Source of the DNA: Opitutus sp. ER46
Lineage (GTDB): Bacteria; Verrucomicrobiota; Verrucomicrobiia; Opitutales; Opitutaceae
Direction: 5' to 3'
Length of the DNA stretch: 64,000 bases
NCBI RefSeq assembly: GCF_003054705.1
Contig: NZ_QAYX01000020.1
Span: forward strand, 310,001 to 374,000
Within the stretch, counting starts at the first letter, position 1. The number at the start of each line of letters is the position of its first letter. Shown piece after piece: positions 1 through 64,000 of this stretch. Position numbers and translations under genes: made by a program. The notes beneath the pieces were generated by a model, which searched no databases, was not told the origin of the DNA, and worked only from the letters and a program-made list of their open reading frames with translations.

Positions 1-139
1 CGGACGCCCACAATTCGGCGGCCCGCCGCCTTCGTTCGACCGGCCGCCTTCGATCGCCCAGCCGCTCGCAACGACTCCCGCCCGCGGCCCACGATTCCGC
101 GGCTGACCGCCTCCCTGTTCCCACCACCCCGTTCCCGCC

Positions 140-523
140 ATGAAATACATTCTCCTCGTCCATCTCCCCCAGTCTGCCCTCGACGCCCCGCGCGATCCCG
201 CCGCCGCTGCCGCGGGACGCGCCTACGGCGAAGCGCTTCAAGCCGCCGGCATTTTCGTCGCCGGCGTCGGCCTGGGCTCCCCTCACAACGCAACCGTTGT
301 CTCCGTCCGCGACGGCAAACGCCAGGTGCAGGACGGCCCCTACGCCGAGAGCAAGGAGTTCCTCGGCGGCTTCGTCGTCATCGACGTCCCCGATCTCGAC
401 ACCGCGCTCGAGTGGGCGGCCCGCAATCCGTCCGCCGCCCTCGGGACGATCGAGGTCCTCCCCGTCGGCGGCTCGACCTTTGCCGCCTCCGCTCCGCCTC
501 GCCCCGCCACCGCGCCCCACTAG
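140..523 (+). CDS. YciI/DGPF-domain protein
   Basis: Small cytoplasmic protein of 127 residues. The N-terminal strand MKYILLVH and the D-G-P-Y-A-E stretch near residue 63 are the hallmarks of the YCII-related (DGPF) fold, a dimeric ferredoxin-like domain of unknown catalytic role. The tail after about residue 110 is low-complexity Ala/Pro. It stops 10 bp before the sigma-factor gene, so the two are probably co-transcribed. DGPF proteins are established neighbours of ECF42-type sigma factors, which fits this pair exactly. The ATG was chosen because the conserved strand starts there. The biochemical function is unknown. Confidence 0.85.
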   Translation: MKYILLVHLPQSALDAPRDPAAAAAGRAYGEALQAAGIFVAGVGLGSPHNATVVSVRDGKRQVQDGPYAESKEFLGGFVVIDVPDLDTALEWAARNPSAALGTIEVLPVGGSTFAASAPPRPATAPH

Positions 524-533
524 ACCAACCGCG

Positions 534-1808
534 ATGGGCGAACCTGCCTCCTCCCCACCCGACTCGGCCGAAGCCGCGATCGTCAGCGTCGCCCGCCTTT
601 CATACGGGCGGCTCGTCGCCTATCTCGCCGCCCGTTCCGGCGACATCGCCGCCGCGGAAGACGCCCTCAGCGACGCTTTTGCCACCGCGCTTCGTCGCTG
701 GCCCGCCGACGGCGTGCCCCACAAACCCGAGGCCTGGCTGCTACACGCGGCTCGCAACCGGCTCACGGACGCCGTCCGCCACGAGATGGTCCGCCGCAAG
801 GTCGAGCCGCTGCTCCAAGTCGCCGCCGCCGCCGAAAGCGCCGCGACCGCCGACTCCCCATTCCCCGACGAACGTCTCAAGCTCCTCTTCGTCTGCGCGC
901 ACCCCGCCATCGATCCCGCCGCGCGCACTCCCCTGATGCTCCAGGCCGTCCTCGGCCTCTCCGCCGCCCGCATCGCCTCCGCCTTCCTCGTCTCGCCCGC
1001 CGCCATGGATCAGCGGCTCGTGCGGGCCAAGACCAAGATCCGCGAGACCCGCATCGCGTTTCGGGTTCCCGAGCCGCCCGAATGGGACGAACGCGCCAGC
1101 TTCGTCCTCGACGCCATCTACTCCGCCTACACCGCCGGCTGGGAGGATGCAGCCGACGAGAACGCCACGCACCACGCGCTCGCCAGCGAGGCCGTCGCCC
1201 TCGGCCGAACCGTCGTCGAACTCCTCCCCCACGAACCGGAGGCCCGCGGGCTCCTCGCCCTCATGCTGCACTGCGAAGCCCGTCGCCCCGCCCGTCTGCG
1301 CCCGGTCGACGACGGCAACGGCGCCTCTGCGCCGACTTTCGTACCCCTCGATCGCCAGGATCCCGCGCACTGGTCGCCAACGCTGATCGCCGAAGCCGAG
1401 TCCCACCTGCGCGCCGCCTCGGCTGCCCAACGGCTCGGTCGCTATCAACTCGAGGCCGCCATCCAGTCCGTCCACGCCCATCGCGCGATCAGCGGCACCA
1501 TCGACTGGCCGCAAATCGCGTTGCTCTACGAGGGTCTCGTCCGCCTTGCGCCCACCATCGGCGCCCATGTCGGCCGCGCCGTGGCCCTCGGCGAATGCGG
1601 ACAACCCGCGCAAGGGATTGCCGCGCTCGACGCGCTCCCGCCTCCGCGCGCCGCCGCCTACCAGCCGTGGTGGGCCGCCCGCGCCCACCTGCTGCGCCAG
1701 CTCGGTCGCGCCGCCGACGCTCGCAACGCGTTCGAACGCGCCGCCAGCCTCAGCGACGATCCCGTGCTCCGCACTCACCTACTCGCACAAGCCGCCGCGC
1801 TCGCCTGA
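534..1808 (+). CDS. ECF42-type RNA polymerase sigma factor with C-terminal extension
   Basis: Encodes 424 residues, far longer than a plain ECF sigma factor of about 180-200. Sigma region 2 lies around residues 18-85 and includes the AEDALSDAFATALRRW helix. Sigma region 4 lies around residues 125-180, with LGLSAARIASAFLVSP as the recognition HTH. The remainder is an alpha-helical, TPR-like extension (DUF6596 type). This architecture plus the upstream DGPF gene is typical of ECF42, where the extension is thought to replace an anti-sigma factor in control. The frame stays open upstream, but ATG 534 gives the normal N-terminus. The target promoters are not visible here. Confidence 0.88.
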   Translation: MGEPASSPPDSAEAAIVSVARLSYGRLVAYLAARSGDIAAAEDALSDAFATALRRWPADGVPHKPEAWLLHAARNRLTDAVRHEMVRRKVEPLLQVAAAAESAATADSPFPDERLKLLFVCAHPAIDPAARTPLMLQAVLGLSAARIASAFLVSPAAMDQRLVRAKTKIRETRIAFRVPEPPEWDERASFVLDAIYSAYTAGWEDAADENATHHALASEAVALGRTVVELLPHEPEARGLLALMLHCEARRPARLRPVDDGNGASAPTFVPLDRQDPAHWSPTLIAEAESHLRAASAAQRLGRYQLEAAIQSVHAHRAISGTIDWPQIALLYEGLVRLAPTIGAHVGRAVALGECGQPAQGIAALDALPPPRAAAYQPWWAARAHLLRQLGRAADARNAFERAASLSDDPVLRTHLLAQAAALA

Positions 1809-2050
1809 GCGTCGCCGGCCCCCGGGCACAGAGCCGGGCCCCGCGCCCTGTGTCGCCGCCCGACGCGTGCAGCACCGGGTCGCTTTGCACCCACACGCCC
1901 GTTGCCCGCCGCTCCCTGCGCCCGCGTCGCGCGACGCCGCGCGTTCTTGTTCCCGAGTTGCGTATTTCCCGCCTCCTCCGCCTTCCACCGCACCCAACGT
2001 CAGCGGAACCTCGACGTCACTCGCGTTACGCATCAGACGTTATGTGCCAC

Positions 2051-3982
2051 ATGACCACCAACCTCCCGACTTTCCAACCCACCGCCAGCTCGTGGCTGCG
2101 CGCCTGCGCGCTGGGACTGCTGCTGACGCTCGCCCCCGCCTACGCCGCTGACGCCACCGCCTCCGCCGCGCCCGCGGCGAACTCGGCGGCGGCGGCCGCC
2201 GACAAGGACGCGATCGTCTCCACCAACCCGATGGAACTCGAGACCGAGGACGGCGGCATCCACGGCCAGCTCGTCGTCGCCACCGAGATCCTCAGCGCCG
2301 ACACCCACGGCGACCTCGTCTACACCATCACCTCCGAGCCGCGCTACGGCCGCGTGGGTCTCGCCGGCGGCGGTGAGGAGAGCGACTTCTTCAAGAACAA
2401 GACCTCCCGCCTCGGCTACTTCGCCTATCGCGCCGCCGACAACTTCACCGGCCAGGATTCCTTCAGCTACAGCGTGCGCAACGAGACCTCCGGCCTCGTC
2501 TTCAAGAACACCGTCGTCGTCACGGTGAAGGCGCCGCCCCCCATCGTCCTGCAGAAGTACGAAGTCGACGCCACCCGCGAACGCGCCAGCCAAATCCACG
2601 AGATCCCGGTCGCGACCCGCCCCAACCTCCCCGTCTCGCAAAAGCTCCCCAGCCACGAGGCCTACCTCTCCGCCGCCGAGCGCCTCGGCCTCGCCGAGCC
2701 CAAGGTCGCCTACCACCTCGACGACAAGGCCAAGCCCCAGCACGGCACCGCCAAGCTCGACCGCACCACCGGCCAGCTCACCTACGCTCCCAATCCCGGC
2801 TTCATCGGCGTCGACCGCTTCAAGTACTACACCGTCGACGAGGCCAACCCGCACCTCGGCGTCGAGAACGTCGTCGTCGCCACCGTCGAGCCGGTCCGCA
2901 ACGTGAAGCACATCGCCGTCGACCGCTCCCGCAGCCGCGAGGTCGACCTCGTGTTCGTCATCAACAACTCGCCGTCCATGGCCGCCCACCAGAGCCGGAT
3001 CGCCGACAACCTCAGCCGCTTCCGCCAGCTCTTCCACCAGCGCGACCTCGACTACCGCATCGGCGTGCTCACGACCGATTTCGTCGACTCCGATCCCGGC
3101 CGCCGCAACGAGGACCAGCGGTTCTACAAGGAGGTTCGCTCGATCCAGTTCGACGCCGCCGGCAAGCCCGTCCTCGACCGCCGCGGCCGCCCGAAGTCCA
3201 CCACCAAGCGCGTCGCCAGCAACGGCAACCTCGTGACCCTCCCCGTCATGCCCGAGCCGTGGGTCACCCCGCACACGCCCGATCCCGTCTTCGCCGAGCT
3301 CGTCAAGGTCGGCACCAACGGCGACAGCAACCGCACCGCGTTCACCTCGGTCTATAACTTCGTCGCCGGCTACTATAACAAGCAGCACACCCTCCTCCGC
3401 CCCGACGCCACGACCATCGTCGTGTTCTTCATGGACGAGGAGGAGACGCGTATGGCCACCTGGAAGGAAAAGAAGGACGGCTCGCAGGAGGCCGAATGGA
3501 TCGAGAACGGCAAGCTCCCCGACCTCCTCAAGCAGTACAACGCCCGCAACCCGAAGAAGCGGCAGACGCTCGACGGCTACATCAACTACTGGGTCCTCCG
3601 CCCCTTCATCATCGCGAAGGGCAACAAGCGCGGAAAGGTCGAGATGCACGCCGTCGTCTCGCCCAACAACATCTCCCACCGCCGCGCCGCGGAGCTCACC
3701 GGCGGCACCGTGCTCAACATCGAGAGCGACTTCTCCGCCCCCCTCGCCGCCCTCGGTGACCGCATCGCCGACACCGTCGCTGTCGCCCTTGAGCCGATCG
3801 ATGCCGGCGCGACGCTCTACAAAAAGAGCCTCCGCGTCCTCGTCGACGGCACCGAAGTCCCGGCCGACGCCCAGAACGGGTACGTCTACGACGAGCTGAC
3901 GCACAGCATCCGCTTCCAAGGCGCCGCGAAGAAGAAGGCCTTCCTCGCCAAGATCGACATCACCTACGAGGAGCACATGTAA
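2051..3982 (+). CDS. Secreted Ig-like/VWA-domain protein
   Basis: Encodes 643 residues with an N-terminal signal peptide (hydrophobic ALGLLLTLAPAYA, cleavage near AYA-AD). Residues about 50-290 hold two cadherin/Ig-like repeats of the 'PGFIGVDRFKYYTVDE' type common in bacterial surface proteins. A von Willebrand A-like domain follows from about residue 297. Its metal-site motif reads N-N-S-P-S (residues 305-309) where canonical VWA has D-x-S-x-S, so metal binding may be altered. An alternative ATG lies three codons upstream at 2042; neither has a clear ribosome site. It is likely exported and surface- or envelope-associated; the ligand is unknown. Confidence 0.8.
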   Translation: MTTNLPTFQPTASSWLRACALGLLLTLAPAYAADATASAAPAANSAAAAADKDAIVSTNPMELETEDGGIHGQLVVATEILSADTHGDLVYTITSEPRYGRVGLAGGGEESDFFKNKTSRLGYFAYRAADNFTGQDSFSYSVRNETSGLVFKNTVVVTVKAPPPIVLQKYEVDATRERASQIHEIPVATRPNLPVSQKLPSHEAYLSAAERLGLAEPKVAYHLDDKAKPQHGTAKLDRTTGQLTYAPNPGFIGVDRFKYYTVDEANPHLGVENVVVATVEPVRNVKHIAVDRSRSREVDLVFVINNSPSMAAHQSRIADNLSRFRQLFHQRDLDYRIGVLTTDFVDSDPGRRNEDQRFYKEVRSIQFDAAGKPVLDRRGRPKSTTKRVASNGNLVTLPVMPEPWVTPHTPDPVFAELVKVGTNGDSNRTAFTSVYNFVAGYYNKQHTLLRPDATTIVVFFMDEEETRMATWKEKKDGSQEAEWIENGKLPDLLKQYNARNPKKRQTLDGYINYWVLRPFIIAKGNKRGKVEMHAVVSPNNISHRRAAELTGGTVLNIESDFSAPLAALGDRIADTVAVALEPIDAGATLYKKSLRVLVDGTEVPADAQNGYVYDELTHSIRFQGAAKKKAFLAKIDITYEEHM

Positions 3983-4003
3983 CCGGCGCCCGCCGGGCGC
4001 CGG
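3983..4003 (+). terminator. Hairpin after the VWA gene
   Basis: A perfect GC-rich inverted repeat (CCGGCGCCCG / CGGGCGCCGG, one-base loop) starts at the base after the stop codon. It is followed by a pyrimidine tract rather than a clean T-run, so it is a plausible but not textbook intrinsic terminator. Confidence 0.55.
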
Positions 4004-4007
4004 CCCT

Positions 4008-4037
4008 CTTTCTCTTTCTCGTACTCTTTCTCGTTCT
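4008..4037 (+). repeat. CTTTCTC/CGTTCTC pyrimidine repeat
   Basis: Low-complexity tract of CTTTCT and CTCGTTCTC units. Similar tracts occur at about 5990-6010 and 54293-54340, each between genes. It is non-coding. Confidence 0.6.
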
Positions 4038-4089
4038 CCCACCCCCTCTGTCGCGTCGCGATCTGTCGCCGCCTCCGTGCTGAGAACCG

Positions 4090-4460
4090 CGCCGGGCCTG
4101 CGCATTTTTGCGCGGGCCCGCATAGAAACGCCTTACGCACCCTCGCGTTTCCCCTTTGCGGCTCACGCGATTCGCGTTCGTGGCGTCACGCGATGTGCCT
4201 TCGCGTTCCCGCGAATTCGCCTTCGCCACCCTCGCGATTCTCGTTCGCGCCCCTCGCGATTTCCCTTTCGCGCACCCGCGATTTCCTTCGCAGCCTCGTG
4301 AAAATTCTTCGCGCCGCCCCGCGAAGCGTCGTCGCAGCGCCCCGCGAAATCCCTTCTCACGGCTCAACGCCTTTTCGCGTCGACCGCGCGAGCCTCTCGA
4401 AGCCATCCGCGAAAATTCCCTGCGTCCCCGCAAAGATTCCGCCACGCCACCTCGCACTTT
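4090..4460. repeat. Degenerate TTCGC/GCGA-rich intergenic repeat tract
   Basis: About 370 bp made of imperfect reiterations of short words such as CCTTTCGC, CGCGATT and CTCGCGATTC. Frames are open on both strands, but the predicted peptides are only Arg/Ser/Ala-rich and resemble no protein, so I read it as non-coding repeat. The words resemble those in the 315-bp repeat at 9.2-10 kb. Confidence 0.55.
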
Positions 4461-4505
4461 CCCTTCAATCCACCGACGCCCGCCGCAGAAAACCTAGCCC
4501 TCTTC

Positions 4506-4536
4506 CTTTTGTTTTCGCCGTCGGCGAAAACAAAAG
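4506..4536. repeat. Perfect 15-bp inverted repeat (31-bp palindrome)
   Basis: Arms 4506-4520 (CTTTTGTTTTCGCCG) and 4522-4536 are exact reverse complements with a single-base loop. The palindrome ends at the base before three 21-bp direct repeats begin, so the two form one composite structure. It is AT-richer than its surroundings. It could be a terminator-type stem or the outer part of a mobile-element end. Confidence 0.75.
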
Positions 4537-4599
4537 ATCCGGACATTATGCGAAAGTATCCGGACATTATGATCGAGTATCTGGACATTATTCGATTAG
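4537..4599. repeat. Three tandem 21-bp direct repeats (ATCCGGACATTATG core)
   Basis: Units start at 4537, 4558 and 4579, each beginning ATC(C/T)GGACATTAT and diverging in the last 7-8 bases. Exact phasing at two helical turns suggests a protein-binding array. Multiple repeated binding sites of about 20 bp at an element terminus are characteristic of IS21-like transposons. No transposase is present nearby, so this could be an orphan end or an unrelated operator array. Confidence 0.7.
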
Positions 4600-5000
4600 C
4601 CCCTGATTGACAGGCAGTAATAATTGCAGCCATCGACACCTATGCGTCCTGGGTTTTCGTCGCCACGAACGCGGAAACGCACGGGGAGCTGAGAGAATCA
4701 GGGGCGGAAATGGGGCGCCTCTGATCACATCCGGGGCAAGGCCCGTGGACGTCCGAACGCAAAGCCCGCGCCCAATTCGCGCCCCTGCTTGCAGATCGCC
4801 GTGCAATCCCCGCGCCCCAAGGGGCAAAACCCTGCCGACCGCCGTCACCAAAAGGGGCGCCGCCTTGCGGCCAACCCCCTGCGGCTCGCGCACCGTGGCG
4901 AGCAAATCGCGCGCCCCGAAGGGGCTCCGCGGGGCAAGACCTGCACGCGAATCCGTCGCCCAATCCTCCCTTCTCTCGCGCCCCTTACACAGTCTTCCGT
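4600..5000. other. Intergenic region without recognisable gene
   Basis: About 400 bp between the 21-bp repeat array and the next repeat tract. Frames are open in several phases because of GC bias, but no translation shows a recognisable domain, signal peptide or start context. Scattered CCCCAAGGGGC-like words are present. I see no RNA gene. Confidence 0.5.
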
Positions 5001-5006
5001 CGTTCA

Positions 5007-5108
5007 AACCTGCGAACCTTCAACCTTCCAACCTGCAACTTCCTCCCGCCCTGCCACTCCGCCCCGCCCTGCAACCTGCAACTTTAAAACCTTCAAACCT
5101 GAAACTCG
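5007..5108 (+). repeat. AACCTGCAACCTTC-family repeat
   Basis: Irregular array of AACCTGCAAC, AACCTTCAA and CAACTT words just upstream of the DUF72 gene. The same words recur at 6178-6210, 6294-6385, 9287-9312, 9596-9627 and 9911-9942, and in reverse orientation at about 9173-9203. It is non-coding. Confidence 0.7.
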
Positions 5109-5156
5109 CGGCGCGTGCGCCGCTTGCGCCGCGACGCACCCCGCGTAACTCGCCCG

Positions 5157-5969
5157 ATGGCCTTCCACATCGGCACCGGCAGTTGGGGCGACGACGCCTA
5201 CGTCGGGATTCTCTACCCGCCCGGCCTCCCGCGGGCCGACCGGCTTCGCACCTACGCGCGCGCTCTCGGCCACATCGAGGTCAACTCCACCTACTACGCC
5301 ACACCGGCTCCCGCCGCCGTCCACGCGTGGGTGCAGCAAACCCCGCCCGGTTTCACGTTCAGCGTAAAACTCCACCGCGCGTTCTCCCAAAGCCCCGTCA
5401 AGGCCGCGGCGGACACCACGCTCCTCCCGCGCTTCCTAGCCGCGATGGAGCCGCTCCTCACCGCCCGCCGGCTATCCGCCTTCCTGCTTGTTCTCCCACC
5501 CGGCTTCACCCCCGCCAAGCGCCGGCTCGAAGAACTCGACGCCCTCGCCACTCAGCTCGCCCCCACTCCGCTGGCGGTCGAACTCCGCCACCGCGACTGG
5601 CTCACCGGCCCGCAACGCGCCGCCACCCTCGCGCACTTTCGCTCCCACCATCTGGTCCTCGTGTCCGTCGATCAGCCGCCGGGCGACAACCCGCGCATTC
5701 TCCCGCGCAGCGATGCCGTCACCGACCCGCGCCTCGCCTACCTCCGGCTCCATGGCCGCAACCCATGCTACGCCACCGCCGGCTCCACCGCCGAGGGCCA
5801 CCACCACGCGTACTCGCCCCGCGAACTCGCCAGCATCGTCACACGCGCCCGCAGACTCGCCCGCGTCGCCACCGACGTCTTCGTCATCGCCAACAACCAC
5901 GCCAACGACTTCGCCCCGAGGGCCGCTCTCGCCCTGCGGCAGAAACTGTCCGCCCGCCCGAAGCCGTAG
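5157..5969 (+). CDS. DUF72 (YecE-like) family protein
   Basis: Encodes 270 residues, normal for DUF72, a TIM-barrel family of unknown enzymatic function. Characteristic segments are visible: HIGTGSWGDDAYVG at the N-terminus, IEVNSTYY, the ELRHRDW stretch near residue 140, YLRLHGRN, and a C-terminal DVFVIANNHANDFAP. The frame continues 14 codons further upstream, but the family's N-terminus matches ATG 5157. The neighbours are repeat tracts rather than genes, so no operon context helps. Predicted to be cytoplasmic. Confidence 0.9.
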   Translation: MAFHIGTGSWGDDAYVGILYPPGLPRADRLRTYARALGHIEVNSTYYATPAPAAVHAWVQQTPPGFTFSVKLHRAFSQSPVKAAADTTLLPRFLAAMEPLLTARRLSAFLLVLPPGFTPAKRRLEELDALATQLAPTPLAVELRHRDWLTGPQRAATLAHFRSHHLVLVSVDQPPGDNPRILPRSDAVTDPRLAYLRLHGRNPCYATAGSTAEGHHHAYSPRELASIVTRARRLARVATDVFVIANNHANDFAPRAALALRQKLSARPKP

Positions 5970-5983
5970 CCGCTCCCCCAAAA

Positions 5984-6385
5984 AGAATCTTTCTCTTTCT
6001 CGTTCTCTCCCCCTCCGTCATTGTCGCCGCCCTCCTCCGCCCCGTTCGCCCCGCCCCCTCCGTCATCCCTCCGTTTTCGCCGCCCGCCCCCCCGCCCCCT
6101 CCATTTCGCGCCCTTTCGCCTCTTTCGCGGTTCCCATCATCTCGTTTCGCGGCCCACCGCATTCTTTGCAGTCCCCCAACCTGCAACCTGCCAACGTCCC
6201 AACCTGCCACCCGCCGCGTGTGCGCCAGCACCTCGGCTTCGCGTTCCTTCGCGCCGTTCGCGGTTTCCACCACCTCCGGCTTTCGCGCTTCCCCCAACCT
6301 GCAACCTGCCAACCTTCAAACCTGCCAACCTGCGGCGCCTGCGCCGCAAACCTGCCAACCTTCAACATTACAGCTTTCCAACCTC
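5984..6385. repeat. Composite intergenic repeat region
   Basis: About 400 bp mixing three families seen elsewhere in the window. They are a CTTTCTCTTTCTCGTTCTC tract (5990-6010), TTTCGCGCC/TTTCGCGGTTCC words (about 6105-6150 and 6238-6275), and AACCTGC/AACCTTC words (6178-6210 and 6294-6385). The last is interrupted by the small palindrome GCGGCGCCTGCGCCGC. No gene is supported here. Confidence 0.65.
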
Positions 6386-6460
6386 TGGCGGAGCGCCCGC
6401 CCCGCGCTCCGCCAAAGTGCTCCCCATCCGCGCGGGAAACTGTCTTCATCGGCGGCACCC

Positions 6461-7369
6461 ATGAGCCTGTTCTTCCGCGTCCGGCATCCGCTCACCCCCT
6501 CCGTCCTCCGCCGTCTCGCCGCCCTCGGCCCCCTCCTCGCTTTCGCTATCGTCAACAGCGTTCCGGCCGCCGCCGCCGCCACCGCGCCTTCCACGTCGCC
6601 GACCGCCGCTCCGTCGCCGGTCGACTCCGCCGCCGCCTCGTCCCTTCCCGCCGTCGCCCCCGGTTGCACTTGGCGCGAGGGTGCGGTCGTGCGCGGCCCG
6701 ACAGACGCCAAGCGCGTCGCCCTCGTGTTCACCGGCCACTCCTTCGCCGAGGGCGCACCGGACATCCTCGCCGCCCTCAACCGCCACCACGCCCGCGCGT
6801 CCTTCTTTCTCACCGGAGTCTTCCTCGACAACCCCGCGTTCGCTCCGCTCCTTCAGCGCCTGGTGCATGAGGGGCACTACGTCGGCCCCCACTCCGACCA
6901 GCACTTGCTGCTCTGCGATTGGACGCCCGCCAAGACCCGTCTCGTCACGCGCGAGGTATTCGCCGCCGATCTCACCGCGAACCGTGCCAAGCTCGCCCGA
7001 CTCTCGCCCGCGCCCACCCTTTGGTACCTGCCGCCGTTCGAGCACTACGACGCCGAGATTGCACGCTGGACCGAGGCGCTCGGGCTCCGGCTGATCAACC
7101 ACACGGGCGGCACCCGCTCCGCCGCCGATTACCTCGCCGACACCGCGCCCAACTTCATCTCTTCCGCGGCCATCATCCGCAGCATCCTCGCCCGCGAGGA
7201 GTCCGACCCGCACGGGCTCAACGGCTACCTGCTCCTCCTGCACCTGGGCGCGGGCCCCGAACGCACCGACAAGATGTCCGCCCAGCTCGGCGCGCTGCTC
7301 GATACGCTCGCCGCACGCGGCTACAGCTTCGTGCGCGTCGACGAACTGCTTTCTCCAGCCCAACCATGA
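6461..7369 (+). CDS. Polysaccharide deacetylase-family secreted protein
   Basis: Encodes 302 residues with an N-terminal hydrophobic signal segment and a low-complexity Ala/Pro/Ser linker to about residue 65, then a NodB-like domain. The second NodB motif, H-S-x-x-H, is intact at residues 144-148. The first motif, normally holding the catalytic Asp pair, reads F-T-G-H-S-F (H93), so the usual acid is missing. The FFLTG and PPFEHYD segments fit the family. The stop codon overlaps the start of the GH9 gene (ATGA), implying translational coupling and a shared polysaccharide substrate. It may be a deacetylase with modified chemistry or a binding protein. Confidence 0.8.
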   Translation: MSLFFRVRHPLTPSVLRRLAALGPLLAFAIVNSVPAAAAATAPSTSPTAAPSPVDSAAASSLPAVAPGCTWREGAVVRGPTDAKRVALVFTGHSFAEGAPDILAALNRHHARASFFLTGVFLDNPAFAPLLQRLVHEGHYVGPHSDQHLLLCDWTPAKTRLVTREVFAADLTANRAKLARLSPAPTLWYLPPFEHYDAEIARWTEALGLRLINHTGGTRSAADYLADTAPNFISSAAIIRSILAREESDPHGLNGYLLLLHLGAGPERTDKMSAQLGALLDTLAARGYSFVRVDELLSPAQP

Positions 7370-9147
7370 CGTTCGTCCGCCACCTCTCCACGGTCTTCCT
7401 CTCCGCCCTGCTCGCCGCGGCGTCCTCGTCGCTCGCTGCCGCGACGCACGTACGCGTCAATCAACTCGGCTACGCCCCCACCGCGTCGAAGCTCGCCGTG
7501 GCGCTGTCCGACGCGCCCCTTCCCGCCGAGTTCTCCGTGGTCGACGCCGCCTCCGACCGCGTTGCCGCCACCCTCGCCGCGCGTCCGCTCACGCCCGGCA
7601 CGTGGGGTCGGTTCACCTATCACGCGGAACTCGACTTCTCCGCCTTCGCTCACCCCGGCACCTACGTCCTCGCCGTCGGTGAATCGCGCTCCCTGCCGTT
7701 CTCCATCGCCGCCGATGCCAGCGCCGACCTGTCCGCCGCGTTGCTCGAGTTCATGCGCCAGCAGCGTTGCGGCTACAACCCGTGGCTCGACACCGAATGT
7801 CACCAGGAGGATGGCCGCACTGCCTACGGGCCCCTCCCCGCCGGCACCCGCCTCGACGCCCGCGGCGGCTGGCACGACGCCGGCGACCTGCTCAAATACC
7901 AACTCACCTCCGGCAACGCCACCGCCCAACTCCTGCTCGCATACCTCCTGGCGCCCGAGTCCGCTCGTCGGCTTGATCGCGTCGATGCCCGCGGCACGCC
8001 GCAGCCCAACGGCGTGCCCGACGTGCTCGACGAGGCGCGCTGGGGTCTCGACTGGCTGCTGAAGCTCCATCCCACGCCCGACGCGCTTTATCACCAGGTT
8101 GCCGACGACCGCGACCACATGGGGCTGCGACTCCCGCCTCAGGACACCGCCGATTACGGCTGGGGCCCCGGCGCGGCTCGCGTCGTCTATTTCGCCGACG
8201 GCCGGCCACAAGGGCTCGGCAAGTTTCCGAGCGCTTCCACCGGTCTCGCCAACCTTGCCGGCCGCTACGCCGCGGCGATGGCCCTCGCGTACCAGGTTTG
8301 GCATGACGTCCCCGGCGAGCGCGCCTTCGCCGACCGCTGTCTCCAGGCCGGCCGCGAGGTGTACGCCCTCGGCCGCTGCCAGGAGGGCGTGCAGCAGGGC
8401 AATTCGGTCCGCGCGCCATACCGTTACGAGGAGACCACCTGGGCGGACGACATGGAATGGGGCGCCGCCGAACTCGCCCGCGCCACGGGCGAGGCCGCCT
8501 TCCTCGCCGACGCGAAGCGCTACGCCGCCCTCGCGGCGAACGACACGTGGATGGGCCGCGAACAGACCGGACATTATCAGTACTACCCGTTCCTCAACGT
8601 CGGACACTTTCGCCTGCACGGGCTCGTCGACCCCGAGTTCCAGCGCACGCTCGCCGGCTACTACCGCACCGGGCTCGACGCGTGCACCAAGGTCGCCGCT
8701 GGCAACCCGTACGGCATCGGCGTGCCGTTCATCTGGTGCTCCAACAACCTCACCGTGGCCCTCGTCACCCAGGCCGCGTTTTACGCGGAGATGACGGGCG
8801 ACCATTCCTACGCCGCCTTCGCCGCGCGGCACGCCGACTGGCTGCTCGGCCGCAATCCCTGGGGCACGACCATGTTCACCGAGGTTGGCCGCGTGTTCCC
8901 GACCGCCGTCCACCTCCAGACCACGAAGCTCACCGGCCGCCGCGTCGCCGGCGGACTCGTCGACGGCCCCGTGTACGAGCGCATCTTCAAGTCACTGCGC
9001 GGCGTCACCATCACCGAGCCGGATCCGTTCGCCGCGTTCCAGGACGCCCGCGCCGTCTACCACAACGACTACCAGGACTACTCGACCAACGAGCCCACGA
9101 TGGACGGCACCGCCGCCGCCGTGCTGATGATCGCGGCGCGCCGGTAG
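7366..9147 (+). CDS. Glycoside hydrolase family 9 (cellulase-like)
   Basis: Encodes 593 residues: a signal peptide, an N-terminal Ig-like cellulase domain (about residues 25-110, THVRVNQLGYAP), then an (alpha/alpha)6 GH9 domain. The catalytic W-H-D-A-G-D motif supplies D171 and D174. The C-terminal N-E-P-T-M-D-G block supplies the probable proton donor E576. The L-G-R-N-P-W-G segment is also typical. GH9 enzymes are mostly inverting endo-beta-1,4-glucanases, with some exo- and glucosaminidase members. The coupled deacetylase-like gene suggests an acetylated beta-glucan or chitooligosaccharide substrate. The start lies inside the preceding stop codon. Confidence 0.9.
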   Translation: MTFVRHLSTVFLSALLAAASSSLAAATHVRVNQLGYAPTASKLAVALSDAPLPAEFSVVDAASDRVAATLAARPLTPGTWGRFTYHAELDFSAFAHPGTYVLAVGESRSLPFSIAADASADLSAALLEFMRQQRCGYNPWLDTECHQEDGRTAYGPLPAGTRLDARGGWHDAGDLLKYQLTSGNATAQLLLAYLLAPESARRLDRVDARGTPQPNGVPDVLDEARWGLDWLLKLHPTPDALYHQVADDRDHMGLRLPPQDTADYGWGPGAARVVYFADGRPQGLGKFPSASTGLANLAGRYAAAMALAYQVWHDVPGERAFADRCLQAGREVYALGRCQEGVQQGNSVRAPYRYEETTWADDMEWGAAELARATGEAAFLADAKRYAALAANDTWMGREQTGHYQYYPFLNVGHFRLHGLVDPEFQRTLAGYYRTGLDACTKVAAGNPYGIGVPFIWCSNNLTVALVTQAAFYAEMTGDHSYAAFAARHADWLLGRNPWGTTMFTEVGRVFPTAVHLQTTKLTGRRVAGGLVDGPVYERIFKSLRGVTITEPDPFAAFQDARAVYHNDYQDYSTNEPTMDGTAAAVLMIAARR

Positions 9148-9171
9148 GCGCGAGGCGCGGGCGCCTCGCGC
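9148..9171 (+). terminator. Hairpin after GH9
   Basis: A 10-bp perfect stem (GCGCGAGGCG / CGCCTCGCGC, 4-base loop) begins at the base after the GH9 stop. No T-run follows, but the position fits a transcription end. Confidence 0.6.
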
Positions 9172-9215
9172 TGTTGCAGGTTGAATGTTGAAACGTTGCA
9201 GGTCCGTCCCCCGCC

Positions 9216-10026
9216 CACCGCACGTTTTCGCGCCTGTTCGCGCCTTTCGCGGTTCCACCCTCCCGCGTTTCGTGGTTCGGAACCTGCAACCTTCAAACCT
9301 GCAACCTGCGAACCGTCCACGCGCTCCCGCCCACCGCACGTTTTCGCGCCCCTTCGCGTCTTTCGCGGTTCCTTTCCTCCGTCCGCGATTCATTCGTGTC
9401 CCTTCGTGTGCATTCGTGGTTAAGCATCTGCCTTGGTCTGCCGAAGAGTCACCGCGAACGCCCGCGAACCCAGCCGCGAAAACCCGAGGCTATTCAGCCC
9501 CTCACGCGATATCGCTACCAGTCCCTCTTCCACCGCACGTTTTCGCGCGTGTTCGCGTCTTTCGCGGTTCCACCCTCCTGCCTTTCGTGGTTCGGAACCT
9601 GCAACCTTCAAACCTGCAACCTGCGAACCGTCCACGCGCTCCCGCCCACCGCACGTTTTCGCGCCCCTTCGCGCCTTTCGCGGTTCCTTTCCTCCGTCCG
9701 CGATTCATTCGTGTCCCTTCGTGTGCATTCGTGGTTAAGCATCTGCCTTGGTCTGCCGAAGAGTCACCGCGAACGCCCGCGAACCCAGCCGCGAAAACCC
9801 GAGGCTATTCAGCCCCTCACGCGATATCGCTACCAGTCCCTCTTCCACCGCACGTTTTCGCGCGTGTTCGCGTCTTTCGCGGTTCCACCCTCCTGCCTTT
9901 CGTGGTTCGGAACCTGCAACCTTCAAACCTGCAACCTGCGAACCGTCCACTCACCCTCTCCCACCGCACTTTTTCGCGCCCCCTTCGCGTCTTTCGCGGT
10001 TCCACCCTCCTGCCTTTCGTGGTTCG
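9216..10026. repeat. 315-bp tandem repeat, about 2.5 copies
   Basis: Units start at 9216, 9531 and 9846, exactly 315 bp apart; each begins CACCGCACGTTTTCGCG. Copies one and two differ by a few substitutions, while copy three diverges after about 9952. Within each unit are TTTCGCGTCTTTCGCGGTTCC words, an AACCTGCAACCTTCAAACC block and a CATTCGTGTCCCTTCGTG block, so the unit itself is built from smaller repeats. A frame stays open through it only because 315 is divisible by three; I do not regard it as coding. Confidence 0.9.
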
Positions 10027-10027
10027 A

Positions 10028-10225
10028 AACGCAGGATCGTGATCACGACCTCGCCCGTCGCGGGATCGCGCACAGTCGAGGCCGCGCCACGTCCTGCCGC
10101 CTGGAGCGTCGTCGGCAACCAGGCATCCCCGCGGTTCTCCGCGAAGAGCTGCTGTATGGTGTAATTGAGCGTCGGGAACACCTCCGTGCCCGAGAAATAG
10201 ATCAGGTCCGGCGGCCAAAATGATT
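10028..10225 (-). pseudogene. Remnant of a GH51 alpha-L-arabinofuranosidase C-terminus
   Basis: On the minus strand about 65 codons read W-P-P-D-L-I-Y-F, then TLNYTIQQLFAENRGD, LP and RDPATGEVVITI. This is the pattern of the C-terminal part of GH51 arabinofuranosidases (PDLIYF...NYYVQQLF..N.GD..LP). The catalytic barrel is absent, nothing upstream in frame is recognisable, and the 3' end runs straight into the third copy of the 315-bp repeat. I infer a decayed gene truncated by repeat expansion or deletion. Confidence 0.65.
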
Positions 10226-10331
10226 CTCCCGCACAAAGCAGCTCAACTCGTCGAGACACCGCGATGTTGTTGCCGCCGAGTCTGTACCCCCCCAAAGCCC
10301 CAATCGAACTCCGCGTTCCCTCATCCCAACC

Positions 10332-10350
10332 AAAATGGCGCATCCATTTT
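10332..10350. other. Small AT-rich stem-loop
   Basis: AAAATGG (10332-10338) pairs with CCATTTT (10344-10350) around a five-base loop. It lies just beyond the purT terminator hairpin and may add to transcription termination. Function is inferred from position only. Confidence 0.35.
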
Positions 10351-10354
10351 GATT

Positions 10355-10386
10355 AGCAGCCTGCGGACGAAGTCCGACAGGCTGCT
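10355..10386 (-). terminator. Strong hairpin after purT
   Basis: A long stem: AGCAGCCTG pairs with CAGGCTGCT, and inside it CGGAC pairs with GTCCG around a GAA loop. It sits 4 bp past the purT stop on the minus strand, as expected for an intrinsic terminator. Confidence 0.7.
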
Positions 10387-10389
10387 AGG

Positions 10390-11580
10390 CTAGGCGAGCT
10401 GGATTTTTACCGCCGCCGCCGCCTCGCGCGCCCGGGCGCGCGCGACCTCCGGCGTCTCGCCGGTCGCCACGACCACGCCGAGCCGGCGGTGGCCGCGACA
10501 CTCGGGTTTGCCGAAAAGCCGCAGGTGCGTCTCCGGCACCGCCAGCGCCTGCTCGAGCCCGGAGTACGACGGCACGCCCGAACCCGTTCCGAGCAGCGCC
10601 ACGCTGTGCGCCGGCCGCAGCAGCACGATTGGCGGCACCGGCAGGCCGAGGATGGCCCGCGCATGCAGCGCGAACTCCGACCACTGCTGGCTGCCAATCG
10701 TCACCAGCCCCGTGTCGTGCGGGCGCGGGCTGACCTCCGAGAAGATCACCTCGTCGCCGCAAACAAAGCACTCCACGCCGAAGATGCCCCAGCCGCCCAG
10801 GTTGCCCACGATTGTCTTCGCGATATGCTGCGCCTTCGCCCAGGCCGCGGGGGACATCGGGCACGGCTGCCAGCTCTCGCGGTAGTCGCCGTCGATCTGG
10901 ACGTGCCCGACCGGCGGACAGCATTGGATGCCATTCACCGCCGAGACCGTCAGCACCGTGATCTCGTAGTCGAACCGCACGAAGCCCTCGACAATGCAGC
11001 GGCCCGCCCCCGCCCGCGCGCCTTCCTGCGCATACTTCCAGGCGCGCGCCATATCGCCTTCGGTGCGCACGAGGCTCTGCCCGTGGCCGGACGATGACAT
11101 CAGCGGCTTCAACACGCAGGGAAACCCAAGCGCGCGCCCCGCCGCGAGCGCCATGGCCTCGTCATCGACGAAGCGATACGGCGACGTGGGCAACTTGAGT
11201 TCCTCCGCCGCCAGCCGGCGGATCCCTTCGCGGTTCATCGTGAGCCGCGCCGCCCGCGCGGTCGGCACCACGCGCTGGCCCTTCTGCTCCAGGTCCACGA
11301 GCACGTGCGTCGCGATCGCCTCGATCTCCGGCACCACCAGATCGGGCTTCTCCTGCGCGATGACCCGCCGCAGCGACAGCTCGTCCAGCATCGGGAACAC
11401 GTGGCTCCGGTGCGCGACCTGCATCGCCGGTGCGTCCTGGTAGCGATCGCAGGCGATCACCTCGCAGCCCAGCCGCTGCAGCTCGATGGTGACCTCCTTC
11501 CCCAGCTCGCCGGAGCCGAGCAGGAGGACGCGTGTCGCGCCCTGGGTGTTGGGAGTGCCGAGTGAACCTGGTTGAAGCAT
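10390..11580 (-). CDS. purT: Formate-dependent phosphoribosylglycinamide formyltransferase (GAR transformylase 2)
   Basis: Encodes 396 residues, the usual PurT length. It catalyses the ATP- and formate-dependent formylation of glycinamide ribonucleotide in purine synthesis, the folate-independent alternative to PurN. Visible features are the N-terminal [12 protein letters not shown] nucleotide-fold strand, ATP-grasp segments ([30 protein letters not shown]) and the metal-binding [22 protein letters not shown] block. ATG 11580 was chosen because the family's N-terminus begins a few residues before the dinucleotide-like strand; an open extension upstream would run across the palindromic operators. 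Transcribed divergently from the azoreductase gene. Confidence 0.93.
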
Positions 11581-11637
11581 CCGGGCATGTTGAGAACCCG
11601 CGCGCCCCGCGTCAGGCCCGAACTCGCCCCGCCAAAC

Positions 11638-11792
11638 TGTCACGCAATACGTGACACTTTCCGCCCTGCCGCCTCCGCCCACTGTCACGTAATACGTGAC
11701 AGTTTTCCGCGCCGTTCCCTCGTAGCTCCGACGCCAGTGTCACGTATTACGTGACAGTTCCGCCGCGGGCCGATGTCACGTAATGCGTGACA
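11638..11792. promoter_or_regulatory. Cluster of four 19-bp palindromes TGTCACG-N5-CGTGACA
   Basis: Four sites at 11638-11656, 11683-11701, 11738-11756 and 11774-11792 have identical 7-base arms. Only the 5-base spacers vary (CAATA, TAATA, TATTA, TAATG). They fill the divergent promoter region between purT and the azoreductase gene at centre-to-centre distances of 45, 55 and 36 bp. Perfect arm conservation with free spacers is what a dimeric regulator's operator array looks like. A related element (GTCACG-N4-CGTGAC) lies at 15150-15165. I know no regulator with this consensus. Confidence 0.8.
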
Positions 11793-11878
11793 CTCGCGGC
11801 GGGATCATGCGCCGCGCGCATGGCTGCGATGGTGGGCGCGCAGTAGGCGGCCCGCCGCGGCGGTGGTATCGTGCCGGC

Positions 11879-12475
11879 ATGAACACCACATCGCTCCGCC
11901 TGCTCCACCTCGACTCCAGCATCACGGGCGAGAACTCGGTCTCGCGCCTGCTCACGGCCGAAGTCGTCGCCGCCGAACAGCATCTGCACCCGCAGCTCAG
12001 CGTCACCTACCGCGACCTCGCGGCCCAGCCGCTGGCCCATCTTTCCGCCGGGCATCTGGCCGGGTCGCCCGAGACGGCGGCCGAGCGCGCGGCGGGCGCT
12101 GCCGCGCTCGAGGAGTTCCTCGCCGCCGACATCGTCGTGATCGGCGCGCCCATGTACAACTTCGGCATTCCGTCGCAGCTCAAGGCCTGGTTCGACCGCG
12201 TGGCGGTGGCCGGAAAGACCTTCGAATACACCAGCAGCGGTCCGCGCGGGCTCGCGGGCAACAAGCGCGTGATCGTCGTCTCCTCCCGCGGCGGCGCCTA
12301 CGCGCAGACGCCGCTCGAGGTCCTCGATCACCAGGAGTCCTATCTCCGCGCCGTGCTCGGCTTCCTCGGCATCACCGACATCACGTTCGTCCGCGCGGAG
12401 AACACCTCCCGCGCGGCGCTCCGGGCCGCCTCGCTCGCCGCGGCGCGTTCGCAGATCGCCCAACTCGCGGCCTGA
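11879..12475 (+). CDS. azoR: FMN-dependent NADH-azoreductase (flavodoxin fold)
   Basis: Encodes 198 residues, typical for AzoR-type FMN-dependent NADH:quinone/azo oxidoreductases. The N-terminal LRLLHLDSS phosphate-binding strand, the FMN-contacting [16 protein letters not shown] block (about residues 95-112) and the SSRGGAY loop are visible. The protein is cytoplasmic and detoxifies quinones and azo compounds. It starts about 85 bp downstream of the last of four palindromes, so those sites are well placed to control it. Confidence 0.9.
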
Positions 12476-12539
12476 TCCCGCCCGCACCGGGCGTCCCCGC
12501 CCCCTTGCCGCGCCCGGCCGGACGGGCATCCTGCCCCGC

Positions 12540-12995
12540 ATGATTCGCCACCTGCACCGCGAGCAGTTCGTTGCCGGCGATCCGGCGCGCATCTGGGATT
12601 TCTTCTGCGCGCCCGGCAACCTCGACACCCTCACCCCGCCGCAACTCCGGTTCCGGATCGTCGGGGATCCGCCGGCCCGCATGTACGCGGGGCAGATGAT
12701 CGAGTACCGCGTCGGCATCCTACCGGGGGTGTGGACGCGCTGGCTCACGGAGATCACGCACGTGCGCGCGGGCGAATACTTCGTTGATGAGCAGCGGATC
12801 GGCCCATACCGCCTCTGGCATCACGAGCACCGTTTCGCACCGGTCGTCGGCGGGCTGCAGATGACCGACCACGTGACTTATGATGTCGGCTGGGGACCGG
12901 CCGGCGCGCTCGCCGAGCGCCTCTGGGTGCGCGGCCAGCTCCGGCGGATTTTCGACTACCGGCACGATCGGATTGCCGCGCTCTTTCCCACCTGA
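12540..12995 (+). CDS. SRPBCC-family protein
   Basis: Encodes 151 residues forming one START/Bet v1-like (SRPBCC) domain. The pattern 'REQFVAGDPARIWDFFCAPGNLDTLTP' at the N-terminus and FDYRHDRIAALF at the C-terminus match the cell-division-inhibitor-like/ligand-binding SRPBCC group, related to the N-terminal part of YfcH-type fusions. The ligand is unknown. It lies 64 bp after the azoreductase gene on the same strand and may be co-transcribed. Confidence 0.8.
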   Translation: MIRHLHREQFVAGDPARIWDFFCAPGNLDTLTPPQLRFRIVGDPPARMYAGQMIEYRVGILPGVWTRWLTEITHVRAGEYFVDEQRIGPYRLWHHEHRFAPVVGGLQMTDHVTYDVGWGPAGALAERLWVRGQLRRIFDYRHDRIAALFPT

Positions 12996-13049
12996 CCTCG
13001 CCGGCGGCGCCGCCGCGGATACTCCACGGCGGCGCACCAGCGCAGGCAG

Positions 13050-13607
13050 TCAGACTGCCGCCGCGCCCAGTTTCTGCTGATAGAACGGGTGGAGCACGGC
13101 GAACGCCGCCCAGAACTTGGGACGCGGGGCGGCGGCCAGTTGCGCCCACAGGTGATCAAGGTGGATGTGCCAGCCGCTCGCGAACTCCGCGATCGACGCG
13201 AGATCCTCCCCGCGGGAGCGGTGCGTCACCACCAGCAGCACGTCCTCCCCCTGGGTGGTCAGCTCGAAGGTAACGTCGGAGCTCGAGCCAAACGTGTAGC
13301 TCAACACGTGCGGTGGCTCCCAGCGCAGCACGGCTCCCGACATCCGCGTGCCGGGATCATGATGCTCGCGATAGCCTTCCGGCGGCACCTCGTCGGGGGC
13401 GAGGTTCGCATGCCGGAAGTACAGCTCCATCTTGCCGCCCGCACGCGGCTCCATCGGCCCGCCGGCGAACCAGCGGCTGCGCTTGTCCGGATCGGTCAGG
13501 TACTCCCAGACCCGCTCGATTGGCCCCGGGAGCGTGCGCACGAGGCGCACCTCGCCGGGCGCGGGAAAGCGGGCGGGTTGGGCGTTCATCTGTGGGTGGG
13601 TCTTCAT
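13050..13607 (-). CDS. AHSA1-type SRPBCC protein
   Basis: Encodes 185 residues with an Aha1-like SRPBCC domain: IERVWEYLTDPDKRSRWFAGG, then PPHVLSYTF and the SGWHIHLDHL helix. Such proteins usually sit next to an ArsR regulator, as here: the regulator ends 35 bp upstream on the same strand. The role is often linked to small-molecule binding or stress, and the ligand is unknown. ATG 13607 is taken; an in-frame ATG at 13589 is equally possible. Confidence 0.85.
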   Translation of the reverse strand: MKTHPQMNAQPARFPAPGEVRLVRTLPGPIERVWEYLTDPDKRSRWFAGGPMEPRAGGKMELYFRHANLAPDEVPPEGYREHHDPGTRMSGAVLRWEPPHVLSYTFGSSSDVTFELTTQGEDVLLVVTHRSRGEDLASIAEFASGWHIHLDHLWAQLAAAPRPKFWAAFAVLHPFYQQKLGAAAV

Positions 13608-13642
13608 GTGGGTACCGTGGGTTGTCTGGCTTCGTCTGTGGG

Positions 13643-13963
13643 TTATGGCTTTCGTTTTCGCTGGTCCTCGGCCCGCAACTCCCGCTCGAGGGCGTCGAGG
13701 CGGCGGCTCCAGAGCTGGCGCTGGCGCTGCAGCCACGCGTCGAGTTCGTCGAACGCGGCGGGGTTGAGGGACTGGATGCGAGTCTTTCCCTCCGCCCGGG
13801 TCGCAATGAGCCCGGCTTCACGAAGGACATTCAGGTGCTGCGAAATGGCGGGCGCGCTCAGATCGAATTCCTCGACCAGTTCGCCCGCGGTGCGGTCGCG
13901 CGCCGCCAGCAGCTCAACAATGCGGCGACGCGTCGGATCGGCGATGGCGGCAAGGCTCTGCAT
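13643..13963 (-). CDS. ArsR-family transcriptional regulator
   Basis: Encodes 106 residues with a winged helix. DPTRRRIVELLAARDRTAGEL is followed by the recognition helix SAPAISQHLNVLREAGLI and the wing. No metal-binding Cys cluster is visible, so it belongs to the non-metal ArsR group that is paired with SRPBCC proteins. First gene of a two-gene operon with the AHSA1 protein. An AT-rich palindrome lies directly in front of the start, suggesting autorepression. Confidence 0.9.
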   Translation of the reverse strand: MQSLAAIADPTRRRIVELLAARDRTAGELVEEFDLSAPAISQHLNVLREAGLIATRAEGKTRIQSLNPAAFDELDAWLQRQRQLWSRRLDALERELRAEDQRKRKP

Positions 13964-13971
13964 GCCGGAAC

Positions 13972-13995
13972 AATTAAGACGATGCTTAATTAAGC
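13972..13995 (-). promoter_or_regulatory. Palindromic operator upstream of the arsR-type gene
   Basis: AATTAAG (13972-13978) and CTTAATT (13985-13991) form a 7-bp inverted repeat, and GCTTAATTAAGC (13984-13995) is itself a perfect palindrome. The AT-rich block stands out from GC-rich DNA and lies 9 bp before the ArsR start codon, where an autoregulatory operator is expected. Confidence 0.6.
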
Positions 13996-14064
13996 AAATG
14001 ATAAATCGACGATCGCGACCAAGCCGCGCGTCCCCAGCGGCTAACGACCGAAATCCGGGCGAAG

Positions 14065-15075
14065 TCAGTACGATTGGAAGAACCAGGCGATCGCCGGCAC
14101 GGCATCGGGCGTTGCCAGCCCGAAAGGCACCCCACGGTAAAACTCGGCGTAGTCGCGCAGCGCATCGCGCGCCGGACTCCAACACCACGTGTCACCGCGG
14201 CGCACGAAACGGAAGACCCGCCGCAGCGTCCGGACGTCCGTCGGTTCCGCAAAGCGCAACTCCAGGGCGCACGAGGCCCGGTCCGAACGCAGCGACGTCT
14301 GGCGCGACTTCGTTTCGGCCGGCGGCATCTCCTGGCTGACGAAGACCGCCAGCATGCGTGCCGGCGAACGGTAGTAGGCGCGTCCCGACTCGGGCAGCGC
14401 GGCGAAGAGAACCCGCATCGGCTCGAGCGCCGGGTCGTCGGGATCTAGACACACCGCAATGGCATCGGGGTCGTGGCGGTGGCGGGCCCAGAGCAGGGTC
14501 TCCAGGCACGCCATCGCAGACGCCCGACCGGCGTTGCGCCAGAGCGGCGCCGCGGAGCCGGGCGCCAGGGGCTCCGTTCCCGGCGGCGGTGCGGGAGGTG
14601 GCGCTGGCAACCAGAGATGCTTCGGTTCGGCCATGGCCTGGAAGCTCACCGTCCGCCGCCCCCGGCCCGGCGCGTCGACGAGGCAATCAAACGCTCGTCC
14701 CGCCCGCAGCGCCTCCTGGAGCACGGCGCGCAACCCATAGATCGAGTACGCGTTCATCCCCTTGCCCGCCACTCCCAGGAGTTCATCTCCAGCGCGCAAG
14801 CCGCTGCGAAACGCAGGTGACGCCGGATTTACCGCGGTGATCTGGCAACGCACATTGTGCGCCCCGACCAGAGACCCCAGGTTGCCGTGAATCACGCCAT
14901 GGGTGCCGAGCGTGCGAAAGACATCTCCCTTCACTGCGACCGCCTCCATCTGCACCGGCGGCGGCTCCACCGCGTCCACCCCCTCCGCGGCCTGGGCAGC
15001 CCGTTCCAGGCCGGCAAACGGTCCGACAAAAAATAGGATCAACCGCAGCAGCGGCGGGAAACGACTCGGAGCCAT
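14065..15075 (-). CDS. Secreted PDZ-domain protein
   Basis: Encodes 336 residues. The N-terminus (PPLLRLILFFVGPFAG) is a signal peptide or membrane anchor. A PDZ domain lies around residues 62-145 (ITAVNPASPAFRSGLRAGDELLGV). A Pro-rich linker (APPPAPPPGTEP) leads to a C-terminal domain of about 150 residues I do not recognise. No protease domain is present, so it is not an HtrA-type enzyme; a scaffold or substrate-recognition role in the envelope is possible. A GTG two codons upstream is an alternative start. Confidence 0.7.
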   Translation of the reverse strand: MAPSRFPPLLRLILFFVGPFAGLERAAQAAEGVDAVEPPPVQMEAVAVKGDVFRTLGTHGVIHGNLGSLVGAHNVRCQITAVNPASPAFRSGLRAGDELLGVAGKGMNAYSIYGLRAVLQEALRAGRAFDCLVDAPGRGRRTVSFQAMAEPKHLWLPAPPPAPPPGTEPLAPGSAAPLWRNAGRASAMACLETLLWARHRHDPDAIAVCLDPDDPALEPMRVLFAALPESGRAYYRSPARMLAVFVSQEMPPAETKSRQTSLRSDRASCALELRFAEPTDVRTLRRVFRFVRRGDTWCWSPARDALRDYAEFYRGVPFGLATPDAVPAIAWFFQSY

Positions 15076-15149
15076 AGGCACGCTGGCGACAAGCCGGCCC
15101 GCCGGCCGGTTCCATGCACGCCGGGCCGCGCTCGCTCGCGTCCGGCCAC

Positions 15150-15165
15150 GTCACGTATCCGTGAC
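15150..15165. promoter_or_regulatory. Single palindrome GTCACG-N4-CGTGAC
   Basis: Six-base arms identical to the inner part of the four-site cluster at 11.6-11.8 kb, with a 4-base spacer instead of 5. It lies between the ilvD stop and the start of the PDZ-protein gene on the minus strand. It may be a fifth, weaker site for the same regulator. Confidence 0.45.
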
Positions 15166-15262
15166 GTCAGCGAACCAGCAGCCTCTGGCGGCGCCACGCC
15201 CGGGGCGGGCGCAATCCCGGCGGGCGACACCGCGCGACCGCGCCGTCCGGCCGGGGCACCGC

Positions 15263-16960
15263 TCAGCGCACGACCTGCGGCACGCGCAGGATCGCGCCCT
15301 CGGCGGCGCTGGTGACCATGCTGGCGTAGCGGGCCAACCAGCCGGAGAGCTTCGGCTGGCGTTTACGCCACGGCGCCTGCGCCCGGCGGCGCTCCAGCGT
15401 GAGTTCGTCCACGGCGAGCCGGAGCGCACGGTGCGGGATGTCGATCTCGATGATGTCGCCGGGCTCGATCAGGGCGATCGCGCCCCCGGCCGCAGCCTCC
15501 GGGGAAACGTGCCCGATCGCGCCACCCCGCGTGGCGCCGGAGAAGCGGCCGTCCGTAATCAACGCCACGGACTCGGCCAGCCCGCGGCCGGCGAGCGCGG
15601 CGGTGGGCGCCAGCATTTCCTGCATGCCGGGGCCGCCGCACGGGCCTTCATAGCGGATCACCACCACCTGCCCCGCCTGAACCTTGCCGCAGAGGATGCC
15701 GATGCGCGCCTCCTCCTCGGACTCGAAAATCACCGCCGGCCCGCGGAACGTCATCATCGACGGCGCCACGCCGGCCGCCTTTACCACCGAGCCTTCGGGG
15801 GCCAGGTTGCCGTAGAGCACCGCGAGTCCGCCGCGCTCCGAGTAGGGCTGCGCGAGCGGGTGGATCACCTCGGGGTCACGCACCTCCGCCGCCTGCAACT
15901 GGGCGCCGAGCGTCTGGCCGGAGACCATCGCCGCCTCGAGGTGCAGCAGGCCGGGCCGCGTGCTCAGCGTCTTCAGAATCGCCGGAATGCCACCGGCGCG
16001 GTCGATGTCCTCCATGTGATGCACGCCCGACGGCGCGACCTTGCAGATGTGCGGCACGCGCTCGGAAACGGCGTTCAACTCGTCGAGTCGCAGGTCGACC
16101 CCGGCCTCCCGCGCGATCGCCAGCGCGTGCAGGATGGTGTTGGACGACCCGCCCATCGCCATGTCGAGCGCCAGCGCGTTCTCGAACGCCGCGCGGGTGA
16201 GGATGTCCGACGGCCGCACCTGGTCCCGCACGAGGGCGACGATGCGCTGGCCGGCGGCGCGGAATAGGGCGTCGCGCTTCGGGTCGGTCGCGAGCACGGT
16301 GCCATTGCCGGGCAGCGCGATGCCGAGCGCCTCGCAAAGGCAGTTCATCGAGTTCGCGGTGAACATGCCGGAGCAGGAACCGCAGGAGGGGCAGGCAAAC
16401 CGCTCGATCTCGGTGAGCTCCGCCTCGGTGATCGCCTGGCGGGAGAACTGGCCGACGGCCTCGGACACCGACGCAAAGTCGAGCACGCGGCCGGACGACG
16501 GGATGCGGCCGGCCTGCATCGGCCCGCCGGAGACGAAGATCGCCGGCAGGTTGACCCGGGCCACGGCCATGAGCATGCCCGGAACGATCTTGTCGCAGTT
16601 CGGGATGCAGACGACGCCGTCGAAGCAGTGCGCCCGCAACATGGTCTCCATGCAGTCCGCAATGAGTTCCCGCGACGCCAGCGAGTACTTCATGCCGCTG
16701 TGGCCCATCGCGATGCCGTCATCGACCCCGATGGTGTTGAACTCGAAGGGCACGCCGCCGGCGGCGCGGATGGCCTCGCGCACCTTGCGGCCAACGACAT
16801 CGAGATGCGCATGCCCCGGGATGATTTGCACAAAGGAGTTTGCGACCGCGATGAACGGCTTATCCCAGTCCGCCTCGGACTGGATCGCGCCGGTGGCGCG
16901 GAGCAGGGAGCGTTGAGGGGCCCGGAGGGGTCCGCGCTTGATGGTGTCGCTGGTGGCCAT
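15263..16960 (-). CDS. ilvD: Dihydroxy-acid dehydratase
   Basis: Encodes 565 residues, the normal IlvD length. It dehydrates 2,3-dihydroxy-isovalerate and -methylvalerate in branched-chain amino-acid synthesis. Fe-S ligands are visible in [12 protein letters not shown] and [12 protein letters not shown]. The active-site [19 protein letters not shown] block is near the C-terminus. It is cytoplasmic. ATG 16960 fits the family start. It is transcribed divergently from a LysR gene only 70 bp away, so that regulator probably controls it. Confidence 0.95.
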
Positions 16961-17017
16961 CCCGCGATCGTAGCGGACCGTCAGCCATAACAAAACTACC
17001 ACCTTTTCCGTTCTGTG

Positions 17018-17032
17018 ATACCATCCTGGTAT
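17018..17032. promoter_or_regulatory. LysR-type palindrome overlapping the lysR start codon
   Basis: ATACCA-TCC-TGGTAT is a perfect interrupted palindrome containing the T-N11-A signature of LysR-family sites. It overlaps the ATG of the LysR gene and lies in the 70-bp divergent region shared with ilvD. A regulator bound here could repress its own gene and act on ilvD. Confidence 0.6.
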
Positions 17033-17912
17033 GGACTATAACCTGCGTGAGCTGGAGTGCTTCACCGCCGCGGCGGAGGAGCTGTCGTTCACCCGCGCCG
17101 CCGCGAAGCTGCATCTGGCGCAGCCGCCGCTCTCGCGCCACATCCGGGCGCTCGAGGAGAAAGTCGGCGCGGAGCTGTTCCAGCGCGGGAAGCGCGGCGT
17201 GGCGCTGACGCCGGCGGGGGCCTTGTTCTACGAGGAGACGCGCATGGTGCTGCCGCAGCTCGTGCGCGCCGGCGAGGCGGTGCGGCGGTCGGCGTCAGGC
17301 GAGACCAGCCGGTTGCGGCTGGGCTTCGTCAGCGCGGTGCTCGGCCCCGAGCTGGTGCACGTGTTTCGCGCCTTTCGGGAGCAGCACCCGAACGTGCAAC
17401 TGATGGTGCAGGACAGTCCACCGGCCGAGCAGCTGGCCGCGATGGCGCAGGGCACGCTCGACGGCGGGTTTGTCGGGCTGCACCCCGCGGGCGCCACGCC
17501 GGGTGTGCAGTTTGTGCCGTGGCAGGAGGAGCCGCTGCTGTGCTTCGTGCCGGCGGGTCATCCCCTCGCCCACCGCCGGCAGATCGAGCTCCGGCAACTC
17601 GCCGGCGAGCCCATGATCGCGGTGTCGAGCGAGTCGGCGCCGGCGTTCGCCGAGTACATCCGCGAGCTCTGCCGCCAGGCGAAGTTTCGCCCCCGCATCG
17701 TGCTCGAGGCGCCGCGCGCGCAAGCCGTGGGGGTGATGGTCGCCGCGGGCTGCGGCGTCGCGCTGTTGCCGGCCTCGCTTGGCCGCGTCGTGGGCAAGGC
17801 GGCACCGGGCCTCCCGCTCGCCGAGCACCCGCGCATCGTGCACGTCTTCGCCCGCCGCAGCGGCATCCTCAGCGGCGTGATGAAAGACTTCGTCAGTTGC
17901 TTCGCCCGCTGA
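17031..17912 (+). CDS. LysR-family transcriptional regulator
   Basis: Encodes 293 residues. The N-terminal HTH is canonical ([34 protein letters not shown]), with an effector-binding periplasmic-fold domain from about residue 90. It is divergent from ilvD, which makes branched-chain amino-acid synthesis its likely target; the coinducer is unknown. The start codon is embedded in a perfect T-N11-A palindrome. Confidence 0.92.
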
Positions 17913-17932
17913 CGCGGGCTCCGCAACTGACG
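17891..17932 (+). terminator. Hairpin overlapping the end of lysR
   Basis: CGTCAGTTGC pairs with GCAACTGACG, and an inner GCCCGC pairs with GCGGGC around TGAC. The inner stem contains the lysR stop codon. It is strong but lacks a T-tract. Confidence 0.55.
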
Positions 17933-17934
17933 AC

Positions 17935-18059
17935 GTGAGAGTGAAAGTGAAGGTGAATAGTGTTCGCTGACGCGAAAACGGAAGTCGGCTGCATTCGTTC
18001 ACACTCCGGCGCCCTTGCTCCGCGCCTCGCCCTTTTTCCACTCTCACTTTCACTCTCAC
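17935..18059. repeat. 16-bp inverted repeat pair GTGAGAGTGAAAGTGA
   Basis: The first arm (17935-17950) has its exact reverse complement at 18044-18059, about 93 bp apart, inside a CACTCT-rich tract that continues to about 18072. The arms flank the gap between lysR and the ArsC-like gene. No gene lies between them. It could form a large stem or be two insertions of one repeat in opposite orientation. Confidence 0.7.
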
Positions 18060-18084
18060 TCTCACTCTCACTCTCCCTTTATCC

Positions 18085-18444
18085 ATGCTCCTCTATTCCT
18101 ACTCGGGCTGCAGCACTTGCCGCGATGCGGTGGCTTGGCTGCGCGCACATGCGGTCTCTGTCGAGGAACGACCGATCTACGAACGCCCGCCCTCCCTCGC
18201 CGAACTCAAGCGCATGCTGGCCTTCCAGGGCGGCGAGTTGCGGAAGCTCTTCAACACGTCGGGACTCGAGTACCGCGCGCTTGACCTGAAGACGAAGCTC
18301 CCGACGATGTCCGTCGAGGATGCGCTCAAGCTGCTCTCGGGCAATGGTCGCCTCGTGAAGCGGCCGTTTCTCCTCGGCGCCAATGTCGGACTCGTGGGCT
18401 TCAAGCCGGAGGTCTGGGCCGCTGCACTTCTGCCGCGCGCCTAG
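18085..18444 (+). CDS. ArsC/Spx/YffB-family thioredoxin-fold protein
   Basis: Encodes 119 residues, the family length. The N-terminus MLLYSYSGCSTCRDAVAWL gives the C-S-T-C active-site pair (C-x-x-C) used by ArsC/Spx-type proteins. The 'RPFLLG' stretch near residue 93 is the conserved Arg-Pro segment. Whether it is an arsenate reductase or a Spx/YffB-like reductase cannot be told from sequence alone. No ars genes are nearby. It starts just after a CACTCT-rich repeat. Confidence 0.85.
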   Translation: MLLYSYSGCSTCRDAVAWLRAHAVSVEERPIYERPPSLAELKRMLAFQGGELRKLFNTSGLEYRALDLKTKLPTMSVEDALKLLSGNGRLVKRPFLLGANVGLVGFKPEVWAAALLPRA

Positions 18445-18452
18445 CCGCCGGG

Positions 18453-19700
18453 TTAGGACTTCGCCCCGGCGCGCTCTTCGCGCAGCCGCGGCACGCGAAA
18501 GTGAAACGTGGTGCCCGCGCTCGCCTCGCTGGTGAACCACACCGCTCCGCCGAGCATGCGCTCGCCCAGCAGCTTCATCGAAAAGGTGCCCAGCCCGCGG
18601 CCCAGATTGCCCTTGGTGCTGAAGTTGCGCTGGAAAACGCGGCGCGCGATCTCCGGCGGGATCACCCCCTCGTTCCACACGCAGAACTCCACCGCCTCCG
18701 CCGTGGAGTCGGCCCATACGCGCACCGTCCCGCCGACCGGCGTGGCCTCCAGCGCGTTGATCACCATGTTGTGCACCACCCGCAGCAGGAGCGTCACGTC
18801 GGTCACGATCGTGCCAAACGCGGCGTCCCGCGCCACCTCCAGCCGACGGTCCGGGGCCTCGGGATCGTTGGTGTAGCAGCGCGCCACGTCGTCGAGCACG
18901 GTCGCGACGTCGACCGGGAGCAGCGACTCCTGAAAGCGGTCGACCGACATCGTCGACAGGCAGCGCTGCAGTTCGATCTCCCGGACGAGACGTTTGCTGA
19001 TCTCCACGAGCTTGGGCGCGAGATCGGCCGCGTTCGTCGGATCCATGGTCATGAGCTGTCCGGCGGTAAGGATCGACGCCACGGTGTTTTTCACGTCGTG
19101 GAAGAAGGTTCGATCCAGCGCGGCGCGGTGCTGCTGCTCGGAAATATCCTGGATGAACAGGAGGAGGATGCGGTGTCGATTGCGCACCAGGGGACACGCC
19201 TGCACCCGAAGATAAGCCTGCTCCGACCCATGCCGGGGATACTTCAGGTCGATCGCGCAGGTGCGCTCGACTGGTTCGCCTTGGGCAAGGCTGGTGACCT
19301 GGGCGATGGCGGCGCCGCAGGTCGAGCAGTACTCCGTGGTGCCGCAACCCGCGGGGGCGGCGTGCGCGTGGACACACCCGACGGCTTCGCCAAGCCGGAG
19401 GCCGAGGGCCTTGGCGGGATCCTCGATGCCCAGGAGCCGCAGGAGCGCCGCGTTGATCGCCAGCACCTGGCGCTTATCATTCAGCACCGCAACCAAGCCG
19501 GCCACGGCATGCAGGAGCGCGTCGACCACGGGATCGTGCGCAATCACGTCGAGTTGCCGCGCCAGCTCCGCCGCCGACGCGCGCCCGGGCTCAGCGTAAT
19601 AGGTTGCCGGGGCGGCGCTCAGGGCGGCGCTGCGGCCCGGCGCCGCCCCGTCGCGGCCAGGGTTGGCGAATGCGGATCCTCCATTCGACTCGGAATGCAC
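18453..19700 (-). CDS. PAS-domain sensor histidine kinase with Cys-rich sensor
   Basis: Encodes 415 residues with no obvious transmembrane segments, so probably cytoplasmic. A PAS-like sensor (about residues 55-190) carries a cysteine-rich loop (C109, C119, C125, C128, plus C148 and C169). This suggests redox sensing or binding of metal, Fe-S or heme. The phospho-acceptor is H201 (FFHDVKNT), the N box is HNMVINALEA, and the G box is GRGLGTFSMKLL. No response regulator is adjacent. The N-terminal 35 residues are low complexity, so the true start could be later. Confidence 0.85.
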   Translation of the reverse strand: MHSESNGGSAFANPGRDGAAPGRSAALSAAPATYYAEPGRASAAELARQLDVIAHDPVVDALLHAVAGLVAVLNDKRQVLAINAALLRLLGIEDPAKALGLRLGEAVGCVHAHAAPAGCGTTEYCSTCGAAIAQVTSLAQGEPVERTCAIDLKYPRHGSEQAYLRVQACPLVRNRHRILLLFIQDISEQQHRAALDRTFFHDVKNTVASILTAGQLMTMDPTNAADLAPKLVEISKRLVREIELQRCLSTMSVDRFQESLLPVDVATVLDDVARCYTNDPEAPDRRLEVARDAAFGTIVTDVTLLLRVVHNMVINALEATPVGGTVRVWADSTAEAVEFCVWNEGVIPPEIARRVFQRNFSTKGNLGRGLGTFSMKLLGERMLGGAVWFTSEASAGTTFHFRVPRLREERAGAKS

Positions 19701-19807
19701 GCCGCGAGCATGCGTTCCGAAAAGGGCGACCGCAAGGCCCCGACGGTGCCGTGCGGCTGCATCGACTACCCATTACTTTCGTCCGCGTCGCCGCCGCAGC
19801 GGGCCGG

Positions 19808-20014
19808 TCACAACCGCGAGACCACCGCGTTCTGCAGAACCCTGGACAGTCCGCCGGCCGCCCGCCCCAACCTGGGCTCGACCCAGTCGATGGCCGCGCC
19901 CAGCACCGGCGCCCACTCGTCCTGCCCCGCCTGATACCGTGGGCAACAATCGAAGGCCGCCGCCAGCTCGCCGCAAAGCACACACCCCGGAGGAACGTCG
20001 AAACGTGAATTCAT
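19808..20014 (-). CDS. Small cysteine-containing hypothetical protein
   Basis: Encodes 68 residues with C-V-L-C and D-C-C-P motifs near the N-terminus, an acidic/aromatic middle and a helical tail. I recognise no family. A purine-rich AGGG lies 9 bp before the ATG, a better ribosome site than most genes here have. It lies 107 bp upstream of the Cys-rich sensor kinase on the same strand, so the two could be co-expressed. The short length makes it uncertain. Confidence 0.5.
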   Translation of the reverse strand: MNSRFDVPPGCVLCGELAAAFDCCPRYQAGQDEWAPVLGAAIDWVEPRLGRAAGGLSRVLQNAVVSRL

Positions 20015-20118
20015 GATATCCCTGCTGACGCCGCGCGCCGCCGACGGACGCAGGAATTTTTTCCCGGCGCGGTTGCCGCGACGCTGGCGCCGGCGCGCGA
20101 CGCGGTTAGGCTGGGCCC

Positions 20119-20955
20119 GTGCTCGAGTCCACCACGCCCCTCACGCCGTCCGACGAGCCCGCGCCGGAGACGCTGGTCGAGGTGGGAGTGTATACGACCG
20201 CACGGGACGCCACCGAACACGGCCTCGTCGTCCTCGCCACCGGTAATCCCTACTGGCTCGAGTCCGCCGAGGGCCGGCACCGGCTGCTGGTGGAGCCGAC
20301 CGCGGCCACCTGGGTGCGCCGGCAATTGCAGTGTTTCGACCGGGAGAGTGCCGGTTGGCCGCCGCGACCCGTCGCGTTGACGGGCGCCATGACGCGCGCG
20401 GAGCTGGGCCAACCGCTCCTGTGGGCGCTGCTGGTACTGCTTGCCTTCTGGGCGCAGGCGCGCGTCCCGGCCGTGGCGTGGGGCGCGCTCGATGCGCAAG
20501 CCGTCTTCGTTCGGCACGAATGGTGGCGGCCGGTGACGGCCCTCTTCCTCCACGCCGACGCCGGGCACATCCTGGCCAATGGCATCAGCGGCGTCTTCGT
20601 GCTGGCGGCCGTGCTCGCAACGCTCGGGCGGGCGCGCGGGTGGCTGGCCGTCGCGGGCGCCTCGATCCTGGGCAACGTCGCCGCGGTGAGCGTGCATTTC
20701 GGCGGCACCTACCGCTCGGTAGGCGCTTCAACGCTCGTGTTCGCGGCGCTCGGGCTGCTCACCGGCCACGCCGTGCGGCAGATGGCCACCGCCACCGGCG
20801 GGGGGCGCGGCCGCGCAATGGCGGCGCCGCTCGCCGCTGGCGTGACGGTCCTCGCGCTGTACGGCGCCGGCGGGGTGCACGTCGATGTGCTCGCGCACCT
20901 GACCGGCTTCGCCGCGGGTGTGGGGATCGGACTGCTGCTGCGCCCATCGACCTGA
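20119..20955 (+). CDS. Rhomboid-family intramembrane serine protease
   Basis: Encodes 278 residues from a GTG start. After a soluble N-terminal part of about 90 residues come six or so membrane helices. Rhomboid signatures are visible: HADAGHILANGISG (oxyanion-hole His/Asn region), the catalytic serine in G-A-S-T (S204) and the catalytic histidine in LAHLTGFAAG (H260). Both catalytic residues are present, so it is probably active. It cleaves membrane proteins within the bilayer; the substrate is unknown. Convergent with the transporter gene that follows. Confidence 0.88.
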   Translation: MLESTTPLTPSDEPAPETLVEVGVYTTARDATEHGLVVLATGNPYWLESAEGRHRLLVEPTAATWVRRQLQCFDRESAGWPPRPVALTGAMTRAELGQPLLWALLVLLAFWAQARVPAVAWGALDAQAVFVRHEWWRPVTALFLHADAGHILANGISGVFVLAAVLATLGRARGWLAVAGASILGNVAAVSVHFGGTYRSVGASTLVFAALGLLTGHAVRQMATATGGGRGRAMAAPLAAGVTVLALYGAGGVHVDVLAHLTGFAAGVGIGLLLRPST

Positions 20956-21003
20956 CCGGAGCCGGCAACCGCCGCGCGTTGAGTCGTCGAACCGGCGCCC
21001 GCG

Positions 21004-22698
21004 TCAGCGCGAGATATCGAGGTCCTTCGTCTCGCGCAGGAAGAAGAGTCCGACCAGCAGGCTGAGACCGGCGATTGCCATCGGGTAGAACAGGCCCGCG
21101 TAGATGTTGCCCGTGTACACGCAGATCGACGTTGCGATCAGCGGCAGGAAGCCGCCGAACCAGCCGTTGCCGATGTGGTACGGCAGCGACATGGAGGTGT
21201 AGCGAATGCGCGTCGGGAAGAGTTCCACGAGATAGGCCGCGATCGGGCCGTACACCATCGCCACGTACGCGAGCAGGAGCGAAAGCAGGAGGATCGTCCT
21301 GGGCCGGTCCACCCGCGCGGGATCGGCCCCCATCGCGCCTCCCGGCAGCTTCACCGTCGCGTGGGCGTAGGCGCTGCGCGCGAAGAGCGCGTCGTAGGCC
21401 TTGGCGTCGAAGCCCGGCACCACGGTGCCGTCGATCTCGATCGCCAGGGGCGTGGCCGCGTCGCGCGCCGGCGCGAGGTTGAACGGGATGCCCTTCGCGT
21501 TGAGGTACGCCCGCGCCTGATCGACGGTCGTGGCCGGCGGCTGCGGCTTGACGATCTTGACCGCCGCGTCGCCCACGGCCGCGAGCGTCAGCCCGAGCGT
21601 GCCCTGGAATTCGTTGGTGTGCAGCGTCACCGGGGAGCGCGCCATCGCCTCCGCCAGCGCGGGGTTCACCGCCTGCGTGAGTCCGCGGAAGATCGAGGGG
21701 TACGTGAGGATCGCAAGGGCGAAGCCCGACAGCATGATGTATTTCCGGCCGATCCGGTCCGACAGCCATCCGAAGAACACCAGCAGCACCGCTCCGATCA
21801 CGAGCGCGACCGACAGCAGCGCGTAGGAGTCCACGAAATACAGCTTCAGCGTGCTCATCAGGAAAAACAGCGCGTAGAACTGGCCGGCATACCAGACCAC
21901 GCCCTGCCCGGCGGTTGCGCCGAACAGCGCGCCGAGCACGAGCTTGGCGTTCGGCCACCGGGCGAAGCTCTCGGTCAGCGGCGCCTTCGAATGATTTCCC
22001 TGCGCCTTCATTTCCAGGTACACCGGCGACTCCTGCAGCTTGAGCCGGATGTAGACCGACACCGCCAGGAGCACGAAGGAGAACAGGAAGGGAATGCGCC
22101 AGCCCCAGGCGTTGAACGTGGTGCCGTCCATCAGGAGCCGCGTGGTGCCGATCACCCCCAGCGAGAGGAACAGGCCCAGGGTGGCGGTGGTTTGAATCCA
22201 ACTCGTATAGACCCCGCGACGACCGTGGGGCGCGTGCTCCGCGACGTACGTGGCGGCGCCGCCGTACTCGCCACCAAGCGCGAGCCCCTGGGCGAGCCGC
22301 AGGAGCACGAGGGTGATTGGCGCTGCCCAGCCGATGGTTTCAAACGAAGGCAGAAAGCCGATCACCGCCGTGGAGATGCCCATGACCATGATGGTCACGA
22401 GAAACGTGTACTTGCGGCCGACGAGGTCGCCGATCCGGCCGAACACCAGCGCTCCGAAGGGCCGCACCGAGAAGCCAACGCCGAACAGCGCGAGACTCGA
22501 GAGGTACGCTGCCGTTTCATTGCCCGGCGGAAAAAAGAGCTTCCCGAAAAACGCGGCGAGCGTACCAAAAATGTAGAAGTCGTACCACTCGAAGACCGTG
22601 CCGAGGGACGACGCGAAGATCACCAAGCGATGTTTCTGATCGATGCCTTCTTCCTGGACCGATGCGGGAGTTCTTGGGCGGAGTGTGGCGGGGTTCAT
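21004..22698 (-). CDS. MHS-family MFS transporter with large central insertion
   Basis: Encodes 564 residues, about 120 longer than typical ProP/KgtP/ShiA-like metabolite:H+ symporters. MHS signatures are present: SLGTVFEWYDFYIFG in helix 1, RPFGALVFGRIGDLVGRK, and RLAQGLALGGEYGGAATYVAEHAP. Between predicted helices 8 and 9 (about residues 336-462) lies an extra soluble segment. It contains KPQPPATTVDQARAYLNAKG and IEIDGTVVPGFDAKAYDAL, and is probably outside the membrane. The substrate is unknown. The frame is open far upstream, but ATG 22698 gives the family N-terminus. Confidence 0.88.
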   Translation of the reverse strand: MNPATLRPRTPASVQEEGIDQKHRLVIFASSLGTVFEWYDFYIFGTLAAFFGKLFFPPGNETAAYLSSLALFGVGFSVRPFGALVFGRIGDLVGRKYTFLVTIMVMGISTAVIGFLPSFETIGWAAPITLVLLRLAQGLALGGEYGGAATYVAEHAPHGRRGVYTSWIQTTATLGLFLSLGVIGTTRLLMDGTTFNAWGWRIPFLFSFVLLAVSVYIRLKLQESPVYLEMKAQGNHSKAPLTESFARWPNAKLVLGALFGATAGQGVVWYAGQFYALFFLMSTLKLYFVDSYALLSVALVIGAVLLVFFGWLSDRIGRKYIMLSGFALAILTYPSIFRGLTQAVNPALAEAMARSPVTLHTNEFQGTLGLTLAAVGDAAVKIVKPQPPATTVDQARAYLNAKGIPFNLAPARDAATPLAIEIDGTVVPGFDAKAYDALFARSAYAHATVKLPGGAMGADPARVDRPRTILLLSLLLAYVAMVYGPIAAYLVELFPTRIRYTSMSLPYHIGNGWFGGFLPLIATSICVYTGNIYAGLFYPMAIAGLSLLVGLFFLRETKDLDISR

Positions 22699-23033
22699 CT
22701 GGGTGGGTGACTCGTCCCCGCACGGGTCCAGTGCCGGTGGCACACGCCGGACGGGGAGCGTTGGGTGGGGTGGAAAGCGCAGACCGCACGGACGCGTGCG
22801 CGCGCATAGGTAGGTGCGCCCGGCGAATTCGCAAGGGACGCGCCCGGGAAAGCGGCCGGAAACCCCGCCAAGGTGCGTCATCATTCATCGGGAAACTCCC
22901 GATGGTGCGACGGCCCCCGGGGCCCTCGCGGCGAATTCCGCTCGCCCGCGTGCCCTGCGCCCGCGCCCGCGTTCACGCCGCGGATGTCCTCCGACCGCGG
23001 GCGCCGCGCGCGAACGCACGGCGCCGCGTTGCG
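22699..23033. other. Intergenic region, no gene seen
   Basis: About 335 bp between the end of glpK and the start of the MHS transporter on the same strand. Open frames on both strands give only Arg/Pro/Ala-rich peptides. It presumably carries the transporter promoter; I see no clear operator or RNA structure. Confidence 0.5.
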
Positions 23034-24542
23034 TCACCCTTCCTGCGTCCAGCCCTTGGCGCGCTCGACCGCGCGATCCCACTTCTTCCGCAGCGCCTGC
23101 ATCTCGGCCGCGGGCCGGACCGGCTTGAACGTCGTATCCACGGCCCAATTGCGCGCGATGGCCTCACGGCTCTCCCAGTACCCGACGGCCAGCCCCGCGA
23201 GGTACGCGGCGCCCATCGCGGTGGTTTCGACGTTGCGCGGCCGCACCACGGGGTGCCCGACAAGGTCCGCCTGGAACTGCACCAGCGGCTGGCTGCGGGA
23301 CGCGCCACCATCCACGCGCAGCTCCGTGAGGGTCAACCCACTGTCCTTCTCCATCGCCGTGATGAGGTCGGCGGACTGGAACGCAACGGCCTCGATGGCG
23401 GCGCGGCAGAACTGGGCGCGGTTCGTGCCGCGGGTGATGCCGATCGCAAGCCCGCGCGCGTACGGGTCCCAGTGCGGGGCGCCAAGTCCCGCGAACGCGG
23501 GCACGAGGAAGAGCCCCCCGGCGTCGGGCACCGAGGCGGCGAGCTGGTCGAGTTCCTGGACGGAGCTGACCAGTTTCAATTCGTCGCGCAGCCACTGCAT
23601 CGTGGCGCCGCCGATGAAGACCGAGCCCTCGAGCGCGTATTCCGTCCGGCCGCCAATGCGCCAGGCGACGGTGGTGAGGAGGTTGTTGCGCGACGGCACC
23701 GCTTCCGTGCCGGTGTTCATGAGCAGGAAGCAGCCGGTGCCGTAGGTGTTCTTGGCCATGCCGGGCTGGTAGCACGCCTGGCCGAAGAGCGCGGCCTGCT
23801 GGTCGCCGGCGATGCCCGCGATGCGCAGACCTGCGAGCGGCAGGTGCCGTCCCACTTCGCCGTACACCTCCGAGCAGGAGCGCACCTCGGGCAGCATGGC
23901 GCGGGGGATGCCAAACACCTTCAGGAGTTCGTCGTCCCACTGGCCGCGATGGATATCGAACAGGAGCGTGCGCGAGGCGTTGGTCACGTCGGTGACATGC
24001 ACCTGCCCCGGGCCGGCGGTGAGCTGCCAGAGAATCCAGGAGTCCACGGTGCCGAAGAGCAGTTTGCCGGCTTCGGCGCGAGCGCGGGCGCCCGGAACGT
24101 GGTTGAGGATCCAATGGACCTTGGTGGCGGAGAAGTATGGGTCGAGGCGCAGGCCGGTCTTGCGCGTGATCATGGGCTCGACACCGTCGCGGCGCAGTTG
24201 CGCGCAAAAGTCGGCGGTGCGCCGATCCTGCCACACGATCGCGGGGTAGACGGGCTTGCCGGTCTCGCAATCCCAGACGAGCGCGGTCTCGCGCTGGTTG
24301 GTGACGCCGACCGCGGCGATGTCGGCGCTGGAGAGGTTGGCCTTGGCGAGCGCCTCGACGGCCGTCGCGCTCTGGGTGGACCAGATCGCCAGCGGGTCGT
24401 GTTCGACCCAGCCGGGCTGCGGGAAAAGCTGCGGAAACTCGCGTTGCGCCACGGCGATCGCCTCACCGCTGGGGCCAAACACGATGGCGCGCGAACTCGT
24501 GGTGCCCTGGTCGAGCGCGAGGATATAGGAAGGTTTGCTCAT
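23034..24542 (-). CDS. glpK: Glycerol kinase
   Basis: Encodes 502 residues, the standard length. It phosphorylates glycerol to sn-glycerol 3-phosphate. FGGY-kinase features include [16 protein letters not shown] at the N-terminus, [17 protein letters not shown], and the C-terminal [20 protein letters not shown] and [15 protein letters not shown]-like blocks. Second gene of a glpF-glpK operon with a 33-bp gap. The G3P it makes feeds phospholipid synthesis. Confidence 0.97.
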
Positions 24543-24575
24543 CGGAAGAGGAGGTTGGGAAGACGCCGGGCTGGA

Positions 24576-25322
24576 TCAGACTCCGAGCAGGCGGAACAGG
24601 TGGGCGCCGGCGATGCCGCCGCAGATCGGGGCGATCACGGGCACCCACGCATAACCCCAATCGGAGCCGCCCTTGCCCGGAATGGGAAGCAGGGCATGCG
24701 CGAGCCGCGGCGCGAGGTCGCGCGCCGGATTGATGGCGTAGCCGGTCGGCCCGCCGAGCGAGAGACCGATGGCGAAGACCAGGATGCCGACGAGCGCCGG
24801 GCCAAACCAGATGTTCACGGCGGCCGCCCAGGCCTGCTGCTCGGTCGGAGCACCTGCGGCGAGGCGGCCGAACGACAGGACGGCGAACACGAGTGCGGCC
24901 GTGCCGATGAATTCAGTCACAAATGCGGCCCCGAGGCGTCGCACCGCCGGGCCGGTGCAGTAGCAGGCCAGCTTGGCCGACGCGTCGGTCGTGGGCTCCC
25001 AGTGGGCAAGGTACGAAAGGTAAACGAGCACGGCGCCGGCAAAGCCGCCCGCCATCTGCGCGAAGAGGTAGCCGGGGACGAGGGCCCAGCCAAAGCTGCC
25101 GACGCTCGCAAGCCCGAGGGTGACGGCCGGATTGAGGTGGGCGCCGGAAGCGCGGGCGGCAACGTACACCGCGAGGGCGACGGCGCAGGCCCAGCCCGCT
25201 GTAATGACGATCCAGCCGCCGCCGTTGCCCTTGGTGCGGGCAAGCACGGCGTTGGCGACGACACCGTTTCCGAAAAGCACGAGGATGGCCGTGCCGACAA
25301 ACTCAGCGATATAGGGGTGCAT
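24576..25322 (-). CDS. glpF: Glycerol uptake facilitator (aquaglyceroporin)
   Basis: Encodes 248 residues with six membrane helices. Both pore motifs are intact: H-L-N-P-A-V-T in the first half and A-I-N-P-A-R-D-L in the second. The Asp after the second NPAR (GYAINPARDLAPR) marks the glycerol-conducting branch. It is upstream of glpK and on the same strand. ATG 25322 begins the conserved MHPYIAEFVGTAILVLFG helix; the frame continues 16 codons upstream without family similarity. Confidence 0.95.
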   Translation of the reverse strand: MHPYIAEFVGTAILVLFGNGVVANAVLARTKGNGGGWIVITAGWACAVALAVYVAARASGAHLNPAVTLGLASVGSFGWALVPGYLFAQMAGGFAGAVLVYLSYLAHWEPTTDASAKLACYCTGPAVRRLGAAFVTEFIGTAALVFAVLSFGRLAAGAPTEQQAWAAAVNIWFGPALVGILVFAIGLSLGGPTGYAINPARDLAPRLAHALLPIPGKGGSDWGYAWVPVIAPICGGIAGAHLFRLLGV

Positions 25323-25418
25323 AGGGAGAAAAGGTCGGGCGCCGCGGCTGGCAGACAGCTTGCGGCGCAATGGGTTCGAGGGGTGCCGCCAAGCTCCGCC
25401 GTGGTTTGGTCAATGCAA

Positions 25419-25450
25419 ACTCGAATTTCTATGCGGTTTGGCTTTCGAGT
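25419..25450 (-). promoter_or_regulatory. Possible operator upstream of glpF
   Basis: A 7-bp inverted repeat, ACTCGAA (25419-25425) and TTCGAGT (25444-25450), lies in the most AT-rich part of the glpF upstream region, about 100 bp before the start codon. No known consensus matches; position is the only argument. Confidence 0.3.
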
Positions 25451-25485
25451 CGGAAAACTGAAGCTCGCCGGCCCGGGCGCCGTGC

Positions 25486-26397
25486 TCACCCGAGCGCAAG
25501 CGCGATCACCCCAACCGCCATGCCGGCCGCGGCGAGCAGTCGGCGGCGCGGGTTGGCCTCCCGCAGAACCCGGGCGCCAATGAACGCCCCGACCACAATG
25601 CTGATCTCGCGCGCCGGCGCGACAAAGCTGACCGGCGTGAACCGCATCGCCGTCAGGACGAGGACGTACGCGGTGGGCGACAGCAGCGCGACGCCCAGCA
25701 CCCAGCGCCGATGCTCCCGCCACTCGCGCGCGACCTCCGGGCGGCGGCGCCAGGCAAAAGGCGCCAGTAGCAGCGTCGACGTCAGCGAGGTGCCCGCATC
25801 GTAAAGGATCGGCGCAATGGCCAACGCCGCCACGCCCTGGCGATCCCAGATGGTATACGCCGCGATGAAGACGCCCGAAATCACCCCGTAATTGACCGAT
25901 GAGTACACCGGCCCGGCCACCGCCGGACCCGACCCGACGGGCGCCGGGCGGTCGCCGCGCACCAGGGCGACCACCCGCGCCAGCCCGCCGGTCAGCCAGA
26001 AGATGCACGCGACAATCACCGCCCCGCCGGCGCAAGCGAGGGCGGACGGCCGCTCGCCGAGCAGCAGCACCGCGGCCAGCGTCGAAAGCAGCGGGCCGGT
26101 ACCGCGGGCCAGCGGGTAGATGAGGGAGAAGTCGCCGGTGCGGTACCCGCGTTGCAGGAACAGCGAGTAACCGGTCTTCAGCACGCCGCTGCCGAGAATC
26201 CACAGCAGCGCGCCGCCCCCCACGGACGGCGCGTAACGCCAGCAATAGAACCCGGTCACCGGCACGTACGCCGCGCAGATCACCAGCCCGACCACCCACA
26301 CGAAGGGCAGGCCGCCGCCGGCGCGTTTCGCACAATAGTTCCAGACCGCGTGCAGCACCGCGGCCACCAGCACGAGCAGCAGCGCGAGAGCGGTCAC
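25486..26397 (-). CDS. EamA/DMT-type permease
   Basis: Encodes 303 residues from a GTG start, with about ten hydrophobic helices in two EamA-like halves. Segments such as LLVAAVLHAVWNYCAKRA, RGTGPLLSTLAAVLLLGERPS and VAPAREISIVVGAFIGARVL fit drug/metabolite transporters. The substrate is unknown. The start was set at GTG 26397 because upstream sequence is Arg/Gly-rich and unlike a membrane protein. It lies upstream of glpF on the same strand but is separated by about 160 bp. Confidence 0.85.
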   Translation of the reverse strand: MTALALLLVLVAAVLHAVWNYCAKRAGGGLPFVWVVGLVICAAYVPVTGFYCWRYAPSVGGGALLWILGSGVLKTGYSLFLQRGYRTGDFSLIYPLARGTGPLLSTLAAVLLLGERPSALACAGGAVIVACIFWLTGGLARVVALVRGDRPAPVGSGPAVAGPVYSSVNYGVISGVFIAAYTIWDRQGVAALAIAPILYDAGTSLTSTLLLAPFAWRRRPEVAREWREHRRWVLGVALLSPTAYVLVLTAMRFTPVSFVAPAREISIVVGAFIGARVLREANPRRRLLAAAGMAVGVIALALG

Positions 26398-26622
26398 GCC
26401 TTGCCCTCCGCTTCCCCGCCTGGACGCCGCCCGCCCGCGCCGGGCGGTGGCACGCAAGGGAGGCAATGACGGCACATGGCCTCCGCACGTTGTCGCGTCA
26501 GCCCCTGCCCGTCCACCCGGGAATCCCGCGGCCTCCGGCGAAAACCGCCGCCCGCACACAATTGCTTAACACACCCCCGCTACGCTCGCGGCTGTCGCCG
26601 GCCTGCGCGCCGGCGATGCCTC

Positions 26623-29037
26623 ATGACCAATCATCCCCGGATCCTCTTCGCGCTCGCGCTCACCGCGACTCCCCTCGCCGGCCAGACCGGCGCGTACACG
26701 CTCACCTCCGGTAGTGTGGCCACCACGGGCCAGACCTACGCCGGGACCGCGGTTGACGAATCGGCGATCTATGTCACCGGCGGCAATCTCACGCTGACCG
26801 ACGCCACGATCACGAAGCTCGCGGGCAATACGACCTCGGTCGACACCAGCAGCCAGTACGGGCTCAACGCCGGCGTCCTGGTAACCGGCGGCCGCGTGAC
26901 CCTCACTGGCGGCAGCGTCACGACCGCCGCCGCGGGCGCCAACGGCCTGTTTGCGACGGGCAGTTCCGCCGTCATCACCATGACCGGCGGTAACATCACG
27001 ACGACCGGCACCGCCTCGCATGGCATCGACGTTACCTACGGTGGCACGATCAACCTCAACCAGGTCAACGTCAGCACCACCGGCGCGAGCGCCTCGGCCG
27101 CCCTTTCCACCGACTTCGGCGGCGGCACCCTCAACGTCGTCGGCGGCATCGTCCGAACCACCGGCGAGAAGTCGCCCGCGGTTTACTCCACCGGCAACGT
27201 GACGGTCACCAGCGCAACCCTCACGGCCACCACCGGCTCCGGCGGCGTGATCGACGGCTCGAACTGGATCACGCTGAACAACTGCACCACCACCGCCTAC
27301 AAGAATGGGGTGTACGTGCACCACAGCACCGGCAGCGGCACGAGCAGCGCCGCCATCACGATCGCCGGTGGTGCGCTTACCGCCACGAACGGTCCGGTGT
27401 TTTCCCTGACGTCCCAGAGCGGTTCCGCCGCCGTGGCCATCACGGTGCGGGACGACGCCGCCCTCACGTCCGGCACGAGCCAGCTCATCTATGCCGCGAC
27501 CAACGTCACCGCCACGCTGACCGCGATTGGCACCGATCTGTCCGGCAATCTCGTCGCCGATGCCAGCTCCAGCATCACCCTGAACGCCCGCAACGGGGCA
27601 AGTTACGCCGGCGCCCCCACCGCCCGCACGACCGTGGTCGTTGATGCCACGAGCGCATGGACCGCCACCGGAGCGTCCACCCTCGTGAGCCTGACGACGG
27701 CGGGCAACCTGGTGGTCTCGACGCTGGCCACGCCCGTCACCGTAACGGGCGCCGCCACGCTTGGCGGCACCCTCAAGGTCGCGCTGGAGGCAACGCCAAG
27801 CGCCGGCACGTACTCGATCCTCCGCGCGGGCAGCATCAGCGGCACATTCGCCAACCTGGCGTTTTCCCCCGCCCTCGACTCCGGGCAGTCCGCCCAGCTC
27901 AGCTACGGTACCACGGCCGTCACGCTGACGATCACGGGATCGCCCTCAACCACCGGGCCCACCCTCACCCGCCAGCCCACCAGTATCACCGTGGCGGCGG
28001 GCGCCACCGCGACGTTCAGTGTCGCGGCCAGCGGCACGGGCCTCAGCTACCAGTGGCGCAAGGACGGCGTGAACGTCTCCGGCCAGACCAACGCACTCCT
28101 CGTCCTGACCGGCGCCACCGCCGCCGATGCGGGCTCCTATTCGGTCGCGGTGACGGATGCCGGCGGCACCAGCGCCAGCAGTGCGGCGACCCTGGCCGTT
28201 CTCACGACCGGCGATCCCGGGCGGCTCGTGAACCTGTCCGCCCGCGCGAAGGTCGGAAGCGGGGTCAACGTGCTCATCGCGGGCTTTACGACCGGCGGCA
28301 CCGGCACCGCCGGCACGCGCCCGCTCCTCCTGCGCGGGATTGGTCCGCGCCTGACGGCATTCGACCTCTCCGGGGTGCTCGCCGCCCCTGTCCTGATCCT
28401 CTACAGCGCGACGGGCACCGAGCTGGACCGCAACGCCGGCTGGGGCGGTTCGGAGACGATCACCAACGCCAACACGGCCGTCGGCGCCTTCGCCCTCACG
28501 GATCCGGCCAGCAAGGACGCGGCGCTCTATTTCGCCGCGCCCCCAGCCGGCGGCTACACCACGCACATTGTCAGCGGGACTGGGACTTCGGGACTCGCCC
28601 TGACCGAGGTGTATGACGCCGGCACCTATGCCGCCACCCGGCCTCGGCTCGTGAACCTCTCGGCCCGCGCCTGCTGCGGCACGGGCAGCGATGTGCTCAT
28701 CGGGGGGTTCGTCATCGGCGGTTCCACCGCCAAGACCGTTCTCATCCGCGCCGCGGGCCCCGCGCTCGCCGGCTTCGGGCTCACCAACACCCTCTCGGAC
28801 CCCGTGCTGCAGCTGTACGACCGCGCCGGCACCGTCCTCATGAGCAATGCCGGTTGGGGCGGCGACGCCCAGATCGTGGCGCTCGCGAACCGCGCGTACG
28901 CCTCCGCCTGGTCCGACGGCGCGAGCGCCGACTCCGCCCTGGTCGTCACTCTGCCGGCCGGCAACTATACCGCGATGGTCTCCAGTGCTTCGGGCGCCTC
29001 CGGCCTAGCGCTCGTCGAGATCTACGACATCGAATAG
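26623..29037 (+). CDS. Secreted adhesin-like protein with Ig domain and duplicated C-terminal domain
   Basis: Encodes 804 residues. A signal peptide (ILFALALTATPLAG) precedes about 420 residues of Thr/Gly-rich repeats such as MTGGNITTTG and LTGGSVTT, predicted to form a parallel beta-helix. An I-set Ig-like domain follows at about residues 445-525 (PTSITVAAGATATFSVAAS...YQWRKDG). The C-terminus has two copies of a domain of about 130 residues starting RLVNLSARA, with VLI.GF and GWGG blocks. I associate these with secreted verrucomicrobial proteins. Probably surface-attached and carbohydrate- or cell-binding. No catalytic motif is seen. Confidence 0.8.
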   Translation: MTNHPRILFALALTATPLAGQTGAYTLTSGSVATTGQTYAGTAVDESAIYVTGGNLTLTDATITKLAGNTTSVDTSSQYGLNAGVLVTGGRVTLTGGSVTTAAAGANGLFATGSSAVITMTGGNITTTGTASHGIDVTYGGTINLNQVNVSTTGASASAALSTDFGGGTLNVVGGIVRTTGEKSPAVYSTGNVTVTSATLTATTGSGGVIDGSNWITLNNCTTTAYKNGVYVHHSTGSGTSSAAITIAGGALTATNGPVFSLTSQSGSAAVAITVRDDAALTSGTSQLIYAATNVTATLTAIGTDLSGNLVADASSSITLNARNGASYAGAPTARTTVVVDATSAWTATGASTLVSLTTAGNLVVSTLATPVTVTGAATLGGTLKVALEATPSAGTYSILRAGSISGTFANLAFSPALDSGQSAQLSYGTTAVTLTITGSPSTTGPTLTRQPTSITVAAGATATFSVAASGTGLSYQWRKDGVNVSGQTNALLVLTGATAADAGSYSVAVTDAGGTSASSAATLAVLTTGDPGRLVNLSARAKVGSGVNVLIAGFTTGGTGTAGTRPLLLRGIGPRLTAFDLSGVLAAPVLILYSATGTELDRNAGWGGSETITNANTAVGAFALTDPASKDAALYFAAPPAGGYTTHIVSGTGTSGLALTEVYDAGTYAATRPRLVNLSARACCGTGSDVLIGGFVIGGSTAKTVLIRAAGPALAGFGLTNTLSDPVLQLYDRAGTVLMSNAGWGGDAQIVALANRAYASAWSDGASADSALVVTLPAGNYTAMVSSASGASGLALVEIYDIE

Positions 29038-29211
29038 CTACGCACACCGGCGGCCTGCGATACACCGGCGCCGGGAGTGCCGCCGAGGCGGCTGGATATT
29101 TATTACCATCGCAACGGGGGCGCCGATTTCCTGATTGGGCGAGGCAAACGCGCGCCTGTCCCGGGACATCTTGGCCCGGCACGGACCGCCAACACCCGTC
29201 TGTCCGCCAGC

Positions 29212-31641
29212 ATGAAACTCCGCTCCGTTCTGCTTCTGTCCCTCCTCGGTCTCGTCGCCGTGGCCCCGGTTTTCGCCGCCGACGCCAAGCCCCTCCGTCA
29301 TGCGCGGTTCGCCGAACTGCCGCTCACCGCGATCCACCCGCAGGGCTGGCTCGCCGAGTCCCTCCAGCGCCAGGTGGCCGGCATGAGCGGCCACCGCGAG
29401 GTGCACGGCTATCCGTTCGATACATGCCTCTGGGGCGGCGAAATTCCGCGTATCGGCACCCATGGCCAGGATTGGTGGCGCTACGAGCAGACGGCCTATC
29501 TCGTGGACGGGCTCACCCGGCTCGCCCACCTCACGCGGGATCCTTCCCTCCTCAAGCTCGCGGACGCGAACATCAGCTACGTCCTCCAGCACCCGCACGC
29601 GGACGGCCGCCTCGGGCCGGTGATCTCGGGCACCAAGTCAGAATGGCCGATGGCGGTGTTCTTCCGCGCGGCGTACGGCCAGTGGCTGGGGACGCAGGAT
29701 CCCGCCATCGTCGAAGGCTTCGCTCGCCACTACCGCGCGACCACGGTCGAGCAGCTCTCCAAGGGTCACCGCCACATCTGCAATCTCGAGGGCGTGCTGC
29801 AGTGCTATGAATGGACCGGCGACCAATCGCTGCTCGAGAAGGCCGAGGCCGCCTACGCGCTCTGGCCGAAGTACGCCCGCGAGCACGAGGTGCCGATCAA
29901 CCGCCTGGAGTCGGACGACCGCATCGTCACGCATGGCGTCACGTGGTCGGAGCAGATGAAGCTGCCCACCCTCCTCTACATTCAGACCGGCAATCCGCGC
30001 TACCTCACGGCCGCGCAGAACGCCGTCCGCAAGACCATCCGCGACCATCTGCAGGTCGACGGCGTCCCGAGTTCCAACGAATACCTGTCCAGCCAGGACC
30101 CCGCGCAGAGCCACGAGACCTGCGTCGTGACCGACTACACCTGGAGCCTGGGGTACCTGTTGATGGCGACGGGCGATGCGACCTACGCGGACATGATCGA
30201 GCGGGCGGTCTTCAACGCCGGATTCGGATCGTTTTCCAAGGACTTCCGGGCGCTCCAGTATTTCTCCAGTCCGAACCAGTTCACCGCCGGCCGCGGTTAT
30301 GACCACAACGAGTACAAGCACGGTGGTACCTGGAACTCGTACCAGCCGCGGCACGAAACCGAATGCTGCGCGGGCAACGTCCATCGCCTCCTCCCCAACT
30401 TTGCCGGCCGGCAATGGCTGCGGGATGGCGCGGGCCTGGCCGCCGCCTTCTATGCGCCGTCGCAGATCGATTTTGGCGTCGGCGACCGCACGGTGCGGAT
30501 CACGGAGGAGACGAAGTACCCGTTCGGCGACACGGTCGTGTTCACGTTCCAAGCGGACAAGGCGGTCGACCTGCCCCTCGCGGTCCGCATTCCCGGCTGG
30601 TGCGAGGCACCGGAGGCGACCTTCAACGGCCAGCCCGTCACGGTGCCGCTGGTGCGGGCAACCTTCGTTCGCCTGCCGCTCACGGTCCGGACTGGCGACA
30701 CGCTGCGCCTCCGCTTCCCGATGCCGCTCAAGCTCCATCGGCGCGGTCATGAGCTCAGCTTGGAGCGCGGCCCGCTGGTCTTCAGCTATGCGATTTCCGA
30801 GGAACGCGTGGTGCGGTCGGAAGATACGAAGTACCCGGACTTTCCGGCACTCGACCTCACGCCGGCTGGGCCCTGGGCCTACGCGCTCGACATCACCGAG
30901 GCCAATTTCCGGGAACGCGTGAAGGTGGTGGAGAATGCGGAGGCCAAGCCGGGCTACCCCTTCGATCCGGGCGCGAGCCCGATCACCCTGCAGGTGCCGG
31001 CGCGGCGCGTCCGGAACTGGACGCTGGATGAAGGTCGATTCACCTCGGCGATCCCGGTCGCCTGCGACCTGGCGCCGGAGACGGAGACGATCACGCTCGT
31101 GCCGCTTGGCAGCACGCGCCTGCGCGTCACCTGCTTCCCTGAGGCGGTGGAGCGCTACCGCCTGCCCTTCAAGGACTGGCAGGTCTCGCCGATCTATGCC
31201 GCGCCCGGCATCCCCGAGGAGCTTGCCAAGTCCCCCGCGATGGCCGCGGAGCGGTGGCGGCTCGCGCTCTCGCATCCCGAGGCGCCGGAACTCGGCGGAG
31301 CCATGGCGTGGCGCGCGGTGGACAACGTGACCAACGGCCGGATCGATCTCGCGCAACTGCTCGGCCAGACGCGCGGGCTCGTGTACGTCCGCGCCACGAT
31401 CCACGCCAAACAGGCGGGTCCTGCCACGCTCGCGGTGCACGTGAAGGACTGTGGCGCCGTGTGGCTGAACGACCAGCCCGTGCTGACAATTCCCGGACCG
31501 CACAAGCTGTCGGAGCAGCCCACCCTCGTCCCCGTATCGCTGCGCGCCGGCGACAACGAAGTGATGGTCAAGGTTGCTCCGCTGCCCAAGTACCAGCAGC
31601 ACCTCGATGGCTGGCGGCTGCAGCTCGAGTGCGTGCAGTGA
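29212..31641 (+). CDS. Glycoside hydrolase family 127 (beta-L-arabinofuranosidase type)
   Basis: Encodes 809 residues with a signal peptide (LLLSLLGLVAVAPVFAADA). The zinc/catalytic residues of GH127 are recognisable: E302-x-C304 in S-H-E-T-C and C385-C386 in T-E-C-C-A-G-N. In the characterised Bifidobacterium enzyme the equivalents are Glu338, Cys340, Cys417 and Cys418, one cysteine acting as nucleophile. An (alpha/alpha)6 barrel is followed by beta-sandwiches and an extra C-terminal module of about 110 residues (VYVRATIHAKQAG). It probably releases arabinose from plant glycoproteins or arabinans. The GH51 remnant at 10 kb shows arabinose use was once broader. Confidence 0.9.
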   Translation: MKLRSVLLLSLLGLVAVAPVFAADAKPLRHARFAELPLTAIHPQGWLAESLQRQVAGMSGHREVHGYPFDTCLWGGEIPRIGTHGQDWWRYEQTAYLVDGLTRLAHLTRDPSLLKLADANISYVLQHPHADGRLGPVISGTKSEWPMAVFFRAAYGQWLGTQDPAIVEGFARHYRATTVEQLSKGHRHICNLEGVLQCYEWTGDQSLLEKAEAAYALWPKYAREHEVPINRLESDDRIVTHGVTWSEQMKLPTLLYIQTGNPRYLTAAQNAVRKTIRDHLQVDGVPSSNEYLSSQDPAQSHETCVVTDYTWSLGYLLMATGDATYADMIERAVFNAGFGSFSKDFRALQYFSSPNQFTAGRGYDHNEYKHGGTWNSYQPRHETECCAGNVHRLLPNFAGRQWLRDGAGLAAAFYAPSQIDFGVGDRTVRITEETKYPFGDTVVFTFQADKAVDLPLAVRIPGWCEAPEATFNGQPVTVPLVRATFVRLPLTVRTGDTLRLRFPMPLKLHRRGHELSLERGPLVFSYAISEERVVRSEDTKYPDFPALDLTPAGPWAYALDITEANFRERVKVVENAEAKPGYPFDPGASPITLQVPARRVRNWTLDEGRFTSAIPVACDLAPETETITLVPLGSTRLRVTCFPEAVERYRLPFKDWQVSPIYAAPGIPEELAKSPAMAAERWRLALSHPEAPELGGAMAWRAVDNVTNGRIDLAQLLGQTRGLVYVRATIHAKQAGPATLAVHVKDCGAVWLNDQPVLTIPGPHKLSEQPTLVPVSLRAGDNEVMVKVAPLPKYQQHLDGWRLQLECVQ

Positions 31642-31764
31642 GGTAGCGTCGCGCGCCGGAGGCGGAAACCAGCCCGTGCAGATTGGGGTTGCCGCGGGAG
31701 CCGCGGCACTCAGTGTGCGCCGCTCGCTTGCAGGAGGCGACTGCCGCCTCCCGGCGCGACGTCC

Positions 31765-33015
31765 ATGTCACAATCCACCTCGGCCAAAGCGTATGTCTTC
31801 AGCCGCGAGCAAGTCTTCGCGGTGGCGATAATCTCGTTCCTGCAGTTCACGATCATCCTGGACTTCATGATCCTGTCGCCGCTGGGGGCCATTCTCCTGG
31901 AGGCGCTGCACATCACGACATCGCAGTTTGGCTTGGCAGTGTCGGCCTACGCCATCGCCGCCGGGCTTTCGGGTTTCCTGGCCGCCGGATTCGCCGACCG
32001 GTTCGATCGCAAACGCCTGCTCCTGTTCTTCTACACCGGATTCGTGCTCGGCACCTTGGTCTGCGGCGTGGCGCCGAACTACGCCGTGCTGCTCGCGGGA
32101 CGGATCGTGACCGGTCTTTTTGGCGGCGTGATCGGGGCCATCAGCTTTGCCATCCTGACCGACCTGTTTCCGCTGCATGTGCGCGGCCGGGTGATGGGCT
32201 ATGTCCAGTCGTCATTCGCCGCGAGCCAGGTGCTGGGCATTCCGCTCGGAATCTTCCTGGCCACCCATCTCGGCTGGCATGCCCCATTTCTCCTGATCGC
32301 CGGCGTGGCGCTGGTCGTGGGCGTCGTCATTCTGCTCCGGATGCGCCCGGTGGACGCCCACCTCGCCCACGCCTCCGGCAAGTCGCCGCTTTTGCACCTG
32401 TGGCACACTGCCACGCGCCGCCGTTATCAGGCCGGATTCGCCGCCACGACGCTGCTCACCACGGGAGGGTTCATGCTCATGCCCTTCGGGAGCGCGTTCA
32501 CGGTAAACAACCTCGGGATCGCACTCACGGCGCTCCCGGTGATCTACATGATCACGGGCGTAAGCTCGCTCGGGACTGGCCCCTTGATGGGCCGGATCAG
32601 CGATCGCTTCGGCAAATACCGCACCTTCTGCTACGCGACGGTGGCCGCGGCGGCGATCACGCTCTTCTACACGCGTCTCGGGCCCACGCCGATCTGGGAG
32701 ATCATCGTCATCAACGTGGTACTCTTCGCGGCGATCTCCGCGCGCATGATCTCCGCCGGGGCCCTGAACTCCGCGATGCCCGAACCGGCAGACCGCGGCG
32801 CCTACATGGCCATCAACGCCTCCCTGCAGCAGATCGCCGGCGGCATTGCCTCGCTGGCGGCCGGCGCCGTCGTCGTCCAGCACGCCGATGGCCATCTCGA
32901 TCATTATCCGGTTCTCGGATACATCGTGACGGGCACGATGCTGGCGTCGATGCTCCTTCTGGCGCGGGTCGACCGGCTGGTAAACCCACCTGGCGGGTCC
33001 GCCGCAGCCCAATAG
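31765..33015 (+). CDS. MFS transporter
   Basis: Encodes 416 residues with twelve hydrophobic segments. The loop 2-3 signature (GFADRFDRKRLLLFF) and RGRVMGYVQSSFAASQVLGIPLG in helix 5 fit the drug/sugar-efflux (DHA1) type of major facilitator. It starts 123 bp after the GH127 gene on the same strand. It could carry released sugars but could equally be an efflux pump. Confidence 0.87.
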   Translation: MSQSTSAKAYVFSREQVFAVAIISFLQFTIILDFMILSPLGAILLEALHITTSQFGLAVSAYAIAAGLSGFLAAGFADRFDRKRLLLFFYTGFVLGTLVCGVAPNYAVLLAGRIVTGLFGGVIGAISFAILTDLFPLHVRGRVMGYVQSSFAASQVLGIPLGIFLATHLGWHAPFLLIAGVALVVGVVILLRMRPVDAHLAHASGKSPLLHLWHTATRRRYQAGFAATTLLTTGGFMLMPFGSAFTVNNLGIALTALPVIYMITGVSSLGTGPLMGRISDRFGKYRTFCYATVAAAAITLFYTRLGPTPIWEIIVINVVLFAAISARMISAGALNSAMPEPADRGAYMAINASLQQIAGGIASLAAGAVVVQHADGHLDHYPVLGYIVTGTMLASMLLLARVDRLVNPPGGSAAAQ

Positions 33016-33064
33016 CCGACGCGGCTGGGGCGGAACCCGGCGGTGGGGGCGCGCAAGGCCGGCC

Positions 33065-33316
33065 TCAGAAGCAGTCCTTGGCACAGTGTTCCTTCACCAG
33101 TTGTTTCAGGCGGTCCACGTTCGCCTGTTCCTGGTGCTTCACGTCGCGCCAGAAGTTCTGGAGGTTGATGTCGCCGTCGGCGTTGGCGATGTACTGGTCC
33201 ATGCGCCACAGCGCATCGAGGCGTTTGCTGAGCTCATGGATCATGTCGTGGTCGTGATCGGCGGCCCCGTGGGTCTCACCGATGTGCTGCATCTCGTTTT
33301 CCGCTGCCAGGCGCAT
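33065..33316 (-). CDS. Small hypothetical protein
   Basis: Encodes 83 residues, helical and charged, with a His/Asp-rich stretch (HGAADHDHD) and a cysteine-containing end (EHCAKDCF). A clear GGAGG ribosome site lies 9 bp before the ATG, unusual among its neighbours. The middle (RMDQYIANADGDINLQNFWRDV) resembles short ferritin-like conserved proteins, but I cannot name the family with confidence. The function is unknown. Confidence 0.7.
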   Translation of the reverse strand: MRLAAENEMQHIGETHGAADHDHDMIHELSKRLDALWRMDQYIANADGDINLQNFWRDVKHQEQANVDRLKQLVKEHCAKDCF

Positions 33317-33546
33317 GTTGTTTCCTCCGTGTGGTGGTTGTCCCGCGCGCAGTGGGCCCGCGGGGAAGAAACCGGCGCGCGGCAGGACATTTCCCGCCCG
33401 CACGCCGGCCCTCACTCGATTGCGCCGGACGCTAGCCCAGCGCGGGCGACGCCGCCATGGGCGGCGTCGCGGAATGGGCAATCGGGCATCATCCCACCAC
33501 GCATGGCGGATGGGCCGAGGCGGACTTTCCGGAGCAGGCCCGGGCG

Positions 33547-34443
33547 TCAGTGCGTCGCGTCGTAGGCCGCGATCTTGGCGCGGACCGCCGCCTCGGCCTC
33601 GTGGTACATTTCCTGAATGGCCTCGTCGGAAAATTCGAAGGCGCGGTCGGCCAGGGAGCCACCGGCGGCCAGGCGGTCGAAGAGGCGCGTCTTCGCCTCA
33701 GCGATGTCCTTGCCGTAAATGTGATAGGAGTCGGCCTGCCAGTTGAGCCGGCCGAGCTTGATGGTGCGGCCGGTGCGCTGCGCGATCGCGGCGGCGATGA
33801 CGTCGCGGTTGAACAGCGTGAAGCCGAACATGTTCATGAAGCTCGCGCCCCAGGCGTCGTTGCTGCGGAAGCGCACGTTGCAGTTGAGCCAGGAGGTACC
33901 CGGCTGCTCGTCGTCCTCCATCAGCCGGTACCAGAGCGACTGCAGGCACGGCGGATCGAAGCAGTCGAGATCGATGTTCGGCATCCAGGTGATCATCTGC
34001 GCCTGGCGGGTGAAAGGCTGTTTCACGAGCTTCGCGATGACGTGCTCGATCTGGTTGATGTCGAAACCGCCGGCGCGCACCGACTGGCCGTCGCGCTTCT
34101 CCTGCCAAGCGCCGTAGCCGGCGAGCCGGCCATGATAGGTGTATTCCCAGCGCGTGTCCGCCGGGTCGTTCATGTTTTTCACCCAGTGGTCCTTGGCGCC
34201 ACAGAGCTCCATCACGTACTCGCGCAGGTCCTCGATGCCGCCGGGAAACGCCTTATGGATCATCGGCTCGGCCAGCGGATCGAGCACGGTGATGTTCATC
34301 GTGCAGTCGAGGCTGAGCGGATCACCGGGCTTGTCGTACTGGGTCCGGAACCGGACGCCGTTCTGGTAAAGCGCCGTCAGCGCCTTTTCGTGCGCGGCGG
34401 CCAGGCTGTTCTCACAAACGTGCAGGACGGGGATGTTCTTCAT
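33547..34443 (-). CDS. Thymidylate synthase-fold protein (divergent ThyA-like)
   Basis: Encodes 298 residues. The catalytic-cysteine region reads D-P-P-C-L-Q (C166) where ThyA has P-P-C-H, so the cysteine is kept but the following His is lost. Further matches are R-S-N-D-A-W-G-A (residues 193-200), FMNMFGF with the substrate-contacting Asn (N204) and SYHIYGKD near residue 240. The N-terminal half (SLDCTMNITVLDPLAEPMIHKAF) resembles archaeal-type thymidylate synthases. It may be a genuine dTMP synthase or a pyrimidine hydroxymethylase-like relative. No folate or nucleotide genes are adjacent. Confidence 0.75.
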   Translation of the reverse strand: MKNIPVLHVCENSLAAAHEKALTALYQNGVRFRTQYDKPGDPLSLDCTMNITVLDPLAEPMIHKAFPGGIEDLREYVMELCGAKDHWVKNMNDPADTRWEYTYHGRLAGYGAWQEKRDGQSVRAGGFDINQIEHVIAKLVKQPFTRQAQMITWMPNIDLDCFDPPCLQSLWYRLMEDDEQPGTSWLNCNVRFRSNDAWGASFMNMFGFTLFNRDVIAAAIAQRTGRTIKLGRLNWQADSYHIYGKDIAEAKTRLFDRLAAGGSLADRAFEFSDEAIQEMYHEAEAAVRAKIAAYDATH

Positions 34444-34681
34444 GCCGTGGAGGAGCGGTTGGCTGGGAGCCCAGGTTGGCGACGCGGGTACGCCGGGGCG
34501 ACGCGCTTTTCGGCGCAAAAGTTGCCCGCGGCCACGCGTCTTTTGGCGTGGCGCGAACGAGGCGGCCCGGAGGCGAAGCGAACGCGTCGAGTTTGCCTCA
34601 CCGTTCGCAGTGCGGGGCGGCTGGGTTCAGGCCGGTGCACGACCGGTGCGCGCCGCCGCGGCGGGCGCGACCGGCGACGGC

Positions 34682-35398
34682 TCAGCGACGAAGCGATACC
34701 GGCGGGCCGAGCACCTCACGGAGCACGATCGCGCGGCGGAGGGCGTCGGGGCTGGCGAGATCCTCGAGGAGCCGGCCGCGCGCGGCGCGCCGACCCTCGG
34801 CCTCACGCTTGGCCTGAATCACGAAGCGATCCTCGTGGCGCACGACGGGGCCCGATGGCCCCTCTCCGCCGGTCTGCTCGCGGGCGGCGGCCAATCGACG
34901 TTCGGCGGCGGCGCGCTCGGCTTCCAGCCGTTCGCGCTCCAGTTCGAGGCGGCGCCACTCCGGGATGACGGGGGCCGGTTGCGGTTCCTCGCCGCGCTCG
35001 TTGAGCGTGCGCTCAAGTTCGGTCAAAACCCGGCCGATGCGCTTGCCCAGGGCACCGCCACCAAACGGATCGAGCGGCGGCACGCGCGGCTGGGGCGCCG
35101 CGGGCGCGGCCGCCGGGGCCGACGCCACGACGGGAGGTCCCTCGCGCACCAGCGGCGGAGGCGCCGTCTCCCCCCGGCGTTCCGCGGACAGCCGGCGCAG
35201 ACGTTCACGTATCTCCTGCGCGCGGCGGTCGGCTTCGGATTCGTCTCGGCGAGCCTCGTGTTCCTGGCGGGCGCGCTGGGCCTGGCGGATGGCGCGCACG
35301 ATCGAGATGATGAAAAACACCACCACGATCAGCGGCATCAGCGCGCCGATGTCAGCCGCAGCCAGCGGGAGGCTGGCGATGGCAGGGAATTCGCTCAC
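34682..35398 (-). CDS. Membrane-anchored coiled-coil protein of the floA operon
   Basis: Encodes 238 residues from a GTG that overlaps the floA stop (GTGA), so it is almost certainly translationally coupled. One transmembrane helix ([22 protein letters not shown], about residues 19-40) precedes a long charged, Arg/Glu/Ala-rich segment with coiled-coil character broken by a Pro-rich linker. I recognise no family. Being fourth in a NfeD-NfeD-FloA operon, it may be an extra structural component of flotillin membrane domains. Confidence 0.75.
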
Positions 35399-36408
35399 TT
35401 CTTGCCCTCGGGATTGGCGATCGCGGACCGCATCGAGGTATCGGACTGCACGTTCTCCATGCGGTAATAGTCCATGACGCCGAGCCGGCCGCTGCGGAAC
35501 GCTTCGGCCATCGCGAGCGGCACCTGGGCCTGCGCCTCGACGACCTTGGCCTGCATTTCCTGCACGCGCGCCTTCATTTCCTGCTCCACGGCGACGGCGG
35601 CGGCGCGGCGGATTTCGGCCTGCGCCTGGGCGATGCTCTTGTTGGCCTCGGCCTGCGCCTCCTGCAGCTTGGCGCCGACGTTTTCGCCGACGTCCACGTC
35701 GGCAATGTCGATGGAGAGGATCTCGAAGGCGGTGCCCACATCGAGGCCGCGCGCCAGCACGGTCTTGGAAATGCTGTCGGGAGACTCGAGCACGCTCTTG
35801 TAGCTCTCGGCGCCGCCGATGGTGGAGACGATGCCCTCGCCGACGCGGGCAATGATGGTTTCCTCCTTGGCGCCACCGACGAAGCGGTCGAGGTGGGTGC
35901 GGACCGTCACGCGGGCCTTCACCTTCACCTGGATGCCGTCCTTGGCGACGCCATCGATGGTGGTGCGGCCGCTCTCCGGGTTGGGGCAATCAATGACTTT
36001 GGGATCGACGGAAGTGCGGACGGCCTCCTCGACGGATTTGCCGGAGCCCTTGGTCGCGAGGTCGATGGCGCACGCGCGCTGCCAGTCGAGGGCGATGCCG
36101 GCCTTCTGGGCAGCGATCAACGCGTGCACGCAGTTGATGACGTTGCCGCCCGCGAGGTACTGGGCCTCGATCTCGTCGATCGAGAGTTTGATGCCGGCCT
36201 TCGTGGCGCGAATGCGGGCGTCGACCATGATACCATACGGCACCTGCCGCAGCCGCATCGCGACCAGGTTCAGCGGGCTCACCGGCGCCCCCGCCAGCAG
36301 CGCGCGCAGCCACACGCTGAAGAAGGAAAGGAACACGATGACGACGATCAGCGCGGGGACGCCGATCAGGATGCCCCAGAACAGGGGAGAGGAGAGCAGT
36401 TCACTCAT
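35395..36408 (-). CDS. floA: Flotillin-like protein FloA
   Basis: Encodes 337 residues, matching FloA length. An N-terminal membrane hairpin ([34 protein letters not shown]) is followed by the SPFH-like domain ([36 protein letters not shown]). A C-terminal Ala/Glu/Gln coiled coil follows ([21 protein letters not shown]). FloA proteins scaffold functional membrane microdomains. It lies downstream of two NfeD genes, the usual SPFH/NfeD pairing, and is overlapped by the coiled-coil gene. Confidence 0.95.
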
Positions 36409-36414
36409 GATGGT

Positions 36415-36882
36415 TCAGGTTTTGGTGACGATGAGGCGGAAATTATCGAGGCCGATGACGCGCACCGCGGCCCCCTTGGGCAGGAACCCGGTCTGGGACC
36501 ACGCCTCGTAGCGACGGCCGGCGATCACGACATAGCCACTGGGCGCGAGGGCGGTGGCCGCCTCGCCCTGCTGGCCAACAATGGCCACGGCATTGGCGAC
36601 CTCAGGCTGGCTGCGGGCGGAAATGGCCTCGTCCTGGAAGAGCTTGCGCCCCAGCCGCGTCTTCGGGAGCAGCACGAGCTCGGCCCAAAGCATGATGCCG
36701 AGCACGAGAACGGCGATGCCGGTCGCGACCGCGCCGGTCGTGGCGCCGAACTGCTGAAAAGCGATGACGCAACCGGCAACCATGGCGATGCCGCCCAGGA
36801 TGCCGAGGATGCCGCCGGGGGTGAACACCTCGAAGACGAGGAGAATGATCCCGACGAGGAAGAGCAGGACGACGGCGTTCAT
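36415..36882 (-). CDS. Short NfeD-family membrane protein
   Basis: Encodes 155 residues. Three to four membrane segments (VVLLFLVGIILLVFEVFTPGG; LGGIAMVAGCVIAF; VLVLGIMLWAELVLL) precede a C-terminal OB-fold NfeD domain (APSGYVVIAGRRYEAWSQ). It lacks the protease domain. The start overlaps the stop of the long NfeD gene (ATGA) and it ends 6 bp before floA, so it belongs to a tightly coupled operon. Confidence 0.92.
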   Translation of the reverse strand: MNAVVLLFLVGIILLVFEVFTPGGILGILGGIAMVAGCVIAFQQFGATTGAVATGIAVLVLGIMLWAELVLLPKTRLGRKLFQDEAISARSQPEVANAVAIVGQQGEAATALAPSGYVVIAGRRYEAWSQTGFLPKGAAVRVIGLDNFRLIVTKT

Positions 36883-38381
36883 GAGTGGGTCTCCTCGACG
36901 ATGAGCTCGAAGTCGGTGCGGCGCACAACCACCACCGAGGCGCCGGCGGGCACCGTGCCCATCTCCACGCGCGCCTCGTAGCGCCGGCCATCGATGTCGA
37001 TCTGGCCGCTGGGGCGCAAGGCGGTCGCGGCCACGCCGCGTGCGCCGATGAGTTCGTCGGGCCGCGTCGTGGTGGCGCTCGCACCGCCGGAGACCTGTGC
37101 CTGTGCGGCAACCGCGGTGTTCAGAACCAGGCGGTCCCAGACCCAGCCGCGCGGCAGGAAGCGGATAAGCAGCACGCCCACGCCGCCAGCGATCAGCAGG
37201 CCAAAGAGGAGGTTAAGCAGCGGCTGGACGAAGGCGTCACCCGACCAGGCAACCGTGAGGGGCTCGTTGGGCCAGAGGTCCGCCATGGCCCACACGAGCG
37301 AGCCAAAGATCAGCAGCAGGCCAGCCACACCCATGACGACGGTCCCAGGGAAGAAGAAGATCTCGACGGCCAGCAGCGCCACGCCGAGCACAAAGAAAAG
37401 GATCGGCTCATGGCCGGACAGCCCCGCGATGTAGCTGCTGAGAAACACGATCGCGAGCAGCACGATGCCGACGATCCCGAACACGCCGAAGCCAGGCGTC
37501 TTGAACTCAATGAACAGCGCCAGCATCCCAATGCCGAGGAGGACCGGCGCAATGGAGTTGAGCCACGAGGCGAGGGTCTCCGACCACGTCATTTCCAGCG
37601 TTGTCACCTTCGGATGCGTGCCACCGCTGCGTTGCGCGATCAAATCGGCCAAGCTGCCGGCCGTGCCAGCCGACAGGAGCGGCTGCGGCGGCGTGCCGTA
37701 AGTCCGGGCCGCTTCGACGGCGGTGAGCGAAAGCAGCTCGCCCTTCTCCTTGATCACCTTGTCGCCGATCTTGAACTCACGGTCGGCGTCGATCATCGCG
37801 GAAATCACTTCGCCCCGGTAGCCCTTGTCCTGGCTTTCCGCTCGGATGCGGGCCTTGAGGTAGCTGACCACCTTGAGCTTCATCGTCGCCTCGACGTCCT
37901 GCCCGCCGGCCGCCACCGGCGCCGCGGCGCCAATGATGCCTTGGGGCGCGAACCAGATTTCCTGCGTGCTCGCCGCGATGAAGGCACCGGCCGACATCGC
38001 CTCGGAGTTCACATAGGTGATGGTCGGCCGCGGGAACCGGGCGATCGCCTCCATGATTTCGAGCGTCGGCCCCAGCGCACCGCCGGGAGTCTTCATGTCG
38101 AAAACAATGAGATCGGCGTCGGCGGCCATCGCTTCCTTGATGCCGCGCCGCACCACGTACAGCACCGACGAGCCGATTTCTCCCTGGATGGGGATGACGT
38201 GAACGCGCTCGATCCGCGCGGGGACCGCGGGCTGGGCGGGGGACGCGGGCGCCGCAACCGTAGTCGGGGCAGGAGCCGGAGCCGGCGAGCCCTGGGCGGG
38301 TGCCGCGTTTTCCGCCGCAGCGGCGACGGAGGCGAACCCGAGAGCGAGAAGTCCCATCAGCTGGAGTATCCGCAGGCGCAT
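36879..38381 (-). CDS. Long NfeD membrane-bound serine protease (ClpP-class)
   Basis: Encodes 500 residues: signal peptide, an Ala/Pro linker, a ClpP-like protease domain (about residues 58-270), several membrane helices and a C-terminal OB-fold. The nucleophile is S130 in S-E-A-M-S-A-G-A. K168 or K170 is placed about where the general-base lysine of the archaeal homologue lies (roughly 40 residues after the serine). Such proteins cleave SPFH/stomatin partners, here presumably FloA. First gene of the four-gene operon. Divergent from the secreted-protein gene at 38566. Confidence 0.92.
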   Translation of the reverse strand: MRLRILQLMGLLALGFASVAAAAENAAPAQGSPAPAPAPTTVAAPASPAQPAVPARIERVHVIPIQGEIGSSVLYVVRRGIKEAMAADADLIVFDMKTPGGALGPTLEIMEAIARFPRPTITYVNSEAMSAGAFIAASTQEIWFAPQGIIGAAAPVAAGGQDVEATMKLKVVSYLKARIRAESQDKGYRGEVISAMIDADREFKIGDKVIKEKGELLSLTAVEAARTYGTPPQPLLSAGTAGSLADLIAQRSGGTHPKVTTLEMTWSETLASWLNSIAPVLLGIGMLALFIEFKTPGFGVFGIVGIVLLAIVFLSSYIAGLSGHEPILFFVLGVALLAVEIFFFPGTVVMGVAGLLLIFGSLVWAMADLWPNEPLTVAWSGDAFVQPLLNLLFGLLIAGGVGVLLIRFLPRGWVWDRLVLNTAVAAQAQVSGGASATTTRPDELIGARGVAATALRPSGQIDIDGRRYEARVEMGTVPAGASVVVVRRTDFELIVEETHS

Positions 38382-38565
38382 GGAGTTCCGTAACGCATAC
38401 CGGCGGCGCGCGCCGGGGCAAGCGTGCCGACGGTCGAAACGGGCGCGGCGTTTCCAGCAGGAGACGAACAGCAACCAAACAGCCCGCGCCGCGTCAGTCC
38501 GCTCCCAGCGGGAGCCGCAAGATTGCCTCGCGCCCGCGCCGACCTCATTTCCCCCGTCCTGTCAC

Positions 38566-39510
38566 ATGCACCCCACCCTGCCCTTCGGCTCCCGCTTTTA
38601 CGGTCCACGTGTCTCCCGCGCGTCCCGCGCGCGCGGCTGGTGGCTGCCGCTCGCGCTCGCGTTCCTGGCGGCCACGTCGGCTCCGGCTGCCGACTTCGTC
38701 GTGGTGAGCGCAGGCGCAATCCCGCAATACCAAAGGCCGCGCGACAGCCGAGGCGCGGTTCTGGCCGAGACCTATGTCGTTTCCCCCGGCCGCTATTTTT
38801 CCGGCCAAACCCGGGACCGCGCGGCCGAGGCCACCAAATTTCGGGCGATCATCACCTCGCTCGGCCCCGCACTCGCGCAGCAACGCTACTTCCCGGCGAA
38901 GGATCCCGCGCGAGCGGACCTGCTGCTCATCGTACATTGGGGAACGACTCAGACCTACGAAGACCCGAACCGTGAGCTGACGATCGAGAAGCTCAACAGT
39001 GCGTTCTCGGCTTACGCGTCCGCCGCCGCGGAGAATGGCGGCATCGCCGATCCCGGCGCCATGAACGAACTCTTCAGCGGCATGGCCGGCGATGCGTCCC
39101 TCGCCCAACGCTACCTCGACGAGAACGCCGAGTTGCTCGGCTACAAACGCAGCCTCCGAGCACGCTCGGGGCGCATCCTGCCCAGCGAAGAAGAGAAGAC
39201 GATGCGCCATGAGCTCGGGGAGGAACGCTACTTTCTGGTCGTCATGGCGTACGACTACCGGGTCTTGCAGAAGGAAAAGCGCCGCGCCCTCGTGTGGACG
39301 ACGCACATGAACGTCCGCGCCGCTGGCAACAACTTTGCGCTCGTGCTGCCGGAGCTCACCCGCGCCGGCGCCGCGCTGTTTGGCCGCGACACCCCCGACC
39401 CGGTGCATATTCAGCCCACGCTTCGTCGCGGCGACGTCCAGGTGGGCGAACTGCGCGTATTGCCGGAGACGGCGCCCCCCCCTGCGAGCCCTGCCGCCCC
39501 GCAACGATGA
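38566..39510 (+). CDS. Secreted protein of unknown function
   Basis: Encodes 314 residues with an N-terminal signal peptide (WWLPLALAFLAATSAPAA, cleavage before ADF). The mature part is alpha/beta with repeated Glu/Arg-rich helices (RHELGEERYFLVVMAYDYRVLQKEKRRALVW). No catalytic motif or repeat is visible and I do not recognise the family. It lies 63 bp upstream of the GH31 gene on the same strand, which suggests but does not prove a link. Confidence 0.75.
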   Translation: MHPTLPFGSRFYGPRVSRASRARGWWLPLALAFLAATSAPAADFVVVSAGAIPQYQRPRDSRGAVLAETYVVSPGRYFSGQTRDRAAEATKFRAIITSLGPALAQQRYFPAKDPARADLLLIVHWGTTQTYEDPNRELTIEKLNSAFSAYASAAAENGGIADPGAMNELFSGMAGDASLAQRYLDENAELLGYKRSLRARSGRILPSEEEKTMRHELGEERYFLVVMAYDYRVLQKEKRRALVWTTHMNVRAAGNNFALVLPELTRAGAALFGRDTPDPVHIQPTLRRGDVQVGELRVLPETAPPPASPAAPQR

Positions 39511-39573
39511 TAGATTTATTCGGATGGCAGGCGGCGAGGCCGGAGGTTTCGCTGGGGCGTAACCTTCACCCCC

Positions 39574-42354
39574 ATGATGTCACTCGCCTCCCGCCCGTCG
39601 CTTCGGTCGTTGCGCCTGAGCACCGCCGCCCTGCTGTGCATGCTCGGAGCCAGCGTCTGTCTCGGCACCCCCGCGGCCGCTGCCAGCACCGATCTCGCCG
39701 CCGCCGACCCCGCGGCGATCGTCGCGACCGGCAACGCGCGGTTTACCGTCCTCACGCCCCAGCTGATCCGGCTCGAGTGGTCGCCCACGCGCGCCTTCGA
39801 GGACCGCGCTTCGCTCGCGTTCATCCAGCGGCGGCTCCCGGTGCCGAAGTTCACCGTCACCCGCGACGGCGACGCCACGGTGCTGCGCACCGACGCGTTG
39901 ACCCTGCGCTACGCGCCGGCGGCCGGCAGTGACGGCCGGTTCGCGGCGGACAACCTCACAATCACCTTCCGCGTCGCCCAGCGCGAAGCCACCTGGCAGC
40001 CCGGCCAGCCCGCCACCGGCAACCTGCTCGGCACCACCCGGACGCTCGACGGCGCGCGCGGCGGCAAAACCAAGGAGCCGATTGGTGAAGGCGTGATCTC
40101 CCGCGACGGTTGGGTCCTCGTCGACGACTCGACCCGCCCGCTATTTGACTCAGCCGACTTCAGCTTCAAGGCCGGCGAGAAAAGCCCATGGCCGTGGGTG
40201 CAGCCGCGGCCCGAGGGCGACCGGCAGGACTGGTACTTCTTCGGCCACGGACACGATTACCGCGCCGCGCTCGCCGACTTCACCCGGGTGGCGGGCAAGA
40301 TCCCGCTGCCGCCGCGCTTCGCCTTTGGCGCGTGGTGGTCGCGGTATTGGGCGTACAGCGACCAGGAACTCCTCGAGCTCGCCCGCGGCTTCCGCGCCAA
40401 CGACGTGCCCCTCGACGTGTTCGTGATCGACATGGACTGGCACCTCACCTTCCCGGACCGGGCCGGCGAGAAGGACGCCTCCGGCCATCGCCTCGGCTGG
40501 AGCGGCTACAGCTGGAACCGCGCGCTCTTTCCCGAACCGGAGCGGTTCCTGCGTCAGCTGCGCGAGGAGGGGCTCAAGCTCACGCTCAACCTCCACCCCG
40601 CGTCCGGTGTCCAGCCGTGGGAGGACGCATACGCGGAGATGGCCCGCGCCATGGGCATCGATCCCGCGACCAAGGCGTATGTGCCCTTTGACCTGACGAA
40701 CCCGAAGTTCGCCCGGAACTACATGAGCCTCCTGCACCACCCGCTGGAACGGCAGGGCATCGATTTCTGGTGGCTCGACTGGCAGCAAGAGCACCGCACC
40801 GCGCTGGCCGGCGTGAATCCGACCTGGTGGCTCAACTACGTGCACTTCACCGACCAGCAGCGGCAGGGGAAACGCCCGCTGCTCTTCCACCGCTGGGGCG
40901 GTCTGGGCAACCACCGGTTCCAGATCGGCTTTTCGGGCGACACCATCTCGGTCTGGGAGTCGCTCGCGTATCAGCCCTGGTTCACCGCCACCGCGGCCAA
41001 CGTCGGCTACGCCTACTGGAGCCATGACATCGGCGGGCACATGCCCGGCAAGGTCGATCCCGAGCTCTACCTGCGCTGGATTCAGTTCGGCGTGTTCAGC
41101 CCGATCCTGCGCACGCACACCACGAAGAACGCCGACTCCGAGCGCCGCATCTGGGCGTATCCGGAACCCTATTCCAGCTTGATGCGGCAGGCGTTCCACC
41201 TGCGGTATTCGCTGATTCCCTACCTCTACACCGAGGCGCGGCGGACCTACGACGAGGGCGTCGCATTCCTCCGGCCGCTCTATTACGACTGGCCCGAAGC
41301 CGACGAAGCCTACGCCGCCAAGGGCGAATACCTCTTTGGCCACCAGCTGCTCGTGGCGCCGGTCACCGCGCCCGTCGACGCCGCCACCGGCCTGGCCGCG
41401 CACACCGTCTGGCTCCCGGAGGGCGAGTGGTTCGAGTGGCCCACCGGCCGCCAGTTCCGCGGCCCCGCGCAGGTGGCCCGCGCATTCGGCATCAGCGAGA
41501 TTCCCGTCTACGCCCGCGCCGGCGCGATCATCCCGCAACAACCGCCCATGCGCCACACCGGCGAGAAGCCGGTCGATCCGCTGATCCTGACGGTCTTCCC
41601 GCTCCGCGACGGCCAGGAGAGCACGTATCGACTCTATGAGGACGACGGCCACGCCGAGGACTACCAGCACGGCGTCTGCCGCTGGACCCCCATCACGGCG
41701 GCGCAGCGGGGCGACGAGCTGGTCGTGCGCGTCGCGGCCGTCGAGGGCCAGGTACCTGCGCTCCCGCCAAAACGCGCCTACGAACTCCGGCTCCCGGCCG
41801 ACTGGCCGCCCGTGGCGGTGACCTGCAACGGCCAGCCGCTCGCATTCACCGCCGCCGCCACCGCCGCCGGCTGGCGCTTCGAGGGCAACACGCTTTCGAC
41901 CATCGTGCGCACGCCCCCGCTCGCCGTGACCGACACGGTGGAGGTACGCGTGGCCCGCGCACCAGGTCAGGCCGCGCGCCGGGCCCGACTCGAGGGCTTT
42001 GCCGGGCGGATGACGCGCCTGCGCGCCGCCTACGACGCCCTGCTGAGCGACCATCCCCACCTGTATTCGCCCGACGTCTTGACGGCGGCGATGCAGACGG
42101 GACGCCGGCTCGACTTCAACCCGGGTACTGCCGAGGCGGAGATCGCGGGCCTGCCCGCCGCCTGCTCCGCCGCCCACGCGTGGATCAAGGAGCGCGCGGA
42201 CCAAGCCGCGCGGCCCGACGCCGAACTGCGCGCCTACCTGAAGATCAAGCCGTCGGTTCCATCCGAGGAAGCCGCGGCGCAACTCGCCCGATTCCGCGCG
42301 GCGATCACGCTGGCCAAGGCGCAGTTGGATGCGCTGCGCAGCGATCATCCATAG
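39574..42354 (+). CDS. Glycoside hydrolase family 31 (alpha-glucosidase-like)
   Basis: Encodes 926 residues with a signal peptide (STAALLCMLGASVCLGTPAAA). The GH31 nucleophile is D402 in G-I-D-F-W-W-L-D-W-Q, and the acid/base is D456 in F-S-G-D-T-I-S-V-W. DVFVIDMDWH marks an earlier substrate-binding strand, and HYDWPEADEAY-like and GHQLLVAPVT blocks follow. The C-terminal 180 residues add a beta-domain and a helical extension ending in repeated Ala/Leu helices. Activity is likely alpha-glucosidase or alpha-xylosidase, in the periplasm or outside. Confidence 0.92.
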   Translation: MMSLASRPSLRSLRLSTAALLCMLGASVCLGTPAAAASTDLAAADPAAIVATGNARFTVLTPQLIRLEWSPTRAFEDRASLAFIQRRLPVPKFTVTRDGDATVLRTDALTLRYAPAAGSDGRFAADNLTITFRVAQREATWQPGQPATGNLLGTTRTLDGARGGKTKEPIGEGVISRDGWVLVDDSTRPLFDSADFSFKAGEKSPWPWVQPRPEGDRQDWYFFGHGHDYRAALADFTRVAGKIPLPPRFAFGAWWSRYWAYSDQELLELARGFRANDVPLDVFVIDMDWHLTFPDRAGEKDASGHRLGWSGYSWNRALFPEPERFLRQLREEGLKLTLNLHPASGVQPWEDAYAEMARAMGIDPATKAYVPFDLTNPKFARNYMSLLHHPLERQGIDFWWLDWQQEHRTALAGVNPTWWLNYVHFTDQQRQGKRPLLFHRWGGLGNHRFQIGFSGDTISVWESLAYQPWFTATAANVGYAYWSHDIGGHMPGKVDPELYLRWIQFGVFSPILRTHTTKNADSERRIWAYPEPYSSLMRQAFHLRYSLIPYLYTEARRTYDEGVAFLRPLYYDWPEADEAYAAKGEYLFGHQLLVAPVTAPVDAATGLAAHTVWLPEGEWFEWPTGRQFRGPAQVARAFGISEIPVYARAGAIIPQQPPMRHTGEKPVDPLILTVFPLRDGQESTYRLYEDDGHAEDYQHGVCRWTPITAAQRGDELVVRVAAVEGQVPALPPKRAYELRLPADWPPVAVTCNGQPLAFTAAATAAGWRFEGNTLSTIVRTPPLAVTDTVEVRVARAPGQAARRARLEGFAGRMTRLRAAYDALLSDHPHLYSPDVLTAAMQTGRRLDFNPGTAEAEIAGLPAACSAAHAWIKERADQAARPDAELRAYLKIKPSVPSEEAAAQLARFRAAITLAKAQLDALRSDHP

Positions 42355-42397
42355 CCCCCACCGCGGGGACGCCCTCGCCCGGCGCCGTGTCCGGGCA

Positions 42398-42432
42398 TGA
42401 AAAAGGCGGTAAGCGGGAACGTCCCGCCTACC
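42398..42432 (-). terminator. Intrinsic terminator of the KDPG aldolase gene
   Basis: GCGGGA/TCCCGC stem around ACG (42413-42427), extended by flanking GGTA/TACC. On the minus strand it is followed within a few bases by a T-run (AAAAA at 42400-42404 on the plus strand). It lies between convergent genes and may also stop GH31 transcripts. Confidence 0.7.
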
Positions 42433-42472
42433 ACCGAAAGCGTACGGCCTGGAGCTTACCGCTTCACGCCGT

Positions 42473-43159
42473 TCACGACCGACCGAGCTTGGCCTTGATG
42501 GCCTTCACACGGGTGATCGTCTCGCGGACCTTGGTTTCGATCCCGGCCCAGTCCTTCGCCGCGAGCAGTTCCTTGGTGATCAGGTTGCTGCCCATGCCCA
42601 TGGCGGCGACGCCGGCGCTTAGCCAGGCGGTGAGCGACTCCTCGGTCGGCTCGACACCACCCGTCGGCATGATGCGCGTCCAGGGCATCGGCCCCATGAC
42701 GTTCTTCACGAAGCCGGGACCACCGACTTCCTTGCCGGGGAAGACCTTGACGATCTCACACCCGAGCTCCTGGGCGTCGGACACCTCGGAGGCGCTGCCG
42801 CAACCGGGCGCATAGGCGATCATGCGACGGTTGCAGAGCTTGCCGACTTCGGCATTCAGCGAGGGGCCGACCACGAAGTTGGCGCCGCAGTTGATATAGA
42901 GCGAGGCGGTGTAGGGCTCGACGATGGAGCCGACGCCGAGGATCAGCGAGGGATCAGCCTTCGCGAAATGGCGCTCGAGTTCCGAGAACACTTCCCAGGC
43001 ATGGTCGCCACGATTGACGAACTCGACCAGCTTGCAGCCACCGCGGCTGATCGCGCCGACGACATTCTTGGCCGTCTCGAGGTCCGGATGGTAGAAAACC
43101 GGGACGACGCTGATGTCGTAGATCGTGTTAAGAACCTGAATGCGGGTGAAACGGGCCAT
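42473..43159 (-). CDS. eda: KDPG/KHG aldolase family protein
   Basis: Encodes 228 residues, the class I aldolase fold of Eda. The Schiff-base lysine is K138 (E-I-V-K-V-F-P), and the catalytic glutamate is E46 (LVEFVNR). The phosphate-binding MPTGGV loop is present. It cleaves 2-keto-3-deoxy-6-phosphogluconate to pyruvate and glyceraldehyde-3-phosphate, as in uronate or Entner-Doudoroff metabolism, which would suit pectin breakdown (see GH105). AAGGA lies 9 bp upstream of the ATG. Convergent with GH31. Confidence 0.9.
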   Translation of the reverse strand: MARFTRIQVLNTIYDISVVPVFYHPDLETAKNVVGAISRGGCKLVEFVNRGDHAWEVFSELERHFAKADPSLILGVGSIVEPYTASLYINCGANFVVGPSLNAEVGKLCNRRMIAYAPGCGSASEVSDAQELGCEIVKVFPGKEVGGPGFVKNVMGPMPWTRIMPTGGVEPTEESLTAWLSAGVAAMGMGSNLITKELLAAKDWAGIETKVRETITRVKAIKAKLGRS

Positions 43160-43544
43160 GAGTGTATCCTTGAGTGCAGTTTAGTGGCGCCAGCAGGGTC
43201 GCCACGAATGCCGTCGTTCTTCCCCGCCCATCGGGGCATCGCAAGCCCAAAGCCCGGTCACGGCGCCGGACCGACCGACAGGCCAACGAGCACCGGGACC
43301 GCATGATTAAGGTGAATGAAGATGCCATCGCCGCCATCACCCGTTCGCTCCAACTCGCCCGCGACCGGCTCCGGATGTACGAGGCGGCCCCCAAGTTGCC
43401 GCGGCGGGCAAAGCAGCGGTCGGACCGGCGAACCCCAGAACATTGGCCACTGGACAACACAGTATTCCGCATTTTTATGCGGAACGGCGCGCGGCGATGT
43501 AAACGACTTGAAACCCGCCAAAACCCACCCTACCCGTCAACCGC
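43160..43544. other. Intergenic region with a perfect stem-loop
   Basis: About 385 bp between eda and the acyl carrier protein gene, divergently transcribed. TTCCGCAT (43465-43472) pairs exactly with ATGCGGAA (43477-43484) around TTTT, about 60 bp before the ACP start. It could be an operator or attenuator. A short frame beginning MIKVNEDAIAAI at about 43303 runs into the ACP gene in another phase and is not convincing. Confidence 0.5.
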
Positions 43545-43919
43545 GTGTCGAATTCAGTTACCGACTCAACCCCGTCCGTGCGCCAGATCATGCGTGGCTA
43601 CCCCGAGGAGACGATCCTCGCCTGCGCAGAGTTCAAGGCGACGCGACGGGACGACTCCTTTGAGCGCGCCTTCGCTGGCATCATAACGCACCACCTGCTG
43701 CAACCGCCGGCCCAGCCGGTTTCCGCGATGCCCGGCACCACCCGTCTTGTCGCCGACCTCGGGCTGGATTCGCTGACCATGGTCGAGATGGTGTCCATCT
43801 TCGAAGCCATCTTCGGCGTACGCCTTCGGGCCGATGACTTCGCGAGCGTGCGGACCCTCGACGAATTGCGCGCGCTCCTGCGCCGGAAGACCCAGTTGCC
43901 AGCGCGCGCCTCGGCATGA
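43545..43919 (+). CDS. Acyl carrier protein
   Basis: Encodes 124 residues from a GTG, longer than housekeeping ACP (about 78) because of an N-terminal extension of about 45 residues. The phosphopantetheine attachment motif G-L-D-S-L-T-M-V-E is clear. A later start at ATG 43590 would shorten the extension. Its stop overlaps the ketosynthase start (ATGA), so the two are coupled and likely work together in a dedicated acyl or polyketide pathway rather than in bulk fatty-acid synthesis. Confidence 0.85.
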   Translation: MSNSVTDSTPSVRQIMRGYPEETILACAEFKATRRDDSFERAFAGIITHHLLQPPAQPVSAMPGTTRLVADLGLDSLTMVEMVSIFEAIFGVRLRADDFASVRTLDELRALLRRKTQLPARASA

Positions 43920-45199
43920 GCCTGCCCTCTGCGCCCCGCCGCGTCGTTGTAACCGGCCTGGGGTTCATCACGAGCATCGGCAACGACCGTGCGACCGTCA
44001 CCCGGCACCTGCGGGAACTGCGCCACGGCCTCGAGCCGTTCGATTTCATCTCCGGTTCCGACCTGCCGGTGAAGGTCGCGGGTACCATCAAGGAATTCGA
44101 CACCCGATCCGACCATTACTCCGACTGGCGCTGGCCGGCCCGTTACACCTTCACGCGCGACGTCCTGCGCACGCTCCCGCCCCACGGCCTCCACGCCATC
44201 TGCGCCACTGACGAGGCGATCGCCGACGCCGGACTCGTGCGCGAGGATCTCGCGCGCGACGACACCGGCCTGTTCACGGCGTCCGCCGGGTCCCCCTTTC
44301 TCCAGCACAAGTATCTGGGCACGATGTACGACTCGAAGGGCGACCGGCTCGTGCCGCTCGGCGTCGTCGCAACCATCGCCGGCACCCTGAATTTCAATCT
44401 TTCCACGCGCTACGGCATGCGCGGCGCAGTCTGCGGCTTTGTCTCCGCCTGCGCGTCCACGTCACATGCGCTCGGCTACGCCTACGACGAGATTGCGCTC
44501 GGCCGGCTGGAACGTGTGATCGTTGTCGGGGGCGAGGACATCACCGCCGATTCCACCTACTCGTTCCACGCGGTGCGCGCCCTTTCGCGCAACCCCGACC
44601 CCGCCACGGCATCGCGGCCATTCGACACGGCGCGCGACGGGTTTGTCGGCAGCGGCGGCGGCGCCGCCCTCGTGCTCGAGTCCGCCGAGGCGGCCCAGGC
44701 CCGCGGCGCGCGGATTTATGCGGAGCTCGCCGGCTGGGGCCAGTCCGCCGACGGCTACAATATCGCGATCTCCGATCCCGAGGGCCGTGGGCTGGCGCTG
44801 GCGATGAAGCGGGCGCTCGCCGCCGCGCGCACCGCGCCGACCGAGGTCGACTACGTCAACGCCCACGCGACGTCGACGGTCGCAGGCGACCGCTCGGAGG
44901 CCCGCGCCCTCCGCACGATTTTCAGCGAGGCCGGCGCGACCCCGGCGATCAGCAGCACCAAGGCCCTCACCGGCCACGCGCTGTCGATGGCCGGCGTGAT
45001 GGAGACCGCGTTCTGCGCGGTTGCCATGGCCGAAGGCTTCATCCCGGGGCAGGCCCACCTCGTGAACCCCGATCCCGATTGCGAGGGTCTCAATATCCCG
45101 CGTGAAACCATCGCGCGGGCACCGAACGTGATCGTCAAAAACAGCAGCGGCTTCGGCGGCAGCAACGTGTCCCTCGTGCTCCGGCGCTGGCCGGCCTGA
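43916..45199 (+). CDS. FabF-like beta-ketoacyl-ACP synthase
   Basis: Encodes 427 residues. The catalytic triad is intact: C179 in S-A-C-A-S-T, H317 in N-A-H-A-T-S-T and H354 in G-H-A-L-S-M-A-G. The last two are spaced as in E. coli FabF. It condenses malonyl-ACP with an acyl-ACP. Translational coupling to a non-housekeeping ACP and the nearby phospholipid head-group genes point to a specialised lipid rather than general synthesis. It ends 14 bp before the convergent phosphotransferase gene. Confidence 0.92.
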   Translation: MSLPSAPRRVVVTGLGFITSIGNDRATVTRHLRELRHGLEPFDFISGSDLPVKVAGTIKEFDTRSDHYSDWRWPARYTFTRDVLRTLPPHGLHAICATDEAIADAGLVREDLARDDTGLFTASAGSPFLQHKYLGTMYDSKGDRLVPLGVVATIAGTLNFNLSTRYGMRGAVCGFVSACASTSHALGYAYDEIALGRLERVIVVGGEDITADSTYSFHAVRALSRNPDPATASRPFDTARDGFVGSGGGAALVLESAEAAQARGARIYAELAGWGQSADGYNIAISDPEGRGLALAMKRALAAARTAPTEVDYVNAHATSTVAGDRSEARALRTIFSEAGATPAISSTKALTGHALSMAGVMETAFCAVAMAEGFIPGQAHLVNPDPDCEGLNIPRETIARAPNVIVKNSSGFGGSNVSLVLRRWPA

Positions 45200-45213
45200 G
45201 CAAATCTCCCTCC

Positions 45214-46332
45214 CTACGCCACCGGCGGCGCCTCCGCCGGCTCGACGGCCGGCATGCCGCGCGCCGCCGGAGCGGCGAGTCGCCCCAGCCCGTTCCAGGG
45301 TCGGACGGCCGCCACCGCCAGCCACGCGAGCGCCACGAACTCCCAGTGGCGCGGCGCCAGCCCCTGCCCTTCCGCAAACGCGATCAGCAGCAGGAACAGC
45401 AGGGGCGCGCGATGCACCGCGGGCACCGATTCGTGGGCCAGATGGCTCACGATCACGCGGCCGGAATAGGAGGCCATCGCCGACGTGATCGCGATCGCCG
45501 CGATCCAGGCGTCGAGCCAGCCTTCCGTGCCCGCCCACGCGATCACGAGCAGAAGGAGGCAGAGCTCGAGCCACCGTGCGCGGGTCGTCGCCAGCCGTGC
45601 GCCCCCGAGCAGCGCGCCGCCCAACGTGAACGCCGCGGCAACCGCCAGCAACGCGGTCGAGCGGCTCATGTCCGCGAGCCCCACCGGATCCGAGAGCCAG
45701 TTCGCCGCCGCCGGCCAGGCCCACGCCAGCTGATAAATGCCGGCCACCGCCACGCCTTCGACCGGACCGACGCGTCCGAGATAGATTGCGCCCCGCTCCC
45801 GCTGTTCGAGCCACGTAGCCACCGTCGCAAAACTCGCGGCCGCCAGCAGCCCCAGCACGGCCGCCGTCGCGTGCGGCCCCCCCGGGCCCATCAACGCCGT
45901 CACGCCGATCACGAGCCCGACGTTCCAGGCGTCCAGCGCGTGGTCCAGAAACTCCCCCAGCGCGCAACTCGTGCCTTTCGCCCGCGCCCGCTGCCCGTCG
46001 ACGTGATCCAGCACGCAGTAAAACCACATCCCGGCCACCCACACCGGCGCGAGCGTCTCGCGCCAGCCGGGGGGCGTGAGCCACGCCGCCGCCGCCGTCA
46101 CCCACATCACCACCGAACCGAACACGGTCAGGGCGTTGGCCGACACCCCCGCCGGCACCTGCCGGTGCAGCCAGGCCGCCGGGCCGCGGCTGATCCAAGG
46201 GACCAGCAGCGAACGGTCATGGCAGCGATACGCATAGGCCGGGGCCGCCGGGCCCGAAGTCGGAACGGGATCCACGCTCCGACGTTGGTTGTTCGCGCCG
46301 CGGCCGGCAAGGTTCAAGGCCGACGTCTCCAT
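45214..46332 (-). CDS. CDP-alcohol phosphatidyltransferase, eukaryotic ethanolamine/choline-phosphotransferase-like
   Basis: Encodes 372 residues with about ten membrane helices. The family motif D-x2-D-G-x2-A-R-x8-G-x3-D-x3-D is perfect (D109, D112, G113, A116, R117, G126, D130, D134). The preceding YRCHDRSLLVPWISRG segment and the multi-helix C-terminus resemble eukaryotic CEPT/EPT enzymes, which use diacylglycerol as acceptor, more than short bacterial PgsA/PssA. Predicted to join a CDP-linked alcohol to a lipid. It lies 19 bp after the PAP2 gene on the same strand, in an operon. Confidence 0.85.
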   Translation of the reverse strand: METSALNLAGRGANNQRRSVDPVPTSGPAAPAYAYRCHDRSLLVPWISRGPAAWLHRQVPAGVSANALTVFGSVVMWVTAAAAWLTPPGWRETLAPVWVAGMWFYCVLDHVDGQRARAKGTSCALGEFLDHALDAWNVGLVIGVTALMGPGGPHATAAVLGLLAAASFATVATWLEQRERGAIYLGRVGPVEGVAVAGIYQLAWAWPAAANWLSDPVGLADMSRSTALLAVAAAFTLGGALLGGARLATTRARWLELCLLLLVIAWAGTEGWLDAWIAAIAITSAMASYSGRVIVSHLAHESVPAVHRAPLLFLLLIAFAEGQGLAPRHWEFVALAWLAVAAVRPWNGLGRLAAPAARGMPAVEPAEAPPVA

Positions 46333-46350
46333 GCCGCCACGACACTCGCC

Positions 46351-47253
46351 TCAGACGCCATTCTTCTCCGCGGCGCGCGCCCGCCGCCGCCACCACGCCC
46401 CGCCCACCGCGAACCCCAGCGCCACGAGGACCGCGTACGCCACGCCGGCCACGCCATCGACAATGTAATGGTGGTTCAGGTACGCCGAGGCCCAGGTCAC
46501 CACGAGCCAGTACGCCGTCGCGGGCCCGCGGAGCGCGCGAAAACGCCACGCGTACCAGGCGCCCAGGAAACTCTGCCCCACGTGCAGCGAGGGGATCGCG
46601 CCGAAGATGTTGGTGTTGCGCCCGTAGAAGTCCGCGAACCAGGTCACGCCGAACAGCGCATCGAACCGCGCCGCCCCCGCCGCTTCCGGCGCCGCGGCCA
46701 GGTTCACCGGACCGAAGCCGTAATGGTCGACGTACCAAGGCGGCGCCGCCGGATAGAGGAGGAACGTCGTGTAGGCCGCCAGGTTCAGCACCATCATCGC
46801 CCACATCGCCTCCAGCGCCTCGACGCGCCCCAGCCGGAACCGCCACCACGCCGCCAGGCCGAGGAACACCGGGATGAAGCCGAGGTACGCCACCCCCGCG
46901 ACCGCATCGAGGACCGGATGCGTGTGGCTCTGCCACCAATGCGCCAGCGTCACCGGTCCGTGTGCGCCCGGCAGGCCAAACCACGCCAGCTCCCACGCGT
47001 GCGGCTCGGCCACGTGCACCACCCCGCGCAACGCCTCGGCCCAGTAGCGTTGGGCGTCATACACCACCCCGATCACCAGCAGCGGCACGCAGAATCTGGC
47101 CAGCGGACGCAGCCGGCCCGGCGCCAGCCACAGGGCCAGCCCGGCGAGCGCGAGCCAGAGATTGTCCAGGCGCAGGCCGCCCAACAGCGCGTGCAGTCCG
47201 AGATACACGCCGGCGCCAAGCGCGCCCACTCCGAAGCGCTTCGCCGCGCTCAC
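46351..47253 (-). CDS. PAP2-superfamily membrane protein (inositol-phosphorylceramide synthase/AUR1-like)
   Basis: Encodes 300 residues from a GTG at 47253. It has about six helices with PAP2 motifs: I-P-S-L-H-V-G-Q (motif with catalytic His) and N-H-H-Y-I-V-D (second His and Asp). The upstream YDAQRYWAEALRGVVHVAEPHAWE and HTHPVLDAVAGVAYLGF segments resemble AUR1-type inositol-phosphoryl transferases rather than simple lipid phosphatases. It may transfer or remove a phospho-head-group. Operon with the EPT-like gene. The frame is open further upstream but that part is Arg/Gly-rich. Confidence 0.75.
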   Translation of the reverse strand: MSAAKRFGVGALGAGVYLGLHALLGGLRLDNLWLALAGLALWLAPGRLRPLARFCVPLLVIGVVYDAQRYWAEALRGVVHVAEPHAWELAWFGLPGAHGPVTLAHWWQSHTHPVLDAVAGVAYLGFIPVFLGLAAWWRFRLGRVEALEAMWAMMVLNLAAYTTFLLYPAAPPWYVDHYGFGPVNLAAAPEAAGAARFDALFGVTWFADFYGRNTNIFGAIPSLHVGQSFLGAWYAWRFRALRGPATAYWLVVTWASAYLNHHYIVDGVAGVAYAVLVALGFAVGGAWWRRRARAAEKNGV

Positions 47254-47457
47254 GCGCGCGGCCCTCCGACGCCCGTCGCCACGGCCGACCAGTGCCCGCC
47301 GCCCCCGCCCGGCACGGCGCCCGCCGGGCGGACACCTGCCGCCTGGGCGCGGCGGCAAGGCATCCGCCGCGCTTCTGGACCTGAAACCGGCTGGGGCAGC
47401 ACCATGCGCCCAGTCTGTTTGGAGTGAAACCGCGCTGTCGAGTGCCGGCTCGCAAAC

Positions 47458-48318
47458 ATGTCGACGGCGCTTCTGCCGCCCGCCTATGCTCCGCGCCAAC
47501 TTTTCGTCGCTTCCATGCCTTCGTGCGATGCCCTTTGCGGAGCCGCCCTACCCGTCGCGGCCGCCGCGCTCCTGCTCGCCGCCGCCGCCCGCGGTGCACC
47601 GGCGGACTACGCGCGCGTGCGGCGCGAAGGCGGCACGTTCTTCCTCCGCGAACGCGTGATGCAGCGCGGGTACGTCTGGATCGACGCCCTGGCGCGCGGC
47701 GCGGTCGCCGCCGGCCTGACCGCCAACGCGATCACCTGGCTGTCCTTCGTCCTCGGCGCCGCGGCCGGCATCTGCGCCGGACTGGGCTGGCTCGGCACCG
47801 CCGCGTGGGCGCTCGCGTTGAGCGGATTGTGCGACGGCGTCGACGGGGCCGTGGCGCGGCGAACCAGAGCCGCCTCACCCGCGGGCGCGGTGCTCGACTC
47901 GGCCCTCGACCGCTACGTCGAATTTTTCTTCATCGCCGGCCTGATCGTCTGGCTGCGTGGACACTGGGCCCACCAACTGGTCGCTGTCACCGCCCTGTTC
48001 GGCGGGTTTATGGTCACCTACTCGACCGCGAAGGCCGAGGCGCTCCAAGTCACGCCCCCGCGCGGCTGGATGAAGCGCCCCGAACGCATCGTCTGGCTGG
48101 TCGCCGGCTCCGCCTGCGCCGCCGCCGGCACGCTACTCGGCGTGCCCAGCCTGCATATCATCAGCGCCGTCCTCGCACTGATCGCCGTCTTCGCCCACGC
48201 CTCCGCATTCCTGCGGCTCCGCGCCCTCACTTTTGCCACCCGGCAGCGCGACCAGATCTCAGACGTCAGATGTCAGACGTCAGGGATCAGAGATCGGGCT
48301 CCGACATCCGACGTCTGA
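47458..48318 (+). CDS. CDP-alcohol phosphatidyltransferase (PgsA/PIP-synthase size)
   Basis: Encodes 286 residues; ATG 47515 is an alternative start. The catalytic motif is complete: D126, D129, G130, A133, R134, G143, D147, D151. About six helices follow. It resembles bacterial phosphatidylinositol-phosphate or glycerophosphate synthases in size. Given the inositol-phosphate synthase gene nearby, it is a candidate for making phosphatidylinositol phosphate; this is inference. The last 20 or so codons are read from an intergenic-type repeat (CAGACGTCAGATGTCAG), so the native C-terminus has probably been replaced. Confidence 0.82.
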   Translation: MSTALLPPAYAPRQLFVASMPSCDALCGAALPVAAAALLLAAAARGAPADYARVRREGGTFFLRERVMQRGYVWIDALARGAVAAGLTANAITWLSFVLGAAAGICAGLGWLGTAAWALALSGLCDGVDGAVARRTRAASPAGAVLDSALDRYVEFFFIAGLIVWLRGHWAHQLVAVTALFGGFMVTYSTAKAEALQVTPPRGWMKRPERIVWLVAGSACAAAGTLLGVPSLHIISAVLALIAVFAHASAFLRLRALTFATRQRDQISDVRCQTSGIRDRAPTSDV

Positions 48319-48386
48319 CTTCTGGCATCCGGCTTCTGGCCTCTGACGTCCGTCTTCAGCCTTCCGCCTTCAGCTTTCAGCCTTCG
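48252..48386. repeat. GGCTTCTGGC/CAGACGTC-type degenerate repeat
   Basis: CAGACGTCAGATGTCAGACGTCAGG on the left has a reverse-complement-like block (CCGACGTCTGA) at 48308-48318. It is then followed by CTTCTGGCATCCGGCTTCTGGCC words and CTTCAGCCTTCCGCC words. The same vocabulary recurs at 51075-51262. It forms the 3' ends of the genes on both sides. Confidence 0.65.
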
Positions 48387-48897
48387 CTTCCTTCAGTCGG
48401 AGCGAGCCGAGAATCGCAGCGAGCGCAGGCTCCTGATCGGTCATCCACTTCGCCGCGGACGTCTCGCTCATTGCGCTCGTCGTGGCGATGAGGCCGCAGA
48501 TGTACCCACGCTCTTCAAAGACAAACACGCGCGTCACCGAGTGAACGCCGTCAGGCGTGTGGCTGTAGAACAACGCGCCAACGCCTTCGCGGTCCGCGAA
48601 CGCGTTAGCTGCGACACCGCGTGCCCCCTCGCGCTTCAGCAACGTCTCGGCCATCCATGCCACATTGATCCGGCCGCGCTTCGGCACCTGCAGGAGCGAA
48701 AACGAGCCATGCCGTGAATAGGCAAAGAAGCGCGCCGGCACCTCCTTGCTCCCGGGCGCCGGCGCAACGTTCCCGCTCTACTTCCGTTCGCGCCAGCCGT
48801 CCGGCAAGGTGAGCGCAAACGTGCCGCGATCGACCGGAATCGCGGCGAACGCGAGCCCGGCGGCAAGCCACCAGAGCATAGTGAGGCGATGACGCAT
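48370..48897 (-). pseudogene. Secreted-protein gene interrupted by an in-frame amber codon
   Basis: From ATG 48897 the frame encodes a signal peptide (LTMLWWLAAGLAFAAIPV) and PDGWRERK. It then meets TAG at 48778-48780 (codon 40) and continues in the same frame for 136 more codons without another stop (SGNVAPAPGSKEVPARFF...). The downstream part reads as a normal alpha/beta domain. Because frame and composition carry through, I read it as one gene of about 175 codons with a nonsense mutation, sequencing error or readthrough site. A GTG at 48741 could restart translation, but without the signal peptide. The family is not recognised. Confidence 0.65.
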
Positions 48898-48960
48898 GCC
48901 AGAGGGAGAGAGGAATCGCGCCGCCGCGGGCCGGTGCCACGGCAACAGGAGCCGCCCGAC

Positions 48961-50211
48961 CTACAGCCAGGAGCGGAGTTGATCGTGGAGCGTGGCGAGT
49001 TCGATGTGGAGCTGGTTGCTGATCGTCTCGCCCGGGCGCGCCGCCGGCGACTTGAAGTACGACGCCAGCCAGGACTGGACGCCGGAGGCCTTCTTGCGCG
49101 CGGCGAGATCGGTGAACAGCGCAAGGTCGAGCACGAGCGGCGCCGCCAGGATCGAGTCGCGGCACTCGAAGTTGATCTTCAGCTCCATCTCATAGCCCAG
49201 CCAACCGAAGAGCTGGATCGCGTCCCATGCCTCCTTGTTGTCCCCCTTCGGCGGGAAATAGTTGATGTGCACCTGGTGCGTCAGGTCGCCGTACAGCTCC
49301 GGGTAACGCTGCGCGTCGAAGATGTCCGACAGCACCCCACCCTTGGTGATTTCCTTGGCGCGGAAGTTGTCCGGCGCATGCAGCACGAGGCCATCGCGGT
49401 TGCCGAGGATGTTCGTGCTGTACCAGCCGCGGATGCCAAGCAGGCGCTGCGCGAGGCCCGTGGCCACCACGGTTTTCATGAGCGTCTGGCCGCTCTTGAG
49501 ATCGGAGCCGCAGATCGGCAGTCCGCGCGCAGTGGCGATCGCCTGCAGCGCCGGGACTTCGGGCACCTGGTTGGGCGTGCAGTTCACGACCGGGCAACCC
49601 GCCTCGAGCGCCGCCCAGGCGTAGATCTGCGCGGGAGAAATCGCGGGATCGCTGCGCTTGAGGCCGGCCAGGAAGCTCTCCGGCGTGGCATGCACCGCGG
49701 TCTGGCTACGCCAAGCCTCGGTTGAAAGCGTCAGCAGGACGACGCCACGCGCGCATTTCCCGTCCGCGAGAAATCGCCGGATCTCGCCCGCCATCGCCTG
49801 GGCGAGTTCGAACTTGGTCTTCTCCGCGCGCACATTCTTCGGCTTGAGGTTGCCGATGTAGGCCGGATCAAACACGCCCGGGCCGACCTTGATCGTCGCG
49901 AGGAAATCCTGCGCCAAGGCCAGGTCTGTGGGATTCAACACCGCCGCCGTACGGGCCGCATCGGCGGCATTGGTCTCGAGCAGGTCCACACCGCCGAAAA
50001 CAATATCCGTCAGCCGAGCCACCGGGAGGGCGTCGCTCACCCGCACGGAAGTGCCGTCCGGCCGTTCGAGAAATCCCATCTGGGTAAAGGATCCAACCGC
50101 GGGGCGTACACCACGTCGGATCAATTCCACGCCGGACATCAGGGTTGAAGCGACGGCACCCACGCCGACCGCGAACACCCCGAGCCGCCCATTGCTTGGC
50201 TCGGTACTCAT
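48961..50211 (-). CDS. myo-Inositol-1(3)-phosphate synthase
   Basis: Encodes 416 residues. It converts glucose-6-phosphate to inositol-phosphate using NAD. The N-terminal nucleotide-binding segment is LGVFAVGVGAVASTLMSGVEL. Signature blocks are GSDLKSGQT (substrate loop, matching the D-x-K-S-G-Q-T of eukaryotic MIPS) and NILGNRDGLVL (matching N-x-L-G-N-x-D-G). Such synthases in bacteria supply inositol for phosphatidylinositol or soluble inositol derivatives. Within 6 kb are two CDP-alcohol phosphatidyltransferases and a PAP2 protein, supporting the lipid role. ATG 50211 is preferred over 50223. Confidence 0.92.
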   Translation of the reverse strand: MSTEPSNGRLGVFAVGVGAVASTLMSGVELIRRGVRPAVGSFTQMGFLERPDGTSVRVSDALPVARLTDIVFGGVDLLETNAADAARTAAVLNPTDLALAQDFLATIKVGPGVFDPAYIGNLKPKNVRAEKTKFELAQAMAGEIRRFLADGKCARGVVLLTLSTEAWRSQTAVHATPESFLAGLKRSDPAISPAQIYAWAALEAGCPVVNCTPNQVPEVPALQAIATARGLPICGSDLKSGQTLMKTVVATGLAQRLLGIRGWYSTNILGNRDGLVLHAPDNFRAKEITKGGVLSDIFDAQRYPELYGDLTHQVHINYFPPKGDNKEAWDAIQLFGWLGYEMELKINFECRDSILAAPLVLDLALFTDLAARKKASGVQSWLASYFKSPAARPGETISNQLHIELATLHDQLRSWL

Positions 50212-50553
50212 GGCGCCATGCAACCGAAATTCGCAGGGGTTTCAACCTTAAGGAATTGCGAAATTTACGAACGAGACATCGCCCCGTGTTCCGCCGTCAA
50301 CATCGCGGCACGTCCACGCACCCAATCGAGCGTAATTCACGCCTTTCCTAGCCAGGCCCAAGTGGCCTGTGAAGGGGGGTGGAAGTCGACCCGGCCCGGT
50401 GACTTTTACACGCCTTCCGGGCGAATCCGAGAGCGGCATGGGACACCTCCCGAGCAACGGGCCGCACCTTTAGAAGTCAGTGGCAGCAAATCGGAAAACA
50501 ACAACCCGGGGGGACGTTCGTCCGCCACACGGACGCCGACACCCAACACGACC
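50212..50553. other. Divergent promoter region between inositol-phosphate synthase and HU genes
   Basis: About 340 bp, noticeably less GC-rich than coding DNA near 50225-50275 and 50480-50510. A small stem (CAGGCC/GGCCTG) lies near 50355-50371. No further gene is supported. Open frames continue through it but lack starts with similarity to anything. Confidence 0.5.
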
Positions 50554-50991
50554 ATGACAAACTTAACCAAACGCGAGATCGTGCTGGAAATCTACCGCAA
50601 GTCGGGTTTCCCGCAGAAACAGATTGTCGACACGGTACAGCAGACGCTGGACATCATTCAGCACGCGCTTTCGGAAGGCCGGAACGTCGAGTTGCGCAAT
50701 TTCGGGGTCCTTGAGGTGCAGCTCCGCAAGCAGCGCATCGGCCGCAACCCGAACAAGCCAACCGACACCGTGATCATCCCGCAGCGCGCGATCGTGAAGT
50801 TCAAGTCGGGCAAAGTGCTGAAGGAGCAGCTCAAGAACATCGACCTCGCCAGCCTTGAGCGCAGCGGGCGCGTCGAGAAGAGCAGCGGCGACGCCGAGGG
50901 TGCGGATGACGGCGAAGCCGTCGAGGACCACCCTCTCCGTCAAAACGTCCAAGCCCCTGCGGCCAAGCCCGAGGGTGGCGGCGCCCGCTAG
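50554..50991 (+). CDS. HU/IHF-family DNA-binding protein with C-terminal extension
   Basis: Encodes 145 residues. The first 92 or so form a complete HU/IHF fold: MTNLTKREIVLEIYRKSG, the VELRNFGVLEV turn, and the DNA-binding arm with R-K-Q-R-I-G-R-N-P (the Pro that intercalates into DNA). A tail of about 50 residues rich in Ala, Asp, Glu and Pro follows. HU proteins are normally about 90 residues, so the tail is an addition, perhaps for regulation of binding. Not linked to its neighbours by operon. Confidence 0.92.
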   Translation: MTNLTKREIVLEIYRKSGFPQKQIVDTVQQTLDIIQHALSEGRNVELRNFGVLEVQLRKQRIGRNPNKPTDTVIIPQRAIVKFKSGKVLKEQLKNIDLASLERSGRVEKSSGDAEGADDGEAVEDHPLRQNVQAPAAKPEGGGAR

Positions 50992-51074
50992 CGCCGGCTC
51001 GCCACCGCACACCTGCATTCGGAATCTGGCAGGACCCGCCGAAGCCGCGCCCGGATATCTGGCCAGCCGCCTTC

Positions 51075-51262
51075 CCGGATGCCCGCTTCCGGCTCCGATT
51101 TCTCGTCTCAGACCTCGGACAATTTCATCCGGCCTCAGACACTGGCTTCTGATCTCCGGCTTCCGGCCTCCGGCTTCTGGCCTCCGTCCTCAGGCTTCCG
51201 GCTTCTGGCCTCCGTCCTCAGGCTTCCGGCTTCTGGCCTCCGGCTTCTGGTTCCCGCCGGAA
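51075..51262. repeat. GGCTTCTGGCCTCCGG-type degenerate repeat
   Basis: At least nine GGCTTCTGG or GGCTTCCGG words alternate with CCTCCGTCCTCA and CCTCAGAC blocks. A block of about 29 bp is repeated almost exactly at 51184 and 51213. It overlaps the 3' end of the GH38 gene, whose last residues (EAGGQKPEA) are encoded by the repeat. Related to 48252-48386. Confidence 0.75.
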
Positions 51263-54079
51263 TCGCAGCGTCAGAATTTGCTTCGGCTTCAACGTCACTG
51301 GGACGCCATTGGCCGTCGCCATCGGGGCGCCAAGCGGGGCGCCATCAAGATCCACGACCAACGCGGTCGCATGGGTCGCCGGGAGGGCGTCGCCCTCGAC
51401 GCCGAGCGTCGCGATCACCGGCGCGGATGCCGGGTTGTAGATGCGCACCTCCACGTCGTCGCCCACGGGGCACACGCTCGACAGCGCCACCCCCGGCGGC
51501 ACGGTCAGCAGCGAGCGCTCCACCGCAATCGTCGCCGGGGCACGATGCAGCGGGACATCCTGCGCGGTCAGCGTGGTCGTGCGCAAACCAGCCGCGAGCC
51601 GCTGGCCCGCTTCCGCCAGAGCCGCGCCGTCCAACGAACCGGCCTGCGGGAGGATCCAATACGAGAATTCAAGGGGACCCTGCATCTGCCCGTCAGGTTG
51701 CCCGTCCGTCAGGAACGTACGCCGCACGGCGCGGAAAAGCGTCAACGCGATCGGCCGTTCGGGCGTATCCAGCACCGCGGTCTCGAACAATCCCGGGGCC
51801 ACAACCGCCAGTCCCCGCCCGTCGGCCGCCACCGCCGTCCACGACTGCTGCGGCGTCGTTTCGACCGCGAGTTCGCGGGCGAGGTGATTGTCCGCCGGTA
51901 GCCCGACGCGCCGTTCGACGACATCGAAAGCGCCATCGGCGAAATAGGTCTGCGCGCCGGCCGCGCCTGTCGGGAAGAGCACGCGCAGCCGGTGATCCTT
52001 CACCTGGTTGTCGATCCGCGAGGTAACTTCGACGCGAGCGACGTCGGCCCGCAAGGTCACCAGCGAGTCCACGACCAGCGGCACCCATCGTTCCGCCCGC
52101 ACGTGGCGCCCGTGATCGAACTCCGCCGGCACGTTCATTGTCATCCGGACACGAAACTGCGCCACGAGCGGCCCGTTTTGCACGAGCGCCACATCGGCGT
52201 GCGCACCGGTCGACACGACCCGCTGGTCGTTCACGGCCGGGCCATGGTACCAGCCATCGCCGATGTCGGCGATGTCCTCGAAGGTCAACAGCCGCGAATA
52301 GCTCTGCCCGGTGCGCCGATCGGTTACCGTGAGCGAGCCGTTGCTCTCGATCTGCACCGCGAGAAACGCGTTGGCCATTGCGCGCTCGCTCGTCGCGAGA
52401 CCCGGCGCGACAGGGTGCCGCGTCGGCAGAAACGCCGCCGCGAACGGACCAGCCTTCGGCATCTGCGGCCCCTCCCGCACGGTCAGCGTCGTGTAGCCCA
52501 GCCCCGGGACCGTCAGCCGCACCACGATCGTCGCGTCATTCGTCCGGTACGGCTCCGGGAACTTGGTCCGGAACAGGCGCGACTTCGCCCGGCCCGACTC
52601 GAGCGCAACCAGCTGGTACGGTAACTCCTCGCCACGGGCGTCGAACACCCGGAACGCCGGCTTCGGCTCGTAGCCCATGAACTCCTGGAAGGTTCCCCAT
52701 TCGGCCGGGATCGGCAGCACGAGAGTTGCCGGCTCGGCGACGGGACGCGCCGCCGCATTGGCCACGAGGACGCGCAGCTCGCGCTCGCCCGGGGTACCGC
52801 CGACCGACGCCGCCAGCGCCTGCAGGGCCTCGGTCGTCTGCGCCTGCGCGATCTGCCGCGCCTGCGCGAACCGGTACTTCATGTCCTCATGCACCTCGTC
52901 GATGCTGCAGCCGCAGATGGAGTCATGAGGGTGGTTCTGCAGCAGCCAGCGCCAGGCCGCGTCAAGATACCCCTGCGGCACCGGCGACCCCGTCAGCACC
53001 GTCGCGAGCACCGAGAACGGCTCCGCCCAGGCGCAGAGCAGAGTCTGACACTCCGCGTTGGCCTGCTTCAGCCGCACGCGGCTCGAAAGCGTCCCCGGAA
53101 TCATCCCCTGCGCGTCGGTCGCCGCCGGGTGCATCGCGTTCTGCCGGAGTTCGCCGGTCACCACCTCCGTGCTCGCCTGCGCGAGCGGCGCGGCTTCCTC
53201 GAGGTAGGCGTCGAGCGTGCTGTGCACGATCTCGTAGGGGAACTCGGCGCTCACCGGCTGGTTGAAGAGCACCGCGTAATGCTCCGCGTCGTACTCGAGA
53301 TGATCCGCGCCATCGAAGATCAGGAGCGGCCCCTCCGGCGTGCGCGCCGCCTCCTTCGCCAGGAAGGCCTTCAGATCGGCCAACGCCTGCGCCGGCGTGA
53401 ACGGGCGCCGGGGCTCGCTCATGTATCGGACGTCGTTCGCGAAGTCGCAGTAGCCGCATCGCCCGAAGCGGTACGCCGGCACCTCCGTGCCGTCCGCCCC
53501 GCGCCAGCGCAGCAACGCCTGCCGCCGCGGCTCGAGTCCGCGCCACACCAGCGCGCCCTTGATCCCAAACTGCCGTAGCAATTGCGGCAACTGGCCGATA
53601 TGGCCAAACAGATCGCAGACAAAGCCGGCGTCCGACGTCCGCCCGCCCACCGCCCGCGCCACGCGCCGGCCCTGGCGGAGGTTGCGAATGAGCGCCTCGC
53701 CCGAGACCAGCCATTCGTCGGGCAGCACGTACCAGGGCCCGATCATAAACCGGCCCGCCCGCGCCAGCCGCTCGAGCTGCGTCCGCCGCTCGGGCCGGAT
53801 CTCGAGGTAATCCTCGATGACAATCGCCTGGCCGTCCGTCGTGAACGGCCCGCGCAGCGCGCCCGACTCCAGGTCATCCAGCACGCGGTCCATCAGCCGG
53901 ACCAGCCGGCGGCGGTAGTCCTGGAAAGTCTGATACCACTCGCGGTCCCAGTGCGTGCTCAGCACGTAGTGCACCTTGCGCATCCGCGGGGCCGCGGCCG
54001 CTCCGCGCGGCGCCGCGGCGCGTCCGTCGGACGGCGCCGCACATTGATTATCCGTTTGGGCGAAAGCATCTGAAGCCAT
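51218..54079 (-). CDS. Glycoside hydrolase family 38 (alpha-mannosidase-like)
   Basis: Encodes 953 residues. GH38 features: the zinc-binding H43-W-D45 motif in T-H-W-D-R-E-W, the nucleophile D156 in C-D-L-F-G-H-I-G-Q, and the NHPHDSICGCSIDEVHEDM block that supplies a further zinc-ligand His. A middle helical domain and a C-terminal beta-sandwich (ETTPQQSWTAVAADGRGLAV) follow, as in MngB-like mannosidases. There is no convincing signal peptide, so it is probably cytoplasmic. A later start at codon 33 is possible. The final residues derive from a repeat tract. Confidence 0.9.
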   Translation of the reverse strand: MASDAFAQTDNQCAAPSDGRAAAPRGAAAAPRMRKVHYVLSTHWDREWYQTFQDYRRRLVRLMDRVLDDLESGALRGPFTTDGQAIVIEDYLEIRPERRTQLERLARAGRFMIGPWYVLPDEWLVSGEALIRNLRQGRRVARAVGGRTSDAGFVCDLFGHIGQLPQLLRQFGIKGALVWRGLEPRRQALLRWRGADGTEVPAYRFGRCGYCDFANDVRYMSEPRRPFTPAQALADLKAFLAKEAARTPEGPLLIFDGADHLEYDAEHYAVLFNQPVSAEFPYEIVHSTLDAYLEEAAPLAQASTEVVTGELRQNAMHPAATDAQGMIPGTLSSRVRLKQANAECQTLLCAWAEPFSVLATVLTGSPVPQGYLDAAWRWLLQNHPHDSICGCSIDEVHEDMKYRFAQARQIAQAQTTEALQALAASVGGTPGERELRVLVANAAARPVAEPATLVLPIPAEWGTFQEFMGYEPKPAFRVFDARGEELPYQLVALESGRAKSRLFRTKFPEPYRTNDATIVVRLTVPGLGYTTLTVREGPQMPKAGPFAAAFLPTRHPVAPGLATSERAMANAFLAVQIESNGSLTVTDRRTGQSYSRLLTFEDIADIGDGWYHGPAVNDQRVVSTGAHADVALVQNGPLVAQFRVRMTMNVPAEFDHGRHVRAERWVPLVVDSLVTLRADVARVEVTSRIDNQVKDHRLRVLFPTGAAGAQTYFADGAFDVVERRVGLPADNHLARELAVETTPQQSWTAVAADGRGLAVVAPGLFETAVLDTPERPIALTLFRAVRRTFLTDGQPDGQMQGPLEFSYWILPQAGSLDGAALAEAGQRLAAGLRTTTLTAQDVPLHRAPATIAVERSLLTVPPGVALSSVCPVGDDVEVRIYNPASAPVIATLGVEGDALPATHATALVVDLDGAPLGAPMATANGVPVTLKPKQILTLRFRREPEAGGQKPEA

Positions 54080-54202
54080 GGCCAATGCGAGGGGGGAAAA
54101 AAGGTAAAAAAAGCGGGAGCCAGAGTGGTGAACTCTGGGATCTGACCAAGCAAGGGTGTTCTCCCGCCTCTTACTCCTCCTCTTTCTCTTACTCTTACTC
54201 TC

Positions 54203-54263
54203 GAGGGATTGAGGGATTGAGGGATTGAGGGATTGAGGGATTGAGGGATTGAGGGATTGAGGG
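54203..54263. repeat. 8-bp tandem repeat GAGGGATT, about 7.6 copies
   Basis: Perfect head-to-tail copies of an 8-base unit in the divergent region upstream of the GH38 gene. As the unit is not a multiple of three it would shift frame if copy number changed, but it lies outside any gene I accept. It could tune promoter spacing. Confidence 0.9.
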
Positions 54264-54292
54264 CCGCTCCTCGATGTCGTAGCCGTCCTCTC

Positions 54293-54385
54293 CTCGTTCT
54301 CGTTCTCGTTCTCGTTCTCGTTCTCGTTCTCGTTCTCGTCGTCGTCGTTCTCGTCGTCGTCGTTCTCGTCGTCGTCGTTCTCGTC
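54293..54385. repeat. (TCGTTC)n hexamer array followed by a 15-bp TCGTCGTCGTCGTTC array
   Basis: About seven TCGTTC hexamers (54293-54338) are followed by three 15-bp units. A complementary GAGAACGAGAACGAGA block lies at about 54428-54461, so single strands could fold into a large hairpin. The array sits between the divergent GH38 and beta-CASP genes. Words match the pyrimidine tracts at 4.0 and 6.0 kb. Confidence 0.85.
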
Positions 54386-54427
54386 GATGTCGCATCGTCC
54401 CGGCCCGGCGCACGGCGGCGCCGGCTC

Positions 54428-54461
54428 TGAGAGAACGAGAACGAGAAAGAGAACGAGAAAG
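54428..54461. repeat. GAGAACGAGAACGAG block, inverted copy of the TCGTTC array
   Basis: Purine-rich reverse complement of the preceding hexamer array, about 90 bp away and about 80 bp before the start of the beta-CASP gene. Together with the array it makes a long inverted repeat. Confidence 0.7.
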
Positions 54462-54541
54462 ATTCCCTGGCGATCCGGGGTTGCTTCGCGCCAAGCGGGC
54501 GGTGCACACTCCGCGGCATTCCGCGTTCGGCGCGGGCTCCT

Positions 54542-55936
54542 ATGAAAATCACGCTTCTTGGTGCTGCCGGTGGCGAAGTCACAGGCTCCTGCTATCTCGT
54601 CGAAACCCTGCGCTCGCGCGTACTGATCGACTGCGGCCAGTTCCAAGGCGGGCCGCAGGCCGACGCGCTCAATCATGGCGCGCTGCCCGACGTGGGTTCG
54701 CTGTCGGCGGTGCTGCTCACGCACGCCCACCTCGACCACACCGGCCGGCTGCCGCTGCTCGCCAAGGCCGGCTACAAGGGCCCGGTGTTCACGACGCCGG
54801 CGAGCGTCGACATGACCGGCTTGATCCTGCGCGACGCCGCCCGGATCCAGACCCAGGACGCCGAACGCCAGAACCGGATTCGCGAGCGCGCCGGCGAGTC
54901 GCCGTTCGTGCCTATGTTCTCCGGCGCCGATGCGGAGCAGATCATCAGCCAGCTCCGGCCCGTGCCTTACCGCGAGCCCGTCAGCATCGCGCCGGGCGTC
55001 CAGGCGTGCTTCGTCGAAGCCGGCCACATGCTCGGCTCCGCGAGCATCCAACTGCTCGTCGACGACGGCAAGGGCGCGCGCCGCACGATCGTGTTCTCCG
55101 GCGACCTCGGCCCGAAGAGCGCGCCCATTCTCAAGGAGTTTGAGCCGTTCACCAGCGCCGACGCCGTGTTCATGGAGTCGACCTACGGCAACCGCGACCA
55201 CCAGCCGTTTGCCGAGACGGTGCAGGAGTTCGTCCAGATCATCACCGAAGCGATCCAGAGTGGCGGCAAGGTTCTCGTGCCGACCTTCGCCGTTGGCCGC
55301 GCGCAGCTCCTCACCGGCCTGCTCGCCTGGGCCTTCCGCGAGAAGAAGCTGAAACCGTTCCCGGTCTTTCTCGACAGCCCGATGGCCATCGAGGCCTCCG
55401 CCATCTACCAGCGCCACCCCGAACTCTACGACGAGGAGACCGTCGCCTTCCTCAAGGCCCGACCGATCGGACTCGACCTGAAGACGCTGCACATGACCGC
55501 CTCCCCGGCCGAGTCCCGCGCCATCAACGGCGTGCCCGGCCCGTGCATGATTCTCGCCGGCTCCGGCATGTGCACCGCCGGTCGCATCCTGCATCACCTG
55601 CGGCACAACCTCTGGAGCCCACAGGCGCACGTGATCATCGTGGGCTATCAGGGTCACGGCACGCTCGGCCGCCAGTTGGTCGACGGCGCCACCAAGGTCA
55701 CCATCTTCGGCGAAACCATCGCGGTCCGCGCCAAGGTCCACACCCTCGGCGGCTTCAGCGCCCACGCGGGCCAGGCCGATCTGCTGGCCTGGTTCGACGC
55801 CCTCGCGGCCTCGAAGCCGCGCGTCTGCCTCACCCACGGTGAACCCGACGCCCGGAACGTCCTCCGCGACGTGATCGCGCAGCGCCACGGCATCACGCCG
55901 CACCTGCCCGCGATCGGCGAAACGATCGAGCTCTAG
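54542..55936 (+). CDS. Metallo-beta-lactamase/beta-CASP ribonuclease-like protein
   Basis: Encodes 464 residues, the CPSF-73/YSH1-like bacterial type. The metal-binding motif H61-A-H63-L-D65-H66 is intact, further ligands lie in EAGHMLGS and FSGDLG, the beta-CASP domain spans about residues 200-350, and the C-terminal RMMBL region contains LGGFSAHAGQADLL and LTHGEPDA. It is probably an RNA-cleaving nuclease; the target is unknown. Cytoplasmic. Not part of an obvious operon. Confidence 0.92.
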   Translation: MKITLLGAAGGEVTGSCYLVETLRSRVLIDCGQFQGGPQADALNHGALPDVGSLSAVLLTHAHLDHTGRLPLLAKAGYKGPVFTTPASVDMTGLILRDAARIQTQDAERQNRIRERAGESPFVPMFSGADAEQIISQLRPVPYREPVSIAPGVQACFVEAGHMLGSASIQLLVDDGKGARRTIVFSGDLGPKSAPILKEFEPFTSADAVFMESTYGNRDHQPFAETVQEFVQIITEAIQSGGKVLVPTFAVGRAQLLTGLLAWAFREKKLKPFPVFLDSPMAIEASAIYQRHPELYDEETVAFLKARPIGLDLKTLHMTASPAESRAINGVPGPCMILAGSGMCTAGRILHHLRHNLWSPQAHVIIVGYQGHGTLGRQLVDGATKVTIFGETIAVRAKVHTLGGFSAHAGQADLLAWFDALAASKPRVCLTHGEPDARNVLRDVIAQRHGITPHLPAIGETIEL

Positions 55937-55987
55937 CCGCGCATCACCGGCCGCCGGCGGCGTAACGGACCCGGCCCGTTGGGCAGC

Positions 55988-57667
55988 TCAGTGAAACGTG
56001 ATCGCGTTCGGATCGGTCGGAGCGCGGCGCCGCTCGGTCGGCGGCAGCTTGGCGGGTTTCGCCGCCACTCGCGCCAGCCTGGCCGCCCCCGCGACCGGGG
56101 CCAGCGCCCGCGGCTTCTCCGGGTGCGAGGCCACCGCGGCCTTCTCGCCGTCGACGAGCGTCGCCAGCTGAACGACCGTCACCTCGAGCGCCCGCGCCTG
56201 GCCGCTGACCTCCTCGGCGGCACTGGCGCTTTCTTCCGCGCCGGCCGCGTTCGACTGCGTCGTCTGGTTCATCTGCTCCACCGCCCCGCTCACCTGGGAG
56301 ATTGCCGTGCCCTGCTCCTTCGACGCGGCGGCCACCTCGGCGGCCAGTTGGTCCACGTGGCGGGTCTTCTCGGCGATCGTCTTGAGCTCGGTGGCCACGC
56401 GGCGGTTAAGCTCGACGCCCCGCGCGCTGGTCACGATCGCCGTCTCGATCTTGCCCGCCGTGTCCTTGGCTGCCTGGGCACTGCGTTGCGCCAGCGCCCG
56501 CACCTCCTCGGCCACGACGGCGAACCCCGCGCCCGCCTCGCCCGCGCGGGCGGCTTCCACCGCCGCATTCAGCGCCAGCAGGTTCGTCTGAAAGGCAATC
56601 TCGTCGATCGTCTTGGTGATCTTCGCGATCTCGTCGCTCGAGGCTTTGATCGCCTGCATCGCGTCGTTGACCGCCGCCATGTCGCGCTCGCCTTCCTCGA
56701 CGGCCACGCGCGCCGCGGCACCGGACTCCTTCATCTGCGTGATCCGCTCCGCATTGCTGTCCATGCCGCCCTGAATCTCGTGAATCGCCGCGCTGGTCTC
56801 CTCGAGCGCCGCCGCCTGTTCCGTGGAGTTCTGCGCCAGCGTCTGGCTGGTCTGTGACACATGGGCCGAAGCGGAGGAGAGTTCGTCCGAGCTCTTGCGC
56901 AACTCCTCGATCGCCCGGCGGATCGCCCGGCTGACCGAGCCGCTCACCACCAGCGAAGCGCCGACGACGACGGCCGTGAGCACGAGCAGGGCGATGACCA
57001 CATAGCCAAGATTACGCCGCTGTTGCGCGGCGACCGAAGCCGCGACCTGCGCCTGCTGCGCCGCGACGTCGTCGATATAGATCCCGGTGCCGAGCACAAA
57101 GTCAGTGCCGGGAATCCGCTGCGCGTAGCTGAGCTTCGGCTGCACGCCCGCGCCCGGCTTGTCGAAAACGTATTCGACAAACGCGCCTCCCTGCCGGCCC
57201 GCCTCGACCAGTCCCGCCACGAAGCGCACGCCGTTCGGGTCCGTCGCGTCTATGAAGTTCTTGCCGTTCCCGCTCTTGTTCGTCGGCACGTTGATCCGGG
57301 TGCCGGTCAGGTCGTAGGCGAAAAAGTAGCCCGACTTGTCCCCAAAGAACCGGATGGGATCGGTCTCCGCGATGATCGCGGCGATCTGCTCCTCCCGGGT
57401 CTTCAGCGTCGCCAGCCGCGGCGCCAACGAGGCGATCATCACCTCGGTCGTCCACTTTAGCTTCTCCCGGTGTCCCTGCATCATCTGCTCCCCGATGTGG
57501 CCGCTGATCCCCTGAACCAGCCGCCCTTGGAACATCAAGGTCACGACCTGCAAGAGCACGAGCGCGACGAGAAAGATCAGGGGGAAGACGAGCAGCCGTC
57601 GACGAATGCTGACGGACCGACGCGGACGCTGGGCGGTGGGATGGGAGGACAGTGTGGCTGGGGACAT
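55988..57667 (-). CDS. Methyl-accepting chemotaxis protein with Cache-type sensor
   Basis: Encodes 559 residues. A transmembrane helix ([22 protein letters not shown]) precedes an extracytoplasmic Cache_2-like domain ([40 protein letters not shown]). A second helix ([19 protein letters not shown]) and the long cytoplasmic signalling coiled coil follow. The conserved tip [35 protein letters not shown] is complete. It implies a motile or surface-responsive relative with CheA/CheW encoded elsewhere. The Cache domain probably senses small carboxylates. The 3' tail is Ala/Pro-rich. Confidence 0.95.
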
Positions 57668-57954
57668 TACCCCCGGTACATCGGCGCGTGTGTGCTCGCT
57701 ATCCGCTAAGTAATTGCTGCACCCGTTTCGGACCGTCCGCGCCGGGGGCCCTGACACCTTGCCGCCCCCTCGGCCACGCTTCACGGTCAGTCCGACTCCA
57801 TCACGGATGTCCGTGGCGCCATGAGATTTGGCTCTGCCCGCGTCGTCCCCGCCGGCCCCCCCTGGTCGACGACGCGCTCTCCGTTCCACTCGCCCATCCG
57901 CTCCCCGCCAACAGACTCGGTGGCGCCTCCTCCGCGCCCCCAACATTCTTCCTC

Positions 57955-59352
57955 ATGCTCCTCCCCAGCCGTTGTCTCCCGTTGCTCGCGCTTCTGCCCC
58001 TCCTTGCCGGGGCCGCGTTCGCCACCGAGCAGACCGATTACCGCCAGCGCGTCGACCAACCGGATGGCGCCGTCCCGCAGTACGTGGTGCCGTATGAGGT
58101 ACCGAAGCCGGCGGAGGTACGCGCCGTCGTCGACCGCATCAACGGCTATGTCCTGCGGCAGTCCAGCTTTCGGGTCTTCGACCAGGCGACCGGCGAGGAG
58201 ATCACCCGGCCCGACCTCGGCAACCTGAACCCCAACGCGGTCATCGACGGCCGCTTTGCCGCCATGAACCGCTGGGATTACCCCAATGGCGTGATCATCA
58301 GCGCGCTGCACCGAATGGAGGAAATCACCGGCGACCGCCGGTATCTGGAGTATCCGGATCGATTCTACGACTTCGTGTTCACGTGGATGCCGTACTTGCG
58401 GGCACGGGAGGAGAAGACCGGTCAGCGGCATGAGTTCTCGAAGATGGTCAAGATGGCCGCGCTCGATCACTGCGGCGCAATCACCGCCGGCCTCATTCGC
58501 ACGCACCTCAAGCACCCCGACCCGCGCTACGCGGAGTGGATCAGCGTGGTCGACGCCTACATCTCGCACGGCCAGTTCCGACTGCCCGACGGCACCCTCG
58601 CCCGCGAACGACCGCAGGCGGTGTCGCTCTGGACCGATGATTTCTACATGGGCATCTCGTTTCTCGCCCAGCGCGGCCGCATGACCGGTGACACGAGATA
58701 CTGGCACGACGCCGTGCGCCAGGTCACGCAGGCCTCCGCCCGCCTGTTCAATCCACAAAACGGACTCTATGACCACGGCTGGAGCGAGAACACCGACGGC
58801 TACGACCCCCGCTTCTACTGGGGCCGCGCCAACGGCTGGGCCGCGCTCGCGATGACCGAACTGCTCGCCGAGTTGCCCAAGGACTTCCCCAACCGCGACC
58901 GCGTGTTGCACTATTACCGCCAGCACCTGCGCCATCTCGTCGAGCTGCAGGACGGATCCGGGCTTTGGCACAACCTCCTCGATCACAGCGAGACGTACCT
59001 CGAGACTTCCGCGAGCGCGATGTTCGTTTATGCGATCGCCCGGGGAGTAAACGAAGGCTGGTTGAGCCCGATCTACGGACCCGCCGCGCTGACCGGCTGG
59101 AACGGCCTCGCCACCCGCGTCCTGCCCGACGGCCGCGTCGACGGCATCTGCGAAGGCACCACCTACGCCAACGACAGCACGTACTACTTCTTCCGCGGCG
59201 CCGGCCCCAACACGACGTTTATCGGGCCCGTGATCTACGCCGGCGCAGAAATCATCCGATTGGTGCAGAATCCCTCCCTGAAGATCGAGGCCGCCAAGCC
59301 GGGCGCCGTGAACAGCGCCATTCACTTCAAGCCGCAGGCACCCACCCAATAG
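57955..59352 (+). CDS. Glycoside hydrolase family 105/88 (unsaturated uronyl hydrolase)
   Basis: Encodes 465 residues with a signal peptide (LLALLPLLAGAAFATE). The (alpha/alpha)6 barrel carries the diagnostic L-W-T-D-D-F-Y-M-G motif; D228 or D229 corresponds to the catalytic Asp of YteR-type enzymes. RFYWGRANGWAALAMTELL is also typical. These enzymes cleave delta-4,5-unsaturated uronic acid from products of pectin or rhamnogalacturonan lyases. Followed after 16 bp by an unclassified hydrolase, so the two probably act on one plant polysaccharide, with eda able to handle the uronate-derived intermediates. Confidence 0.9.
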   Translation: MLLPSRCLPLLALLPLLAGAAFATEQTDYRQRVDQPDGAVPQYVVPYEVPKPAEVRAVVDRINGYVLRQSSFRVFDQATGEEITRPDLGNLNPNAVIDGRFAAMNRWDYPNGVIISALHRMEEITGDRRYLEYPDRFYDFVFTWMPYLRAREEKTGQRHEFSKMVKMAALDHCGAITAGLIRTHLKHPDPRYAEWISVVDAYISHGQFRLPDGTLARERPQAVSLWTDDFYMGISFLAQRGRMTGDTRYWHDAVRQVTQASARLFNPQNGLYDHGWSENTDGYDPRFYWGRANGWAALAMTELLAELPKDFPNRDRVLHYYRQHLRHLVELQDGSGLWHNLLDHSETYLETSASAMFVYAIARGVNEGWLSPIYGPAALTGWNGLATRVLPDGRVDGICEGTTYANDSTYYFFRGAGPNTTFIGPVIYAGAEIIRLVQNPSLKIEAAKPGAVNSAIHFKPQAPTQ

Positions 59353-59368
59353 TCCGCAGCCCGCCGCC

Positions 59369-61579
59369 ATGCGCTTCTACGTTACCCTGCCCCGCCCCGC
59401 CGCCACCATCCGCCTCGCCGGCCTGCTGGCCATCCTCGCCCTGCTGCCGCTGCGCAGTCCCGCGGCGTCGACGTCCCCTCTTGCGCCGGGCGGCGCTGCC
59501 CCCGGATCAGACACGGCGACCGCGGCCGCGCGCCGCGGTCCGTTCGCCACGATGTTCTGGACCTGGCAGGACAAGGAGATCGAGAACCCCGACGTCCTGC
59601 TGGCCGAGTTGCGCGACCTGAAGGGCGCCGGCTTCGACGGGCTTTTCGTCATGCCGCGCGCGACCCGGTACCAGCTTTTCGATCCGGAGATGACCGCGGC
59701 AGTGAAAGTCGCGAGCGAGGCCTGCCGGCGTGAGGGCATCGCCTTCATCTGGGGCCCCGATCCACGCTTCGGCGCCCACCATGTCGTCACGCAAACCGGC
59801 TACGGCGCCGAGGTCCTCCTCACCGGTCGCGATTTCATGGCGAAGACTGCCCCGGCCGGCAGCGCGGACCCGGAGCGCGCGCTCCTCAATGAGGCCCGCG
59901 TCGATGCGCAGGGACGCTTCTCGCTGCGCTACAACTATCCCGCGCGCCGCGACACCCACATGCTCACCGAGGTCAGCCTGTGGTTCGACCCGGTCGGCGT
60001 CGATCGGGTCTTCGCGTACCAGCGGCAGGACGGCCGCGTCCGCGCCGCCTCGGTGCGCGACGTCACCGCGCAACACCGCTTCTTCATCAACCGCGCGCTC
60101 AACTACGTCGAAGTGTTCGGCCGCCTCGACTTGCCGCCCGGCGAGTGGTGGGTCGTCGCGTTTCCGCGATTCCGCACGAACATGTTCGCCTTCGACTCCC
60201 CGGAGCACGAGCGGCTCATGCTCGGGTTGCTGGACCACTATCATGCCGAGGGCATCCGCTTTGACGGGTTGTGGTGGGACGAGCCCGGCTACTACCTGCA
60301 GTTCGGCCAGTACGTGATCAGCGAGCGGATCTACCGGGATTTCGCGGCCAAGTACGGCTATGACCTGCGCGCCAACCTGGCCGCCCTGCTGCTACCGCTC
60401 AACAACGACCGGCACCTGCGCGTGCGACAGGACTATTTCCAGCTCGTGATGGACTACGTCTTCGGCGCGGAGCAGCGCGCGTGGCGGCACGGGGAGAAGC
60501 TCTTCGGCCCGCTGCGAATGGGCATCCACCACAACTGGCACAGCCTCCCCGACAATCTCTACCACGGCTCCGCCGACTATTGGCGCGGGGTCGACAGCGT
60601 TGACGCCGGTTACACCGATGACAGCGGCTTCGAGGGCTACTTCACCGGCAGCCTGGAGCGGAAGCTCGAGCAGGTTTCCTACCTCGTGCAGGCGGCCAGC
60701 CTCGGGCGGTTCTCGCGGAGCAAGCAGGCGTTCTACAACCGCTGGGGCGTCAACTACGGCCCCGAGGTGCCCGCCTACTTCAACGACCTGATGCCGCTGT
60801 TCTCCAACCAGTGGCTGCAGCATTCGTATGGTTCCACCGGCGCCATCGGCGGCGGCCGAAACTTCGGCCCGGGCTTCCCGGACCACGTCACGTGGCCTCT
60901 CCTGCCGGGCTGGATCGAGAAGACCCGCCGCGTCCACGCGATCACCGGCTACCGACTGCCCGTCGCCGAGGTCGCCGTCGTGTATCCGCTCTCCACGTTC
61001 GCCACCGGGCGCGAGCCCGCCAACGACGGCTTGATCAACCGCGTGAACCGCCTCGTCGGGGCGATGCCCGCCGCCGGCGTCCAGGCGGACGCGATCTCCG
61101 AGGATTTCTTCGCCGACGCCACGTTCCGCGCCGGTCGGCTGATCGTCCGCGGCCAGGCTTACCAGGCCGTGTTGCTGCCGGGAGCGAGCGTCGTGACAGC
61201 GCGCTGCCTCGCCATGATCGAACGTCTCCAGGCCGCGGGTTTCCCGCTTCATTTCATCGACACGGTGCCGCAGCGCACGGTGGACGGGCGCGCTCTCCAG
61301 CTCGCCGCCAAGCCGGCCTTCGCAATTGGCGACGCGGCGGCGCTGATCACGTCGGTCGCCGCGCTCGGCCTTCCCTCGCCCGTCACCCAGCTGCCCGGCG
61401 CGTACGTCACGGCCATTCGTGGCGACGGCGCCACGATGTTCGTCCTCGTGATGCCGATCACGCCAGGTGAGACCGTGAGCGGCGAACTGCGGTGCGAGGG
61501 CCGCGCGGTCCCGGTGCCGCCGACGAAGGAGCTCGCGATCTTCGAGGTCGGCCCCGCCGGCGTGCAGCGTCGGCTCTAG
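59369..61579 (+). CDS. Putative TIM-barrel glycoside hydrolase, family unassigned
   Basis: Encodes 736 residues with an N-terminal hydrophobic signal (LAGLLAILALLPLRSPAA). The central part has barrel-like strands with acidic ends: ATMFWTWQDKEI, GFDGLFVMP, FIWGPDPR and G-L-W-W-D-E-P-G, where D or E may be catalytic. The last 200 residues (VLLPGASVVTARCLAMIERLQAAGFPLHFID) resemble the flavodoxin-like domain found after the barrel of several GH families, and a small beta-domain ends the protein. I cannot assign a family; GH106-like rhamnosidases are a possibility. Operonic with GH105, which favours a rhamnogalacturonan substrate. Confidence 0.7.
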   Translation: MRFYVTLPRPAATIRLAGLLAILALLPLRSPAASTSPLAPGGAAPGSDTATAAARRGPFATMFWTWQDKEIENPDVLLAELRDLKGAGFDGLFVMPRATRYQLFDPEMTAAVKVASEACRREGIAFIWGPDPRFGAHHVVTQTGYGAEVLLTGRDFMAKTAPAGSADPERALLNEARVDAQGRFSLRYNYPARRDTHMLTEVSLWFDPVGVDRVFAYQRQDGRVRAASVRDVTAQHRFFINRALNYVEVFGRLDLPPGEWWVVAFPRFRTNMFAFDSPEHERLMLGLLDHYHAEGIRFDGLWWDEPGYYLQFGQYVISERIYRDFAAKYGYDLRANLAALLLPLNNDRHLRVRQDYFQLVMDYVFGAEQRAWRHGEKLFGPLRMGIHHNWHSLPDNLYHGSADYWRGVDSVDAGYTDDSGFEGYFTGSLERKLEQVSYLVQAASLGRFSRSKQAFYNRWGVNYGPEVPAYFNDLMPLFSNQWLQHSYGSTGAIGGGRNFGPGFPDHVTWPLLPGWIEKTRRVHAITGYRLPVAEVAVVYPLSTFATGREPANDGLINRVNRLVGAMPAAGVQADAISEDFFADATFRAGRLIVRGQAYQAVLLPGASVVTARCLAMIERLQAAGFPLHFIDTVPQRTVDGRALQLAAKPAFAIGDAAALITSVAALGLPSPVTQLPGAYVTAIRGDGATMFVLVMPITPGETVSGELRCEGRAVPVPPTKELAIFEVGPAGVQRRL

Positions 61580-61601
61580 CCTCGCGCGCGGCGCGACCGC
61601 C

Positions 61602-61639
61602 GCCGAGGCCCGGCTGCAACGCCCGACGCGGGCCTCGGC
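61602..61639 (+). terminator. Hairpin between the hydrolase gene and the convergent small gene
   Basis: GCCGAGGCCCG (61602-61612) and CGGGCCTCGGC (61629-61639) are exact 11-bp complements with a 16-base loop, 22 bp after the stop codon. There is no T-run. Confidence 0.5.
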
Positions 61640-61705
61640 GCCGCACGCTCGTGAGCATAAGAATCTGTACGACGCCGGGGAGCGGAGGCGACGGGCAGGC
61701 CGGCA

Positions 61706-62065
61706 TCAACTCGTCGGATACCCGAGCCGCGCCAGCGCCGCGCGCACTTCGGCGGGCCGCGCTGCGCGCGACTTGAACTGCAGGATTTCGGGCAGTCCGG
61801 GGAGGTCGTGATGCAGGCGCACGGCGGCGAAGAGCCACGGATAAAAGCCGCCGCGGCCCACCTTGCGCACGTGCGCGCGCGGCAAGCGGAAGGTTCCGCG
61901 CGTGCCACTGAGCACCAGTTCGTCGGGCGTGGCCGTCAGGACCGCCAGCGGCGTGGTCCCGTAGGTCGCGCCGACGTCATCGGCCATGTGGCCGACCCAG
62001 CGGCAGGTGGCGTGGGAGATCTCCTGGGCGGAGGCGATGTCGGAGGAATTTTCGAGCGAAGGCAT
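61706..62065 (-). CDS. Small PH-like hypothetical protein
   Basis: Encodes 119 residues. The middle (TTPLAVLTATPDELVLSGTRGTFRLPRAHVRKVGRGGFYPWL) alternates strands as in bacterial PH-like domains that act as small binding modules. There are no membrane segments or catalytic residues. ATG 62065 was chosen as the frame upstream is low-complexity. Transcribed away from the glycosyltransferase gene. Function unknown. Confidence 0.65.
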   Translation of the reverse strand: MPSLENSSDIASAQEISHATCRWVGHMADDVGATYGTTPLAVLTATPDELVLSGTRGTFRLPRAHVRKVGRGGFYPWLFAAVRLHHDLPGLPEILQFKSRAARPAEVRAALARLGYPTS

Positions 62066-62327
62066 GATCGGCAAGGCGACGCCCGGCGATGCCGCATCCT
62101 CCCGGAACCGGGGGTTGGAGGCATCATGCGCGAGCGGCGCAAGGTGTTGCTGGAACAGCGGCCCGACTGTTCCGGATGCCTCCGAGGCCGTCTGGCCCCG
62201 AACCCGCTGGCAACAAGGCAGCACGGCGCGCCCCGCGCAAGCCCGCGGATCGCAGACCGCTTTCGCTGACGAAAATGTCAGCCGGGAACCATGGCGCGCT
62301 TCCCCACCCGCCATAAGGTCCACCGCG

Positions 62328-63761
62328 ATGGTTCATGACTCCGTTCCCACTCCGATCCGCACCTCGCTGGTGCGACTCCGCAAACGTTCCCTGACCGCCA
62401 CGCCCGCGCCGCGTCCGCCTGCCGACCTGCTGCGCGCCCACAGCCCGCTGCCCCGCATCGCGATGGTTTCAACCCACGGGTACGTCGCCGCCGTTCCGCC
62501 CCTCGGCGCCGCCGATACCGGCGGCCAGGTGGTCTATGTTCTGGAACTGGCCAAGAAGCTCGCCGGCCTCGGCTACGAAGTGGACATCTGGACGCGCCAG
62601 TTTGCCTCCCAGCCGCAGCTCGAACCGGTGTCCGACCGCGTGCGCATCGTCCGCATGCCCTGCGGCGGCGGCGACTTCCTGCCCAAGGAATACCTCTGCG
62701 AGCACCTCGCGGAGTGGAACGAGCACGCGCTGCGCTTCATCGCGCGGCACGGCCTCAACTACAAGTTCATCAACAGTCACTATTGGGACGCCGGGCTGGC
62801 GGCCCAGCATCTGGCCAACGTGCTCCAGGTGCCGCACATTCACACCCCCCATTCGCTCGGTCTCTGGAAGCAGCGGCAGATGGAGGCCGACTTCCCGGAC
62901 TGCGCCGCGGAGTTCGAGCGCCGGTACAATTTTGACCGGCGGATTCGCGAGGAGCGAAAGCTGTACGCCGACTGCGACATTGTCATCGCCACCACGCCGC
63001 CGCAGCTCGACCTGATCGTGAACGACTACGAAGTGCCGGCGGCAAAGGTGCGCATGGTGCCGCCCGGCTACGACGACACGCGCTTCTACCCGGTGAGCGA
63101 GGCCTCGCGCCTGGCAATCCGCGACCGGCTTGGCTTCAAGGGCAAGGTGGTGCTCGCCCTGGGTCGGCTCGCCCGCAACAAGGGCTACGACCTTCTGATC
63201 GACGGCTTTGCCGTGCTCGCCGCGCGGCAACCCGACGCCGTCCTCCACCTGGCGGTGGGCGGGCAGGAGTTGAATGCCAACGAGGAGAAACTCCTGACCG
63301 AGCTCAAGGAGCGCGCTGAGAAAACGGGCTACGCCGAGCGCATCACGTTTGGTTCCTTCGTGGCCGATGCCGACCTTGCCGACTACTACCGCGCCGCCGA
63401 CCTGTTCGTGCTCTGCAGCCGCTATGAGCCGTTTGGCATGACGGCGATCGAGGCGATGGCGGCGGGCACGCCCACGGTGGTGACCGTCCATGGCGGGCTT
63501 TATCGCGCGCTCTCGTTCGGCCGGCATGCGCTGTTCGCCGATCCTTTCGACCGCGAGGATCTCGGCATCACCATGGCGAAGGTCTTCCGCCATCCGCGGC
63601 TGCGCAACCGGCTCGCGCACATGGGTGCGCACAAGGCGCGCAGTCTCTTTACCTGGACCGGCATCGCGCACCAGCTCGTCGCCGCGGTCGAACACCGCAT
63701 GACCGCGGCGGTCACGCTCGACGACAGCGAGTGGGACCAGCCCTGGAACGATGGCGACTGA
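62328..63761 (+). CDS. GT4 glycosyltransferase, sucrose-phosphate-synthase-like
   Basis: Encodes 477 residues with a GT-B fold. The N-terminal STHGYVAAVPPLGAADTGGQ segment, THSHYWDAG-like INSHYWDAGLAA, and H-T-P-H-S-L-G-L-W-K-Q are characteristic of the sucrose-phosphate/mannosylfructose-phosphate synthase branch. The nucleotide-sugar site has the E-P-F-G-M-T-A-I-E (E-x7-E) motif. It would make a disaccharide phosphate (sucrose or mannosylfructose), often a compatible solute. The next gene begins an HAD phosphatase, the expected partner that removes the phosphate. Confidence 0.9.
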   Translation: MVHDSVPTPIRTSLVRLRKRSLTATPAPRPPADLLRAHSPLPRIAMVSTHGYVAAVPPLGAADTGGQVVYVLELAKKLAGLGYEVDIWTRQFASQPQLEPVSDRVRIVRMPCGGGDFLPKEYLCEHLAEWNEHALRFIARHGLNYKFINSHYWDAGLAAQHLANVLQVPHIHTPHSLGLWKQRQMEADFPDCAAEFERRYNFDRRIREERKLYADCDIVIATTPPQLDLIVNDYEVPAAKVRMVPPGYDDTRFYPVSEASRLAIRDRLGFKGKVVLALGRLARNKGYDLLIDGFAVLAARQPDAVLHLAVGGQELNANEEKLLTELKERAEKTGYAERITFGSFVADADLADYYRAADLFVLCSRYEPFGMTAIEAMAAGTPTVVTVHGGLYRALSFGRHALFADPFDREDLGITMAKVFRHPRLRNRLAHMGAHKARSLFTWTGIAHQLVAAVEHRMTAAVTLDDSEWDQPWNDGD

Positions 63762-63799
63762 GTCAGCCGGCGTCCCCTTGCATTTGAACCGGTGTTCCC

Positions 63800-63830
63800 G
63801 GCCGCGCCTCCTGTGAGGTGCGGCCTTTTT
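63800..63830 (+). terminator. Intrinsic terminator after the glycosyltransferase
   Basis: GGCCGCGCCTC pairs with GAGGTGCGGCC (one mismatch) around CTGT, followed by TTTTT. The textbook form suggests the following HAD gene has its own promoter, or that readthrough is partial. Confidence 0.85.
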
Positions 63831-63861
63831 GCCGTTACCCGCCGCTTTCGATTCGCGAATC

Positions 63862-64000
63862 ATGCCCAGCCAAGCACAGTCGACGCGCACTCCGCCCGGC
63901 GAACCATCCACCGTATCCGACCGGCCGGTCTGCGCTCCCATGACTCCCGCACCCGCGCCCTCCATCCGCCTGTTCTCGTCCGACCTCGACGGCACGCTGC
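63862..64000 (+). CDS. HAD-superfamily phosphatase, 5' part only
   Basis: Only the N-terminus is in the window. S-S-D-L-D-G-T-L is HAD motif I with the catalytic aspartate pair. Two in-frame ATG codons are possible, 63862 and 63940; the second starts nearer the motif, as in most Cof-type or sucrose-phosphate phosphatases. Position after a sucrose-phosphate-synthase-like gene suggests the matching sugar-phosphate phosphatase. Confidence 0.75.
   Translation, partial: MPSQAQSTRTPPGEPSTVSDRPVCAPMTPAPAPSIRLFSSDLDGTL

Follow-up and report, generated by a model that had tools for sequence, protein, structure and literature searches.

Genes of the locus

The locus occupies positions 43545-50211 of the window, the whole stretch of 64,000 nucleotides of Opitutus sp. 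ER46 that was analysed. It contains the following genes and frames:

43545-43919, + strand: ACP gene (PP-binding, E 5e-8; DSL motif; the start may be at 43578)
43916-45199, + strand: FabF-like ketosynthase (KS), with ketoacyl-synt domains and the Cys-His-His residues intact
45214-46332, - strand: CEPT-like CDP-alcohol phosphotransferase (PF01066 CDP-OH_P_transf, E 2.3e-7; motif DHVDGQRAR...GEFLDHALD)
46351-47253, - strand: AUR1-like PAP2_3 enzyme, a proposed inositol-phosphoryl transferase (PAP2_3, E 1.8e-21)
47458-48318, + strand: PIPS-like CDP-alcohol phosphatidyltransferase (motif DGVDGAVAR...GAVLDSALD)
48370-48777, - strand: small uncharacterised frame (Pfam and NCBIfam searches empty)
48961-50211, - strand: myo-inositol-phosphate synthase, MIPS (NAD_binding_5, E 5.7e-60; Inos-1-P_synth, E 2.1e-32)

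Domain and motif matches confirm the six genes that a sequence-only reading had placed here on both strands, including the perfect catalytic motif of the CEPT-like enzyme and, together with MIPS, a second CDP-alcohol phosphatidyltransferase, which lies between PAP2 and MIPS. All six are open, have coding-type scores and retain the motifs looked for; the ACP and KS genes overlap by 4 bases. Two frames on the + strand, 45346-47427 (opposite CEPT and PAP2) and 47424-48491 (out of frame with PIPS), were rejected as genes because their codon-position composition is non-coding. The small frame between PIPS and MIPS has an in-frame TAG upstream, showed no homologue in the best 80 of at least 557 PAP2-centred loci except in copies of its own locus, and probably lies outside the lipid system. 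The flanking GH31, KDPG aldolase and HU genes of the window were also unmatched in these best 80 of at least 557 loci. No PKS-alpha-oxoamine synthase hybrid, N-acyltransferase-type gene or DevBCA-type exporter was found in the locus.

A MIPS-family search of the whole genome returned one match. The best PDB match of MIPS is 7nwr, which is Bacteroides BT_1526 (E 6.2e-108). The adjacent PIPS carries the DX2DGX2AR...GX3DX3D motif, with the catalytic motif invariant, and matches the NCBIfam archaetidylinositol-phosphate synthase (E 4.9e-32, under cut-off), PIPSynBT1523 (E 1.5e-26, 93.5 bits against a cut-off of 350) and the mycobacterial enzyme 6h53 in PDB (E 2.7e-11). Both PIPS and PAP2 fall under every curated NCBIfam cut-off. 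For PAP2 the match to phosphoinositol dihydroceramide synthase (NF052609) has E 1.3e-41 and 143 bits against a cut-off of 480, and three PAP2 homologues scanned against the same model also stay under 480 (151, 135 and 346 bits).

The AUR1-like sequence attributed to PAP2 by the earlier reading is borne out by profile and by model. AUR1 was the only match in a profile search of PDB (E about 1e-24), and two AUR1 entries were the only fold matches of the predicted model (pLDDT 93.8) at E<=0.001. With the AUR1 inositol phosphorylceramide synthase (PDB 9ivc, 9vj4), the best match in sequence and fold (fold E 1.1e-9), PAP2 shares the PAP2 fold and the PAAPPWY, PSLH and HHYxxD elements, the last two bearing His, His and Asp residues that are presumably catalytic; it differs from AUR1 in being 25% identical in the fold alignment. 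These matches bear on the reading that the locus makes only ordinary phosphatidylinositol (a glycerolipid) or soluble inositol products, PAP2 being a phosphatase, for instance the missing phosphatidylinositol phosphate (PIP) phosphatase. The PAP2 superfamily does include lipid phosphatases, no dedicated PIP phosphatase was found among the genes of the locus (gene list, Pfam, NCBIfam), and the genome has no recognisable gene of the ceramide-synthase type (see below). Against this, PAP2-type phosphatases appeared only as weaker fold matches, at E 0.04 or worse, and some PAP2 homologues adjoin genes of the serine palmitoyltransferase (SPT) and N-acyltransferase types, the latter in 18 of 80 PAP2-centred loci (best 80 of at least 557). 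We consider this reading rather unlikely.

The CEPT-like enzyme has CEPT1 (8gyw) as its best PDB sequence match (E 1.3e-10), and its low-confidence model (mean pLDDT 60) matches CEPT1 and CHPT1 (8gyw, 8ul9) over the full length. The CDP-alcohol motif is common to all, whereas in sequence the match is largely confined to the catalytic half (residues 32-200), and the likeness is one of sequence and model. Its homologues in family clusters are only 33-36% identical, compared to 57-61% for PAP2, and three of these counterparts have Ser in place of an Ala of the motif, so the CEPT-like enzyme may do something different.

Occurrence and the larger cluster of relatives

The neighbourhood is rare. A strong PAP2 match is present in 7 of 120 family genomes, host included (one weak match of eight, G068, is left out), and in 6 of 387 phylum genomes (two weak matches of eight, G302 and G026, are left out). 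All six further family genomes in which PAP2 is strongly matched also have MIPS and PIPS, in five of them on the same contig as PAP2; in G107 they lie on a separate contig of 4.5 kb. A CEPT-like gene was found in five of these six and the ACP/KS pair in four. A lack of co-conservation in relatives was to refute the sequence-only reading, and co-conservation is what these counts display: PAP2, MIPS and PIPS go together in all seven genomes, which makes the grouping more than chance. Four other genomes of the same genus that were sampled had no MIPS, PAP2 or CEPT match.

Wherever the three genes share one contig, their order and orientation are common to host and relatives. In six relatives they form part of a larger cluster, about 20-30 kb long, whose other genes include a PKS-serine-palmitoyltransferase-like hybrid, a DevBCA-type exporter, a reductase and a gene of the ceramide-synthase type; the relatives' clusters hold the PKS-alpha-oxoamine synthase hybrid, an SDR, an N-acyltransferase-type gene and glycosyltransferases. 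The larger cluster is also carried by Verrucomicrobia bacterium IMCC26134 (L098). DevBCA exports heterocyst glycolipids in cyanobacteria. The product in the relatives is probably glycosylated; the search with GINT1_N gave matches over cut-off in four of six genomes and none in G044, although the cluster is present there. For the host a glycosylated product was set aside, as the single GINT1_N match reached 21 bits against a cut-off of 27. The combination of PKS and alpha-oxoamine synthase is also known from SgaAB of the Pseudomonas fluorescens sphingolipid cluster (PMC12134224, in whose main text the terms 'inositol' and 'Verrucomicrobi' are absent); in the G041 cluster the two are fused in one protein, and in the host the hybrid is absent.

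The host locus is a compact variant of the relatives' larger cluster. It could also be its decaying remnant, with the N-acyltransferase type, the hybrid and the exporter lost and the product no longer complete, and several observations would suit such decay: the larger cluster in six family relatives, a host genome with neither the N-acyltransferase type nor the hybrid, the four same-genus genomes without matches and the TAG in the intergenic stretch 48370-48960. The intact state of all six genes argues against it, as does the existence of other compact versions, such as L114 and L095, the latter with KS, ACP, LicD, MIPS, PIPS, the N-acyltransferase type and PAP2; no hybrid was found within the 20.8 kb analysed in L095 and L114. 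We regard decay as unlikely.

Outside the phylum, MIPS and PIPS accompany PAP2 in 31 of 70 loci, counted among the best 80 of at least 557 PAP2 relatives, some of which come from one genome. In one of the analysed loci (L139), the N-acyltransferase-type homologue shares an operon with a serine palmitoyltransferase gene that scores over its curated cut-off. MIPS, PAP2 and PIPS are also together in a genome of Myxococcus xanthus (L166), a species for which ceramide phosphoryl-myo-inositol is cited in PMC9246714.

The cluster MIPS of the relatives is of two types, one BT-like (G044, G115) and a second one (G041, G037, G075, G107, G447), of which the G041 member is closest to 1gr0, which we take to be mycobacterial Ino1. 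Two different MIPS types in equivalent clusters argue for inositol phosphate as the compound required by the cluster. The MIPS search of the family gave ten matches, three of them full-length; the other seven, 29-31% identical over half the protein, are of the other type. In three genomes with the other type (G097, G034, G052), neither PIPS nor PAP2 was seen within about 7.5-10 kb of MIPS, so the presence of MIPS by itself does not have to point to this pathway. In G097 a cluster-type SDR (81%) directly adjoins MIPS.

The ACP is 46-52% identical to the cluster ACPs of G037, G044 and G107 and 49% to that of G115. The KS falls into one group with the KS from the clusters of four relatives, and a split with a support of 0.983 separates this group from the KS type of contig C19 of the host; the KS of L095 lies outside the group. 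The idea that the locus ACP and KS are merely the C19 pair was rejected, as the KS is 57% identical to the C19 one and 67-70% to those of the four clusters with which it groups.

Candidate genes for sphingoid and ceramide supply in the host genome

No ceramide-synthase-type gene was found in the host genome, by single sequence or by profile, and the acceptor lipid in the host is therefore putative. In the family, such genes occur in 18 of 120 genomes (13 full-length; five, in G028, G035, G042, G083 and G097, partial and weak). The PKS-alpha-oxoamine synthase hybrid was not found in the host genome either. Contig C19 encodes an SPT-like synthase, which scores 385 bits against the SPT cut-off of 640 and groups with SPTs apart from Kbl. 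It is matched in 113 of 120 family genomes, in 106 of them with E under 1e-150 (a manual count); this nearly family-wide presence, set against 18 of 120 for the ceramide-synthase type, led us to reject it as simply a ceramide-type SPT.

We also rejected the notion that the C19 locus always comes with KS, ACP-dehydratase and SDR, which were seen in two of eight other stretches (G003, G020). In the remaining six none of the three was seen; the G037 stretch ends before the expected place. The alpha-oxoamine synthase on C23 was rejected as a sphingoid-base enzyme; it groups with sequences labelled Kbl and adjoins a gene that we take, by eye, to be a threonine dehydrogenase.

Proposed pathway and its meaning

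How bacteria make inositol sphingolipids has been worked out genetically in Bacteroides, in which knock-outs showed inositol ceramide to depend on BT_1522, BT_1523 and BT_1526 (PMC9246714, PMC8791184); the inositol-phosphate fragment is given as m/z 241 in PMC9246714. As in BT_1522-1526 of Bacteroides thetaiotaomicron, MIPS is encoded in the host locus together with an AUR1-like phosphoinositol transferase and a PIP synthase of the CDP-alcohol type that bears the same motif (PMC9246714, PMC8791184). The host locus differs in that no gene for a BT_1525-like (PgpA-like) PIP phosphatase or a BT_1524-like GtrA was seen in it, in the added CEPT-like and ACP/KS genes, in using both strands and in belonging to a different phylum. 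Among titles and abstract starts in open-licence PubMed Central, we found no paper on inositol sphingolipids in the host phylum.

From the genes, their motifs and homologies and the conserved linkage, we infer the following reactions, acceptor and accessory roles. MIPS would convert glucose 6-phosphate to inositol phosphate, which the PIPS-like enzyme would join with CDP-diacylglycerol to give phosphatidylinositol phosphate, and a phosphatase encoded elsewhere would remove the surplus phosphate. Phosphoinositol would then be passed by the AUR1-like PAP2 enzyme from phosphatidylinositol to an acceptor, most likely a sphingoid- or ceramide-type lipid whose genes lie elsewhere in the genome. The ACP and KS probably serve to make or lengthen a special acyl chain of this lipid, and the CEPT-like enzyme would probably attach or exchange a second phospho-alcohol head group.

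The genes probably form a pathway for unusual inositol membrane lipids, because enzymes like those with which fungi add inositol phosphate to sphingolipids stand here together and the same genes recur in the larger lipid cluster of relatives. The product class is likely an inositol-phosphoryl sphingolipid because the relatives' clusters carry the PKS-serine-palmitoyltransferase-like hybrid and the ceramide-synthase-type gene. Judged from sequence, we find it reasonably probable that the product of the locus is an inositol-phosphoryl membrane lipid whose synthesis follows an AUR1-type route, with a sphingoid or ceramide acceptor as the most likely one. Points that speak against it are a host genome with neither a recognisable ceramide-synthase-type gene nor the hybrid, a locus with no PIP phosphatase gene, the PAP2 and PIPS scores under cut-off, the divergence of the CEPT-like enzyme from its cluster counterparts and the family genomes in which MIPS stands apart from PIPS and PAP2. 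The earlier idea of a Bacteroidetes-like inositol-lipid neighbourhood with CEPT and ACP/KS genes added appears largely right, and is narrowed here to an AUR1-type inositol-phosphoryl sphingolipid pathway.

A more specific version, which we put forward tentatively and consider somewhat unlikely, has the AUR1-type enzyme act on an acceptor other than dihydroceramide, built by the ACP/KS pair and the divergent C19 synthase, lacking the N-acyl chain that the usual ceramide synthase of bacteria would supply, and decorated by the CEPT-like enzyme. If true, this would be an inositol-phosphoryl lipid class new to bacteria and eukaryotes; we know of no such class described in either. The host also offers a clean test case, with its AUR1-type enzyme encoded in a genome where no ceramide synthase can be recognised. 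In the relatives, the trio of MIPS, PIPS and PAP2 with the PKS-SPT-like hybrid, the glycosyltransferases and the DevBCA-type exporter looks like the bacterial equivalent of what fungi and plants have in their glycosylated inositol sphingolipids.

Genes of the putative inositol-lipid locus

The locus comprises the following genes of the window.

Genes of the locus (coordinates, strand, product)
43545-43919, +, ACP
43916-45199, +, ketosynthase (KS), Cys-His-His kept
45214-46332, -, CEPT-like CDP-alcohol phosphotransferase, DxxDGxxAR...GxxxDxxxD motif present
46351-47253, -, PAP2_3 protein (PAP2)
47458-48318, +, second CDP-alcohol transferase, PIP-synthase-like (PIPS), DxxDGxxAR...GxxxDxxxD motif present
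48370-48960, -, small uncharacterised frame lying between the PIPS and MIPS genes; contains an in-frame TAG
48961-50211, -, myo-inositol-phosphate synthase (MIPS)

The MIPS family has a single match across the whole 5.7 Mb genome, which is rated 100% complete, and the nearest PDB entry is 7nwr (E 6.2e-108), the Bacteroides protein BT_1526 (PMC9246714). PIPS matches archaetidylinositol-phosphate, BT1523-type and mycobacterial PIP synthases (NCBIfam, PDB) and has a W-M-K-R-x-E-R stretch common to all six aligned sequences. Searched against PDB, the PAP2 family profile recovered AUR1 chains only (two distinct sequences, E about 1e-24). For the predicted PAP2 model (mean pLDDT 93.8), the only PDB matches at E<=0.001 were two AUR1 entries, with a TM of 0.69 by query length. 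For the CEPT-like protein, PDB sequence matches were CEPT1 (E 1.3e-10) and cholinephosphotransferases; the model was weak (pLDDT 60), and its top four fold matches, CEPT1/CHPT1 over ~370 columns (TM 0.45-0.58), may point the same way. The genes on either side of the locus (KDPG aldolase, GH31, HU) had no match in any of the best 80 PAP2-centred loci and are therefore taken as unrelated. The small frame had no homologue among the PAP2 loci compared.

Conservation and the larger cluster of relatives

Strong PAP2 matches were found in 7/120 family genomes, ER46 included (one further genome had a weak match), and in 6/387 genomes of the phylum sample, every one from the Opitutaceae. In the six other strong-PAP2 genomes of the family (G037, G041, G044, G075, G107 and G115) we examined 27-39 kb around the PAP2 gene. 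The sequence-only reading had proposed a neighbourhood for inositol or head-group-modified membrane lipids, and the conservation check bears out the grouping for the core genes: MIPS and PIPS co-occur with PAP2 in all six, the pair lying on a separate 4.5 kb contig in G107. The extra genes are conserved in part, the CEPT-like gene in five of the six and the ACP/KS pair in four (G037, G044, G107, G115); the pair was not found in G041 or G075, with about 75 kb covered in each. Within the family sample, matches to the window CEPT-like query were confined to cluster-bearing genomes (6/120), and the phylum sample gave eight in 387, two of them weak and outside cluster-bearing genomes. In G115, where the CEPT query matched nothing, the place of the window CEPT-like gene directly after ACP-KS is taken by another CDP-alcohol transferase (L199:15108-15842, minus strand). 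A seventh relative, G447, also bears the cluster. No MIPS, PAP2 or CEPT match came from the four other same-genus genomes sampled, so the locus is patchy, acquired by transfer or repeatedly lost.

The relatives have a larger cluster, for which G041 was annotated as the representative. Its putative export part consists of a TolC-type outer-membrane protein, DevB, two DevC and DevA with a cyclic-nucleotide domain. It also holds PAP2, a 373 aa protein (F7), a 1312 aa KS-ACP-DH-alpha-oxoamine synthase hybrid (L016:3442-7380) with counterparts in relatives, a short-chain reductase, PIPS, LicD and MIPS, and further a GINT1_N (glucosamine inositolphosphorylceramide transferase) protein, Stealth, GT4, VTT and the CEPT-like gene. 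Compared with this cluster, the ER46 locus lacks the extras. Within the cluster, G044 and G115 have a BT-like MIPS, and G041, G037, G075, G107 and G447 have one of the 1gr0 type, the latter assignment coming from a PDB search on the G041 member alone. Two distinct MIPS types are thus swapped in the same cluster (L016:9711-10973 versus those of stretch L013 and the window), which is the outcome predicted by a need of the cluster for inositol phosphate. In another genome, G097, a 1gr0-type MIPS adjoins a cluster-type SDR (81% identical; L018:6836-8845), and the stretch examined holds neither PIPS nor PAP2.

Beyond the phylum, one genome from each of 84,980 species was scanned for PAP2, and the relatives numbered at least 557. 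Ten of the best 80 loci, some of which share one genome, are verrucomicrobial; among the other 70, MIPS was found in 32, PIPS in 44 and both in 31, and these counts are lower bounds because contig ends cut many loci. Loci with both, among these 70, include myxobacterial, Bacteriovoracaceae, Bacteroidota and Leptospiraceae ones. Myxococcus xanthus (L166), for which ceramide phosphoryl-myo-inositol is cited (PMC9246714), is among those holding MIPS and PIPS near PAP2. Actinobacterial PAP2 homologues from Streptosporangium, Actinokineospora and Virgisporangium (L093, L096, L101) are 45-52% identical to the window PAP2, each with a KS-like match (33-37%) beginning 1.5-2 kb upstream.

Candidate ceramide-type genes and possible sphingoid-base supply

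F7 of G041 had a single weak domain match (GNAT, E 7e-4). In Chryseosolibacter (L139), an F7 homologue lies between an alpha-oxoamine synthase, which is over the curated serine palmitoyltransferase (SPT) cut-off (655 bits vs 640), and an epimerase-type reductase, with MIPS, PgpA, PIPS and PAP2 further along. The same row occurs in the Opitutaceae genome G060 (L173; SPT-like gene at 609 bits, below the cut-off), where the window PAP2 and MIPS had no match. Because of this shared gene order we read F7 as what we take to be the bacterial ceramide-synthase type. A ten-row F7 profile matched 18/120 family genomes (13 full-length), the six cluster-bearing relatives included; neither this profile nor the single sequence found F7 in the ER46 genome. 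In G026 (L176) a ceramide-synthase-type gene adjoins a divergent PAP2-like protein (profile E 3.3e-6), and the arrangement looks similar by eye in L177 (G043) and L178 (G031).

A genome search found the hybrid absent from ER46. Two alpha-oxoamine synthases were found there, Kbl, whose neighbour, recognised by eye, is presumably threonine dehydrogenase, and one on contig C19. The C19 synthase sits on a long branch with SPTs, split from Kbl (support 0.95), and scores highest to the Bacteroidota SPT model, below the cut-off. Its neighbours (C19:107729-117098; L052, L053) are an SDR, a KS sharing 57% identity with that of the window, an ACP-FabZ-like fusion and glycosyltransferases. Judged by homology, the C19 locus would match the hybrid of the relatives in its kinds of activity, but as separate genes, and its enzymes could supply a sphingoid-type base, possibly an unsaturated one should serine be condensed with an enoyl thioester. 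As a counterpoint to a dedicated role in sphingoid-base supply, the C19-type synthase is nearly family-wide, and KS, ACP-dehydratase and SDR lie beside it in 2/8 other stretches, the one of G037 being too short to judge. The compact relatives L095 and L114 have F7 and no hybrid within the 20.8 kb examined; in each of their genomes three synthases were matched, one of the C19 type, a Kbl and a divergent one. Elsewhere in ER46, C23:641239-659333 (L056) holds a run of genes of 1056 to 2106 aa, NRPS/PKS-like by eye.

A putative route to inositol-phosphoryl lipids

Our working scheme likens the ER46 locus to the Bacteroides inositol-lipid cluster, from which it differs in having no PIP phosphatase and in a PAP2 below the curated score. 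MIPS would convert glucose 6-phosphate to inositol phosphate, the PIPS-like enzyme would join this with CDP-diacylglycerol to give PIP, and the AUR1-like PAP2 would transfer the head group from PI to an acceptor, yielding an inositol-phosphoryl lipid and diacylglycerol; these steps are based on homology and on Bacteroides genetics (PMC9246714, PMC8791184). We infer that a phosphatase encoded outside the locus turns PIP into PI and that the acceptor is probably of sphingoid or ceramide type. ACP/KS may supply the acyl chain and the CEPT-like enzyme may add a second head group.

Titles and abstract starts in the open-licence PMC literature yielded no report of inositol sphingolipids in Verrucomicrobiota; Spt-like proteins are described in 22 Black Sea Verrucomicrobiota genomes (PMC11334938). 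A CDP-linked donor is proposed to give a bacterial ceramide lipid its head group in the case of Caulobacter ceramide diphosphoglycerate (PMC12275187). Bacteroides produces an ethanolamine phosphoceramide for which, according to PMC8791184, a match to the synthase of eukaryotes is lacking, so that a CEPT-like enzyme with activity on lipids of this kind would close a gap of a known type.
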